This document shows positions 1 through 64,000 of a DNA stretch of 64,000 nt, in pieces. Location of the stretch: contig QVOM02000034.1 of assembly GCA_003586115.2 (NCBI GenBank), positions 113,714,253-113,778,252 of the forward strand, written 5' to 3'. The notes beneath the pieces are model-generated. The model had not been told where the DNA came from. It worked only from the letters and a program-made list of their open reading frames with translations, and did not search any database. The number at the start of each line of letters is the position of its first letter. The stretch's first letter is position 1. The stretch comes from Salvator merianae (Eukaryota; Chordata; Lepidosauria; Squamata; Teiidae). A program made the position numbers and the translations under genes.

Positions 1-600
1 TACATTTTCAATTAAGAACATAATAGTAGCCTTGCTGGATCAGACCACGGCCTAGTCCAGCATTCTGCTTCACACAGTGGTCCATCAATTGCTTCTGGAC
101 ATTCTCAAGCAGAATAAAAGGCAAAACCTTCACCTGCTTTTGACTCCTCACAAATGGTTTTATAGACATGCTGCCTGTCTTTCCAATCTGGAGGCAGTAC
201 CTAGGCATCCATTTTAGTAACCATTGATACACCTGACCTCCATGAATCTGTCCAGTCCTTTCTTGAAGCTATCTAGGCTGATTGCTGTCACAACCTCTTC
301 CGGTAATAAATTCCATAGATCAATGACCCTCTGGGTGAAAAAAATACTTCCCCTTGTTGGTCCTAACTCTCCTACCAATCAGCTTCAGAGAGTGCCCTCT
401 GGTCCTAGTGTTGTGTGATAGAGAAAATAACTTCTCTCTGTCCACCTTATCCATGTTGTAAATGATTTTATACACTTCAATCAGGTCTCCTCTTAAACAC
501 TGCTTTTTGAGGTTGAAAAGGCCAAGGTGTTAACAGCCTGATTTTGTAAGAAAAGTGTTCCAGCGCCTTTATCATTCTTTGTACTAAGACCAGTCATGCA
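1..600 (-). mobile_element. L2/CR1-group LINE, 3' end of ORF2 plus 3' part (fragment)
   Basis: On the minus strand the sequence reads as the C-terminal end of a non-LTR retrotransposon reverse-transcriptase ORF: stretches such as VYKIIYNMDKVDREKLFSLS, then NTRTRGHSLKLIG, then LLPEEVVTAISLDSFKKGLD, ending near VYQWLLKWMPRYC. These words are typical of the tail that follows the RT domain in vertebrate L2/CR1-group LINEs (family knowledge). The copy has in-frame breaks and is cut by the window edge, so it is a dead fragment. The same tail occurs again at 47395-47815 and 48478-48770, showing a multicopy family. The inner limit near 600 is approximate. The exact clade (L2, L3 or CR1-like) cannot be fixed by eye. 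Confidence 0.75.
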
Positions 601-1386
601 TTTCCTTGACCTTTGGATTGACACCACACTGTTATCAGTAAAACTAAACTCATAGTCCTGAAGATCCAGCACATATGTGGTAACAGGTGCTTAACACCTG
701 ACTAGAACAGTTCCCATAACACAACAATGAATGCTCAACTTATCTCACTGGAATATGAAGATAATGCCACATTCACTCCTTTCTCTTGTCTTGAAGAAAC
801 ACAGGGCAGAAATGTTTCTAAAGAGATAATAAATCAAAAGATACAAATGGATTTAGCTGCCTGATAATATCCTTTCTGAGCAGAGGTGCAACTAACAGGT
901 TAATTTTTGAACTCTTTGCATTGAACAGGACCACCTCCCCATTGGAAGGGGACCCAGTTCATTTTGAACACAACCACAGGCATTTGCATGAACTGGTACA
1001 GCCTCTGTTTTACTTGAGCAAGATCTAGTTTGACCTCATTGGCACTTTCAATAGATATTTATATTGTAATTTAAAGAGGGAACAGGCTCAAACCTGTTTG
1101 ATGTTCCAATTGAACTAGGCCAAGCCTATTCAGCCCACTTTGAGTTTGAACCAAACTCAATGTGGTTTAGTTCAATTCAAACTGAACCACAGTTTTACAA
1201 TCAGATACATTTTTATCTTTAAATTTTGTTATTGTCAAGCCTCTGCTCTATGAATGAATCATTTTATGTTTGTTTTTCTTAAGGATGCACGTACACACAA
1301 ATATAGCTGCATCTAGGAGGCAAAGAATATTGAAATAGGCCAAGAGGTGAAAGCATTGCCAAGAAAACACAAGCTGCCTCACTGAT
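601..1386. other. No gene seen; AT-rich spacer
   Basis: No plausible coding exon. Around 1080-1200 there is a run of words such as TTTGAACCAAACTCAA and TTCAATTCAAACTGAACC in both orientations, resembling the ends of short non-autonomous DNA elements also seen near 41900-42180 and 54830-54980, but I cannot define boundaries. Confidence 0.4.
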
Positions 1387-1480
1387 CATAGAATCATTGA
1401 ATCATAGAATCACAGAATCATAGAGTTGGAAGGGACCTCCAGGGTCATCGAGTCCAACCCTCTGCTCAATGCAGGATTCA

Positions 1481-2110
1481 CTAAAGCATCCCAGACAGAT
1501 ATCTGTCCAGCCTTTCTTTGAAGATCTCCAGTGAAGGAGAGCCCACCACCTCCTGTGGCAACCTGTTCCAGTGATTGATTGCCCTTATGGTCAGAAAGTT
1601 TTTCCTAATATCTAGCCTGTATCTACTCCCTTGAATCTTCATCCCATTGTTTCTAGTCCTTCCTTCTTGCGCAATTGAGAATAGGGCCAATCCTTCTGCA
1701 CTGTGACAGCCCTTCAGATACTTGAAAACAGCTATCATGTCTCCTCTCAGTCTTCTCTTCTGCAGGCTAAACATTCCTAGGTCCTTTAACCATTCCTTGT
1801 AGGACATGGTTTGCAGACCACTCACCATTTTGGTCGCCCTTCTCTGAACTTGTTCCAGTTTGTCAATGTTTTTTTTAAACTGGGGTGCCCAGAACTGGAC
1901 ACAATACTCCAGATGAGGTCTGACCAAGAAAGGGAAAAGTGGGACAATTACTTCTCGTGATCTAGACACTATACTCCTCTTGATACAGCCCAGGATGGTA
2001 TTTGCCTTTTTTGCAGCTGCATCACACTGTTGACTCATGTTTAATCTGTGATCTACTAGTACACCCAGATCCTTTTCACATGTGCTGCTGCACAGCGAGA
2101 TTCCCCCCAT
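1481..2110 (-). pseudogene. CR1 ORF2 C-terminal domain
   Basis: Reads as the conserved CR1 tail after the RT palm: CEKDLGVLVDHRLNMSQQC, ANTILGCIKRSI, VRPHLEYCVQFWAPQFKK, RRATKMVSGLQTMSYKEWL, RRLRGDMIAVFKYLKG, NHWNRLPQEVVGSPSLEIFK, ending RLDRYLSGML and a stop at 1481. The stop lies about 95 bp from the repeat end, the normal short CR1 3'UTR. It is separated from the RT block by a frameshift. About 85-90 percent similar by eye to the copies at 30005-30727 and 34379-34735. Confidence 0.9.
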
Positions 2111-3327
2111 TCTGTATTGGATATTGTCACTTTTCTTCCCAGATGTAAAACTTTGTATTTCTCCCTGTTAAATGTCATTCTGTTAGTTTCAGCCCATTGT
2201 TCAGGCTTGTCCAAATCATTTTGAATCCTCTCCTTCTCCTCCCTAGTGTTAGCAACCCCTCCTAGCTTTGTGTCATCTGCAAATTTGATCAGCGTCCCCT
2301 CGACACCTTCATCCAGATCGTTTATAAAAATGTTGAACAGCAGTGGGCCCAAGACAGAGCCTTGCGGTACCCCACTCGAGACAGTCTTCCAATCGGATGT
2401 GAAGCCATTTATGACCACTCTTTGAGTACGATCACTAAGCCAGTTATGAATCCACCTAACAGTTGTTCTGTCAATCCCATATTTGATCATTTTTTCAATA
2501 AGTATAGTATGAGACACCTTGTCAAATGCTTTGCTAAAGTCAAGATATACTATGTCCACAGCCTTTCCTTGATCGATCCATCCAGTAATTTTGTCATAAA
2601 AGGAAATGAGATTAGTCTGGCATGACTTGTTTGTTACAAATCCATGTTGGCTTTGGTTAATTACTGCATTCCCATCCAAGTGCTCACATATACGCTGTTT
2701 AATGATTTGTTCAAATATCTTGCCTGGTATTGAAGTCAGGCTCACAGGCCTGTAGTTGCCTGGGTCAGCCTTCTTTCCTTTTTTAAAGTTAGGTACAACA
2801 TTTGCCCTTCTCCAGTCTTCTGGGACTTCTCCTGTTTTCCATGAGTTCTCAAATATCACAGAGAGTGGTTCAGCAATTATATCAGCTAATTCCTTCAGCA
2901 CCCTAGGATGTAATTCATCCGGGCCTGGAGACTTGAATACATTTAAGTTTGCTAAGTGTTCCCTCACCTTCTCTTTGTACATACAGAGCCTTGATTCTCT
3001 TATTCCCTCCACAGCACAGTGAAGGCCAACTGATGTTTCATTTCCTTTCTGAGAGAAAACAGATGCAAAATAGGTGTTCAGAAGTTCTGCCTTCTGAATG
3101 TCATTTTTGACCAAATCACCCTTCTCATTTTGTAAAGGTCCTATAGCTTCTTTGACTTTTCTTTTGCTTCTGACATACCCCCAAAACCCTTTTTTATTGT
3201 TTTTGGCCTCTCTTGCAATCCTCAATTCATTTTTAGCTTTAGCTTTTCTGACACTTACCCTGCAGTTCCTGCAGATTGCATTATATTCTTCTTTTGATAT
3301 GGCCCCCTCTTTGAATTTTTTAAACAT
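2056..3327 (-). pseudogene. CR1 ORF2 reverse transcriptase domain (open 423 codons)
   Basis: A long open segment of CR1 reverse transcriptase. From the N-side: a basic linker (KKFKEGAISKEEYNAICRNC), then EVPEDWRRANVVPNFKKG, NYRPVSLTSIPGKIFEQ, QHGFVTNKSCQTNL, IVYLDFSKAFDKVSH, SSGVPQGSVLGPLLFNIFIN and the catalytic LIKFADDTKLGG with both aspartates intact. These are RT motifs 0-5 in order. After VLHLGRK the frame is lost (about 2110-2150) and the rest of ORF2 continues in another frame. The RT core therefore looks chemically intact, but the ORF is interrupted on both sides. It copied the element's RNA at the nicked target in the live ancestor. Confidence 0.9.
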
Positions 3328-4010
3328 TTCTTTTTTTTCTTTTTAGCAAGTGATTAAGTTCAGGGTTCATCCACCCTGGTCTCTTTAGATGCTTGCCATT
3401 CTTTCTTCTTTTAGGAATTGTTAAAGATTGTGCCTCTAGAATCTCCTTTCTCAAAATTCCCCATCCTTCCTGGACATTTCTGTCCTTTAAGACATCCAGC
3501 CAATGGATCCTTCCTACCCTCCTTCTCAATCCATCAAAATCTGCTCCTCTGAAATCTAACCTTGAAGTCTGAGTCCTCTCAGATCTTCCTCCTTTTGTTA
3601 TCCAAAACTCAATGGTAGCATGGTCTTTGCCACCCAGGATCCCGGTCACCCTTACTTCCTCAACCATTTCCTCCCTGTTGGTAAGGATTAGGTCCAAGAT
3701 AGCAGACCCCCTTGTTTTTTCCTCCATCCTTTGGAAAATGAAGTTATCTGTCAGAGAGGATAAGAATTTATTGGACCCGTGACTTTTGCCAGAGAGAGAT
3801 TCCCAACAAATGTCTGGATAGTTAAAATCTCCCTTAATCACTAGGTCATGTTTCCCCGAGAGCTTGGCCATCTGATGTATAAATAGTTCATCCATATCTT
3901 CTGTTTGTCCAGGGGGTCTATAATAAGGTCCTACAATAGTATCCTTTGTGTTGCTCTCTCCTTGTATTTTCACCCAAATGGTTTCTACAGGGCTTCCATT
4001 ATCTGAAAGA
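3320..4010 (-). pseudogene. CR1 ORF2 endonuclease domain (partial, broken)
   Basis: Translated on the minus strand this gives a partial exonuclease-endonuclease-phosphatase domain: [15 protein letters not shown], the metal-binding stretch [11 protein letters not shown], the [18 protein letters not shown] segment and the terminal catalytic region GGKDHATIEFWI. In CR1 endonucleases the last motif is normally SDH; here the Ser is Lys while the Asp-His pair remains, so activity would be doubtful (family knowledge plus observation). The N-terminal part with the first catalytic Asn/Glu motifs is lost to truncation. The frame is lost at a T-rich homopolymer near 3328-3345, where the protein shifts from LLKRKK to MFKKFKEG. 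The domain nicked target DNA in the ancestral element. Confidence 0.85.
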
Positions 4011-4180
4011 TTAATCTATGTGGTGGTATATATTTTCCTTACATACAATGCAGCACCTCCTCTCCTTTTATTAAGCCCCCTGAATGACTGCTGTGAGCTG
4101 AAAACACCACTCACAGCAGTGAGGTTTCCAGCTTGTGTCACTTCCTGGAGGACCAAAAATTGACCATTTTTTACTAACTG

Positions 4181-6590
4181 GAAAGTGGCAACCTTACTGA
4201 CTTACTGACTTTCATTGGATATTCTACCCCTGGGACATCAGGGGATGTGCTAGGCAACCATGTAGTTAGTACATATTTAAATGGTACCTAGTATTCTTGC
4301 ACTCTATATTCATATTTGCATCAATACGTTAAGTTTTTTCTGTGCAATTTTCTGTGGAATTAAGATTTTAAAGTAGGTGGCTTTGTCCACACTTCTTTCT
4401 ATGTCAAAACTTCACAAATTATGTAATCCAACTGGAATCAGAATATGTGAATTGGTGAGGGTCTTGAAGGCCATTTATTTGAACCCAATATCAGTTCAGG
4501 AATAAGACCCCCAAGAAATGGAATTATATTGTCTTATTAGTAGTTCAATGAAAAAAAAAAAAAAAGTTCACCTAGCTCCAGATGAGATCTTCATGCTATG
4601 GCTTTAAAAATGGTAATTGGCATAGTTCCTCTATAAAAGAGCAATTAGGAGACAAACACATGTGCGCGCACACACACAGAGTCACACACACAAAACCCTA
4701 CAGAAATCAGATCAAATCAAAACATCAGCTTTATTAAAAATAGCGATGCAAGCTCGAGAACAGTGTAAAATACAGAAATGACAGTTTTGACAACAATCAA
4801 CTGACCAGGTGAACTGTCAAGCCTATCGAACTGAGTACAGTTTCTATGTAGTCAAATATAGAGGTCTCCCTTCTGGCAGTGTACTGAGCATGCACAAGGG
4901 GTCAAATAAGGTAAACATCTTCCTAGAAGTTACTCTTTATGAATGGTAACGTCAATGTAGGTCAATTTTGACTGGTTGTAACAGAAAGGAATAGACAGAA
5001 GGTGAAAAAAGGGGGAAACTACCTAAAATATTTCCTAGCCTAATACAAGAAGACCCTAACTCAGCTAGGTGCAGCCAGTTCTCCACAACAGATGCAAAGG
5101 GAGTTTGGTTTGTGGATTTGCTACACACGAGGAAGCTCTGACATTTGGTAAAGATTCCAGCAGAGTTGCAGAGGTCCAGAAGAGAACAACCCTGTGTCAG
5201 CAAAGTGGCAAAAGCAATTATTTGGCTATCTGCCATAGCCAAGGCACAGATCTATGTCCAGTCAAGTGGAACTGCTTTGAGCTGAAGCAGCAAAATGGCA
5301 GTCAAAGTGGAACAAAGTGAAGTGCCTTCCTGCAGCAGCGCAGTAGCAGCAGTTCCTAAGTGACAGCAGCATATCATAGAGATGATAAATGACAACATGG
5401 CATGCACTAGCATGTCTAGTGTGTATTTTTATGCACATATGGACCTGGGAGCTGTCCCTGATCTTAGATTTGCCCAGGGATGAGAATTCTAGGCTGTGTT
5501 AATAAACATCCATGGCCAAGCTCTGGCAGGAAAAAAACATGAAGGGGAGGAGGCAAGTGATGTAATGTTTATGTCACTATGGACCATATTTGATACTTCC
5601 TTCCTCTTGATTGAATGTGTCCAGGTGGAGGAACACACTTCTTAATAGTGATGATGGGCTTAAATGGGTTACCTTTATTTAAACAAAAAACAATCTTGAG
5701 TTGGAACCAGTTTTCAGTCAGATTTCAATACTATTGCCTTGTATTCTTAATGAGAGACTTCCCAGATGTAAATCTAGGACTGCTGTAAACAAAGGTTTGT
5801 CTGAAATGCCAAACTACCTTAATGTTATCCGTTCAAAATTCTGCCAGAGATAATATCAGCTACTATCAAACCATCTAATAGGTTGCCTCCTGAGTCAGCT
5901 CCTGCTCTTATTCAAATGGCTTTCCAAGCCCTTTTCTCTGAGCACAACACAGAATATTTTACAATTTCTTCCTTGCCCTTTTAAAATCAGTCCTGTATTT
6001 TCCAAGATGGATTCTGGTGAACAAAGATGAGACTTGGTCTAATACAGAGACCTAAGCTCTATGGTTAAGTTCCCTGTACTTGCAACCTATGTGCCAATTA
6101 TATTTTTGATACACATGTCCAGTTCTATAGTCCAGAGATGTCTGTACCTTGGTAGAGCCCTGCCTTTTGGTGACACAGCACACTGAGACCTCAGCATTAT
6201 GGGTAATGTCTACTACAATTGGCAGAAGCACTAAGCATCATATTCATCTTCTGAAGCCCTTGGAACTATAGAGATGGGCAAACCGTTGACTTGAATGGCT
6301 TATAAAACAGTTTTTCTCTTGTTTACTGCCCTGCCAGGCCTGAAATTGCATTGGACAGCTAAATGACATGATTTTGAAGCCCAATGTGGTATAGTCCTGT
6401 CTCCTTCCAGCTCTGAAAATGCCCAGGAAGGGCATCTGGGATAGAAAGGTAAGCTGAAGTAAATCTCTAGGATCAATGTTGGTACATGCTCCAATTAGCA
6501 ATTAGCATTCCTCATGTAAGAGGGAACGGCTGACTTGAATGGTTTACAAATCATTTAACTTAGTGGCTTTCACAAACCTAATTACAGTAG
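4181..6590. other. No gene seen; AT-rich spacer with minor simple repeats
   Basis: No coding exon supported. Simple sequence only: an A15-16 run at about 4551-4566 and CA-rich repeats at about 4655-4692. Short open frames here (for example 4952-5242, 5069-5320) lack composition or motifs suggesting proteins. Confidence 0.4.
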
Positions 6591-6598
6591 GAATAGGC

Positions 6599-6865
6599 TA
6601 GGGACATGCATGAAAGGAAAATTTGATTCATTTTTTGAATTTCCTTCATTTCCATTGAAAATGCCATTTTCATGGTTTAAACATAGAAAAAAAATGCAAA
6701 AAAGTGAATATTTGAAGAATCCCGTTTTCACAAAAGAATAGGCCTTTTCATTTTCAATCAAAAACCCATAAGTGCAAAAAAGTCATTTTCGTCTTGATGC
6801 AAAAATTTGCAAAAATGAATCTTTGAATGAATCTTTTAATATGAATAGAAATTTGCACATCTCTA
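6599..6865. mobile_element. hAT-type non-autonomous element (267 bp), old copy
   Basis: Left end TAGGGACATGCATGAAA, right end (reverse complement) TAGAGATGTGCAAATTT: imperfect inverted termini matching the hAT pattern and similar to the elements at 16894, 38379, 50176 and 57849. Flanks are GAATAGGC and GAATGGAC, 6 of 8 matching, as expected for a decayed 8-bp target duplication. The interior is AT-rich, with AAAATG/CATTTT words in both orientations and no coding capacity. Confidence 0.7.
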
Positions 6866-8774
6866 GAATGGACTTTAATATGGAGTTGGTAGCAGCTGAG
6901 ACATAACCTTGGCATTCCCAATATAGTGTCACTTTAAGGGCTGAAAACCCATAATGTCTCTCTCACAGAAACCCAGCAACAATGCCAGTTTTTTGTTTGT
7001 TTTGTAACATTGGTGTTAACCTTTGACATCTGATGAGCACCTTCTGGAATCAGCTCAATTAAGGAAACAGAAGTCACCCAAGTGTGCAAAAACAACAAAG
7101 GGAAATGGGTGGGTACTTGGCTAGCTTCTGGCAATCCCTTTCGAGCTGATCCTGGAAGGTGCTCTCCAGGATTCAAGGTAAGCCCAGGATTGCAGCAAGA
7201 GGCAATCATTGGATCTTGTTTAGATCCCACATTATCTCTTGCTATCTGGAGACAGCTATATTTGCATACATGACATTTTGATTCACAAAACTCTTAAAAC
7301 ATTTTTTTAAACAGTAGAAATAAGCTACAGTTAAAACAATAAAAGCAGTATTTATATATTGCCATTTCTAGACAATTGTTACAAGATAGTTTTTTTTAAA
7401 TAATGATGATGATGATGATGATGATGATGAAGAAGAAGAAATCCCATGTAATGGTTTTTAATGTGATAAATAAAATAACATAGAAGAGCCCAACCCTTTT
7501 TAAAAAACACCTATGTATGTGTTTGTCAGCACTACTCTCTGGATGAAGTTCTCACCTTTTGAAGATTCCACTCCTTTCTTTCCTTTCTTGCCCTCTCAAT
7601 TATCCTTATCTTGTGTTTTTGTTTTTCTTTGCCCCCTATTTAGCCAGTTGACCCTTATGGCATCATCCTAAAAGGTTCCACCCTACCTGCAGGGAGGATG
7701 CCAACAAAAGCTGTACACAACCCCTTAGAAACTCATGGTGAAGCTGAAGATGCAGCTATCACTGCTTTGCTTGGAACCACCCACACTTCTGCATCCATTT
7801 TTCATGATTACACTGCACAAGAAGAATCTAGGAGTTGCAGTGTTGCCAGTCCAATCGAGTGCCTTATCTATTGCACTTCTTTTATTTAAGACTGAATTTA
7901 TCATGCCATCTTTGCAGCATAAGATTTTGACTTCTCTTCTCTAAAGAAAAGTCACTTTATCTACCCAGGTGGCATTTTTTTCCATATGTGTGTGTCATTC
8001 TCTCATTCCATCTATGTTCCCTTTCAGGATCAGCATGCTGTCAGGAGCATTTTCATTCAAAATGTTAAAAAAACAACGACAGTTCTAATGCACAACAAGC
8101 AAAGAATTAATTTACAAATACAAGCATTTCCTCTTTTCCGCTTGGTCCTAAGTAATGACATCAATAACTGTTCATATTTGCTAATACTATTATTTTAACC
8201 TATATTTAAATTAGCAGAGGACTTTGTCTGCCACACATGTAGAACCTGTTGCTAAGCAACTAAATCCCATTATCTAGGGAATAATATTACATCTTATTGA
8301 ACACTGGCACAAATGGAGAATGGTTTCAGAGGACTGGCTTTTCAGTCACAGTTCTGTCACCAGACTACCTCTTTACTACAGATTATTGCAAGGAATTGTA
8401 AGAAAGAAAAAGAAAAGAAAATAGCATTCCCGAATGTCAACCTGTTGTCTTGAAAACAAACACTTGAGTGTAATCAAGCCATAATCAGCACTTTAACGGA
8501 TTAAACATTATCCAAAATAAAGTTCTGAAGGATATGTTGTTTCTATTATAGCATTCTAGCCCTTTAAGAAGTGCATTTGGAGATAATACTAATGCATTGG
8601 GAATTAAAAAAAAAAAAATCATAGCAGTGAACTCATGACCTTCAATATTTATAACATGCAAATAAGTATCTCATGCATAATATTTCACATGAAGTTGTTA
8701 AGCTAGGGATGGAGTCTGGCCCATCTACCCATTTGTGGTAAAGAGGTTAGTTGAATTTTGATATGTTGCCAAAG
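6866..8774. other. No gene seen; spacer with small trinucleotide repeat
   Basis: Nothing coding that I can support. A (GAT)n/(GAA)n trinucleotide run lies at about 7404-7440. The open frame at 7735-7944 and others here are short and unremarkable. Confidence 0.4.
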
Positions 8775-8830
8775 GGAAGGAAGGAAGGAAGGAAGGAAGG
8801 AAGGAAGGAAGGAAGGAAGGAAGGAAGGAA
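8775..8830. repeat. (GGAA)n microsatellite
   Basis: About 13 tandem GGAA/GAAG units, nearly perfect. It sits 20 bp left of the inverted-repeat element at 8850. Confidence 0.95.
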
Positions 8831-8849
8831 AACAAAAGACATAAAGTAT

Positions 8850-9234
8850 GGGCCTGTTACACTTTACCCTTAGTGAATGACTGGAGGCTCACCGATCAGT
8901 GTATCTGCACTGCTCCACTGCCACAGCATCTGGCAGCAGCTAGATCACTCTCAGTCAGCAGCACTCGCACCTTCATCTAGGGGTGAATGCTGTGAGTCAG
9001 TGGCACAGTGTAGTTGTAGCTGCATAGTCACACATCCTGTCCCCAACTGTCATGCCAATGCCTAGACATTGCCATGGCCATTGTCATAGCAGTTGGGTCA
9101 GCCATCTGCACTGCGGGTACTGGAGGTACAGTACAGGGTTGTTCCAGTCCTCACAATGCAGATGGCAGCTGCACCACAGGGTCTTGTACAGCCTAGAATG
9201 GTATACCTAGAATGGGTCAAGTGTGAACAAGCCT
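8850..9234. mobile_element. Inverted-repeat DNA element, GGGCCTGTT-terminus family (385 bp)
   Basis: Starts GGGCCTGTTACACTTTACC; the right end in reverse complement is AGGCTTGTTCACACTTGACC. These termini recur in other copies (12871, 16227, 25778, 42194, 62629). The interior shares words with them, such as TCACTCTCAGTCAGCAGCA, GTCATAGC and GAATGCTG. Flanking triplets are TAT and TTT, so a 3-bp duplication is only weakly supported here. No transposase. Confidence 0.65.
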
Positions 9235-12200
9235 TTTCCCGGCTCATACAAACTAGTTTCTCCTACAGAATTCTTCTGCTATGCTTTCAGTTTTTCCAAA
9301 TTGTCTTCTGTTGTACTAAAAAATAGAAAGGGGAAGTTAGGGTGGGAAGAAAACATGATTTATTTATTTCCCAATCAACATGTATAGATTTCTCTTCTTC
9401 AGTTCTACATAAACACTTGAAGTGTGAACAAGCATGCTTTTAGTAGTTTGCTTGAAAGGCAAGCAAGTTCAGGAAAGGTCATGCTTTAAGACTTACCCTT
9501 TGATGAAAATTTTTATCCCTCCTCTACTACCTTTCCTTAATGGCTGTGTTGCTTTCTCAACTATTTATTTATTTATTTGCATTTTTATTCTGCCCTATAC
9601 TCAAAGGTCTTAGGCCGGATTACAATAAAAATCAGAATGTAAAAAATGCACAATAAAGTAGTGCCCAGATACCACTTATTCTCTTTAACAGCCCAGTTTT
9701 CTCAGGCATGCTGCTTTTGTTGGCTTCCGAAGGTTTCATTTTTTAACATATATTCCTACATTCTTCTTTCCATTCTGTGTGGCTTTCTCCATCCCTGACA
9801 CACCTGAGAATGAAGAAGTTGTACCAGTATACTAGTTTTTGTTTGTTTGTTTGTTTTCAGACTCCAGCCAGCATCCATCCACAGAGTTCAACACCAACAT
9901 TGGGGAGATGCTAACTCTCACTGCCATCAGCATCATCTCTGACCTAAAAAAAAGTCAAAGAATGCACTGCTAATTTTATGAACTGAAGACCAAGTGAGCA
10001 AACCCAGAATCCCTTCCAATTTTCTTTCCCTGCCTTGTTTCATTTTGCATCTAATGGTGACCATCATGACCACTAAGCCCCTTAATAAGCAAAGCACTGG
10101 AGACTTTATTTTATGGACTGAATAACAAGACAGCAGGTTCTGAATGCATCCCAATTTTCACATGCAAAATAAGTGTTTCTGTGTGTATGCATGCACATGG
10201 ATGCACACATGGATGAACACATACATGACACACACACATGGATGTATGTGCACACACGCACACATGCACATTCTGGGATAAATTATTTAGCCCAAACCCT
10301 CTTAAAGTGCAGAAAAGTCAGTGGCAGGTGACTGGACCACAGTGGCTGTTTCCTGCTCCTTGTGTTTGGAGGACATGAACAGTTGTAAAGGGTAAAATAA
10401 GCAACAAAGGAGAAAAGAAATGGGAAGAATTCCTTCAGAAAGCTAATACAGTTGAAAAGCAGTTGGTGTCAAAGCTAATGCTATGACAATTTATTCCTTC
10501 TCCCCTTTCTCTTTAAAACCTGTCAGGTCAGAACTACTGCCTACCTACTTCTCACACTCCTTGGATCAGTTCTTCATTGTCTTCTTTGGAAACATTTTTT
10601 TTTTACCTTTCACAACTTCTTTCTGTGTGTGCATGCATGTGCATGTGTGTGGGTGAGAGAGAGTGTTTCCTCTTCTCCTAAAAAGTGGACGATCAGAAAT
10701 CTTTTCTCTACTTTAATATATTTCACTGCTGATTCCCCTACAGATTTTTTTAGCAGTTTTTTTATATTTCTTCTGCTGAAGTGCTTCTATAAAGCTCTTA
10801 TGTTCTTTTTTGTGTGTATTTCTTGTAGAAGACAAATCCCAGCCCTCTTCCCTACGCTTTCTCTCTTTTTTTGTCTCAATCTCTCCCCCTTTGAGGAACT
10901 AAAAACATAAAATGGGACAAAGCAGTCTGTCTCTTTCTGTGTTTGTGTGTATATTTTCATGCAAGCCAGCATAATCAAAGTGATTACTTACTTAGGACAT
11001 TGGATGGATTTTCTCACATGTAAAATATTTGGTTTGTTCTTCTTTGGGGTTTTAAAGATCCATGCTGTTTCTGTGTGTCTTTCTCCATGGTAGAGTGTAA
11101 AGGAAAAGAGCATGAAGAAGAGGGCAGAAATGCAAAATGTGTGCCCTTAGCTCTGGAAGGCTACAGGTAAAGGGAAGAAAAAGCAGGAGAGCAGATGTAT
11201 TCATGTGCAGGACAAGAACCAGGTTTGAAAATTGGAGCTCCTGGTGCTAACCTGCAGCTTCCCACATCGGTTTGACTGTCTATATCTGTTCAAACTACCA
11301 CTCCCACCAAAAATAATTGCCCAGTAACTACAAGCAGAACTAGCAATCAGCTCCCATAGGACAGAGGGGGTAGGCAGAAGGGTTAGTGTTGGGAGAGCTG
11401 CACAACAAAGGAAAATGGTGTTAGGGTGATTAAGATACAAAATGCATTCTGATTGTGGACAGTCATTCAGCAGACTACATTACATATAGTAGGAAGTAGA
11501 AAAGAAAGAGTCCCTCCACCTGTCACTTATGGGGTGCACACATGTGCACACGCATGTGCGCGCACACACAAAAAAATTGTTCAGGCTGCATCCATGTGTA
11601 TTTAGAAAAGCAGCTCAAAAGTAGTTTCGCATTGGCAGTCGTGGCCTTGAATGTGGATTAGAGATGGGATACAAACATTTGTGTTGACAGCTACCACCAC
11701 TAAGCCACTTTTGAGTTGCTTATTTTTACTGAGTGCAGATGTTGCATCAGATCCCTAGAGAGGAAATACGGTTGGATTGTATAGAGTGAAAAAAGGGCTG
11801 ACCACGATGAGGGGGACGCATTACATATCAGCTTCTTCACATTTGCTTAAGAGATTCAAATACCATGAAAGCAAGAGATTATCCTTCAGGCCCTTAAAGT
11901 TCTACAGATATGGTTCTTTACTACAAAACAAGACAGAGGCACAACATGGCTCACTAGAATGCTAAGTGACAGAACTGATATTTAGAAATGTGAACAGTAA
12001 ACAACAACATAGTTTCCTTCCATCAATAATACTGAAGAACGCTCAGTTCATACTTCATAGTGTAATAATTTAATTCTAAACTTCTTTGTTTACTAAATTG
12101 GCATAGTTGTCCAAAATTCTCTGAGTAGATTACAAACCAAATATTAAAAATCAATATTCAAATTAAAAGCATATTAAAATGCATCAAAATGGGCCAGTAG

Positions 12201-12870
12201 AAATTATAACAATAAAATAAAACAATTTTCAAAAGCTGAAATCCAACTACAGCTAGCATTTAGATTGGTTTTGGATGGTCTTAGATCATTGCCGGGTGTC
12301 TGCTGCAATGCCACATGGCTCATATAGTAGAAGATACTTGTTATTCATGTTTTATTATGAAGGTGCATAAAGGTTAGGAGGAGGAGAATGCAGGATAATG
12401 AACTCTTCTAGGTATTTTGGTGTGCTTCCTGCTTGTTATGCAGGTTCATGCAACCACAGCCACCATTTATTGGCACAGTGATGGAGCAGTCAGCTGCATT
12501 TACAGCCATACAGCATGTCAGACAGCCATAAAATGCCACATGGTACTGGTCCAGTGAAGACGAGAGGGACAGGTCACACCACTGCATCCACCAATCCATC
12601 AGATCAGGACCTTAAGTGCGTCATCATCGAAAATGAGAGCTGAACATACTGCTTCAATTCTTTTAAATAAAATGAGTAAAATCTAAAAGTGTTTCATCTA
12701 TGATATGAATATATATTTCAGGTGTGGCGTGCAACTGCAGTAAAGTCTAAATAGAAGTTTTAATTGCATTCATCCTAATATGTTACCTGAGAAATGTGGT
12801 AACTCATAAGGATGGCCAGAATGGAGACTTTCAAAGTCCTTATGTTAGGCTGAATTTAGACAGTGCCATT
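9235..12870. other. No gene seen; spacer with retroposon 3'-tail-like pieces and simple repeats
   Basis: Contains a TTTATTTATTTATTTGCA... stretch (9560-9650) followed by words resembling the 3' tail shared by sauropsid LINEs and SINEs, a (GTTT)n run near 9838-9856, CA/TG-rich repeats at about 10170-10270 and 11530-11575, and a GT-rich patch at 10625-10665. Another LINE/SINE-tail-like patch lies at about 12110-12235. No exon supported. Confidence 0.4.
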
Positions 12871-13233
12871 GGGTCTTTTTGCACTTGGGTCTTTTTCCAC
12901 CTTAGAATGTAATAACAGCCCCTGCAGTACAGTGGTCAGCAGCACTGTGAGGGCTGGAACAGCTGTGAACTGTTTGCAGTTCAAGTGCCTGGCTGCCCAC
13001 CATGACAGTGGCCACAGAAATGTCCATCCACTGTTGTGGCAACTGGGATGTGCCATGTGAATTTGCAGCTGCACCACAGCACAGCCTGCAGTGTTCGTGC
13101 CCAGAAGTATGTGTTAACATTGCGTACCAGGAGCAATTCAAATGCTGCCACTCACTACAGCCTCTGCAAAATGTGGATGCACTATGTTGGTGAGCATCTG
13201 TATGCTCACTAGCATTAAAGTGCAAACATACCC
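12871..13233. mobile_element. Inverted-repeat DNA element, GGGCCTGTT-terminus family (363 bp)
   Basis: Left end GGGTCTTTTTGCACTTGGG; right end in reverse complement GGGTATGTTTGCACTTTAA followed by TGCTAGTGAGCATACAG, a subterminal word shared with the 16227, 58795 and 62629 copies. The interior has CATGACAGTGGCCACAG and GCTGCACCACAGCACAG, also family-specific. No clear target duplication. Confidence 0.65.
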
Positions 13234-14441
13234 TAAGTTTATATTAGCATTCTGTCAAGCTGAAACTTAACTGTTACTATTGTGCTCCAACTATATACTG
13301 TACTGTCACCATATCGATCCCAATCTACCAGTTCCCCTTAGATTACTATCGCATTACATTAAAATTAATATTCAGGCAACAGGTAGAGAGAACCAATGAA
13401 GATAACAGTCACAACAATATAACATATCACAAAAGGTTACAGATATAGATAGTAATAATACAGTTTTAAAATAAGACAATGCCTTTCTTTACTAAATTTA
13501 CTGCTTCAAGATTATATTTTAATGGGAAATGGTATATAAATGTTTTAAATAAATAAATAAATAATCTAACTGGGTTCCAATGTTTGCCATGATCAGTCTC
13601 CAATTTGTGTGGCTGAAAAACTAGCACAGAGAAAATTTAACTAGGGTTACATATTGTTATCGTATCAGTAGCACAGCATGTTGATATTTTTTGTTTGTTT
13701 TGTCCAGGTACAGCACAGATATGAAAATAAGCACCAATGGGCTATAATAAGCAGCAATTTTGGTGCTTGTTGTGAATTATAAAACTGTGTAACTGTTACT
13801 CACTACAGCCCTCCATTGTGCTCGTATTTGTGCCGTGTCTAGACAAAAAGTTGCAAGATGCTGTGATACTGGAGTCACATAGGTGTCAATTGTACCTGCT
13901 ACTCAGTAAAAGTATTGCTTCAAGATCATCCTCATTATAGGAATGATGTGCAACTTTTTCTGATTCACTTTGTATGCAGATCTTTTTATCTATAAATGTC
14001 TCTCTTTTTTTTTTGGTTACCAGAACATCTGCTTTATTTTGTTGCAGCTGTGATTTTGATAGAAAGTGACATTTCCCAACTCTGATGGGGTCACTGAAGG
14101 GACATTTTCTTTAAGTAAACATCTTTCCCTCCCCCACTCTTCCATTTTCAACTGCACTGATGAACTCTCTTTAGGTAGAAGTTCAAGGGGGGTGGCCCAA
14201 ATGTTAAAAACCTCCTGCAGCTACATCAAAATTTCAAATATAATGACACCCTACCTTTAAACTTTCATATTTCTAATGGTTGATCATGCACACTGCCCTC
14301 CAGCAAGCAATGCACCAAGTCCAGAGTGTGCTATTGACGATGCTCCACAAATACCCTCACCTGGAAGATTTCCTATGTTACCTTGCTTCCCATAATCTGT
14401 CTTTGGTAACTACTTAAGGAATTAAAATGCTAATATTAAAA
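13234..14441. other. No gene seen; spacer
   Basis: AT-rich. A typical sauropsid SINE/LINE tail (GGTATATAAATGTTTTAAA followed by (TAAA)n) ends at about 13563, suggesting a retroposon remnant just to its left. No exon supported. Confidence 0.4.
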
Positions 14442-14491
14442 CTAGACAGACAGACAGACAGACACACACACACACACACACACAAAAATAC

Positions 14492-14544
<53 letters not shown>

Positions 14545-14550
14545 GAGAAC

Positions 14551-14606
<56 letters not shown>

Positions 14607-14607
14607 C
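14442..14607. repeat. Compound microsatellite (GACA)n(CA)n(TA)n(GA)n(GATA)n
   Basis: Five adjoining pure runs in order: GACA (14445-14463), CA (14461-14484), TA (about 14490-14510), GA (14511-14541), then about 14 GATA units (14551-14606). (GATA)n is common in reptile genomes (general knowledge). Open frames across it are artefacts of the repeat. Confidence 0.95.
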
Positions 14608-15023
14608 TGACATGTAACGCTGATTTAAACAGGACTTACAGCACACTCCTGATTCTTGATTTGGGATATTATAGCAAAAGAGAATTTAGGATGAAGCAGG
14701 ACCTTTTAGCTGGGAATTTCTCAGCATTTCTGGATTGCATACGCAGGATGAGTACAAAGGATGCACTGGAGGAGACCAGCCAATTGGTTGTCCTACCTTT
14801 TTCTGAATATATTGTGACCATTTTGTGACAGAAATGGCACTGGAAAAGACTGACTTTTTTTTTAGGATTTAGGAAGCAAAGGGAGAACCTTCTGGATTAT
14901 TTACCTGCTGCTTTTACTGTTTATCTGTTGCATTCAGTGCATTATTTGGTTTTAATCTGTGTAGCATAAAAAGCTTTCTTTTCTTTTTAATCAGAGTTCA
15001 AAGAGAACTGGTTTATTTAGAAC

Positions 15024-15346
15024 AGGGGTCCCCAACCTTCGGTCCGTGGACCAGGACTGGGCCATTGGGTTTTTTTTGCTGGTCCGTGCTGCCACCGCAG
15101 ACCAGCACTAAACACTGACAGTGTGCTCTGCTCTGCGGGGGCTCAGAGAACATTATGCAGGGCATGACGGGGCGGGGAAGCGGGCTGGCCTCAGTGACAC
15201 GGCTCCTGGCACAACCCCCTCCATAACCCCGCCCCCATATGACCAAAGCCCCGCCCCTGCCCCACCCCCATCCCACCCTGCCAGGCCATGAAAAAATGGT
15301 CTTGCTTGAAGCCTGTGCCTGGTGCAAAAAAGGTTGGGAACTCCTG
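15024..15346. mobile_element. hAT-type MITE with perfect 8-bp target duplication (323 bp)
   Basis: Begins CAGGGGTCCCCAACCTT and ends, in reverse complement, CAGGAGTTCCCAACCTT: a classic hAT terminus. Flanked on both sides by ATTTAGAA (15016-15023 and 15347-15354), 8 of 8 identical, defining the insertion exactly. The interior is GC-rich (GCCCCGCCCC-type stretches near 15220-15260) in an AT-rich region, with no transposase. It is a different hAT family from the TAGGG-terminus elements. Confidence 0.95.
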
Positions 15347-15517
15347 ATTTAGAAAATAGAATATGTATCCTTATGGCATGTATAAACCTGCTTCTTACCT
15401 TTAACAGTAATAATTTGTTCCTATATTTGTTCAAGAAAGAATATGTGGATGTAAGGGGAAATTACAATAGATACCTCAGCAAAATCCGTCCTTGAGATTC
15501 TTATGTATTTTGATTCC

Positions 15518-15634
15518 AGCTGCATCAAGATGTCGCTTACTCATTCTGCTATATGTGGATATTCCAGAATAAAGCTTGGATATTTCGGAATATCCAAATA
15601 CAGTGGAAAAAATAGGAGATGTCTGGAAGCAGCC
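15518..15634. mobile_element. Palindromic MITE, CTGCATCCAGATGT family
   Basis: The left arm contains GCTGCATCAAGATGT and GTGGATATTCCAGAATA; the right arm, inverted, gives GCTGCTTCCAGACATCTCC and TTTGGATATTCCGAAATAT. The whole 117 bp can fold on itself. A second, cleaner copy lies at 37190-37317. Confidence 0.6.
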
Positions 15635-15639
15635 TCTTT

Positions 15640-16226
15640 TACTGTCCTTTCAGTAGTAAACATGAATTATAGTCAACATGAATACTTCCTGTGACTGGGA
15701 GTTTTGTGCAGTCAGAATTCCTGAGCAAGAAAGGATTTGGAAACACTTTTTCCTTGCATATGAATAGGTGTGAGTGAGAGAGTTAAAACTACTAGACTAA
15801 AACATCCTTAAACATGGTGTGTTATCATTAAGACAGCTATACGGCAATTATGTAATAAAAGCAATTCAAATCAATATTGATGTGAGGAAACAATGAATGA
15901 AATAGCAAATCAAAGAACGTATTGAAATTGTTTCATTTCAGTTAAAATATTGTTCAAAATTTGCAGCTGCATTGATTTCATTCGGAAGAATTGAAACTGA
16001 TGTGGAAGTTGTATGTTATAAAGAAAATGACAATAATATGATTACTTCCTCCCCTGTGAAGTATGGAGTCCCACAGAACTGTGGTGTGGTAGGGTGACTC
16101 CAAACACGACCGGGAAACACTGGCTCTTTGAAAATGACGTTACAAAACACTGGCTCTTTGAAAATGACGTTACAAAAGGTGAAAGGCCACCAAATCTTTA
16201 GAAAGTGCTGTTCCAATCTGAACTGG
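15640..16226. other. No gene seen; local tandem duplication
   Basis: Contains two direct copies of a 29-30-bp unit (AACACTGGCTCTTTGAAAAT plus GACGTTACAA) at about 16118-16176. No exon supported. Confidence 0.5.
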
Positions 16227-16645
16227 GGGCCTATTTGCACTTTTTGCAGATGCTCACTAGTGAAATGTGTCTATGCTGTGTGGAGGACCTCATTATCAGG
16301 AGCGGGCTACAGCCACTCCTGATTGCTATAAGCTGCGGAGCACAAAACTGGGCTCCACAGCTGTATTGGGAGCAGCCAGACTGCTCCTTGTATGCAGTGT
16401 TTGCACATTCTTCTGGGTGTGAATGCTGCACTGCACAACTGAGGCTGCAGAGTTGTGCCATGTCCTTTATTGCCATGGCAGTGGCTGGATGTTTCCTTGG
16501 CTGCTGTCATGGTGAGGGTGGCCAGCATTAGCACTGTGAGTGCCGGAAGCCTATTGCCAGGATGTTCCAGTCCTCACTGTGCAAATGGCTGCCACACTGC
16601 AAGGTCCCTTCCAAACATTCCAAGATGGAAAGTGTGAAAAGGTCC
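16227..16645. mobile_element. Inverted-repeat DNA element, GGGCCTGTT-terminus family (about 419 bp)
   Basis: Left GGGCCTATTTGCACTTTTT, right in reverse complement AGGACCTTTTCACACTTTCC. Shares GCTCACTAGTGAAATGTG and GTGGAGGACCTC with the 62629 copy in opposite orientation. Flanking triplets TGG/GAG or TGG/TGA do not give a clean duplication. Confidence 0.65.
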
Positions 16646-16893
16646 TGAGTTTCTATTTGTGGAAGAAGGTGGCTTTGTTGTGGGAAGATGGGAAGGTGCT
16701 TCCATTCATTGCAGAAAACAGAGCCCCTTGATCAAAAATGGAGACAGAAGGCACTTTTTTTTATGACCTCTCCATCTGTTGCTGAAAAAGATGAGCCCTC
16801 TATCTCCATTCTTGATTGAGGGCCTGCCTTTTATGCAATGAATGAAGGCACCTCCATTCATGATGCAAAATCATGCCCTGGAACAATAGGCAC

Positions 16894-17152
16894 TAGGGAT
16901 GTACAAATTTCAATTTGTATTCAACAATTCATACAAAATTCCATTTTGACAAATTTTTGCATCAAAATGAAGCTGACTTTCTCACATTCTTTTGTGGAAA
17001 CAAACGTCATCAAATTTTCGCATTTTTTTGCATTTTTCACTGTGTCTAAACCATGAAAATGGCATTTTCAATGGGAAAACATTGCAAAAATGCATTTTTC
17101 AACAACTAAATTTGCTGACGAAAATACAGATTTTCATTTAAATTTTTTCTTT

Positions 17153-17204
<52 letters not shown>

Positions 17205-17241
17205 TCATTCATTCATTCTGGCTTTTTTGTGCACATCCCTA
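16894..17241. mobile_element. hAT-type non-autonomous element (348 bp) with internal TTTC microsatellite
   Basis: Left end TAGGGATGTACAAATTTC, right end in reverse complement TAGGGATGTGCACAAAAAAG. Flanks ATAGGCAC / ATAATCAC match at 6 of 8, an eroded 8-bp duplication. The interior is AT-rich with ATTTTTGCAT/ATGCAAAAAT words and a (TTTC)n run at about 17149-17205. Same terminus group as 6599, 38379, 50176 and 57849. Confidence 0.75.
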
Positions 17242-17249
17242 ATAATCAC

Positions 17250-18790
17250 TTCTGGCCACTATCATGACCAGAAATCGGAGAGTACACAATCATACTAAGG
17301 CACCTACTAATGCCACAAATGAAGCTGTGACAGCAGTGAACACCTTCTTTGGTGATAGTAGATGCCTCCAATAGGAAGTGAAAACACTGCCTGTAGCACA
17401 CATGAAAGACAAATAAAAAGTGGACTCAAACTGTTTACTACCAGGTGTGGTAGGTCACAGTCATCTTTGCCCTTAGGGCTCTTAGTCACCCTTTTGTTTA
17501 TATCCTCATGGGCCAGCCATCCCTTTTCTTCTATGGAACACTTATCCCTTTTATAATGCTATGGTTGATTCTCACAATCTACCATGTAGTTCAATACTGT
17601 GCTAAGAAACTAATTGCCATTATAGGAAATTCAGGGTTAAGGGAACTACAGAGGCCCCTATTATTACTATAAGCCAAGGCACTACAAAGGTGAGAATTTT
17701 AGTTAACAAATGCAAATAATTGGTGCCTCAAAGAAGAGACCTCATTTGCCTCATTTGTCAAATGTACTGTGAAGAGGAGACCCAGTCTGCCAGTGACCAT
17801 CCACCAGAATGTCATAATTCAGCAGTGTCAGATTTTACTGTCATAAAAAAGAGTTTAATTTAAACAAAATACCTTATGATTTAAGTTATCCCTTGCATAA
17901 CATAGGGTTCAGTTTCTGCAAACTGCATAATTATCACATGGAGAAAAATGACTCAGTGTCCTGAGGTAAGTCAATGGTGCAACAGGGGCCAAATTGCTTT
18001 CTTTCATGTTTTCAGGATCATGTTAAATGAGGGAACTCTTATTTTACTGACTGTTCAAAACCATTCTATGCAAAGGATAACTGTGCAATTAACTTCTCTG
18101 CCCTATCTTTTAGGGCATACTTCTCCCAGGGGAAATGATAAGATAGTTGTAAAGTGCAATGTCTTAATATAACAGTAAAAACAATTAGGAATTTAACAGT
18201 TTAACAGATAAAGTAATTCTCAAACCAATAAACACCAGCCTAAAGTAATTAGAATGCAGGTTGAAATGAAAGTGTATTTAGGGTTTTCTGGAGCAACACC
18301 AGAATAGTGATCATACAAATATCCCTTGAAGAGGGTATTCTAGTGATCTAGTAATGTGTAAGTAGTGTGGAATGTAGGCACTTCCTGGTCCCAAACTTTT
18401 TATAGTTTTCTTTGATATTCCTACATTTTAAGGTAGGCATTTACTTTTAAAATATACAGAATGTGAGAAGTATAACATGAGAGTGAAAGAATTATGTTGT
18501 CTGCTATTGATTCTAAATTTTCTACAGATATGCCATGAACCTTCCTCATATAGTTTAAGGTCTTGACAGATACCATAGAATTATATTTCTAACAGAAATG
18601 TTGAAAAATGTGATCTCTTATGAATCTAGAGAATCAAAACAGTTTCACATCTGCTTCTCTATAAAGCCAGACAGAAAAGAAGCTTAGAATGAGTGATGAT
18701 AAAGCCACTTACATGTAGTGATTTTTTAAAAACAGAATCATTTAGTTCATTCACAATTACAGTGACCAGAGTTATTAAACAGGGCATGGG
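17250..18790. other. No gene seen; AT-rich spacer
   Basis: No repeats with defined ends and no coding exon recognised. Confidence 0.35.
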
Positions 18791-18899
18791 AAGGAAGGGA
18801 GAGAGGGATGGAGGGAAGAAGGAAGGAAGGAAGGAAGGAAGGAAGGAAGGAAGGAAGGAAGGAAGGAAGGAAGGAAGGAAGGAAGGAAGGAAGGAAGGA
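18791..18899. repeat. (GGAA)n microsatellite
   Basis: About 80 bp of pure GGAA/AAGG units preceded by interrupted GA-rich repeats. Open frames on both strands here encode only repeat peptides (KEGR or FLPS) and are not genes. Confidence 0.95.
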
Positions 18900-19843
18900 C
18901 TTCCATGGTCAGAATCAGTGAGTCTGGAACAGCCAGACCTGCTAATTCTGACCACAGAAAGATGTGGGCTGAAACAACACCATCTGCACACCTGCACTAG
19001 TTCAGACCAGCCGCTAGCCTGACCCAAAACTCATGTGAGCTACAGGCCAGGCTTCCAAGCCTCCAAGGACTAGGAACAAAAGTTCCTAGTCTCAGAGCCA
19101 CTGGGGGACATATTTTCATGCCACACTTTGGCACTCTCCCAACATACAACCTCTTGTCATCCCAAACATGGAGATATGCTGTCTGCACTGCATGCCTCCT
19201 TGTTTCAAATCAGGACCACTGGTCCACTGGCTCACTGATTCAAACAAGTCTACCGGAGATCTAATTGGGGCTTCGTTGATGGGGATTGCACTCTGTTTAA
19301 AGTAGACAGAGTGTGCCAGGAGGATTCCGGATTCGGGGTCTGTGCAGAAAAGATCCAAGGAAAGAAATGAAGGATTTCCATTGTGCTTACTTTGGCCCAG
19401 GATGGGGAGATGTGCTGCTTACACAGTCTCCACATACCAGTCTTTTCAAACTTCCTGATAGGGCCATTATGGCAGGACCCAGAAACCACTTATTTTCAGC
19501 ACTTTGCATATTGGTGCTGGACAGTGAGACAGCAGGTATGCTGGTTCAGTGGCTACTACTTCTCTGAATGACAGACACAAGAGCAAACCAGGCCCACACT
19601 TTCTTATGCAAAATAATTTTATCCACTCTGTAAAAGGATCACTCGGGGGAGCAGATTCTTCCCTTAGCAGCAGACTAAAAGCTGAATGGGTGCAGTTGCA
19701 TGCTGTCACTGCACCTCTGGCACCCTTTTGGGCATGACCTGATTTGGCAGTGTGGATCTTACCCATATATGGTACTTATCAAATATTATTTAACACTTTA
19801 ATCTGATAATTAATTGCTTCTAACCTGAAGGAGCAGAAGACTC
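18900..19843. other. No gene seen; spacer
   Basis: Overlapping open frames on both strands at about 19250-19766 lack homology I can recognise, splice-site support or compositional bias for coding. Words such as CAGACCTGCTAATTCTGACC suggest old repeat sequence. Confidence 0.35.
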
Positions 19844-20690
19844 TTAATTTACAAAGTTGCTGTCAAAAACTCTGGAACTTTGCTGCTAACAAACTGATCG
19901 CTTTTCAACATAAGAAGATGACAGGACTAACTTCCAAGGAAACTTTTCACAACGTGTGGTTTCAACTGCTGCAATGTATGTCCAGTTTACAAAACCAATA
20001 TTTCCAATCTCAGCAAATTCTAAGAATATAATTTTAGATATTTATTCTATACAAGGTAGGACACCACGTCAAATGGCTTACCTATTGAGAATATCAAATC
20101 CATATTGTTGGCATGTGTGAACAAGTAAAGGAACTTACATTCATATATTTTGGGAATGCAAGAAAGTAAAACAATTTTGGAAGATGATAGTGAAATTAAT
20201 AAGATACTGCAGAAATCTATTTCCCTATCAAAAGAAATGTGTCTATCAATTCTGTGAAAGACTGTGAAATTAATAAAGAGGAGAGGTTTATCTTTGATCA
20301 GTTAATTTCAGTGGTGCAAGCAGATCTGGTATATGGGTGGAAAGACTGTAAGAAATGAATGAAACTGAATTGGAATTACTACATTTTGGATCAAATATCT
20401 TTTCAAATGCTATACAAAATCAAAGAAATTTATTGTTTGCAGAAGCAGGTACATAGAGTAAAGGAGAATTGGATAAATGTAAAAACATACCTGGAGAATA
20501 AAGCAGAGAGTAATGACATTACAGAGAGGCTAAGTAGATTCTTCCAGTTGTGATTATTGTTAATTTGTATATCCATCAGGAGGAGAGGAGGGAAGGAGTG
20601 AGAGGGAAGGCAGCATGTTAAAGGACATTTGTAAAATAGATATTCAATGTTTGCAATTTGTATATACTTAATTAAAAAAATCTAAACATA
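19844..20690 (+). mobile_element. L1-like LINE, decayed 3' end of ORF2 plus A-rich tail
   Basis: On the plus strand, with frame breaks, the sequence gives the C-terminal zinc-knuckle-like segment of L1 ORF2: a pattern near PYCWHV, then HIFWECKKVKQFWKMI at about 20135-20185, followed further on by VKENWINVKTYLENKAE. The W-C-K-K-V-K-FW pattern is diagnostic of the L1 ORF2 end in lizards and mammals (family knowledge). A short 3'UTR ends in an A-rich stretch near 20680. Many stops mark it as old. The 5' limit is uncertain. Confidence 0.6.
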
Positions 20691-21540
20691 ATCAAACTAT
20701 ACACAAACTATTAATAAAAGGCTTAATTGGGAGAAATAGAGGGAGGAGAAAGCTGGGTTGGTTGTTGGGGTGCAGGGTAAGGATGATTAGCTAAGTAGCA
20801 TGTTAGTATTATTTGGTTGTTTGTGTACTATGTCTGAAAACAAAATCTGCATGCCTAAACTGTAAGAACTGGGCAGATGGGAGTAGCATGAACTGCCTGG
20901 TGGACCACATATCCATATGATCTTATCCACTAAGTTATCCTTCAGTATCCTTCTGTATGGTCATCAAATAATAATTTCAGGAGCTGGGAGAAGTGAAAGC
21001 CCTCTTCTCAGCTACTTTCCATAAATGGGTGTTTGCATGCTAGAGCAAGAGATGGCCCACAGCCACCTTTCCAAACTTGTTAATGGCACACTACCCCTTG
21101 AAATCTGTGAACATGAAATTCAGGTCAAAGATTATTAGCACCTATGCTCTCATTTGTTAAATACTGGTGTTTACATTAGGGACTACCAAAGAGGCATCCT
21201 CCAGATGTTGGAAGTTCACAACTTCCATCAGCCCTGCTCAGTTAATCCATGGAAGGATGGAACTATATGCCAAAAATATCTCAAGGGTATTGTCTACATT
21301 GACAACAATTCTTCAAGGTTTTTTCAGGCTAAGATTATTTTCTACATGAATGCAGACATATTAGGCACACACCAGCAGAAAGAGAGAGAGAGGGAGAAGT
21401 GACTTGAGAGTCAGTTTACATAATGCTTTTTTTTCCTATGGACAATTTTAAGCTAAATATTATTTTAGGAGTACCACTTCCACTAAATTGATGGCTTTAA
21501 TAAAACAGGCAGATTATAAAGTTAAGCTTAACCTCTCCAA
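20691..21540. other. No gene seen; spacer
   Basis: AT-rich, no exon or defined repeat recognised. Confidence 0.35.
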
Positions 21541-21835
21541 GTGCCTGTTTGCATTCACCTCATAGTGAGCGATCGGATGCTCACTGGACAGGCTGTGTCC
21601 TGGAGTGCCTTCAGCTACTCCCAAACATTACTAGCTATGGACAACAAAACTGCTGTTCACAGCCTGACCATGAGCAGCTAGATTGTTCCAGGTCAGTGGC
21701 ATTTGCATGCTCTTCAAGATCCAATGCTGCAAGTGGGCGTGGTGGTGCAGCCATGACTGCACAGTCAAGCACTGCATTCTGATTACCATGACAATGTCCA
21801 GATATGTCACCCATGTGGCCAAAACTCAGAGTACT
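21541..21835. mobile_element. Fragment of GGGCCTGTT-terminus family
   Basis: Left end GTGCCTGTTTGCATTCACC, then CTCACTGGACAGGCTGTG and CCCAAACATTACTAGCTATGG, words shared with the 58795 copy. The right terminus cannot be found, so it is probably truncated; the right limit is approximate. Confidence 0.5.
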
Positions 21836-24569
21836 CTGCGGGGCTGGAAGGACAAATGCTTCTGCTTCCCTTCAGCTCTGAAGACTCCTGGGGAAGCAAC
21901 AAAAGCTACCTTTCAGAAAACCTGATTTCCCTACTCTGGGGCAGTCTTTGTCACTAAATTTGACTGTAGGCCACCATTTTGGATCTGGAGCAGGCACTTT
22001 TCCACTGTTGCAGTATTTTTCTGGGGCTCCAGGATAGTGCATAACGTAGACCAAGCACCCATGGCCCTGGAATAGCTGCTTCATGACAGGGCCCAGATAC
22101 TTGGTGTCAATGAAAGTTTTAATTAAACCTCTACATTAGAACCTTGCATCCATCTTTAGCTTTCTCTTGGACCAGGTCTTCATCCAGCCAATGTCTCATA
22201 TCCTAGCTTGCTAAAATATTATTTCTCTTGCATTTCTTTTGGCCAGCATTCACAGCCAACCATTACCTTCCTATATCAAACTCATCTCTCTGATTGGAAT
22301 TGTTGACCTTCCTGGATTGCATTTCAGTCATTGCAGACCAAAATCTGTTTCAACATGTGCAAAGTGAGGTTTCATTCTCACTCCTCTTGCCCCATGGGTC
22401 CCATATCTCTGGTTCTTTGCACTAGTCTTGATTGTGACTTTTTTGCTTATAAACTTCCATCTTTCCACTGCCAGGTTTTAGTGCATTTTAGTTTAATTTG
22501 CTCTGTCCTCAAGTAGTTTAGTCTTTACCTCATCTTATTTTGATCTTTTAAGTTATAAAAATAATGCTGTCAAGAGTAGACACACCCTGTTTTATTTTTA
22601 TTTTTAATGCAGCCTAGAGAAATAAATGTGAGCTGGAATCTCAGTATCATTTCATCGAGCCACCTGGTGTACAGCATTAAAGCAGTAGATATTTACAAAG
22701 TACACCTCACACAAAGATCTCATAAGATTATTGGAAGATAGTTTAATACAGTGTGACATGCACATTTTTACAGATGGTGAGCCTAAGGCAAATACAGTTG
22801 AGTGAATATTTCCAGGGAGCTTTTCATAGCAGATCTGGAAGGAACGTTATGTTTCAGCTCCCCAGTTTTCTAGTCTATCAACCAGATACATTTAATAAAC
22901 TTGTGCACAGATTCTATCAGCCACTGAGAAGATAATTTCAGCATTCAGCACAGCTATATTACTACAAGCTGCATTTTGGTTCAGTGGTCAGCATCTGTTT
23001 CTTTGAACTATCTGCTCCTTGGCTGCAGAGTCCTACACTGGAAAGTAGAAGGTATTTTCCAAAGATCTAACAGTACATATATAATATTTTGCGCAACTTA
23101 TTGCATCAGCCTGAACTCTAGTCTAAAGAAATTAAGACTTGGTTGCATCAGCTGAACAAAGGTTACTCCATTATTCCTGCTGACCTGCTCAGTTACTGAT
23201 ACCATCAAGTCTTCTCCCCATCAGCTGTCATCATGAGGCAGTTATTACACTGGGCTGCATCAGCTGAAGACAGAGGAAATAGGTTCACTCCAACAACTCT
23301 GTTTAGAGATTACCTCTACTGGTGTGACTACAGGAGAGAGAGGCCTAAAGGCATTGCTCACCTTAGTCCTGTTTGAAATCCATGGAAGTAGGCTGAGTGA
23401 ATGCCCACATGGGCAATTCACTCATGGGGGGGGGGCAAAACAAAACAAAAACACTTCTGAAATTACTGATAAAGCAGCCAAACCACTGGGGCCTGGATAC
23501 AGCCTTGCAGGGTACTTATTATCTCTCCTTGCAAGAATTCAAGGAGAGCTAAAACATTGCCCTTAACAGTGTGCACTGTAGTGTTTTCCTATGAGCAAGA
23601 AATAGTGTAGAAAAGATAAGCTGTAGCTATCCTCATCCCACCTCATCTCAGGAGTATCAAAGCATAGGCATGCATCATTATGGCAATAATCTGATGGGCA
23701 TTCATGTGAATGTGATTTGGCAAATGCAATTTGCAAGCATATAATAATCATATTCATCTAACTGAGTTCCACAAGCTGCCCCATGTGGAGATCCAAATCA
23801 AAGGATTTCCAAAGATATCTTCCCATTCTTTAGTCCTTTCTGCACTTGCCTACCAATGATATGTAACAGTGGATCTAGAATAACTGATACCACAGCTGTT
23901 GAAGGCTCATATGGTTTAGGTAGCCAATCAGTGGTTGTTACCCCCAAGATCGAAGAATGATGGAAGGACGTTCCCAGGATCATGACATTGTTGGTGCCAG
24001 CCATAAGCCAATCATTGCCTGTTTTCACAGGGGTGAACTGAACTTCAGTTGGGTATGCAGTTCAAACCATAATGGCTACTTATTAGTGGCTCATAACCCG
24101 AGGAAGATGGGCCAAGCCCAGGAATTGACCAACAGTGGCTCACTTCAGCAACCTCATGGGGCAGTCACACAAAACGATCATTCACTAGACGATCCTGGTT
24201 ATGTGCACTTCCGTTCTTTTTATATGTGTAAAGCTGCATTTACACATTTGCTCTAAACTGCCTTATTATTATTTTTTTAAAAACCAATGGTGTTTCATTC
24301 TTTGGTCAGGCACAGTCCAACCTCTAAGGACATGGTTGGGAAGTGAGGGGATGGTGTGGAGGTAGATGATCAGGGGTAGGTCTCCACACACACACACAGC
24401 ATGCAAAAACTTGATTGACAAAAACTGATCCTATCAGAGCAAAGAGAGCGGCACTAAGGTGGAAAGGGGTGGACACATAAAAGGCACCATTTAAGGAGAT
24501 TGAGGAGGGGAAAAGGAAGGTGTGTGCAGTGAAGCCCAAATTGACAGTGGATTTTCGGGTGTTGGGTGT
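21836..24569. other. No gene seen; spacer
   Basis: AT-rich unique-looking DNA. A G9 run at about 23427-23435 precedes AAAACAAAACAAAAAC. Open frames (for example 23957-24256) are short and unsupported. Confidence 0.35.
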
Positions 24570-25330
24570 GATCAAGGCTGGTACATTTTGAATCTGATTT
24601 GCCAAATAACATGGACTACTTTCTTGAAATGTGACCACGGACTTGGATATTGTAAAATCCTACACTTTCTCCTTACATACTATCCTATGTCTCCATGGTG
24701 GAGTGCAGATGGCAGGTATACACAGCTGTATGAAACACATGAGGGTACTTTTTATCGTATGTGGTGGACTTGTGCAAAAACTAAAAAGTTTTGGGTTCAA
24801 ATTCATATAGTTATGCAGAAAACCTTAAAGACAAACATTCCTTTTACACCAAAATTATTCCTACTGTGGATAGTGGGAAATAATGTTGAAAGTGTCAATG
24901 TGCTACTGCAAGATATGGTAACTGCAGCCAGAACTGTATATGCTCAAAGTGGAAAGGGGAGATAATACCAACGGTGGGTGATTGGATAGTTAAAATGATG
25001 GAGCTGGTCGAGATGGATAAATTGACAAATCTTTTGAGAAATAAGACAGTTGATAGGTTTTACAGGAATTGGAAACCCTTTATCGACTTTCTGCAAGAGC
25101 TGGACAATGGACTTGTGATTGCTGGATTCGAAGAGTGAAAAAGAAAGAAGAGTTTCGGTGAAAAAAGAAGGAAGGAGAACAGGACAGTGAGGAACATGAA
25201 GTATAGAAGAAACTGTTAATGAAGGAGGAACTTGATAATAATAGTGATATAAGAATGTAATGTAGAGTGTAATTTTATATATTTGAAATACAATAACAGT
25301 AAAACATATTATTAAAAAAAGAAAAGAAAC
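24570..25330 (+). mobile_element. L1-like LINE, 3' end of ORF2 and 3'UTR
   Basis: Plus-strand translation gives the L1 ORF2 C-terminus: EGTFYRMWWTCAKTKKFWVQ with the Trp-Cys-Lys pattern of the terminal knuckle, then TLKTNIPFTPKLFLLWIVG, and after a frameshift a KMMELVEMDKLTNLLR segment and FYRNWKPFIDFLQEL. It ends in a short 3'UTR and an A-rich tail at about 25312-25330. Better preserved than the 19844 copy and from a different L1 subfamily by eye. 5'-truncated and non-coding today. Confidence 0.75.
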
Positions 25331-25774
25331 ACATGTTGTGGGAATGCACGCTTGCTGCTTTATTAAGGCCACCTGATCTCAGCCTATTTATGTTGTGGTT
25401 TATTACATTTCCAGGATATTTTATACATATGTATTTATTTAAAATATTTATATACCACTTTCCGTTAAGAAGATTGAGCATCTGTTGTATCCACACATCT
25501 TATATCTATGTTTTTCATTTCTCTTGTCCTAAATGCTGCATTTTGCCTTTGTCTCATCTAACTTTCATTCTGTTGTATCAGTCCTTCTTTATGGTTTATC
25601 AAGATCATTTTGAAATTTCATCCTCTTTTCTAGGGTATCTGCTATCCTCTCTAAATTTATCTTTGTTATCTAATTCATTAATAAAAAATATTGAGTATGA
25701 AGTTTAGGAGTAAATTTTGCAGCATTCCAAGTAAGTCCTCCATCTAGTTTTATGAATACTAATTGATAACTACT
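25331..25774. other. Spacer with retroposon-tail-like stretch
   Basis: TATTTATTTAAAATATTTATATACCAC at about 25432-25458 resembles the start (antisense) of sauropsid LINE/SINE 3' tails; the same word occurs at about 41108. No exon supported. Confidence 0.4.
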
Positions 25775-25777
25775 TTT

Positions 25778-26228
25778 TGGATCTGTTCACACCTTCTGGC
25801 CTGGTATGGGAATGATATAGTCATACCATACTGGCTAGAAAGGACCAGGCTGTTTTGAGGGATGAAACAGCCTCTTACAGGGCCACTAGCATTTGAAGTA
25901 GAAATGACCCATTCAGAGCAGGCCTGATCACCATGGCAGCAGCTGCAGCAATGTCTGGTCCTTACCATAGTGATCAGGACATGGCATGTGGCTGCACAGC
26001 TATGCCACCCCATCCTGTCGCAGCATTCATGCCCAGAAGAGGGTGTGAACACTGCTGACCGGGAACCATCTAGTTGTTCCCCCTCAATCTGTGAACAATG
26101 ATTTAGTTGTCCACAGACTTTAGCACAAAGGAACAGATGGAGGCATTCCAAGATGTTGCAGCAGAGTGTGGATGGGCCTGTCCAGTGCGTGTCCAGAAGC
26201 TTACAGGAAGGTAAGTGTGAACAGACCC
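25778..26228. mobile_element. Inverted-repeat DNA element with TTT duplication (451 bp)
   Basis: Left TGGATCTGTTCACACCTTC; right in reverse complement GGGTCTGTTCACACTTACC. Flanking triplets TTT (25775-25777) and TTT (26229-26231) suggest a 3-bp target duplication. The interior shares CATGGCAGCAGCTGCAG, GGACATGGCATGTGGCTGCA and GGGAACCATCTAGTTGTTCC-type words with other GGGCCTGTT-family copies. A 212-codon open frame across it on the minus strand (25759-26397) is most likely chance. Confidence 0.75.
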
Positions 26229-26581
26229 TTTGAGTGGTGCCATTCAAACCACATTTAGGCCACATCTTTGTAGCACCATGGCATCCCTCACACATTTCTG
26301 TGGTCACTGTTTTTGTAAACATATTGTAAACACATATGCCACCAAGTAACCCTGGGCAGCTATTATCCTGCCTTGAAGTGAAACTTCTTTCTTCCACTTT
26401 CTAGGAATAGTGATAATATTTGATCTTCTCCAGTCCTCCAGTAGGTCCTCAGTGAGGCTCCCTACCCTCGAAAAACAAACAAAAAAAGATCATAGGATGC
26501 AGTTAATCTTGTCACGGGAACTTGAATCAATGCAAAGCAAAAGGTATTTCCTGACTGTCTACTAATCTCAATGGAAACCCT

Positions 26582-26761
26582 GGCCCTTTCTGCACTTGGT
26601 CTTATTGTGGATTATATCTCAGAATAGGGACCTACTATCCACATGCTAGTGCAAACAATGAAAGGTCTTGCCCAGGGCCTACCATAGTCTGCACTAGCAT
26701 GCAGATGGCAGGTCCCTATTCTGAGATATAATCTGGAATAAGTCCAAGTGCAGAAAGAGCC
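26582..26761. mobile_element. Palindromic MITE with CCT duplication (180 bp)
   Basis: Starts GGCCCTTTCTGCACTTGG and ends, in reverse complement, GGCTCTTTCTGCACTTGG. The arms continue inward with ATTATATCTCAGAATAGGGA on both sides, so nearly the whole element is a hairpin. Exact triplet CCT on both sides (26579-26581, 26762-26764). A related half-copy lies at about 37465-37545, and ends of the same kind (AAGTGCAGAAA-GCCC) occur near 38951 and 61672. Confidence 0.85.
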
Positions 26762-26764
26762 CCT

Positions 26765-29700
26765 GAGGCAACCTGTTCTTCATTGTTGTCTGGAGTAGAC
26801 CATCTCAACTTCTTGTAGAATATTGAACCAAAATAGAGGTTAGATCAGCCTTTCCTTGTCATTCATTAGCATCTTGCCATCTCTACTGAGCAGCTAGACA
26901 ACTGCTTTGCTCTGGTATCTCTGCAGAAGTCATAAATCTTTCACCTCTTGCCTTTTACTATTAATATAACCAAAGCATTTTTGTTATTCTTAGCACCTCT
27001 GTGCTAAGTATGCTCTGTGCTTCCTGATGCACTTTCTACAGTTCTAGATAATGTGGACAAATGATGATTTCAGCCTGTAACAAAAAGTTCATACTCCTCT
27101 AGATTTCCTAAAAAAAAAAAAAAAAATCTTGAAAGTGCCATAAAGCATTCAGACCAAAAGTGAACAAGATTTACAGTAATTCACAGTCTTGAACTATTTC
27201 CCAGTCAGAATACTTGCATTCCCTTCACTAAGGAAAAAAAGAAAGAAAAGAAGAAGAGGAGAAAAGAAGCTTAGAATAGTTATGGATAAAACTTTCAGGT
27301 TCCCCCCCCCCCACTCCTTTGTAAAAGAGAAATCATTCAGCACAGCTGGGTTTTGCATAGTGCAAATTAATAAAATGGAACCAACCAGCCCTACATAAAT
27401 CAAACTTTCAGATTAAAGGATTTTAAAGAATGAATAGGTTTTCTTTGCCTTTTTTTAAGTGCAGGAAAGCTCTCAGTATCATGAATACTACACTTTGGTT
27501 TGGAGCAATTGAAAGAAAGGGAGGAAAATTCACTGATTAAAAGTTTGAGGATTAATCTATTTGATGTAGTTGTCATATTTTTCACAGTTCTGGCAGAGTG
27601 AGGATTTAGCTTCTGCAAAAGTCTTTGTCCTGCGCATAATAGATCAAAAAGGAAACATGGAAAGGGGGGAAAAAGAAGAAAGGCTGTATACTTTTTTCTT
27701 TCTCTCAACCCTTAATACAATTTGTTCAAGATAACTTGGAGTCAGGAGGGTCCAATATTATATTGCAGTTAACACAAAGGTTATTTCAATTAAATGTACA
27801 AAGAAATGGGGTGGTGGTAGAAATGTTTGACAGAAAAAGGGTTTCTGTTTGGTTAACTAACATCCGTAATGCATTAAGGTAAGAATCAAATGTTCTTGAG
27901 ATGCAGCAGCACTGTTATAGATTTCATTTAGATTCTGTTTATGTAAAGTATGGAGGGATAACACAGAACAATCCTCAACCTTATTATGAGTTTGTTTTTA
28001 TATTAAAATAGCCCCTGGCAAAACAGAACAATAAGACCATGGTACTAGAAACATTATGAATTTTTATTGCCACCAAGTAACTAGCATTTCATCCACTATG
28101 GTTAAGCATTATCTTTGCCATACATAGTTGTAACTATTACATAGTCAAATACTAATTTATATCTAAGTGCTAGTGTAAGGTAAGGAATCAAAACAGTTGT
28201 GGAGAACAGGATATTTCAGAAGGTTCAACTTGTAGTGTATAAAGGTACAATCTCTAAACTAGATTCCAAACTGCAATCCTAAGTGTAGAAAATGTGCAAT
28301 TTGCTGCATATCACAAGCAATCCGTAAAACAAAGAGAGAAAAAGATCTGTCTCTGCTCTTTTATGTTACTTGCCAGTAGCAACTGGGGGTTTGGAGCTAT
28401 GGGACAAGCAAGGAAGGGAAATGATACAGCAGAGGTTGCATTCACAAGTAGCAGAAAACCTGTTCAAAAACACCTTAGAAATGATAAGGTCCTTGTGTTC
28501 TCATCCATATCTAACCTGCCTTTTCTAGCCAGCAATGTTCATGACAGAGGGGATGGTCAGACTGGTGAGTGAACAGTATGACCTGTGAACCTTCTATAAG
28601 TGTCTCTGAACCACTTCAAAGGTATTTAATGTGTGTGTGTATATGTGTGTATGTGTGTGTGTACGAGAGAGAAAAAGTAACTTCTTGCCTTTCTGAATTG
28701 AGGTCCAATCATTGTCAAAAAGACGTACAAGTTAGAGGAACAAATGAGTTTCCCCAGAATGTATATTTTTATTTTTGTTTATTTTTGAACGGCAAGGGTT
28801 TTCCAAAAGGAGAATTAATGGAACTGTTGATGTCTCCAGAAAAATGGCACGTTAAAGCTATCTGATTCTGGATGAGGAAATCCCACTCAAACTGTGCACT
28901 GGACGGTCAGAGGACGGTTGACAAAATTATGTCTGTCTGGAGGCCGTTGTTTTCTACTGCCTTTAAACTACCTTAGGCAATCTACATGTTTGTTTTTTAT
29001 TTCAGACAGATATGCAAAATAGGTGTGTGCTCTGGGATTCAACGTTTTGGGGTGAAAGCATTTACATAAAAGATATCCTTTTTTGGGACTGTGTTTTCCC
29101 CTAGGGCTATGGCATCCTGTGCTTTCAAAAATCAGCCAATTTCAATAGGATTTTTAAATTGAACAATTACAGCATAAAATGCAGTATGGCTCTTGAGCAT
29201 GTGCAGACTAGGGTTTATTTATTGCTTGATAGTAGAAATGAGAAAGCCCCTAGTTACAGCATATGGAAAACTTCTGCACAGTAGCAAAAAAACTGCCTGC
29301 TGGGTCAGAATACAGGCCCCAGTCATGGAGTCAGGAATTGTGTCATTTGCACACTCAGACCCTCCTGTCCTTAGAGACTTCAAAGCTGAAGAATGAAAAT
29401 TATTCAGCTTTGAAGTTTCCATTGAGTAAAATAAATTGAAAAGTCGGTCAAATAATGGCCACAGAAGGCAACCATTTCTTTTTTCTGGTCCTTAATTGCA
29501 TCAGATGGAAACCAGAGCATATAAAGCCCTTTCTAAACTTACCATTATCCCTGTTCAGAAAGCCCTGTCCAGGTCTGTCAGTGACCACATGGCTTACTGC
29601 TCCATTGTACAGGGGGCTTTCCGCCCCCCCCCCCCCCAGTGGCACACAAGGTATCACTGCCAGAAGATGTTGCACTGCCAAAAGGACCCAGCCATAAAAG

Positions 29701-29935
29701 GTTGGAGATGAACGTCCCTAACCTTTGAGGGCTGTATCCAGCCTTTGGAGCTGGCCCTGGCCTTCAAAGATGACAGCCACAACTAGGCCTGTACAGGCTA
29801 TCCAAAAAGCAAATGATCTTTGATGCATGCTAGGACTAATTTGACCCAATATGGACTGAACGACCTAGTGTGGGCCAGTGCAACACAGGACAAAATGTGC
29901 CATGTGGAAATGGTCTCCTTCACCATTTCTGTCCC
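26765..29935. other. No gene seen; spacer with simple repeats
   Basis: A-run at 27110-27126, C9-10 run near 27303, GT-rich repeat at about 28630-28665 and a C16-type run near 29622-29637. No exon supported by motifs or splice signals. Confidence 0.4.
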
Positions 29936-30004
29936 ATAGAAACATAGAGTTGGAAGGGACCTCCTGGATCATCAAGTCCAACCCCCTGATCAATGCAGGA
30001 TTCC

Positions 30005-30727
30005 CTAAACCATCCCCCATAAATGGCCGTCCAGTCTCCGCTTGAAGACCTCCATAGAAGGGGAACTCACCACCTCCTGTGGCAACCTATTCCACTGGTT
30101 GATCGTCCTTACTGTCATAAATTTTTTTCTAACATCTAATCTGAATCTTTTCCCCTGCAGTTTCATCCCGTTGCTTCTAGTCCTTCCTTGTGCAAGTGAG
30201 AACAAGTCTGATCCTTCTGCACTGTGACAGCCCTTTAGGTATTTGTAGACAGCTATCATGTCCCCTCTCAGTCTTCTTTTTTGTTGGCTAAACATTCCAA
30301 GTTCCTTTAACCGTTCCTCATAGGACATGGTTTGTAGACCATTCACCATCTTGGTAGCTCTCCTTTGAACCTGCTCCAGTTTGTCAGTGTCTTTTTTAAA
30401 CTGGGGTGCCCAGAACTGGACACAGTACTCCAGATGAGGTCTGACCAAGGCAGAGTAGAGAGGGATAATAACTTCACGCGATCTGGACTCTATGCTTCTC
30501 TTAATACACCCCAGGATTGTGTTTGCCTTTTTTGCAGCTGCTTCGCACTGTTGACTCATGTTCAATCTATGATCTACTAGGACACCCAGGTCCTTTTCAT
30601 GTGTGCTGCTGCTCAGCCGGATTCCTCCCATTCTATATGTGTTTTTTTTCATTTTTCTTGCCCAGATGTAGTACCTTGCATTTTTCCTTGTTAAATACCA
30701 TTCTATTAGTTGCAGCCCATTGTTCAA
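30005..30727 (-). pseudogene. CR1 ORF2 C-terminal domain
   Basis: Open 240-codon segment; the conserved part starts at YRMGGIRLSSSTHEKDLGVL and runs through LNMSQQCEAAAKKANTILGC, SALVRPHLEYCVQFWAPQFK, RRATKMVNGLQTMSYEERLK, LRGDMIAVYKYLKG, NQWNRLPQEVVSSPSMEVFK to the stop at 30005. The first roughly 25 codons overlap the preceding RT frame and are not native. Confidence 0.9.
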
Positions 30728-30941
30728 GTTTTTCTAAATCTTTTTTAATCCTCTCTCTCTCTTCTCTAGTGCTAGCAACCCTCCCTAGCTTTGTGCCATC
30801 AGCAAATTTGATCAGTTTCCCCTCAACTCCCTCATCCAGATAATTTATAAAAATGTTAAACATAACTGGGCCCAGCACAGAGCCTTGCGGTACATCGCTT
30901 GAGACTTTCTTCCAATTGGATGTGCAGCCATTTATAACCAC
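30633..30941 (-). pseudogene. CR1 ORF2 reverse transcriptase, catalytic part with FADG in place of FADD
   Basis: Continues the RT in a new frame: VINGCTSNWKKVSSDVPQGS, then SVLGPVMFNIFIN, then LIKFADGTKLGRVAST. The catalytic motif is normally (F/Y)ADD; here the second Asp is Gly (codon at 30795-30797, GGC), whereas the 1.4-4.2 kb copy has FADD. The SGVPQG block is also SDVPQG. The segment ends near KVLHLGKKN, where another frameshift leads to the C-terminal block. This copy would be inactive as an RT even without the frameshifts. Confidence 0.88.
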
Positions 30942-30987
30942 TCTTTGAGTACGATCAGTAAGCCAGTTATGAACCCACCTAACCTTG

Positions 30988-32091
30988 TCACCTTGTTACC
31001 TTGTCAATCCCATATTTGATCATTTTTTCAATGAGGATGGTATGAGATACTTTGTCAAATGCTTTGCTGAAGTCAAGATATACTATGTCTACGGCATTTC
31101 CCTGATCAACCCATTCAGTGATTTTGGCATAGAATGAAATTAGATTAGTCTGACATGACTTGTTTGTTACAAATCCATGTTGACTACAGTTAATTACTGA
31201 TTTCCCGTCCAAATGCTCGCATACATGTTGTTTAATACTTTGTTCAAAAATCTTTCCTGGTATTGAAGTCAGGCTAACAGGCCTGTAGTTCCCTGGGTCC
31301 GCCTTCTTCCCTTTTTTGAAGACAGGGACGACGTTTGCCCTTCTCCAATCATCTGGGACTTCTCCTGTTCTACATGAATTTTCAAAGATTACAGCAAGTG
31401 GTTCAGCAATAACCCCTGCTAATTCCTTCAGTACCCTAGGATGTAATCCATCTGGACCTGGAGACTTAAATTCATTTAAATTAGCTAAGTATTCCCTTAC
31501 CCTTTCTGTTTCGATTATGTGCTTTGATTCTCTTATTCCTTCACTAGCACAACGAAGGTCAGTCGCTGTTACGCTATCTTTCTTAGAGAAAACAGATACA
31601 AAATAGGAGTTCAGAAGCTCAGCCTTCTCAATATCATTTTTTATCAATTCACCATTTTCACTCTGTAAACATCCTATAGCCTCTTTAACTTTTCTTTTGC
31701 TTCTGACATATCCCCCAAACCCCTTTTTATTGCTTTTAGTCTCTCTTGCAAGCCTCAGTTCATTTCTAGCTTTAGCTTTTCTGATACTTGCCCTGCAGTT
31801 TGTGCAGACTACATTATATTCTTCTTTAGATATATACCCCTCCTTCCATTGCTTGAAAATTTCTTTTTTCCTCTTTAGCAAGTTTTTAAGTTCTGGGTTT
31901 ATCCACCCTGGTCTCTTTAGATGCTTCCTGTTCTTCTTTCTTTGAGGAATTGTTAAAGATTGTGCATCTAGTATTGCATTTCGCAAAGTATCCCATCCTT
32001 CTTGGACATTTCTATCCTTTAGTACATTCAACCATTTGATCCTTCCTACCCTCCTTCTGAGTCCATCAAAATCCACCCGTCTGAAGTCCAA
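30988..32091 (-). pseudogene. CR1 ORF2 reverse transcriptase, N-terminal part
   Basis: Same frame as the endonuclease block. Contains the basic linker (HLKRPGWINPELKNLLKRKK), SPGPDGLHPRVLKELAG, EVPDDWRRANVVPVFKKG, NYRPVSLTSIPGKIFEQ, QHGFVTNKSCQTNL and IVYLDFSKAFDKVSH (first catalytic Asp in the D-F-S-K-A-F block). It ends at a stop right after YGIDKVTR, at a tandem repeat of an 8-bp unit (ACCTTGTC/T, three copies on the plus strand, about 30981-31004) that is absent from the other CR1 copy and breaks the frame. Confidence 0.9.
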
Positions 32092-32121
32092 CTTTGAAGT
32101 CTGAGTCCTCTCAGGCTTTCC

Positions 32122-32748
32122 TTACCTTGTTATCCAGAATTCAAGGATAGCATGGTCACTGCCTCCTAAGGTCCCAGAAACTCTGATTTCCTCAACCATT
32201 TCCTCCCTGTTGGTGAGAATTAGATCGAGGATAGCCAGTCCTCTTGTTTTCTCCTCCACCTTTTGGTAGATGAAGTTGTCAGCAAGAGAGGATAAGAACT
32301 TATTAGACTTGTGACTTTTGCCTGAGACGGATTCCCAACAAATGTCTGGATAGTTAAAATCTCCCATAAGCACTATGTCATGCTTTCTTGGGAGTTTAGC
32401 CATCTGATCTAGAAAGAGAGCATCCATATCTTCTGTTTGTCCAGGGGGCCTATAATAAACTCCTACAATGGTGTCCTTTCTGTTGTTCACTCCTTGTATT
32501 CTTACCCAGACAGATTCTACCGGGCTTCCATTCTCTGAAACCTGAATCTCTGAGGAGACAAATGCTTTTTTAACATACAGTGCAATACCATCTCCTCTTT
32601 TGTTAAGTCTGTTCTGCAAAAATAAGTTGTAGCCTTCGATATCCGTGTTCCATTCATGTGCGTTATCCCACCAGGTTTCCGTAATGCCTATGACATCATA
32701 TTTATCTTCCTGTGTTAGGATCTCCAGTTCTCCTTTTTTATTTCTCAT
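32122..32748 (-). pseudogene. CR1 ORF2 endonuclease domain (ends in premature stop)
   Basis: Exonuclease-endonuclease-phosphatase fold: upstream of the first ATG the frame continues with [12 protein letters not shown], the start of the domain; then [10 protein letters not shown] (catalytic Glu), [35 protein letters not shown] (Asp/Asn), [15 protein letters not shown] and [14 protein letters not shown] (catalytic SDH kept). All catalytic motifs are present. A stop codon at 32122-32124 follows ITR where the 1.4-4.2 kb copy reads through (TKGGRSERTQ); the downstream RT block from 32091 lies in the same frame, so one nonsense change separates endonuclease from RT. The true ORF2 start is uncertain because the frame is open back past the ORF1 stop. 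Confidence 0.88.
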
Positions 32749-32933
32749 ACTCTGTGCATTGGTGTAGAAGCATTTTAGTTTGTGACTGATACCTCTTACA
32801 AGCTTGACTCCTCCACTTTCCTTACAAACCTTTTGCTTTTGTTCTTTACTTCTACTTCTGGTAGCAAGAATATCGCCTGTATTGATTGACTGAGTATTTT
32901 TCTTTGAGTTTTTATTTCCATTCCCCTTTTGTT

Positions 32934-33959
32934 TTAGTTTAAAGCTCTCCTGATGAGTGAAGCAAGGCGCTTGCCAAATACATTCTTCCCTGTCTTTGTA
33001 AGGTGCAGCCCATCTCTTGCAAGGAGTCCATCATATAGGTAGTTTTCTCCATGGTTCGGAAATCCAAATCCTTGCCGATAGCACCATTGACGTAGCCAAT
33101 TGTTCACCTCAAGAATCCTGTCCCATCTTCTTTTTCCATGACCATCCACAGGAAGGATAGATGAGAAAACTACTTGTGCTCCCAGTTCCTTCACTTTCTT
33201 GCCAAGGTCTTCAAAGTCACTGCAGATGGTTGCAAAGTCCTTTCTTGCAGTGTCATTTGTGCCTACATGTATTAGCAGGAATGGGTAGTAGTCCATAGGA
33301 CTGAAGAGCCTCGATAAGCTATCAGTCACATCTTTGATTCGTGCACCTGGGAGACAGCACACCTCTCGTGAGTTTCTGTCAGGTCTGCAGACAGCTGCCT
33401 CCGTTCCTCTCAAAAGGGAATCTCCCACAACCACCACTCTCCTGTTCTTCTTCACAGTACCACTTCTATCTCTCCGTTCAAGAGGTTTCTGGCTGCATAG
33501 TGGAGTGCTCTTTGTGGATAGTGTAGTCATGTCTTGAGGAATGTCTTCATTGTTCTCCTGACTGAGGGGCTGGAACCGGTTCTTAAGTTGTAAAGGTGCT
33601 GAATATCGCCTGATCTTCCTGCTTCTTTGGGTCACATGCTTCCATCCATCAGCTTCTGCAGGTACAGCAAGATTTTCTTCTATTGCATCATTCCAAAGAG
33701 TTTCCTCAGCTCTATCGAGGAAGTTCTCATCTTCCCTAATCAGCTTCAGTGTGGCCACTTTCTCCTCAAGACTTTTCACTCTTTCTTCCAGGAGAGACAC
33801 AAGCTTGCATTTGTGGCAGGTGAAGTTTAGTTCCTCTTCCAGAAGGGATGTAAACATGAAGCATACATTGCAGCTAACAATATAGCTCTTCTCCTGTTCC
33901 ATATTGTGCAGAGTCGTTTGATGTTTTCCTTTCTGGTTCACTGATAGTTGAGCAGCCAA
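32934..33959 (-). CDS. CR1 ORF1 protein: zinc-knuckle, coiled coil, SGNH esterase (intact, 341 aa)
   Basis: An uninterrupted 341-codon ORF. N-terminal part: Cys pairs CNVC (about residues 31-34) and CHKC (about 49-52), a possible PHD/knuckle-like metal site, then a short coiled coil ([20 protein letters not shown], about 56-75). The C-terminal half is a GDSL/SGNH-hydrolase-type esterase: [15 protein letters not shown] holds the nucleophile Ser in [12 protein letters not shown] gives the Gly-x-Asn-Asp block, and DGLHLTKTG supplies the Asp-x-x-His pair near the end. This layout is that of CR1/L2-type ORF1 proteins (family knowledge), which bind element RNA; the esterase role is unproven. The chosen ATG (33957-33959) is the first in frame. 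ORF1 stops at the junction with ORF2, whose frame is already open there. Confidence 0.9.
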
Positions 33960-34354
33960 CCTCCAGCAATCTTTCAGGTTGCAGTGACCTTCAACATCCT
34001 TGCAGTATGCACTAGGAGTATGCTATTTATGATACATTGCTATGTGTTTACATAGCGCGCTCCTCCTCCTGAGGATGTGGCTAATTCCTATTGGGCCACT
34101 CCTCTGAGTCACCAAAAACAGGAAACTCCGCTCTCCTCAGACCATGTGCTCATGCCGTGTGCTCACGCTGTGTGCTTCTTTTTTTGTGTTCTTTTTTGAT
34201 AGAAGAGAAGTTGATGCTCGTGTGCTTCTCTTTGTCCTCTTTCAAAAAAGCACCCTCCTTCTACTTCAACCAAGCAGGTCCCGCTTCACATGAGGGCAGT
34301 AAGCAAACTTAGACTATTTTTTTTTTTGGGGGGGGGGTCATTCTTCATGTAGGA

Positions 34355-34819
34355 AGAATGTAGGAAGTTCAGAGACGGGTGACCAAAATGGTGAGTGGTC
34401 TGCAAACCATGTCCTACGAGGAATGGTTAAAGGACCTAGGAATGTTTAGCCTGCAGAAGAGAAGACTGAGAGGAGATATGATAGCTGTTTTCAAGTATCT
34501 GAAGGGCTGTCACAGTGCACAAGGATTGGCCCTATTCTCAGTTGCACAAGAAGGAAGGACTAGAAACAATGGGATGAAACTTCAAGGGAGTAGATACAGG
34601 CTAGATATTAGGAAAAACTTTCTGACCGTAAGGGCAATCAGTCACTGGAACAGGTTACCACAGGGGGTGGTAGGCTCTCCTTCGCTGGAGATCTTCAAGG
34701 AAAGGCTGGACAGATATCTGTCTGGGATGCTTTAGTGAATCCTGCATTGAGCAGGGGGTTGGACTCGATGACCCTGGGGGTCCCTTCCAACTCTATGATT
34801 CTATGATTCTATGATTCTA
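34355..34819 (+). mobile_element. CR1 LINE, 3' end only, plus strand
   Basis: 5'-truncated CR1 of about 460 bp: starts inside QVQRR(V)TKMVSGLQTMSYEE, is open through LRGDMIAVFKYLKG, NNGMKLQGSRYRLDIRKNFL and RLDRYLSGML to the stop at 34733-34735, then has an 80-bp 3'UTR ending in (ATTCTATG)n at 34793-34819, the standard CR1 terminal repeat. Of the three CR1 copies it has the cleanest 3' end and an unbroken C-terminal frame, so it may be the youngest. It lies head-to-head with the long minus-strand CR1; a T11/G10 tract (about 34318-34338) lies between. Confidence 0.92.
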
Positions 34820-37189
34820 GGGCACCCCTGAGGGTGCTTTCTGCCCCCTGAGATGGACTGCATGTCTAATAGGTGTGGTGACATGTATTTGCCATGGTTC
34901 CCAGTCCTCTGCACGGCTCCTTTTCAGATGCAGCCATAGTTTCTGCCTGAGCAATGAATAAATCCATACCTCTTCTACATAATTAGGAACAAAAGAACAT
35001 AATTTTTGGTTGCAATAATTTCTCCTCATTAGTTAAATGAGAGATGAAGGGAGGCAATTCTGCTTTTTTTAAGAAAGAAATATTAAAGGCTGTAATCACA
35101 CACAAACAAACAAAAAAATCATTTCCAAGCCTGCTCAGAGAAATCTCAGAGAAGCAATTGTTCATAGACCAGTATGTCCCTCCCACTCCTCATAAATTTG
35201 CTATGTTAGGAAATGTAGATTAGAGAAAGATTGAGAACACGAGGGCCACACACCAGAGTCCATGAGTCACTTTCAAGGTACTCCATTTGCTATATCTTCG
35301 CACAGAAACAATTAGCATTAAAAAAAATGGGGGTTACAAAATGAATATTCTTCCAATTAAACTATTACTATTCATTTAGGAGTTTATAAATATTTCAAAT
35401 AAAATAAATATATTTAATGAAATGAAATGGTGCTCCTCCATTTAAAGACAAACTCAAACCTTTGTTTCTCAGGATCCCTGACTGGGACCACTTCCATAAG
35501 ACCGGGTCAAGCTGGAGCAGTCCAGCAGCCAAGGGGGATCAACTGTATTGGAACAAGGCTGTCCACATCTGGATAGATGTCCCCACAGAGTCTCATGCCA
35601 GCCCTGAAGATCACCCGTTCTTTGGAATCAGCATTTGCATTTTCCTATGGAATTTCCATATTCTCCAGAAACATTAGTTTCCAGCCTCAGAGCACCTGCA
35701 GGACCCATTTCAGTAGCACAACTTAATGTGCTGCCAATATGGGTCCTCCCATATTGGAAACAAGTGCCACATTTGCATGCTTCCACAATCCAGTTTAGTT
35801 TTTTTTGAAAAGGTCTACCAGTGTTCTGTGCTACGAAGCCATTTTGGACCACCCAGCCCAGCCTATGTTCCATACTATGTTATTGGAGTGTACTAACAGG
35901 GGTGGGGCCTCTCTGCTATGCTCTGCACCACAGTGTGGAAGAAAAAGGCCTACAGAGGGTCTATGGTCTGCACTGTACTGGATTACCAGTAAGTGCAAAA
36001 AGACTGTCAGACAACTTATGCACCACATGCATTGACATACAATGGAAAGGTCATTCTTCACCCAAATCATTTGATTTAGGCCAAAAATGTATTGGGGTGA
36101 GGTAATGCAAACCACTGGCTGCCTGCATTGCCTATCCCAGTTGCAGGCCAGAGGAATTTCAGAGGCTCACTGCTAATAGCCCACTTCACAAGCAATGTGT
36201 GGAGCCTGGCAAAATAGTATGGTCCTCCAGGCAACATGTGGACTGCTCCAGCTCTCTCCATGGAAACCAGCTGGATCAACTCATTGGTTGGGAATGCTGA
36301 ATGATCTTTTGCTGCATTCCCAAACAAGGAGTACTCCAAGTGAAAGGTTGTTTAGTCAGCAGTGTTTCCTGGGAGACCATATCCCTCAGGGACTGCTCCA
36401 GAGAGTACAAGATGTATTCTCGCATGGCAGTCTGCATAGACTGGGTTGAGTTAGCTCCCTGATGCGTAACAGCAAAACATGGTTAGATTTCCAACCTCAC
36501 ATTCAGACAATATTAGCTTATTAAAAATATCACCTTGGGATGTGAAGAAAAATCCATTTTATCTGACATTGATGGATCAGGATTAAAATAAATGAATTAC
36601 CACTGTATAGATAATCACTTTCATCACTGCTATTACCAGACGTCAAATATTTTGTAGCAAATCTCATGTTGGAGATTAGTTTCTAACAACCTTTACCAAG
36701 CAGATGGTCTGCAATGAAAGAAAATGCATGAGAGAGATAGAGGAAGAGGAATAAAAGGCAGTGGTCCTAGTTTTTCTTTTCTTTTTAATAATATAAAATA
36801 TGCATGTACACAGTGACAGTAAATTTATTCTAAACCAGACTAACTTTCTTTTACATAAAGTGCCTTAACTTATATAGTATTAAAAAGACAAGAGATCCAA
36901 ACATCTACAGATTTTCCAACTTTGCCCAGTTTATGCTAGAGAGGGGAAAAAAGCACCCCTTAATGTCATACTATTTGAAGATCAGAAATAATGTGAGAAG
37001 AAATCAATAAAAATGTGAATAAATACATGTTTAATATTCTAGTAAATAGAGTTCTTACAGAGAAATGGGGGCAGGTACCAGTTATCAAAAGTGCCTACGC
37101 GGACTGCTTAATTTTGCATCCAGCAAAAGTGAACCTAATTCACCACCCTAATATTTTCATCTTCAAGAACAGGTAGCTGGTGTGAGCTA
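34820..37189. other. No gene seen; old repeat-like sequence
   Basis: About 35460-36480 contains words (TTGAAAAGGTCTACCAG, CATTTTGGACCACCCAG, GTTTCCAGCC) also found near 39470-39760 and 59640-59860, indicating an old dispersed repeat of unknown class; ends not resolved. Open frames across it on both strands are not supported as genes. Confidence 0.4.
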
Positions 37190-37317
37190 GGCTGCATCCA
37201 GATGTTGCTTAATTATTCCACTATATTTGGATGTTCTGGAAACAACAATGGAATATCCATGCTGTATTCCAGAATATCCAAATATAGTGGAATAAGTGAA
37301 TGTCTTCTGGATGCAGT
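37190..37317. mobile_element. Palindromic MITE, CTGCATCCAGA family (about 128 bp)
   Basis: Left arm CTGCATCCAGATGTTGCTTA then TTCCACTATATTTGGAT; right arm inverted gives CTGCATCCAGAAGACATTCA then TTCCACTATATTTGGATATT. The arms are nearly identical, so the element folds into one hairpin. The second copy is at 15518-15634. Confidence 0.8.
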
Positions 37318-38370
37318 GTCAGTTTAAAAGAAGGGCTGCCACTATTATGTAGTTTTCAAAAGAGTGGACACTGTAATTCCAGATGTTTCCACTTATATCT
37401 GTTGCTGCCTGCCATCACTACATAGCAGATGGCAAAGAGAGAAAAGACAAAAGAGAAGGCCTTCCATTGTCTGCACTGGCATGTGGATGGCAGGTCCCTA
37501 TTCTGGGATGCAATCTGGAATAAACCTAGTGCAGAAAGGGTCTTAATGAGGCTTTTAGGGTGTTGTAATGATCATTCTTATGAAGAAATATCTTATAATA
37601 ATTATTCTATTAATTCTCCAGAGATACTACCATGCAAAAACATTAAAAACATAGAAAGATTTTTTGGGGGGCATACTCTGCCAGACATAATGCTTTTGTG
37701 GGCTCATGAAATCCAATGTGTTTCTTTCAAAATGATCAATTCATTAGAGCAGCTTTTTTGTTTGTTTACTCAACTATTTGTTGTATGATTGAAAATGAGA
37801 AACAGTCATCCAGTTTCAAGGAAGAAATGCACTTTTCCTTAGCTCAATATATAAATTTAATAATCAGATAGATTTTCCAGGAAGAGAAATATATATGTGT
37901 ATATATATATATATACACACAATTTATTTATAGTGCGTTAATTCTGCATATGGGTTTTACAAGATATTTTTTAATCAATGATTTGAAAAAAATCTCAGCT
38001 TAGTGGTTTACAAAGTATCAAATCAAATTTATTGTTATGTTCAAATAGAACCAAGGCTCTTGCTGCATTTGTAGGTATCCCATACCAGAAAGAGCACTAA
38101 AAGTGTTAGTGTGGAACATAAGAAGCCTCACCCACCTCTGGTATATTCTGTCTACTTATGACAGGACATAATCTAGATCAGCAGGCCCCTGATCTGGCTT
38201 GCCAGTAGTTCTCTCCATCAAGAACCGCACATGTACCACCTTGGGCCAATCTGGGTCATGGAGGCATGCAGAAGGCATGTGTCTATTTTCCAAACAGAGG
38301 TGCCATTTTGATAGTACCAGCTCTGGGATGGACCGCTTTGTTCCTGACCTACTATTCCAGCCCAGAAGAG
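37318..38370. other. No gene; partial MITE copy and old repeat
   Basis: 37465-37545 repeats the right half of the 26582 MITE (GGATGGCAGGTCCCTATTCT through TAGTGCAGAAAGGGTC). A short TA run lies at about 37892-37915. 38085-38370 is an older repeat with words AATCTAGATCAGCAGGCC and CTGATCTGG that recur near 46030 and 61570; the hAT element at 38379 is inserted into its right end. Confidence 0.45.
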
Positions 38371-38378
38371 GTAAGTGC

Positions 38379-38946
38379 TAGGGGTGTGCACGAAGTTTTG
38401 TGCCACTCGAATTTTCATCGAATTTCGTGTTTTCGTTCCCTTCTCATCGAATGCGAAGGGCAACAAAGATCACAAAATTCGAATTACGAAGGTCCCTCAA
38501 TTTTCGATGCATTTCGGGACCTTCGCAATTTGCTGCTGTCTCACCCCCCTAGGCTGCCAGTGCGCGGGCTGACAGTCTAGGGGAAATGAAAGACAGCGAG
38601 CGGGAGACGAGGGAAATCAACAAAAGGAGGGTTTCCCTTCCTTTCATTGATTTCCCTCCTCTCCCACTCGCTGTCTCTCATTCCCCCTAGTCTATCGGTC
38701 ACACGCGCACACTGACAGACTGGGGGGGGGGGAATGAGAGAGAGGCGAGTGTCATCGGAAACAGAGAAATCAAGGCGAAGGATCTTTCCTTCGCCTTGAT
38801 TTCTCTGCTTCCGGTCGTGGCGAAAATCTTCGCCGTGTAGACAAAGGGCTTCATTTTTGCACATATTTTTTCGTGCGAAAATGAAGCCCTGTAGCTTTGC
38901 AGGAATGCAAAGCGAAAGGGGAAAAGTGCCTTCGTGCACACCCCTA
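38379..38946. mobile_element. hAT-type element, hairpin-rich, perfect 8-bp duplication (568 bp)
   Basis: Both ends are TAGGGGTGTGCACGAAG (right end inverted). Flanked by GTAAGTGC on each side (38371-38378 and 38947-38954), 8 of 8 identical, so the borders are exact. Subterminal sequence is rich in TTCG/CGAA words. The interior holds two stacked hairpins: arms GACAGCGAGCGGGAGACGAG with CTCGCTGTCTCTCATTCCCC (38580-38695), and GAAATCAAGGCGAAGGATC with CCTTCGCCTTGATTTC (38768-38808). No transposase coding. The flanking AAGTGCAGAAAGCCC shows it landed in the terminus of an older MITE. Confidence 0.95.
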
Positions 38947-38954
38947 GTAAGTGC

Positions 38955-40772
38955 AGAAAGCCCATAGATAGTTTCCAAAATATGACACATATCTGTAATT
39001 GTCCCCATTATGATCACTGCATTAATTATGTTGTCTTGTTACAAATTTTAAAAATAAAATAAAATTCTCAATGCAGTAAGAAATTATTGAATCACTAAAT
39101 ACTCACCTATTTTTAAAGAGGCTATCTATATGCATAGGACAATTCCATCCTTTTTCTTGAAATGAGTTAAACAAACAAACAAGAATATATCATTTTCAGT
39201 TATTATTACATTAATGAAACTGTACATAATCAATGGCTAGTAAATAGAAAGTTTTTCCAGTGGTTCGGAAAAATGTGCATGCTTTTAGTTATACTTCTAA
39301 GAGGCATGACAGAGATGATTTTAGTGAGCTTTTCAGCACTTGCCAGTATACTGGTCCAGCAGGAGGCCTAGATGTTTTCTGGGCCTCTCATTCTGTATTC
39401 TGGAGCTGCACTCGGGTTACTTCAGCCAAAACCAAAATAGCACAGTTTAGACAACCAAAATGGCCACTTCAACTGGGATAACAGTAGACCTGTTTTAACA
39501 GATCTACCAGCAGTCCAGAGGCTTTTGGAATAGAACAGGGAAGCATGTGGAAGGACACATGCCTCTCTGTCCTGACCGTCAGAGCTCTCACAGCAGGCTG
39601 GGAAGCTCATGCAAGCTTTGGAGCAGCACAAGGCCTGTCCCAGAACAGGCCAACCAAGTGTGGAGTGCTTTCTCTGGAACAGTTGGATTGCTCCAACAGA
39701 GACCCATTCCAGTCAGATCCAGTTGAAGTGTTCCAGACCCTACAAGTGTGGAAATGGCCAGTGATTTTTCAACAAACAATAGTGCTAATAACAGTAATGT
39801 CAGCAATAATTGTACCCAAAGCATCAGTAAAATTTCTGCAAGTAGAACATCAAAATATGAAGGTGGTGCACTTAGTGATTAAATACGTCTTTGCCCATTC
39901 CTGTTATAAAGGAGAAAATTTCCAAAACAGATAAGTATTAAAGTCTAAGGATAGAGAAATTTGAGAGCAAAACCATTCATGGGATTAATTTCTACATGAA
40001 ATAGCAGAAGGTAGGGCCTTGGGTAAGGGATTTTAAAGGGACTAGGAGGGACAGTGGGGCAGTAAAAAGTACAGTGTTAAAATACACAAATAAACCAGCC
40101 AAGATGTAAGGTTCACAGGTTTCTAAAAATAACTGTCTACAATGTACATGCTTGTGGTCTGTAACCTTCTGTGAGCAGGAGCACCTAGGCATCTGCTGCT
40201 AATACATGTTGTAAAATAAAGAAATATACACCTTTTATGAGAAAAAAGGGAGATAACACAGCTAAGTAATTATTCAAACGTGAATGTATCTTTTTTTGAA
40301 TTGCTATCTTATCTTTGTTTAAATTGCATAGACGGGATGTTCTTCCTGCCAACATTTTGGTTAGAATATTGCATCGAAGTACATGTAAGGGTCACAGACC
40401 CTTTATTTGGCCAACTTTACATCTTTGATGTAACACAAATATGTATAGTCATAGTCCTATAAGTTCATAGAGCATAAATCAGCATCATCCATAATACCGT
40501 GTATAATGGCCAGTATTGTACTATAGAACAAGTGTAAAAATCTCTCAGTGTGATAATGCCAAGCTATGAGTTAGTTGTTATTGAAGAGAGCATTTACAAA
40601 GTTGAGTTTGATGCTCTTGGTGTCATCCTCATTTTTTGAGGGTACTACATATATTATCTACATATATTATCCAATTTTAATCTAAAGAAAGCATGTCTTG
40701 CAAAATATTATACTGTATTACAAACTTTAAGAAGAGTATCCACTTACTCAAAAACATACAAATTAACAAAGC
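38955..40772. other. No gene seen; spacer with old repeat at about 39350-39760
   Basis: 39350-39760 shares words with 35800-35870 and 59640-59860 (see there). Open frames at 39545-39934 (plus) and 39588-39824 (minus) cross that repeat and are not convincing genes. Confidence 0.4.
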
Positions 40773-41004
40773 AATGTACATCAAAATCTGACATATAGTC
40801 AAAGAGGCACCAAGTCCACAAATTGCTATGTGCAGTTAAAAGGTTATAATACTTCAAATACAGAATTGCTATTTGGCAATTGACATTTAGAAGTGTTATA
40901 CTTATGGGAACTTCTGTATCTGAAGTATTATAACCTTTTAACTGCACATAGCAATTTGTGGACTCAGTGCCCCTTTGAATATAAGCCAGTTTTCAATGTA
41001 CATT
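40773..41004. repeat. Near-perfect 232-bp palindrome (foldback element)
   Basis: The left half (40773-40882) and right half (40908-41004) are reverse complements over about 95-105 bp with few mismatches; for example GTCCACAAATTGCTATGTGC on the left answers GCACATAGCAATTTGTGGAC on the right, and AGTTAAAAGGTTATAATACT answers AGTATTATAACCTTTTAACT. The outermost words are AATGTACATC and AATGTACATT. The spacer is about 25 bp. No obvious target duplication; a TIR-type MITE or an inverted duplication are both possible. Confidence 0.9.
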
Positions 41005-42190
41005 GTATAATATCTATTGTACATTTTATGTGCAAGGACTAGGGCAGCATCCATTCCACTGATGCATTGACCCATCATACCCAACCCTATGTTTCATGCT
41101 ATGTCTTTACTTATTTAAAATATTTATACACTACTTCCCATTCAAATATAATTTTGAAGCGGTGTACAAAGACCAAAAGCACAGTTTTTTGACATAGCGC
41201 AGTTGAGGCATTACAGCTTGCAGAACATTCTTGTGGCAATGTTTCTTGCTGTATAAGAGTTAAGGAAATGCAACTATTTATGTCCAGCTTCAAAAAGAAG
41301 CGATAAGCTATCCTTCAGCAGATATCCATAAAGGAAAATCACTTTTCTGTAGGATATTGTAAAATTTAATTGTAGGGTGGAGAAATATTTTTGAGGTGTG
41401 AAGTATGGCTGCAAAATCCTTCAAAGTTTATAAAAGTCCCTTGGAATGAGTGGAAAGGTGACTTAAGTCCCATTTATTTCAAAGGCAATTAAGTGCAATC
41501 CTCTCTATTCCTCACAGTGCTTTCTGCTAGAGAAGTGAATCATCAGATAATAATTAGATCCATGGAGAAAGGATTCACAATTCAACTGAGCAATACCTTT
41601 TGAGCTGGTATTTGAAGCCGATCCACAGGATAGTTTCAAAAGGATAGTGTCAATTCAACTCAGATTTTTCACATAAGGTACTGGAAAACAGTAGTCTTTA
41701 AGGCATACAGAACCCTTTTGGGGAAAAAACCCCTCAATATTTTTAAAGTGTGCTTCTTTATCCAAAAAGGAGATTGTTACAATATGTTCAGTTAAAAATG
41801 CACTAAACTTTTAGTAAGGATTATTCTCTGTATCCTCAAAACAGTGACTATGGTCAATTGAATTTTACTGTGCTACAAATGCACATATAGGGCCTGTTAA
41901 AAATGTTCAGAAACTAAAATCAAAACTTCAGTTTGAAATAGAACTGAGCACCCATTTGTTCAGCTCAACAGCAAATCATTTAATCTAACAACAGCAAATC
42001 ATTTAATCATTTATTTGTGTTTGATTTTGAACTTGTTCGGAAATGAAAAAATACATTTTTTTCCTACTAAACCCCCCTTTTTAAGGGCAAAAACACCACA
42101 AACACAAACTGTTTGACCAAATTGTTTGTGTTCATGAGTAGGGATTGATTCAGTTCAGTTTGATTGAACTTCTAATTTGATTTTGAACTC
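41005..42190. other. Spacer with LINE/SINE-tail-like stretch
   Basis: 41108-41180 (TTATTTAAAATATTTATACAC through GAAGCGGTGTACAAAG) is the antisense of a common sauropsid retroposon tail. 41885-42180 is AT-rich with AACTTCAGTTTGA/TTGATTTTGAACTCC words, a possible old non-autonomous DNA element. No exon. Confidence 0.4.
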
Positions 42191-42193
42191 CTT

Positions 42194-43366
42194 GGGCCTG
42201 TTTGCACTTGTAACTAGTAAGCGTCAGGAACGCTCACTAGACAAGTGCATTTGCACAGGCAGCCGGCTGTAACGACCGGCAGCGGACCTCATCTGCTGCC
42301 AATCGTTACTACTGCTAGACAAGGAAAAAGGTGTAAGAATCCTCACCTGAAGCTCAAAGTGAGCTTCAGGTGATGCTTCGTTTGCACCTACCTAGTCAAC
42401 GGTGGTGGCAGCAGCCCACCCATCACACATGCATGATCTCGCAATCATGCAATGCATGATGGGTAATGGGGCTTACCCCTGCGCAAGGGCCTGAATGAGT
42501 TTGTGTGAGGCCCCAGTAGGGCCCACGCTGCCGCAATCAGGCCTGGAATGCCGGATGGGACCGCGCTGTGCCCCGTCCTTCGTTTCAGTGCCCAATTGTA
42601 GGCGTGAAGGGTGGTCGCTGTGGCAGTGGCGTACAAGCATCAGGCCACTGCCATGGCGACCAGGAGGCCTGCACAGTGCACATGGTGATGATATGATCGC
42701 GTGTGCACACTGGGTCCCTCCCCCCATAGCACGATCCGGACTTCCCGATTGGGCCCGTGGCACCCCAATTGGGCATGTCTGGCCCAATCAGGGCAGCCTG
42801 ATCACCCCAATGAGGCTGGGCATGCCCGATCAGGGGGCCACAGGTTGAATCGGGAAGGCCAGATGGCGCTACAGGGAGAGGGATCCAGTGTGCACGCGCA
42901 ATCGCGTAATCTCCATGCACACTGCGTGGGCTTCCCAGTTGCCATGGCAGCGGCCTGATGCTTGTAGGTCGCTGCTGCAGTGACTGCCCTTCATGTCCAT
43001 GATCGGGCACCGAAACTCTGGATGGGGTGCATCGTGGCTCCATCCAGTGTCACAGGCCCAGTCGCAGCAGTGTGGGCCTGACTGGGGCCTCGCACGGGTC
43101 CATTTGGGTCTGCGCGAAGGGTTAGGCCCTATTGCCCACTGCACGTGGGGCTGCTGCAGTCACCATGGCAGCAGCCAGCTGCTTGCCGGCCACTGTCGTG
43201 GCTAGGATCAGGCATGGATACTGGCATTCACACTCGTGAATGCCAGTAGCCAGCCTCGGGTAAGTTTTCAGGCCCCATAGTGCAGATGGTGTCTGCATGA
43301 TGGGGTCTGTTCCATGCTAGAATGGGCTAATTAGCCCATTCTTGCATGGAAAGTGCGAACAGGCCC
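42194..43366. mobile_element. Large CpG-rich foldback element, GGGCCTGTT-terminus family (1,173 bp), CTT duplication
   Basis: Starts GGGCCTGTTTGCACTTG and ends, in reverse complement, GGGCCTGTTCGCACTTTCC; exact CTT on both sides (42191-42193, 43367-43369). The two halves are long inverted repeats about a centre near 42780: left TACAAGCATCAGGCC / CTGCCATGGCGACC, right inverted CTACAAGCATCAGGCC / GCTGCCATGGCAACTGG, and left CCCAATTGGGCATG against right CATGCCCGATCAGGG. Strikingly GC- and CpG-rich in AT-rich surroundings. Overlapping open frames on both strands are expected from the symmetry and composition; no transposase motif is visible. Confidence 0.85.
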
Positions 43367-43369
43367 CTT

Positions 43370-43984
43370 ACCTTGAATCTGGAGCTTTTTCTTTCCTCCT
43401 TGCTCCATGAGTTAGAACTTACCTAGTAGCATGGCAACTTGAGTCAATTGTTTAGACCTACATCTGAAGTAGAAGAACCAAGATGGCAGGAGATGGCAGA
43501 AGACTACAGTATTTGGAAAGTAAAGCCCATTTATTCTCACAGTTTGCTCTACTCTCCATTCTCAAAAAAAAGAATGAAAATATTTAGTTTTGTTGTTGTT
43601 GTTGTTAGAAAAAACACCATACAGCACACCTGGAAACAGTAGACTTTGGCTCCTTTGGAAATTCATGGTGTCATTAGTCATGATAATGTCTCATGTGTAA
43701 ACAAACCTGGCCACAAAGGTGAATTTCATCCTGACGATTGATAAGATGAGGAATGTCAGATTGAACATCGATTATCCTATAGCAGACTTTTGGCTGAGGG
43801 CAAATTGAAGGTGCCTACAGAAATGTGCATATTATGTGTCCTCCAGCTAGGAAGAAATCAATGGATCTAGTTGGACACCTTTTATTTGTCCTGTGTGAGG
43901 TTTGTCTATTTTCCATCTCCATTCTCCTACAGGTAACAGCCCTACTGCCCTACTTGTGAGGACTGCTGGTCTAAAAGTACATTT
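43370..43984. other. No gene seen; spacer
   Basis: A short (TTG)n run at about 43590-43607. No exon supported. Confidence 0.35.
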
Positions 43985-43986
43985 TC

Positions 43987-44053
<67 letters not shown>

Positions 44054-44063
44054 CTCTCTCTTT
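43985..44063. repeat. (TTTC)n microsatellite
   Basis: About 17 nearly perfect TTTC units, then CT-rich sequence; immediately followed by a foldback-element fragment. Confidence 0.95.
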
Positions 44064-44083
44064 CTTCTTTCCAATGCTAGCTG

Positions 44084-44245
44084 AAATGCTTGGGGTGATC
44101 AGGCCGCCCCAATCAGGCTGGGCATGCCTGATTGGGGTGCTGCGGGCCCGAATGGGAAGGCCAGATCACGCTATGTGGGGAGGGACCCCGTGCACACCCG
44201 TGATCATGTCATCGCCGTGCGCACTGCTCAGGCCTAATGCAAGGT
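44084..44245 (+). mobile_element. Fragment of the 42194-type foldback element
   Basis: GGTGATCAGGCCGCCCCAAT, GGCTGGGCATGCCTGATTGG and GGGAAGGCCAGATCACG match 42790-42890 closely in the same orientation. Both termini are lost. It abuts the TTTC microsatellite, so it is a truncated or recombined copy. Confidence 0.75.
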
Positions 44246-44715
44246 GGGCTATTAGACTGGTTTTTGCAGGTTGGGGCTTCTGGCCTTGCACAGGGAAGGA
44301 CCAGCTGGGATAACTTACTAGATACATCTTTAACTTACATTAATATTGCATTTCTGTGTTTGTTTCTTTAAAAAAAAACAAAACACTAATTTTGGCATGT
44401 TTTCTTCTATATAAATGGAAATGAAAAGTGTCAAATGTTGAAAACAGTGAAAAATTCTGGCTTCCTTTTTTTTTTATTTTTTAGCCTCTACTTGTTTTTT
44501 TAGTCTGCCTTTTTCCACCACGCTTTACTTTGGGGCTTTCAACCAGTACCCTGCATAAAAAAATTTTTGGGACAAAAGTGGGTCTCTTTCTTCCTTGTGG
44601 TGGGGTAGAGACTATATGCTAAAATCATAAGATTATCTAGAAAGAACTCTGGGAGCTTTATAAAATGATGATGCACAATTTTTCATGAGACTGGCAGAAA
44701 TAGTGAAAGAAGTCC
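44246..44715. other. No gene seen; spacer
   Basis: AT-rich with several T and A homopolymers. No exon supported. Confidence 0.35.
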
Positions 44716-44839
44716 TTCCTTCCTTCCTTCCTTCCTTCCTTCCTTCCTTCCTTCCTTCCTTCCTGCCTGCCTGCCTGCCTGCCTGCCTTCCTGCCTTCCT
44801 GCCTTTCTGCCTTCCTGCCTTCCTGCCTTCCTGCCTTCT
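44716..44839. repeat. (CTTC)n/(CTGC)n/(CTTCCTGC)n microsatellite
   Basis: About 12 CTTC units, then 6 CTGC units, then a higher-order alternation of CTTC and CTGC: a diverging compound tetranucleotide array. Open frames across it are artefacts. Confidence 0.95.
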
Positions 44840-45739
44840 CAGAAGCATGATTTATTTTTCAACCATGGTGTTTCCCTTTATTTTTTATTGGTGTACAGTA
44901 TTTCATTGCTCATTGAACTTAATTTCTAATCCCACTTTGACAACTTCTCCATCTCCTCCTCCTCCTTTGAATCCATCTCAATTAAAAATTTATGAAGAAT
45001 AAAATAGTTCCAGTGTAAGTGCTACTTTGAGCAAAGCTATTCATATTCCAACCTTACACCTTCTCTGTTTCTTCCCCTCTTTATTACACCATCTATGGAG
45101 GTGGAGGGAAAAGCCTACTACTTTTTAATAAAGATAGAGCTACACTGAAACATAAAAGGAGACACAACTGAATAACATAGACCTTTTAGACACAAATGTT
45201 GTTTAATTGGACAACATGCTGATTATAATAAAAGCCAAACCCTCCCTGAGAGCCAAGTTCCAGTTGCTTTTCAGTTAAAGAGAAGTCAGAAGCATTATTA
45301 GAAAAGGCACCCATGGATTCTCATGCAGCTTTGGAGCTTTTTGACTGTAGTTTTTGAAATTGTTTATCTTCTGTCCCCAACCACACATCAAAAACCAGAT
45401 TTTGATCCCTACAATGGCATAGTTTCTTTCACAAGCTATCCTGTCCTAAGTCTTTTCTGGATGCAGACTGCAAATATATTTTTCAGGACAGAAGTGTTTG
45501 GTTTTTTTTAGCAACTAAATTAATGTTCTATAACCTTTCTTTCATATTCCCTGTTTGAGCCCTATCCTTATTTTATTTTATTTTATTTTACTTTACTTTC
45601 CATTTTTATCTGAGTATGCACATATGTGTGTGCATGTGTACATCATGTCACTTATGAATCTCAAGGCATGTTCAGATTACATTATATAACTCTGATAGTC
45701 CTCACACCCAGTTTCTCCAGAGTGACAGATAAGGAGAGT
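44840..45739. other. No gene seen; spacer
   Basis: AT-rich; a (TTTTA)n run near 45571-45592. No exon supported. Confidence 0.35.
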
Positions 45740-46915
45740 CATGGCTGCCCAACTGCAAGCATACTTGGAGGAAGCTGATAACTGCTTGGTTATAGCACTG
45801 AAACTGCTTTGGGTACCCTGGTTGAGGACCTTCTCTGGAAGAAAGACAGAGAAAGTGTCACTCTGTTGTTTCTTCTGGATCTCTCAGTGGCTTTTGATAC
45901 CATTGACCATGAAGACATTCTGCACTTCCTGGTATTCTTTCCCAGCAAGTGCACTAAGAACTTCTATTTCTCTCATTAGTGCAGAATACACAAACCCCCA
46001 CCCACCATCTGCATAGGACAGAGTGTAATCCAGATCAAGAGGCCTATGATCTGGATCATAGTAGCTCTCAATGTTGAAGTCTTGCCTTCATGTTTTGGCC
46101 CTTGGAAGTCAGCTCTTGGAAGTCGGCTCTGAAGTCAGCAGTGTGTAGTCTGATTTAGACCAGCACTGTCATGCAAACAGTGCTGTTCTGGACCACAGCT
46201 TGCAGTGGTCCAAACCAGTGGTCCTTGCTGGACTAGAGCCACTGGTTAATATCATAGTCTTTTAGTGCAATAAGGTCCATGGTATCCTTCTGGAAAGGCT
46301 ACTGAGTTTGAGAGTTGGAGACACTGCATTGTGATGGTTCCTGTCCTAACTCCAAGCCAGATGCCAGAGAGTGGCTTGGGAGATCTGTTTGTGGGATTCC
46401 CCAGGAATTGATCTTATTGTCCATGTCCTTTAACATCTTTATGAAACTATTGGCAGATGTCATCAGGAGTCTTGGGATAAGGTATGATCAATATGTAGAT
46501 GACACCCAAATCTATCTCTCCATGCCATCTGGATCTGGAGAGGTAGCTGAAGTGCTTGGCAGGCATTTAGGAACAATAATAATCTGGATGGAAGGCAATA
46601 AATTTAAGCTGAATCCAAACAAGATGGAGGTATTGTGTGTTATAGGATCTGTGGCAATAAAGAAGGGAGGCATCCTGTTCTTGATAAGGTTTTATTTTTT
46701 TTCCCTGGTAGGGGCAGGTACATAATTTGGAGGGTGCTCATAGATTCTGTACTTACATTTGAGGTTCAGGTGGAGGCACTGTCTAGAGCACCTCCTTCCA
46801 ACTACAGTTAGTTTGCCCATTAGAGCCCTTTCTGGACAGAGACAATCTGGACACAGTAACCCATGTTCTGGTAACTTGAACTACTGTAATGTGTTCTCTT
46901 AGGGCTGTCCTTGAA
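45740..46915 (+). mobile_element. L2-like LINE reverse transcriptase remnant with nested insertion
   Basis: Plus strand, several frames: YSTETALGTLVEDLLWKKD-like and LFLLDLSVAFDTIDHEDIL (45815-45930) are RT blocks with the first catalytic Asp. After an unrelated stretch (about 45945-46265) the RT resumes with ERLLSLRVGDTAL, a VCGIPQELILLSMSFNIFMK block (normally GVPQGSxLSPxLF), the catalytic YDQYVDDTQIYLSMPSGSGE (YVDD, both Asp kept), WMEGNKFKLNPNKMEVL and further on DTVTHVLV...NYCNV. The sequence words are those of vertebrate L2-group RTs (family knowledge). It is decayed by frameshifts and stops. The interrupting segment contains AATCCAGATCAAGAGGCC/GATCTGGATCATAG words of the repeat at 38085 and 61560. 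Confidence 0.75.
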
Positions 46916-47394
46916 GGCAGTTTCTTTTTTTGATAATGAAAAAAACATACACAGTAAACTGAGATTTACCTCAGTTTAGTAGAAATAGCAAGGGCCTTCA
47001 GGGTGAGGAAGATGTGTCATCTGCATCTTTTCAGATTTCATTTTTTTATTATTGTTATTTCGTTCTGCCATTTTTTAAATCAGTCTTTGGATGGTTCAGT
47101 GCCATATTGGGGGGTTATGATTAGATTCTATCACTGTAATAGGTCTAAGGCAGGTTTGTCACAATGAGTATATGATATATCAAATTAGACAGAACTGGGC
47201 TGAAATTATTTGGTTTTCAACAAAATTTCACTAATTTTCACAGCATCCTTTTGCAGGTATTTTGAAATTTCATTTGTTTTTTCAAATTTCTATTTTATTT
47301 GTATGCTGCTTTTTGAAAGAAAATTTGACAAATTTTCTGATACAACAAACAGAAAACATACAACTAAATATATATATAAACATTGTAATAAGAA
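46916..47394. other. No gene seen; spacer
   Basis: AT-rich. The patch at 47205-47310 (TTTTCACAGCATCC, AAATTTCATTTGTTTTTTC) hints at an old DNA element but has no definable ends. Confidence 0.35.
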
Positions 47395-47815
47395 TATAAG
47401 AACATATACATAAGAGGAGCCTCGCTGGATCAGGCCACGGACCATATAGTCCAGCATTCTGTTTCACACAGTGGCCCACCAATTGCTTCTCGGCATTCTC
47501 AAGCAGAAGATAAAGGCAAAACCTTCACCTGCTCTTTACTCCCTGCAAATGGTTTTACAGACATCCTGCCTGTCTTTCCAACCTGGAGGCAGTACCTAGG
47601 CATCCATTCTAGTAGCCATTGATACACCTGACCTCCATGAATCTGTCCAATCCTTTCTTAAAGCTATCCAGACTGACTGCTGTCACCACCTCTTCCAGTA
47701 ATAAATTCCATAGATCAAAACTTCCCCTTAATCGTCCTAACTCTCCTACCCATCAGCTTCATAGAGTGCCCCTAGTGCTAGTGTTGTATGATAAAGAAAA
47801 GAATTTCTCTTACAT
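47395..47815 (-). mobile_element. L2/CR1-group LINE 3' fragment, second copy
   Basis: Collinear with 20-430: the minus strand carries the same VYQWLLxWMPRYC, SLDSFKxGLD and LSYHTxTRG region, with a deletion around the TQRVIDLWN block (47714-47735). Ends at an AT-rich junction near 47815. Non-coding. Confidence 0.75.
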
Positions 47816-48477
47816 TATAAAATATATTATAAAATCACATATCAAACAAAATAGTAAACTGCAAAATAACACAATGCCTTAAAGTAAGATGGAATGGGTC
47901 TTACAATGCCAGATCTTCCTTATCCATGCCAAGTGTTGCTGCAAGTTTTAAGCCTTGGAGAGGATGGTGTGACACTAGAATAGCATTCTTCCCTCGTCCC
48001 TGCCATGCTGGACTTATAACATGTATATAAGTTAGTGTAATCCTATATAGTATACTTGCAAGGAAGTTCCATTAAGCTCAACTGAACCCTATGAATAGAT
48101 ATCACATCTCACGTTCCCTTAACTGCTGTCATTTGACTATACTGCAGAAATTTCATAACCAACTCTAATGATTATAACAAGGTATCACAGAGTCATAAAT
48201 GAGATGGCTTTAGGTAGTACATGGATGAATTTTTCAAAAAATTATATAAATTTATTTAAGTTAAAGAAGTAATACATTTAGATTTTATGTAGTGAATAAT
48301 AGTACAGATGGTACAAATAGTAAATAATAACATAGTAAATAATCATAATGGTAATACTCAACTGAAGTTTGAAAATCATGTCTATTACACAGCTCTAATT
48401 TCCATGTCCCTACCACAATGAGCCTTGAGCTCATATGACTAAATCAAAAAGGGAAGATACAAATTCAGAAAAAAATA
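47816..48477. other. No gene seen; spacer
   Basis: AT-rich, with TAGTAAATAATA-type words repeated at 48288-48350. No exon supported. Confidence 0.35.
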
Positions 48478-48770
48478 GGAACGTAAGGGAAGCCCTGCTG
48501 GATCAGACCACAGTCCATCTAGTCCTGCATCCTGTCTTACACAGTAATGCACTGAGCAGAAGACAGAGGCAAAACATTCACTTGCTCTCAGTTTCCTGCA
48601 AATGTCCTTTAGAGGCATCCTGCCTCTCTCTCCAACATGGAAATAGTACCTAGGCATCAATTCTAAAAGCCATTGATACATCTGTGCTCCATTAATTTGT
48701 CTAACCCTTTCTTAAAGCTATCCAAGTTGGTTGCTGTCACCACCTCTTCTGGTAGAAAATGCAGAAAGGG
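48478..48770 (-). mobile_element. L2/CR1-group LINE 3' fragment, third copy
   Basis: Same family as 1-600 and 47395-47815: minus-strand words LPEEVVTATNLDSFKKGLDK, then CINGF and YQWLLELMPRYYFHVG. Cut off after the EEVVTA block. The CCTGCTGGATCAGACCAC end region (48495-48512) is the conserved 3' end of the family. Confidence 0.75.
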
Positions 48771-49720
48771 GCAAAAGTGAGCTTTTTCATCAATCAAGTG
48801 GCCCAGGGGGTGGGTGGGTGGGTGGAGATAATTGCTAGAATATAGTTCACTCTTCATCTTTATTTGGCTTTAGTTTTGTATATTGCAAAAGATACCACAA
48901 GTATTTTCTACAGTTTTTAAAGGAGAGATATACTATAGTTTGTTCTTAAGTGCCATCAGCACATGCTACAAGAGACGAAAAAGTCTTGTCATTTTGTTTG
49001 AAAGTATTCTGAAACTTGGGGGGGGGGGGAATGCAAAAAAAAAAAAGTCATGCAAATTGATTTTCACAGTAGAGCAAATTAAACAAGGAGCAAGGGAAAG
49101 CATCCTGCTGTAAGCCTAGAAAGGAATAAAAGCCTTGTATGTTTACTTCTGGACCCCACATTTCTCTGAGAAAGTGTACCCCAGTGGGTTACTGTAGCTG
49201 AAAGGCAGCGGTAACCTTTGCAGGAAGCTTTATGTTCCTATTTAGCCTGCCGTTCAATAAAAATACCCATTAGTTACTTGTCTTTGCCACTTCACATGGT
49301 GTTTCTGTTCTTTATGACACAGAAGAGCCTCCAAAGGAAGATGTTGCATGTAGCTTTTTGGCTCCTAATAATGAACATTCTCATGCATTTCTTTTGTGAT
49401 GGAAAAATTAATGGCTTCATCAAACTCATTATTATGCTCAATCATTTGAGGAAAGGGTTTTTTTTGGGTTGTTTTTTTTTTTGTAAAATTGTGGGCTCCT
49501 TAAGCAGAAAACCTTTTTAAAAAATACTGATTCTGAAAGCAATAGCTTGTTCAAATTTTTCTCAGGTCATAAAACTGTGCATTTTTCTGTGTAATAATGG
49601 ACAAGGCTGAGCATAATCATATGCACCAAACTTCCTCAGCAGATAAGAATTGCAGGGAAATTAGTAAGATCAGAATGTAGTATGAATGGTATACCTACTT
49701 ATTCAACATCCAACAAGCTT
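48771..49720. other. No gene seen; spacer
   Basis: G/A homopolymers (G11 at about 49019, A11 at about 49037), a (GGTG)n patch near 48810. No exon supported. Confidence 0.35.
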
Positions 49721-49730
49721 GGTTTTGAAA

Positions 49731-49835
49731 GTGTTCGCTTCGGCAATACGTATAATAAAATTGGAATAATACAGAGAAGATTAACATGGTCCCTGCACAA
49801 GGACGACATGCAAATTCATGAAGAGTTCCATATTT
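49731..49835 (+). pseudogene. RNU6: U6 snRNA retropseudogene
   Basis: About 105 bp aligned end to end with vertebrate U6: GTGTTCGCTTCGGCA at the 5' end, the invariant ACAGAGA box with flanks (ATACAGAGAAGATTA), and TTCCATATTT at the 3' end. By eye about 14 substitutions from the canonical U6 sequence, many C-to-T or G-to-A, consistent with decay of a methylated copy. No T-run terminator: an A-rich tail follows to about 49880. Flanked by a near-identical 10-mer (GGTTTTGAAA at 49721-49730 and GGTTTTTAAA at 49885-49894), a likely target-site duplication. These are the marks of a LINE-mobilised retrocopy. Confidence 0.92.
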
Positions 49836-50167
49836 AAAACAAAGAAATAAATAACAAATGAAAAAGAATAAAAAACAACCAAAAGGTTTTTAAAAATACC
49901 ATTTTACAGACACAGCTTTGCATAGGAATTTCTGTCTGGAAATTTCTCCATTCTAAATGTACTGTAGATAATTCTGTTGATTTAGAAACCCATATCCATT
50001 CTAGGTTTGGTCTCTGTAACTGGTACCTGATATAAACAATATGGCCTCCCCTCTGATGTGTGTGCCAGATACATTCAGTACTTATATTTAGAATATTGGT
50101 GAAGATACACCTTTTGCCTGAGGTAATACCTTTCCCTCCCCACTTTCAGGTGCTGTTATTGTTTTTA
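49836..50167. other. Spacer; A-rich retrocopy tail, then short AT-rich DNA
   Basis: 49836-49884 is the A-rich tail of the U6 copy. The rest has no recognised feature. The sequence on both sides of the 50176-54576 element (TTTTTAGTGGGTT and TTTATTTTAAAATTTGTTTT) appears to be one older retroposon tail split by the insertion. Confidence 0.45.
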
Positions 50168-51089
50168 GTGGGTTCTAGGGGTGTGCACGAAGCTTCGTAG
50201 CAACGAAGTTTCGTTTGAATTTCACCTCTTCGCGGTTTTCGTGTCAAATGTGAAGGGCAATTTATATTGTGAAAGCGAATGGCGAAAGTCCCCCCAATTT
50301 TTGCTTACTTTCAGGACCTTCGCCATTTGCTGCGAATGGCCACTTTCATCTTTTTTTCGCCGCGAAAGCTTCGACGCATCGAAGCCTAGTGGCTTCGCAG
50401 CCTCCAGACTCTGCCTCTAGAGGTTGGAAATTGTAATGCATCACAGTAAGAAAGACTTAAGACGACGGGTTTTTTTTTTAACTCTTCGCCTGCCTCGCAT
50501 CGGATCGCATCGCATGAGGATGAGAAACTCAGATGGCTAGGACATTAATAAAACTTCTTTGATGGTGGTATATAGTTCTGCTTTTTGAAATGGAGGGCAA
50601 GACGACGAGGCATCATTTCACTGCTTCTCTCAGTTATTTCATCCTGCGGCTGCCTCCAGTCTTCTAAATTACTCACTTACCTGAAGGCAATTGCTTCGAG
50701 TGTCGCTGACTGAGCCCGCCCACCTTGTACAATGAGTAGGACTAGGCGAGGCGCTTGTGGAAAAAAGTTAACCGAGGTTACAACAAAGTGGCGAGGGAAC
50801 GAATGAACCGTTGGCAATCAGAATGTTGCTGCTGCTGGCTGGCTGCTAAACGAAGAAAAAGGAAAGGAGCGGGCTTCAGCGCGCAAGTTCGTGAGAGACT
50901 CTAAACCGGGATCATATGAGGTAACTTACTACTAGCTTTGAAAGCCAGTAAAAGTCTTTTTTTTTTTTTGAAAGCTTTGAAAGTCCCTGCCCAGGCAGGG
51001 CATACCCACTGATAAGAGGGTATGTTGGGCAAGGAGGTCAGAAGACCCCAGCTGCCATGGAGAGGGCGAATCACTAGTGTGCTCCTAGG

Positions 51090-51170
51090 CAGCCAATCCC
51101 AGAGCAGGTTTCACAGGCCAATAAAACTGCAGTGGGTGGAATCTATTTAATGGTCACCTCGTAGGAGAAA
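51090..51170 (+). promoter_or_regulatory. Putative promoter and leader of the Myb/SANT gene
   Basis: Two CCAAT boxes (51093-51097 within AGCCAATCCC; 51118-51122 within GGCCAATAAA) and a TATA-like CTATTTAA (51143-51150) lie 20-78 bp upstream of the ATG. The ATG context GAAAATGG has A at -3 and G at +4, a strong vertebrate start context. Motif spacing is plausible, but function is inference; with the TATA box this close to the ATG the leader would be very short. Confidence 0.45.
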
Positions 51171-51519
51171 ATGGCAGCAACCCGTTATTTGTATTGGCAG
51201 GTGGAGGAGATCCAGGCCCTGCTGGAGGCGCTGCTAGCAGCAAATGGGCTTCGAGAGCGCCTGATGACCTGCACCTGCAGGCAAAATCGAAGCCTCTTCC
51301 TAAAGGCATCGAGAAGCCTGCAGGTGCGGGGATTCAGGCGCTCCGTGGCGCAATGTAGGTTAAAATTCAAAGGGCTCAGGGCCGGTTTCTACCAAGCCCT
51401 GGAGGCCCATGATGGCTCTCCCCCACGCTGGAAGAGGCTCCCGTTTTACACGCTCCTACACCAGCTGTGGGATGTTGCCGGGAGATCCCACTGGAGACAT
51501 CGCCACCAGGCCAGTTCAG
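51171..51519 (+). CDS. Exon 1: Myb/SANT-like (trihelix) DNA-binding domain
   Basis: Codes for 116 residues plus one base. From residue about 8 to 100 it has the Myb/SANT-like pattern of the MSANTD/ZSCAN29-type family: YWQVEEIQALLEAL (helix 1, Trp and acidic pair), then a basic RNRSLFLKASRSLQVRGF-type block (here RQNRSLF...SLQVRGF, helix 2), QCRLKFKGLRAGFYQAL (helix 3, basic) and RLPFYTLLHQLWDVAGR (PFY, terminal helix). Members bind DNA; some are host transcription regulators and related domains partner Harbinger transposases (family knowledge). The start is the first ATG, in a strong context. The exon ends at TTCAG|GTATGT, a good donor, in phase 1. Without splicing the frame would run on only to 51596. 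Confidence 0.85.
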
Positions 51520-51896
51520 GTATGTTGCTCCTTCTTGTCATTGAAACCCCCCCACTGCCCCCTAAAATAAATATGGTGCGCCACAGATGCGCCTGACCAC
51601 TTGTGCATCTGCCACTCCCTTGGCAGTTGGGGCAATGAGATAATAAGTGTTAGCTGCTTGCACTCTTGATTTCAGTGGGAAGGAACTGAACTGATTTCTT
51701 TGACTTATGCGGGGGGCGGTGGGGAGGTATAGAACCACAATGCTGCCTGTAACACATGATGGTCTCATTAAAAATGAGCTCCTATTTCTGCAGCAGACAT
51801 GGCTGGATGGCATCAAGTATGGTGTACCGCTTTCTTACAAATTTGGCCCAAACTGAAAACCTCTGCAAACAGAGTGACACATTCATTGCTTTCCAG

Positions 51897-51989
51897 CCAG
51901 AGCACGTGAAATAGAGGAGCCAGGGCTGGGAGAGGTTCCTGAGGAGCAGGAGGAGGAAGAGGAGCTGGTTGCTGAAGAGCGAGCAGAAG
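51897..51989 (+). CDS. Exon 2: acidic linker
   Basis: 93 bp, phase 1 at both ends. Preceded by TTGCTTTCCAG and followed by GCAGAAG|GTACGT, both good splice sites. Joined to exon 1 it is fully open and reads AREIEEPGLGEVPEEQEEE followed by ELVAEERAE, a highly acidic Glu-rich stretch typical of linkers after Myb/SANT-like domains. Length is a multiple of three, so skipping it would keep frame. Assignment rests on splice signals plus frame continuity. Confidence 0.7.
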
Positions 51990-52138
51990 GTACGTTGGCG
52001 TTCCCCGTTGGAAGTGATGCTGTGGGGGACACTACTGAGAATGAGGGAATAACAGCTTGAAAGCAAAGGTTAATGGGAATTGTCAGGTCATCGTCAGGTG
52101 TTCATTGTGGTTCTTTCCTCTAATCTCCTCCTGAGCAG

Positions 52139-52255
52139 AACCACCCACAGTGCCAGCAGCCGGGCCGGCACAGGCACCTGCCCCAGCAGTGACACCAGCT
52201 GCCATCTGTCTGCAGGAGGTTCCTGGGATGGAGGGCAGCAGCAGGGGTGTCCAAT
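52139..52255 (+). CDS. Exon 3: Pro/Ala-rich linker
   Basis: 117 bp, phase 1 to phase 1. The acceptor follows a pyrimidine tract (TTCTTTCCTC... CTGAGCAG), the donor is CCAAT|GTAAGT, near consensus. The joined frame is open: PPTVPAAGPAQAPAPAVTPA then AICLQEVPGMEGSSRGVQ. Low-complexity, likely disordered. Confidence 0.7.
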
Positions 52256-52489
52256 GTAAGTTTGCTTGCAGGGGGGGTACATGAAGCAGGATGCAGCTAG
52301 CTTCCTTGGCAGGTGGGCAGGTGGGCGGACTGCAAGCCTGTCTGAAACGGGGAAGTGGGCCTGATTCATTGACCCAATCCATCAGTTCCCTGCCCTACCC
52401 AGCTGCCACTGCTGATCAGGGCAGAAGGTGCATTGATTGACTCTCCTTGCTGCTGAAATGTAATTCCTTTCCTCTCTCTTTCTTCCCAG

Positions 52490-52546
52490 TTGTAGCTCTT
52501 AGACCTATGCCTGGTGCGGCATCCCCCCCGCCCACACAGGAAAGCA
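52490..52546 (+). CDS. Exon 4: short Pro-rich exon
   Basis: 57 bp, phase 1 to phase 1. The acceptor has a strong pyrimidine tract (CCTCTCTCTTTCTTCCCAG), the donor is AAGCA|GTGAGT. The joined reading is FVALRPMPGAASPPPTQES. Fourth junction in a row preserving an open frame. Confidence 0.65.
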
Positions 52547-52711
52547 GTGAGTATACAGTATTGCACCGGCCCGTATTCTCCAACCGTTTCTGCCCACCCT
52601 GCAGCGCTGCCATTAGGGGACTGGTGTTAGTCTGGCAGCAGATCCCTCTTGCACCAATCCCCATTGCATCCTGTTGGCTACTGAGCCACCTGTTCTGCTC
52701 TCACTTTACAG

Positions 52712-52954
52712 GAGGCCCAGCAGGAGGCCCAGCCTCAGAGGGCTCACCCCCCTCCACAAGTGCCCTGCAGATCTGCATGGAGGAGGAGGAGCAACAACCC
52801 CGCCCTCGCAGTTGCAACGTGGCCACCCAGACTGACCAGCTGGAGCATGGGACCCAGACCACCTGCCTCGAGGAGGTCCTGGAGTCCCATGCTCGGATGC
52901 AGAGGGCAATGGCCACGCACCATGCGTATTCCTGGGTTTTTTGCTGTTCACACG
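52712..52954 (+). CDS. Exon 5: conserved-looking acidic/helical exon (3' end uncertain)
   Basis: Acceptor TGCTCTCACTTTACAG. Open reading: RGPAGGPASEGSPPSTSALQ, then ICMEEEEQQPRPRSCNVATQ, TDQLEHGTQTTCLEEVLESH and ARMQRAMATHHAY. The LEEVLESHARMQRAMA part looks like an amphipathic helix. To reach exon 6 in its best frame a phase-1 donor is needed; candidates are GT at 52955 or 52958, both weak. If neither is used the frame runs to a TAA at 53044-53046, giving an alternative C-terminus (FCCSHGGVAVQG...). This is the least certain junction. Confidence 0.6.
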
Positions 52955-53070
52955 GTGGTGTTGCTGTGCAGGGCGAAGTGCGCCCTTGCCTCCTTTGCGT
53001 GACTGGGGATGTGTGGAGCATCTGGGCAGATGTGTATCAGTCCTAATTTCGTCCTCTTATGTTTCCACAG

Positions 53071-53492
53071 ACCAGCAGTGCAACGTGAGGGTTTTTGCTG
53101 TGGAAAGGGGCATGCAGGTTCTGCAGGGGCAGGTGGAGGCAATGGATGCCCGCCTCCACATGATAAGCAATGCAGTGCTGGAGCTGAGGGATGATCTCCA
53201 GGGGCAGGCTCCCCCAGAGAGGCCCGCAGGGTGTGTGAGGGCCTATGGCCAGAGGCAGTATACCGCGTTGGTAGGGAAGACAGCGGGATTGGCTTCAGCA
53301 GGGCAAACACTAGCTGCAGCAGGTTGCTGGAATGGGCAGCATGTGTGGCGAGCCATTATCTTCCAGGACCCTCGAGGGGTTGGAGGAGCCGTTCATCCTA
53401 TAACACTCCTCTGCCAGCAGCTACTGCTGGAATTCAATTTGACTGTTGTGCCCTTTCCCTCAAATTCCCTGGGAAACCTGCACGATACCTGA
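53071..53492 (+). CDS. Exon 6: helical C-terminus and stop
   Basis: Acceptor CTTATGTTTCCACAG. The chosen frame reads DQQCNVRVFAVERGMQVLQG then QVEAMDARLHMISNAVLELR, a heptad-like amphipathic helix suited to dimerisation, then a less structured tail to TGA at 53490-53492. The other frames lack this pattern. With exons 1-5 and the 52954 donor the protein would be about 426 residues. The last roughly 80 residues could be non-native if another intron or an earlier stop applies. An AATAAA follows at 53612-53617. Confidence 0.6.
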
Positions 53493-53611
53493 TCAGCAAT
53501 TATTTCCCCCTACAGGTTCTGAAGTCCTGCCTGGCCTGCCTGCATTGCTGTTGCACCTGTAAATAGTTCTGTGTATTTTATAAGTTGTTTTTTTTTTTAC
53601 CTGAGAAGAGG

Positions 53612-53617
53612 AATAAA
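53612..53617 (+). terminator. Polyadenylation signal of the Myb/SANT gene
   Basis: AATAAA 120 bp after the exon 6 stop, preceded by CTGTAAATAGTTCTGTG and TTTTATAAG. Fits a short 3'UTR. No experimental support. Confidence 0.55.
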
Positions 53618-53819
53618 AGAAAGATAAGGCAGAAGGGAAGGGAGAAATGAGAGAGAGACAGAACCAGAGAGATCCACTAGACCACCCCACCGCGGGAAGC
53701 ACAGGGTCGGAAGAGAGAGAGAATGAGAGATCGAATCCCGGCGTCTCCTCTCCTTCAGTCGCAGGTCAATCAGCTTAGAGTCAGCTCCGATCGTCACGGA
53801 AATAAAAAAGGCTTAATGG

Positions 53820-54576
53820 CTCATCGGCAGCCGCTTTTATAAGGTGCTATGGACCCACCCAATTCAATCACAAAACCCTTTTGTTTCCATGGCAACAGCA
53901 GGTAATTGCGAAAATAAACAGAGCGCCAACAACCCAGGTGGAAAGATTTGAAATCGAAGCACCAATCAGGAGAAAGCAAGCCAATAGGTATAATTTCCTC
54001 GCCCCAAGCGATTGGCAGCCAGCGACGAGTGCCATAGTTAAAGGGACAAAACTTAGCGCGCATGCGCGCACAGACATGAGCATCAAAAAGCCATCGAAAA
54101 TGACGAAAAATCAAAGCGGAAAAAACACCTTCTGCTTTCGCTTGCTTTCGCCTCTCTGGCATATTAGCGAAATTATAGCATTTATTTCCTTCCACGCAAC
54201 CTCGCAATCGACAGTGAGGAAATGTAGCTTCGTTGCTTTGAATCCTCCTACAAACCAGCTGCCGGTTAAAAGTAAGCTCGTGCAATTTTTACCTTATAAC
54301 AAGCCAACTCCTTAAACTATGAACGTGGACAGTCAAATATAGAAGGGACAAGGCAGGGGGACATGCGGCATTTCCCTATAGAAAAAAGTGTATGTTTTTC
54401 AATACTTATTTCCTTTATTTTGCAAGGAACGTGCCCCCCCGGTTTTTTGCGAAGATTTTCGCAGCGAAAACGAAGGTCGAAATTTTCACGAGTGACGTTT
54501 TCGCTTGAAAATGAAGCTACGGTGCTTCGAGGCTTTGCGAAACGAACACCGAAAAATCCTTTCGTGCACACCCCTA
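53820..54576. promoter_or_regulatory. CpG-rich right arm of the 50176 element with NRF1-like palindrome
   Basis: A perfect palindrome GCGCGCATGCGCGC at 54056-54069 contains the NRF1-type core GCGCATGCGC (known motif). Around it are inverted CCAAT boxes (GATTGGCAG, 54010-54018) and a CCATGGCAAC word (53887-53896, RFX-like half-site by eye). The arrangement resembles a housekeeping-type promoter, possibly on the minus strand, where a 154-codon frame (53821-54285) exists but has no recognisable domain. Promoter function is inference. Confidence 0.4.
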
Positions 54577-54584
54577 GTGGGTTT

Positions 54585-57500
54585 ATTTTAAAATTTGTTT
54601 TGACTTTTGTAACCCACCCAGAAACTTTTGGGTATAGGGCAAGGTAAAAATATAAATAAATGCATATATACATATTAAGCAAAAAACAGAAGTGGTGTGT
54701 AAAACATTCTGAGATTAGAATTAGAACTGTGACAGACTGGTTTAGTTTGTTCTCAGTTTGCAGCAAAGTGTGGTGTTTGCATGGTTTATATGTGAACAAA
54801 ACCTCCCTGTGGTATGGAGAGAAAAAAAAATTGATTGAATTGAACCAAGGGTGGTTCACAGTAGTTCACATGATCCAAACTGAAAACAAACAAAGGGTCG
54901 GTTTTTGTTTTTTTGTTTTTGTTTTTAAATGGTTAAAATTGAATCAACTGAGGGTTTGATTCAAATCAAATCACTAAATTTCGGTTTGTGTACATTTCCT
55001 TCTGGAACAGCTGCCATTTTGAAGTTCCAGATTAGGAATATAATAGATTTTAGAAATAGGTACTTTTCTGAACTCCAAAAAGTAAACAAATAATATGGTT
55101 TTATGTCATGACTGCTTTGCTTGTTTCTCAAATAATGCCAGGAGGATTGAGGGATGTAGCACATGCTAGGGCCACTGACGTTCTTGGGCTTCCTGCCCTT
55201 CGAATAATTGTGATTCAGTGGCAACAAAAATCATTAATGTTATACACACTCTATGCCCTACCTTTACTTTGCTGTTAAAATACAGTTTTAAAAAATGTAG
55301 AAAAAGTAGCCCAGATGGACTTTGTGTGCACACCTAATAGGCACTGGTTAAAAACAAAACAAAACAAAACTCAGAAAACTAATCATGGAGTCACACATAT
55401 TTCATAAGAATTATTTTCTGCCTACATCAGAATAAAGATAACTTAAAAAAAATAAAAGATAAGAATAAGACACCAATTTGAATGGACTAAAGGTGCAACT
55501 GGAGATCTCCTGTATTCCAGTATGAAGCAGGATTAGGATAGCATATAGTGCTGACCAAAATTGGTCAGTCCTTCCAGACTACTTTGTAGTTCCTAAGAAG
55601 CCCCTTCATCAACTGTAATCTGTGTAGAACTCGCAAAACAAAAAAGAAAAAAAAGTGAACAACAAAGCCAACAAGCTGGAAAACTTGTTGTGAGAAAAAT
55701 GCTGGAACAAAATGGTTTATGCTCATTTCTATGGCTTTTTTATTTTCTTGAGCAGGTACCACAGTTGCTGTCACTTTTTCCAGTCTAAAAACCCTTGATC
55801 GCGGTGACTATTTACATTTTACATAACTGTCTCTCTTCAATCTCAGAATTGCATTGTCATGTGCAAATAATTGCAAAGTTATTAGTGTCCAGAACAGAAA
55901 TTTAAGTCACTGTAGTGGAGAAGACTGTGAGTGTGATTATGTAAACTGTGTGTCTGCTTAGTCCACTGCCCAAAAACAGCCTGTTAAAGATCAAAATCTA
56001 GCCTTTTCACAAGGAAACACAAAGACACACAGCCAATGATTGAGCCCAGATGAGAATTGCCAAGGGCTGGCAGCCTTGTTTCTTTAGTAAGTCGGTACAG
56101 CTATGTCTTTGTTGAGACAACTCTCCAGTTTATAGCAGAACTCTATCAACCTGAAATTTGTTTTGACTCTTGATCCTTGGATTTCCTGATTATGCTTTGC
56201 ATATCACTTATTGGACATAGTCTATTTTTTCCAGCTGGAAAGACCTGACAACCCAAAAAAGAAACTCACAATTGTATTGAACCAGTGGGTACTTGCTTCT
56301 TTTTGCAGCTAAAAATAAATCACAGTAAACATTTATGGCATTATGAACATCCCTTACTAGTAGTCTAATAGCAATTACCTGGAACAGAACAATCACAGTA
56401 CTTGTTTTCCTAGTATGTAGCAGTAAAACCCCACTATATTAGGATTGGTGTTTTCAATCCATTCTCATAAAACTACAAAGGAAAAAAGAAACTATTTTAG
56501 AAAACAAAAGAATGGAGATTTGGTGATTTGGGTGGCAGACATAAGGTAACATGACTGCTTGTTAACACTACTAGCTGTCCCCAAAGAATCATAGCCATTT
56601 CCCATATACTAAGTGTAAGTGGCCAAAGTAGCAATACTGCTAAGCTCTAGTACAACTCCACCATCCTGCATGAACCTACAACGTGATGGTTCAACGTTTT
56701 AGGGCTACAGCTGGAAGGACTGATTAAGAGCCACACTTGGAAGGTCAACATTAGCTCCAGGCTATATCTTTCAGAGGTCATTTTTCTGAGCTGGCCAGTT
56801 GGCCCTTCCAACACGTCAATATTTTTTGAGTTTTTGGCTCTCCAGTCTTAGTCTCAATAGGACTTGAGAAGAACAATTACACAGTTTTGTTTTTATATGA
56901 TTGGCAAAATGTGACTTTCCTTGTTTAACACATTTCCATAAACTTGCAATAATTGATATGGCCTCTGTAGCATCATTGATTTACATTGTTAGATTTGGCA
57001 TCTGTGATTTCATAGGCAGCTTCTGCACAACCATCAAAAAGGTAGTCTGAGTGGTAGGAGCCTCTGAGGGGCAGCACCTCATGGCCTTTCATCTGGCCTT
57101 GCACCTCCTAGCCTCAGAAACATTGAAGTTGTGGAATGAATATTGCTCAGTTTTGAAAGTTCTACCTGATGTGGCTTAGTGCTAGACAAGGAATGATCCT
57201 GGACATTGGCCATTTTCTATCCACGACTTAATCACACTAGGTGAAAAAGGATCTTGGTAAGTTTCCCCTATTTCTGCTGTCTCTCTACATGGGATGTGAG
57301 GGCAAGAAGTGCTATCAGATTCATTTTTTGTGGTCTGCACTTAGGGTGTGATCAGACATAGTAAAAGGGGCACCCCTGTGGCCAATCTGAGAGTTAAGGA
57401 ACAGGCATAACATGCAAAAATATGACTTACCATGCCCCAAAGCCACTGATTCTGCACATCTTTTCCAAATGAGGAATAATCACTCTTGAGGTGACTCTCT

Positions 57501-57840
57501 GTTTGGATCAGATTGGGGAGGAAGCTACAGAGGCTACAGTAGCCAATCGCAGTCTAGAAATGACTACTACAGCTGGTTAACCAGTCAGAGTCACAGAAAC
57601 CTAGGCTAGGGCAACCTTTTGTAAATGGCTCCCCCCCACAAAAAAAAAAAAAAATCCTGTATGACTGCACTCTTAGGGTGTCTCCAAGTCTGGATTTCCC
57701 ACCTCAAAGGTAATCTGTAGTCTTGAAAAGGCAATAACATGTGACCACCCTGTTTGTAGGACTCTTTCACAAGCACACTTTTCTTCTTGTGAAGATGCAG
57801 CTATAGTTTCAAACTACATGACAGTTGATGAGTCCTAAAT
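54585..57840. other. No gene seen; retroposon tail then AT-rich spacer
   Basis: 54585-54662 (GACTTTTGTAACCCACCCAG through AAATATAAATAAATGC) is a sauropsid SINE/LINE 3' tail interrupted by the 50176 element. 54830-54985 has TTGAATTGAACC / GGTTTGATTCAAATCAAATC words of a possible old DNA element. The rest is AT-rich without supported exons. Confidence 0.4.
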
Positions 57841-57848
57841 AATAGTGC

Positions 57849-58774
<926 letters not shown>

Positions 58775-58794
58775 AATAGTGCTATAGAGATGAT

Positions 58795-59000
58795 GGTCTG
58801 GTTCACACTGCTAATGCTAGTGAGTGTCTGCATGCTCACTAGCACAGTGCAACTTCACTCTGTGGCAGCCCCAGCATACAGGAGTGTCTGCAGATGCTCC
58901 CAAACATTACTGGCTGTGGACAGTTAAATTGCTGTCCAAACCTTGACCAGGAGGAGCTGGAGTGCTCCTGGTCAGCAGCATTCACATTCTAAGCTGTAAA
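58795..59000. mobile_element. Fragment of GGGCCTGTT-terminus family
   Basis: GGTCTGGTTCACACTGC, then AATGCTAGTGAGTGTCTGCATGCTCACTAGCA and CTCCCAAACATTACTGGCTGTGG words match the 21541 and 16227 copies. The right end is not found; probably truncated near 59000. Confidence 0.55.
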
Positions 59001-62000
59001 GTTCAAACAAGACAATGACTATAACATTCTTGGACAATTTGAATGCATAACCCTACAATTTCACCATCTAAGTCTGGACTGCCAAGCTAAGTATAGGACT
59101 TTATCACACAGTAATACCTTTTCCTTCCCTATTTCCTTTCTGACTTTTGGATATAGTACCCTCTCATTTTGTTGCTTCATTTTGCATACTGACTATGTCC
59201 CTCATTTTATGCCATATTGATTTTTATGTGTTTATGAATATGGAATGATAAAGATTGCCATTTTGTTTTTAAAAAACATTTCTTAAGTTCTCTTCTTTTA
59301 GAAGGCTTTGATCACATACAGTTAAAAGGGTGACCAGAAATTACCTAAGAAACGGAGCTGGCAAGCAGCATCCTATAGATGTGTGTAGTTTCTTTCCTGG
59401 GGGTCTGGTGACCTAACAGTGGGAAATTCAACTCTAAGGACACCCCTTCCCCAAAAACATTCCTCAGGTGCATGTTTGACTGAAGATGCCTGGATGGATG
59501 TGATTCTGCCCAATTTTCCAGTCCTGAAGCCAGAAAATCTGCTTTGGAGCTGTGGCCACCTGATGACCTATCTGCTTTTACCTCCAAGCTGGTCCAGAGG
59601 CCTCCGTTCCACATGGTAAACCAGTTTAAGAAGAGAGTACCCCTCTGCTAGAACACTCCATCCACATTGGTTGGAGCATAGTCCAGTCTCAGTGGCCAGA
59701 ATGGCTGCCTGGAATGGGATACTGTTAGGCCTTTTTGAAAAGGTCTACTGGTGGTCTTGTAGGTGCCAAACCAGCCCAGGAAGCATGCGAAAGGGTGCAT
59801 GTCTCCATTGGGCAGTTTAGCAAGAAGAACCATTTTGGCTGTACACAAAACTGCATGACCTAAATGAGTCCTCCCAGGGCTCTGAAGCTAGGGTCTGTAC
59901 TAGAGAGATCACACCTCCTTCTAGACATGCAGATTGGATGGAGCATAACCCAGTCCGGATGGTCAAAATGCATGCATCCTAAGCGGGGGGGGGGGGAAGT
60001 GCATATGTGTGAGTGGTTACATGTAGCAGTGAAACTGTTAGGCCAGTGACATAAAGGGTTAGCCTCTAATGGAAAGCCTCATTTTGATCTCCCTTAAACT
60101 GTTTAGATCCATAAATTGAATCTAAATAGAGCTTGCTATAAAGTGGCTTTGGAGAAAATATTTATCAAAATCTACTTAATTCTGAGAAAAAACCCTACCA
60201 CTTGAAGCCTAAATGCAGGCTTTTCCAACCTTGCACTTTATATATATCTGCCCCCTGTACAGGTGGGGAATGATAGGAGCATCAAACATCTGAACAACTG
60301 AGGGAACTAGTTAGAAAATAATGCTATTTTGGAAACAAGCACAAGAGACTGAAGCAAAAGTTCATCCACCAAGCTACCACATCATAAATGCCATTCTTTT
60401 TTTCCCCCTTGCATTTTAAAGGGTCCATGTCTGATTGCTAGTATCTTCAAATGGACCTTGAGAAACTCTTGTCTGAAACCCTGAAGAATTGGTTCAGTTT
60501 TTCACAGCCAATGATGTTTTTCAGTGGAAGACAGATTCATATGGTCCTCAGCCTTCCATAAGAGGAGGAACTCTGTTGGGAAAGACAACATTACTTATTT
60601 TATTTGATGATAGTGACCCCTTAACAGTTACATTAAACTGATCAAATGTTATGGCACAACAGATTATTTAGAAACAAACACTTGTGACTTTTCATTTTTT
60701 TCCTTCTTTTTTTTAACTACTTCAAGCAATCTTATGCAATCGCATTTTGGAATTTTGTAAGCATGATGTTTACAGATCCCTGAAGACTCTCAAACAAGTG
60801 CATTTCAAAGCTCAAAACAGAACAAAAAAAAAAATGCAGAGAACAAGCATTAACTGTTTTTAGGCAGCTTGTGGTAATAGGGAAAGAAGCTCACAGTTTT
60901 TTTGTTTTGTTTTGTTTTTTTCCTGGAGTCTAGACACAGATGTAAACTAAAACATTCACACTAGGGGCAGGGAAAAGGCTCAAGTAATAAACACAATTCC
61001 AGAGAGAAATATTAAGCAAATGAGGAATTTTGCCCATGGGAGTCATTAAACAGACGATTTTGTACTAAGGCTGTATAATTGAGAAGGCTCATAAAAATAT
61101 AAAATAATGTGCTCAACCTGCTCCCATACTAAGCGATCACATTTTAAGGAGAATTAAAAGTGCATTGAAGCTTTAGAAGTTTGTGTTTTAAAATAGTTCT
61201 TGAAAAAAGAGCTGTGTGTCAAAGGCATGCGTCTTCAGCTAGAATTCATCATATTCTAATGCTGAGTCACTGCTGTGTAGGGATCTTTTAGTATGGGTAT
61301 TTAAAAATCTCATCTTGTGACTGAGGCTACATCTATACAAGCTACTAATATGGTGGTTTTCTGTAAAAAGCTACTAATATAGTTCTCTGGGTGGTTTTAA
61401 AAAGCTCTTCGGCTGTTTCTGGCAGGGTCCAGCAGGACCAGGACAGGCTGAAATAGTTCCAGCCACCGGACAACTCCTACTATCCTGGAATAAGTCTTCC
61501 ACAATTGAAAGGCTGTTCTGGGACAGTCCCTGAACTAACTCAGAAGATCACATATTGAGATCTACTAGAGATCCAAATCAAGGACCTTTTGATCTAGATT
61601 ATGCTCTGTTCTGTATTCCACACTAATGTGGAGAAAGGAGGGCCTTGTGCCCTTGCTGGTAAAGACTAACAAGTGCAGAAAAGCCCAAAGTCCTGTTTCA
61701 GACCACACCACTGGTGGCAAGTGACTCATTAGGCAGTTTTTAAGAGGCATAAAGGCATTAACACCCCCAGTCTTGGGAATTAAGGATGGTACTTAAGTGC
61801 ACTCCTTTTTCAGCCAGTGCATGAGATAGTACTGAAAATAATGCAATAGTGTATGGTGATATTCCTGGTGGCTATTACATCAACATGCAAAGTTTGTGAT
61901 CTGACAGCCTTATTAGTGGACCCAATGCTGTGCAAGTTCATACGTGACTCTGTGGTGTTACACACTGATCCATCCTACAGGCCAAATCTTGATACCAGAT

Positions 62001-62628
62001 TCCATAGGCAGGGCAAACAAACATTCATGTTAAAGTGAAGAAGCAGCCCCCCAAAATAAAATTTTAATTGCTTAAAAGTGAGAGCAGCTTCTTGCTAAGG
62101 ATTTTATCTCAGACAGAGATGAAAATACTGAAAAGTAGCGGCTGGTGCCAAGGGTTGTTGCATAATGGCACTGCTCTGCAACAGAACAATGTACTGTTTC
62201 CGCATTTTTTGTTAACAATCAGTAGAGGTAGCAATTTATATTTTGTGTTGTGCTTCAACAACTCCCCAAAACTTGTGGAAGTAGAACAGCCAGGATATAG
62301 TGTTGTGATGCTACCCCATCACACAAAATGTCATGATATGCACACAGTGCGGATAAGCTCTAAAACTCTGGCCGAAAGAGATGGGATTCAGGAAAGAAGG
62401 CTGTAGGTTGCTGCTGGAGTGACCTGGATGGTGAAGATATACTATGGGTCTTGACACAGCTCCCAGAACACTGGCACAAGTAGGACTTCTGCTTGCAGTG
62501 GCAAGGATCCTGGCTGGACTAATTTCAGAGGATCAGAAATGGTACAAGAAGTCAGCAATGTCCAGTCCTTGATAGAGCAATTTTGGTTGGCGTTTTGCTT
62601 GTTGAATCATATCTGCCCCATCCACTGA
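59001..62628. other. No gene seen; spacer with old dispersed repeats
   Basis: 59640-59860 shares words with 35800 and 39470 (GGCCTTTTTGAAAAGGTCTA, CATGTCTCCATTGGGCAG): an old repeat of unknown class. 61560-61690 (GATCCAAATCAAGGACC, CACACTAATGTGGAG, AAGTGCAGAAAAGCCC) belongs with the 38085 and 46030 pieces and ends like the 26582 MITE. No exon supported. Confidence 0.4.
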
Positions 62629-63083
62629 GGGGGCATTTGCACTTTCCATCATGGAATATTCTCCATCAAACATTCCATGGTTGAACAGCCCTCACAGTGT
62701 GGTGGCCATTTACACTGTGAGAGCTGGAACATCCTGGAAATGGGTATCCAGCATTCAGTGTGAATGCTAGCTGCTTGCCATGACAGTGGCCAGGAAAATG
62801 TCTGGCTGCTGCCATGGCATCCAGGGACATGTGGCACAGCTGCACAACTTCATAGCTGCAGCAATGCCATGCTACACAGCACAGCATCTGCACCTGAAAA
62901 CAGGTGCAAACGTGTACTGGAAGCAGTCCAGATGCTCCTGGTACAGCCGTGAGCATAATTTTGTGTTCCACAGCTAGTAGTGATTGGGAATGTCTGTAGC
63001 CCGCTTCCAATCACTTCAGCCTCCACAAAGTGCAGGCACACTTCACTAGTGAGTGTGTGCTAGTGAAAATTGTGTACAGACTC
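62629..63083. mobile_element. Inverted-repeat DNA element with TGA duplication (455 bp)
   Basis: Left GGGGGCATTTGCACTTTCC; right in reverse complement GAGTCTGTACACAATTTTC, then ACTAGCACACACTCACTAGT. TGA on both sides (62626-62628, 63084-63086). The interior carries CATGACAGTGGCCAGGAAA and GCTGCCATGGCATCCAGGG, shared with the 12871 and 16227 copies. No transposase. Confidence 0.75.
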
Positions 63084-63086
63084 TGA

Positions 63087-64000
63087 GTCACTAAGATGAG
63101 AGGAGTGAAGTCTTCCCAACCAAAGCAGCTTTGGAGTAATTTAAAATGGATTACAATTTGGGAGTTGGGGAAGCTTAGAGGACCAGTAGGGAGTGTAAAT
63201 GTCTGTACACCTAGAGTCCTGAATATTTGGAGGAGTTTCTTATGTGTCCATGTGGACAATATCTTAAACTGGGTCACTTAGTGAAATATATTTACACCTT
63301 GCCATCTTTCTTTCTTACATTATTTAATGCTTTGTCTTTATAATCTCTTATGACAACAGTATACTCTGTGTACTGTGACCGTGAAACATTGTGAACAAGG
63401 TTAGGGCTGAAACTCATCCAAACTTGAAATAGTGGAATATGCCCTGTTGACCTGCATGTAATGGGAACAATACGTTAACTAAAAAGTGAATCATGATTCT
63501 GGGTGTTTCATCCTCACTCTCTCACACATGCATGCTCTGGAAAGATTTTTCACAAACCATTCTAATCACTTCTCATTCTAGTATTTTAATTGAAGCAGTG
63601 AGAGGTGGGGAAGCAGCATTTCATGTTATCAAGTTCCCAGCTTCAATCTGAATGGGGAGGGGGCAGCCCTTGTCTATCAACATTGTAGCCTTGATCTTGA
63701 CTGGTGGGGGAAGCCCTTCCCTCCATTGTTGAGATGGAAAGTCTTACTGTGAACCTGATGGCGGGGATGGGATTAATCAAACTTGGTCTCTGCGGGGACA
63801 GATAAGTCTTTTTGAGTGATGATGGTGGCAAGCTGAAGAACCATTCGAGCTCTTCATCCTGTTCTGCCATTACAACACTCTATGAGCGCTCACAGCGGCA
63901 TGACAGGGGGATGAATGCAGCATCTTTGTGGATGCTAAACTCATCCTGAGCATGCTGTCAGTTATTTTTCACAGAATTTTTTTTATTTGGTTGTTTGATT
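63087..64000. other. No gene seen; spacer
   Basis: AT-rich, no exon or defined repeat recognised. Confidence 0.35.

Follow-up and report, generated by a model that had tools for sequence, protein, structure and literature searches.

A decayed hAT transposon copy in Salvator merianae belongs to a two-gene family with a Myb/SANT gene of probable Harbinger ancestry

We analyzed a stretch of 64,000 nucleotides of the Salvator merianae genome (the window; contig QVOM02000034.1, positions 113,714,253 to 113,778,252) and found that a unit of 4.4 kb at positions 50176 to 54576 is a non-autonomous, decayed, internally deleted copy of a transposon family whose full-length members encode both a hAT transposase and a Myb/SANT protein. 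That this family is a two-gene hAT element is almost certain, and sequence homology makes it very probable that its Myb gene has Harbinger ancestry. As the best explanation, we consider it moderately likely that a Myb gene of Harbinger type was taken up by a hAT lineage, in which it persists as an accessory factor that binds DNA and aids transposition. A helper gene seems, then, to have been swapped between two unrelated kinds of transposon and kept in use.

The initial annotation had described inverted termini of 16 bp and a flanking duplication of 8 bp with one mismatch, and both were confirmed. The left terminal inverted repeat (TAGGGGTGTGCACGAA, 50176 to 50191, plus strand) has its exact complement on the right (54561 to 54576, minus strand), and one further base outward pairs on each side, giving 17 bp (50175 to 50191 and 54561 to 54577). 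Comparison of the flanks placed the two copies of the target-site duplication at 50168 to 50175 (GTGGGTTC) and 54577 to 54584 (GTGGGTTT), identical at 7 of 8 positions. The 15-mer AGGGGTGTGCACGAA occurs seven times in the window with up to 3 mismatches, compared with 1.31 expected occurrences, and two of the seven are the unit's own ends; related ends lie elsewhere in the window at 38379 to 38946 (a MITE) and at 57849. Inside the termini, a left subterminal region (50192 to 51170, plus strand) includes the presumed promoter and 5′ leader of the Myb gene, and a right subterminal region (53597 to 54560, plus strand) corresponds, by comparison with relatives, to the 5′ side of a lost transposase gene. 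In the related locus L017, words such as GCGAAAA recur near both ends.

The Myb/SANT gene reads rightward in the unit. The stretch 51168 to 51593, which contains its first exon, matches the Pfam model PF13837 (Myb_DNA-bind_4) with 40.7 bits, above the cutoff of 27 bits. The predicted model has seven exons on the plus strand: exon 1 with the PF13837 match (51171 to 51519), an acidic exon 2 (51897 to 51989), exon 3 (52139 to 52255), exon 4 (52490 to 52546), exon 5 with a TQT...GTQTT motif (52712 to 52921), exon 6 with a tail that by eye is coiled-coil-like (53071 to 53230), and a last exon holding the stop codon and a 3′ untranslated part shortened by deletion (53516 to 53593); the exon 5 donor was placed by alignment of copies. 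The frame is continuous across all joins with no premature stop, in agreement with the earlier observation of a Myb/SANT-like exon and further exons that join in frame, and the exon lengths put introns 1 to 5 in phase 1 and intron 6 in phase 2. Since the donor of intron 5 is AT in the window copy, its splicing as modeled is doubtful, and judged by this site the window gene is probably not spliced that way; the donor is GT in 17 of 20 relatives and is missing also in the other three (L010, L025, and L027). Searches with the spliced protein, as the initial annotation had proposed, brought no relative to light: none of 7996 scored candidates among public proteins reached an E value of 1e-3, and none of 343 candidates in a second public protein search reached 0.1. 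A single-sequence AlphaFold model of exon 1 has four helices and a mean pLDDT of 43.7, too weak for fold searching, and a search of the PDB with the Myb exon returned only GT-1 and a DUF1911 protein (E, 0.23 to 0.44).

The unit is repeated in the genome. From 5667 first-look candidates, 39 were scored and yielded 44 match rows, of which 33 span the query from position 3 or less to position 3335 or more; the row of the window itself lies outside these 33. Of 953 candidates for Myb exon 1, the best 150 were scored; these are 88 to 100% identical, and 127 of them are free of stops. We read 20 related loci at length for family structure, calling ends at up to 3 mismatches. Both ends are present in 13 of them, with lengths of 8.1 to 8.6 kb, and 12 of these 13 are flanked by perfect 8-bp duplications (the exception, L018, has 0 of 8 positions identical). 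For hAT elements of the Ac type, the duplication is described as nTnnnnAn, a pattern that did not turn up in PMC3942097; counted by eye, 11 of the 12 perfect duplications carry T at position 2, and 8 carry A at position 7. The proposal that the unit is a hAT-type element with an intron-containing Myb/SANT gene is supported. Full-length members measure about 8.5 kb and have 16-bp ends and mostly perfect 8-bp duplications. Their Myb/SANT gene, with six predicted coding exons and a tail exon, points to the right, and the hAT transposase is read leftward toward it from a single open frame. Of the options raised in the initial annotation, these copies support that of a two-component element.

That annotation had also noted that no hAT transposase is visible, which holds for the window copy but not for its full-length relatives. 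Alignment to these relatives places an internal deletion junction at about 53594 to 53597, where the window copy lacks a block of ∼4.1 kb (compared with L010) to ∼4.3 kb (compared with L017) that encodes the hAT transposase on the minus strand, opposite to the Myb gene. The transposase frame is open over 853 to 855 amino acids in 6 of the 20 loci (L015, L016, L017, L019, L021, and L023), the Myb frame and predicted splice sites are intact in six (L016, L017, L018, L019, L020, and L022), and both genes are open and intact in three (L016, L017, and L019). Within the element, the transposase open reading frame and the Myb exon were scanned with Pfam. The transposase of L017 matches zf-BED (4.8e-11) and Dimer_Tnp_hAT (2.2e-13) above cutoff and has no match to PF13359, a model seen at a different locus (L032, below). 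The transposase aligns with the C terminus of Hermes (1e-11), including the C-terminal SERVFS stretch; of the RNase-H-like D, D, E catalytic residues, the two D motifs are candidates picked by eye. A query with residues 150 to 853 gave 48 public protein matches, the top one by E value being a ZBED4-like protein from Hemicordylus capensis, with 50% identity across 99% of this segment; the caecilian proteins are 35 to 36% identical. These ZBED4-like hAT transposases, from reptiles as well as caecilians and known here as predicted proteins without genomic context, have in common with our family the BED finger, the hAT dimerization region, and similarity along almost all of the queried residues. 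At the thresholds applied, that protein collection yielded no Myb relative.

The family combines the marks of a hAT element, namely, an 8-bp duplication, short inverted ends of hAT type, and a transposase with a BED finger and a hAT dimerization domain, with one mark of PIF/Harbinger elements, a second gene encoding a Myb/SANT protein (PF13837). It differs from PIF/Harbinger in its transposase, which is not of the DDE_Tnp_4 type, and in its duplication of 8 bp, where PIF/Harbinger elements make one of 3 bp. The Myb gene itself points to PIF/Harbinger. At L032 in the same genome, a Myb gene adjoins a PIF/Harbinger transposase, and the two Myb proteins are 55% identical over 110 amino acids of exon 1 (4e-40), 49% over 37 amino acids of the TQT exon, and 36% over 314 amino acids of the whole protein (2e-47, with the low-complexity filter off). 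The introns of L032, placed by hand, are in phase 1 and match the places of the hAT Myb introns where checked. The neighboring transposase is represented by two pieces matching PF13359 (8.6e-12 and 1.4e-14) with a stop between them, and its N-terminal piece scores below the cutoff against HTH_Tnp_4 (E, 0.0097). L032 is the one Harbinger neighbor read; no clear element ends were found there, and we infer from adjacency that its Myb gene and transposase belong to one element. A second locus, L033, representing a Myb family with a 200-amino-acid exon, showed no recognizable transposase in 9 kb, as judged from open reading frames of at least 130 amino acids, two of which were scanned with Pfam, and from a tblastn search with the hAT transposase.

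To what extent the Myb gene is constrained was assessed from the fixed differences between two subfamilies, A and B, a single contrast. For the Myb gene as a whole, pN/pS is 0.34 (Fisher, 1.1e-5), compared with 2.06 and 0.86 in the shifted frames; for exon 1, it is 0.20 (Fisher, 2.9e-6), compared with 1.83 and 0.89. Removal of CpG sites leaves these ratios at 0.35 (95% interval, 0.20 to 0.58) and 0.19 (0.07 to 0.38), respectively. The signal is confined to exon 1 and exons 2 and 3, mostly exon 1; exon 4 has a ratio of 1.19 on 4 changes, exon 5 has 2 changes, and exon 6 has none. At the level of these sequence comparisons, the frame dependence of the exon 1 differences speaks for selection. Synonymous divergence in exon 1 far exceeds intron divergence (0.267 compared with 0 to 0.080), and exon 1 pN, at 0.052, equals the divergence of intron 1 (0.053); the excess of silent change in exon 1 may reflect a mosaic, older history of this exon. 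For the transposase, the ratio is 0.59 (P = 0.14), compared with 0.63 and 0.98 in the shifted frames, but its 25 fixed differences are too few to prove selection.

Under the explanation that we favor, the Myb gene would have passed, introns included, from a PIF/Harbinger element into the hAT lineage, a direction of capture that we infer. Its protein would then bind the subterminal repeats and/or the transposase, may recognize the termini, and, by analogy with the Myb protein of Harbinger, this binding would aid transposition, for which the gene would be retained. It is moderately likely that the role is direct help in transposition and not another selfish one. Net divergence between the subfamilies is 7.8% in the left 2.4 kb, 1.1% in the middle with the transposase, and 4.1% at the right end, so that the ends and the Myb exons covary and are more divergent than the transposase core; gene conversion of the core explains this covariation without end recognition. 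A further reading, which we regard as tentative, is that transposon superfamilies trade end-recognition modules, the present family being an obligate two-component hAT in which Myb exon and ends coevolve as a specificity cassette. If true, such a cassette could be recombined with a nearly unchanged transposase core, generating new subfamilies with new end specificity.

Rather unlikely, in our view, is that the Myb protein serves as a selfish regulator of the element's promoters or as an antisilencing factor, for instance by activating transcription of the transposase, and has no part in end cutting. Frame-dependent constraint would suit any selfish function, and the left end, the would-be site of the Myb promoter, covaries with the Myb exons. 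The right end, on the 5′ side of the transposase, diverges as well, however, as end recognition predicts, and the data fit both readings; the Harbinger precedent indicates a role in transposition itself (PMC8437027).

Two other readings are improbable. Pack-TIR or transduplicating elements have ends around a gene with introns and lack a transposase, and the window copy by itself looks just like this, in line with the suggestion of the initial annotation that a captured host-type gene is spread by a hAT transposase; the gene would then be cargo between hAT ends, moved in trans and without function for the element. Comparison with the relatives did not support this reading: full-length members encode a hAT transposase alongside the Myb gene, the gene is under frame-dependent constraint across the subfamilies, and its closest relative found adjoins a Harbinger transposase. 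No host parent gene was found among the best 150 of 953 exon 1 candidates scored, a scope that allows a closer parent elsewhere. Similarly doubtful is that a Harbinger element inserted into the hAT element and decayed, leaving the Myb gene as a passenger with no present role. Homology to the Harbinger-side Myb gene includes the introns, so the gene arrived as genomic DNA and not as cDNA, and a nested insertion may have been the route of its arrival; also, exon 1 pN is not below intron 1 divergence. A passenger, however, would not give pN/pS ratios of 0.20 to 0.34 in frame against 0.86 to 2.06 in shifted frames. The stop-free state of most of the best-scoring exon 1 copies also agrees with a retained role, although their youth accounts for it in part. 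That the ends of two independent MITEs merely happen to flank an ordinary, single-copy gene, a case to which the related ends at 38379 to 38946 and 57849 might point, is refuted almost beyond doubt by the recurrence of the left end together with the gene at many loci and by the perfect duplications of 12 of the 13 full-length relatives.

The usual description of hAT elements is that they have a single gene, for a transposase able to find the element ends by itself. The open-access literature searched, outside which most subscription papers and Repbase lie, yielded no hAT element reported to carry a Myb/SANT gene. For PIF/Harbinger elements, one study states that the second gene encodes a Myb/SANT protein and describes the functions of the additional PHIS open reading frames as unknown in 2015 (PMC4482050). 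Loss of one of two genes, as in the window copy, has a parallel in the solo-ORF variants of Harbinger-Snek in sea kraits, these being Harbinger and not hAT elements (PMC8437027). A conserved Harbinger-type Myb gene in a hAT family would show that accessory genes cross between superfamilies without close relationship, and it suggests that some predictions of Myb/SANT-like genes in such genomes are transposon genes. The family is also a natural test of Myb protein function, as the same kind of protein, if functional, works here with a quite different transposase; since copies with both genes open exist (3 of the 20 loci read), its role is directly testable.

The unit at 50176-54576 of the window is bounded by exact 16-bp inverted termini (TAGGGGTGTGCACGAA at 50176 and its complement ending at 54576), which pair over 17 bp when one further outer base per side is counted, and its flanks agree at 7 of 8 positions. 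These ends and this one-mismatch duplication agree with the initial annotation, as does a Myb/SANT exon, since the stretch containing it scores 40.7 bits against PF13837 (cut-off, 27). We searched the 2.05-Gb genome with the 4.4-kb unit, which gave 5667 first-look candidates, of which 39 were scored, yielding 44 match rows. Among these rows, 33 (the window's own excluded) span query position ≤3 to ≥3335, and 31 of the 33 end at query position 3418-3421, because the relatives are interrupted there by an extra block. In the 20 loci examined at length, wherever the fetched stretch was long enough, this block (∼4.1 kb in locus L010 and 4.3 kb in the full-length copy L017) is followed by the unit's last 980 bp, from which ∼110 bp are missing in subfamily B, one of two groups of copies. 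Both ends lie inside the fetched stretch in 13 of the 20 loci, spaced 8128-8605 bp, and perfect 8-bp duplications flank 12 of these copies, whereas the thirteenth, L018, has none; in the other 7 loci one end was not found, owing to truncation, a nested insertion, sequence gaps or a fetched stretch that stops too early. The octamers flanking L018 (ends at 501 and 9075 of the oriented copy), CATTGTAT and ATACACTG, are by eye inverted complements at 7 of 8 positions, as would arise from an inversion on one side.

Within the block missing from the window copy, on the strand opposite to the Myb gene, L017 carries an 853-amino-acid open reading frame with a BED finger (4.8e-11) and a hAT dimerisation domain (2.2e-13), whose C terminus matches the Hermes transposase (PDB; 1e-11). 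The missing block is the hAT transposase gene, and the element is a hAT by its ends, duplications and transposase. Of the 20 loci, 6 keep this frame open over 853-855 amino acids, 6 have a Myb frame without damage to it or to its predicted splice sites, and 3 (L016, L017 and L019) have both genes intact. Two convergent genes thus make up the full-length element, which is repeated in the genome; the window copy, which lacks the transposase block and whose Myb gene is damaged, derives from it by deletion. Ranked by E value, the public proteins nearest to the transposase come first from the lizard Hemicordylus capensis (ZBED4-like predictions; 50% identity across 99% of the residues queried) and then from caecilians (35-36%), so that the host is probably a squamate or near to this group. 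One Hemicordylus prediction (P0001) and one from Eublepharis (P0013) also carry a SCAN domain (PF02023), either a gene fusion or an annotation artefact.

Alignment with the 20 related loci places the predicted Myb exons 1 to 6 at 51171-51519, 51897-51989, 52139-52255, 52490-52546, 52712-52921 and 53071-53230, and the last exon from 53516; all splice sites are predictions, and the exon lengths give phase 1 for introns 1-5 and phase 2 for intron 6. The earlier claim that further exons join in frame holds in that no premature stop interrupts the spliced frame of the window copy, although its fifth donor reads AT. This donor is likewise AT in L010, L025 and L027 and GT in the remaining 17 of the 20 loci; the change from CG to CA would fit repeated CpG decay. 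In subfamily B, a CA/C-run of varying length shifts the frame of exon 4 in L011, L012, L013, L015, L021 and L023.

We compared subfamily A (the window copy, L009, L010 and L024-L027) with subfamily B (L011-L023 and L028), counting fixed differences at sites with at least 75% agreement within each group. Across the Myb exons, 30 changes are synonymous and 33 nonsynonymous (pN/pS, 0.34; Fisher, 1.1e-5); in exon 1 alone, the numbers are 18 and 12 (0.20; 2.9e-6). The ratios are 2.06 and 0.86 in the shifted frames for all exons (1.83 and 0.89 for exon 1), and 0.35 and 0.19, respectively, without CpG sites, with bootstrap intervals below 1. The Myb gene is therefore under frame-dependent constraint, the pattern that purifying selection on its protein leaves. 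Against this reading, the signal lies in exons 1-3 (exon 4 has a ratio of 1.19 on 4 changes, exon 5 has 2 changes and exon 6 none), synonymous divergence in exon 1 (0.267) far exceeds that of the introns (0 to 0.080), and pN in exon 1 (0.052) equals the divergence of intron 1 (0.053). The excess of silent change may reflect, for instance, that the left block has a mosaic history. Exon 1 is free of stops in 127 of the 150 best-scoring genomic copies, partly because the copies are young; the exon of the window copy, which belongs to subfamily A, falls outside this set. For the transposase, the fixed differences number only 25, and their ratio of 0.59 does not reach significance.

The divergence between subfamilies is uneven along the element. 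It was profiled with 7 A copies (L029 added to the group for this purpose) and 11 of subfamily B, with a smaller number at the right end. Net divergence falls from 7.8% in the left 2.4 kb, which holds the left end and exons 1-3, to 1.1% in the middle, including the transposase, and rises again to 4.1% at the right end. Of 134 sites in the first 150 bp, 21 are fixed differences. Divergent ends and Myb exons around a similar core would be expected if two lineages had exchanged the core. In this single comparison, the pattern fits, without proving, the notion of a single specificity unit made up of the Myb domain and the ends, in which the Myb protein would recognise the element ends.

Regarding the origin of the Myb gene, searching this genome with PF13837 yielded 886 candidates; 150 were scored, all above the cut-off. 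Locus L032, fetched for a different Myb family, also contains a gene closely related to the Myb gene of the window. The two share 55% identity over 110 amino acids in exon 1 (4e-40), 49% over 37 in exon 5, which carries a TQT...GTQTT motif, and 36% over 314 in the spliced proteins (2e-47, low-complexity filter off), the middle of the latter alignment being acidic, proline rich and loosely aligned. Both exons share end position and phase, with C|GTAAGTATTC against C|GTGAGTATTC at the donors of the TQT exon, in a five-exon L032 model whose splice points were set by hand with the window gene as a guide and which has no counterpart of exon 4. Immediately upstream, on the same strand, lie two pieces of the Harbinger transposase domain PF13359 (DDE_Tnp_4; 8.6e-12 and 1.4e-14), divided by a stop; the N-terminal piece matches HTH_Tnp_4 below the cut-off (E value, 0.0097), and a search for element ends at this locus found no clear ones. 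As judged from these alignments, the Myb gene of the hAT element is homologous to one adjoining a Harbinger transposase. PIF/Harbinger elements are described as usually having a second open reading frame for a Myb/SANT protein (PMC4482050), and their transposition is said to require both proteins (PMC8437027). On this basis, rather than on that of a tree, we infer that the gene was captured in the direction from Harbinger to hAT. The Myb protein may function in transposition of the hAT element, which perhaps works like Harbinger through an accessory Myb protein.

Further relatives were seen in the window and elsewhere. A more divergent copy, possibly of a third lineage, occupies 1093-4999 of L031 (G000:C1803:2967500-2972500; 88% identical to L017 and ∼84% to A copies), and its Myb exon 1 is open for 237 amino acids, continuing into the intron. 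About 20 bp from the full-length copy L003/L024, its left flank (G000:C148:6973332-6974555) holds a smaller relative (78% at the left end, 71% at the right). In the window, 57849-57901 is a further family end (81% over 53 bp to the unit's right end), whose partner was not located, and a MITE of 568 bp at 38379-38946 shares the 16-bp ends, is flanked by a perfect 8-bp duplication, GTAAGTGC, and over its initial 150-160 bp shows 73-76% identity to the unit's left end. L032 holds two distinct Myb genes ∼3.5 kb apart on opposite strands (2494-3027 and 6498-9769), one of a family with a 177-amino-acid exon and one adjoining the Harbinger transposase. The genome holds very many Myb/SANT exons (150 of the 886 PF13837 candidates were scored), and open frames of 177, 187, 200 and 232 amino acids recur among them, which suggests several further multicopy Myb families, possibly transposon borne.
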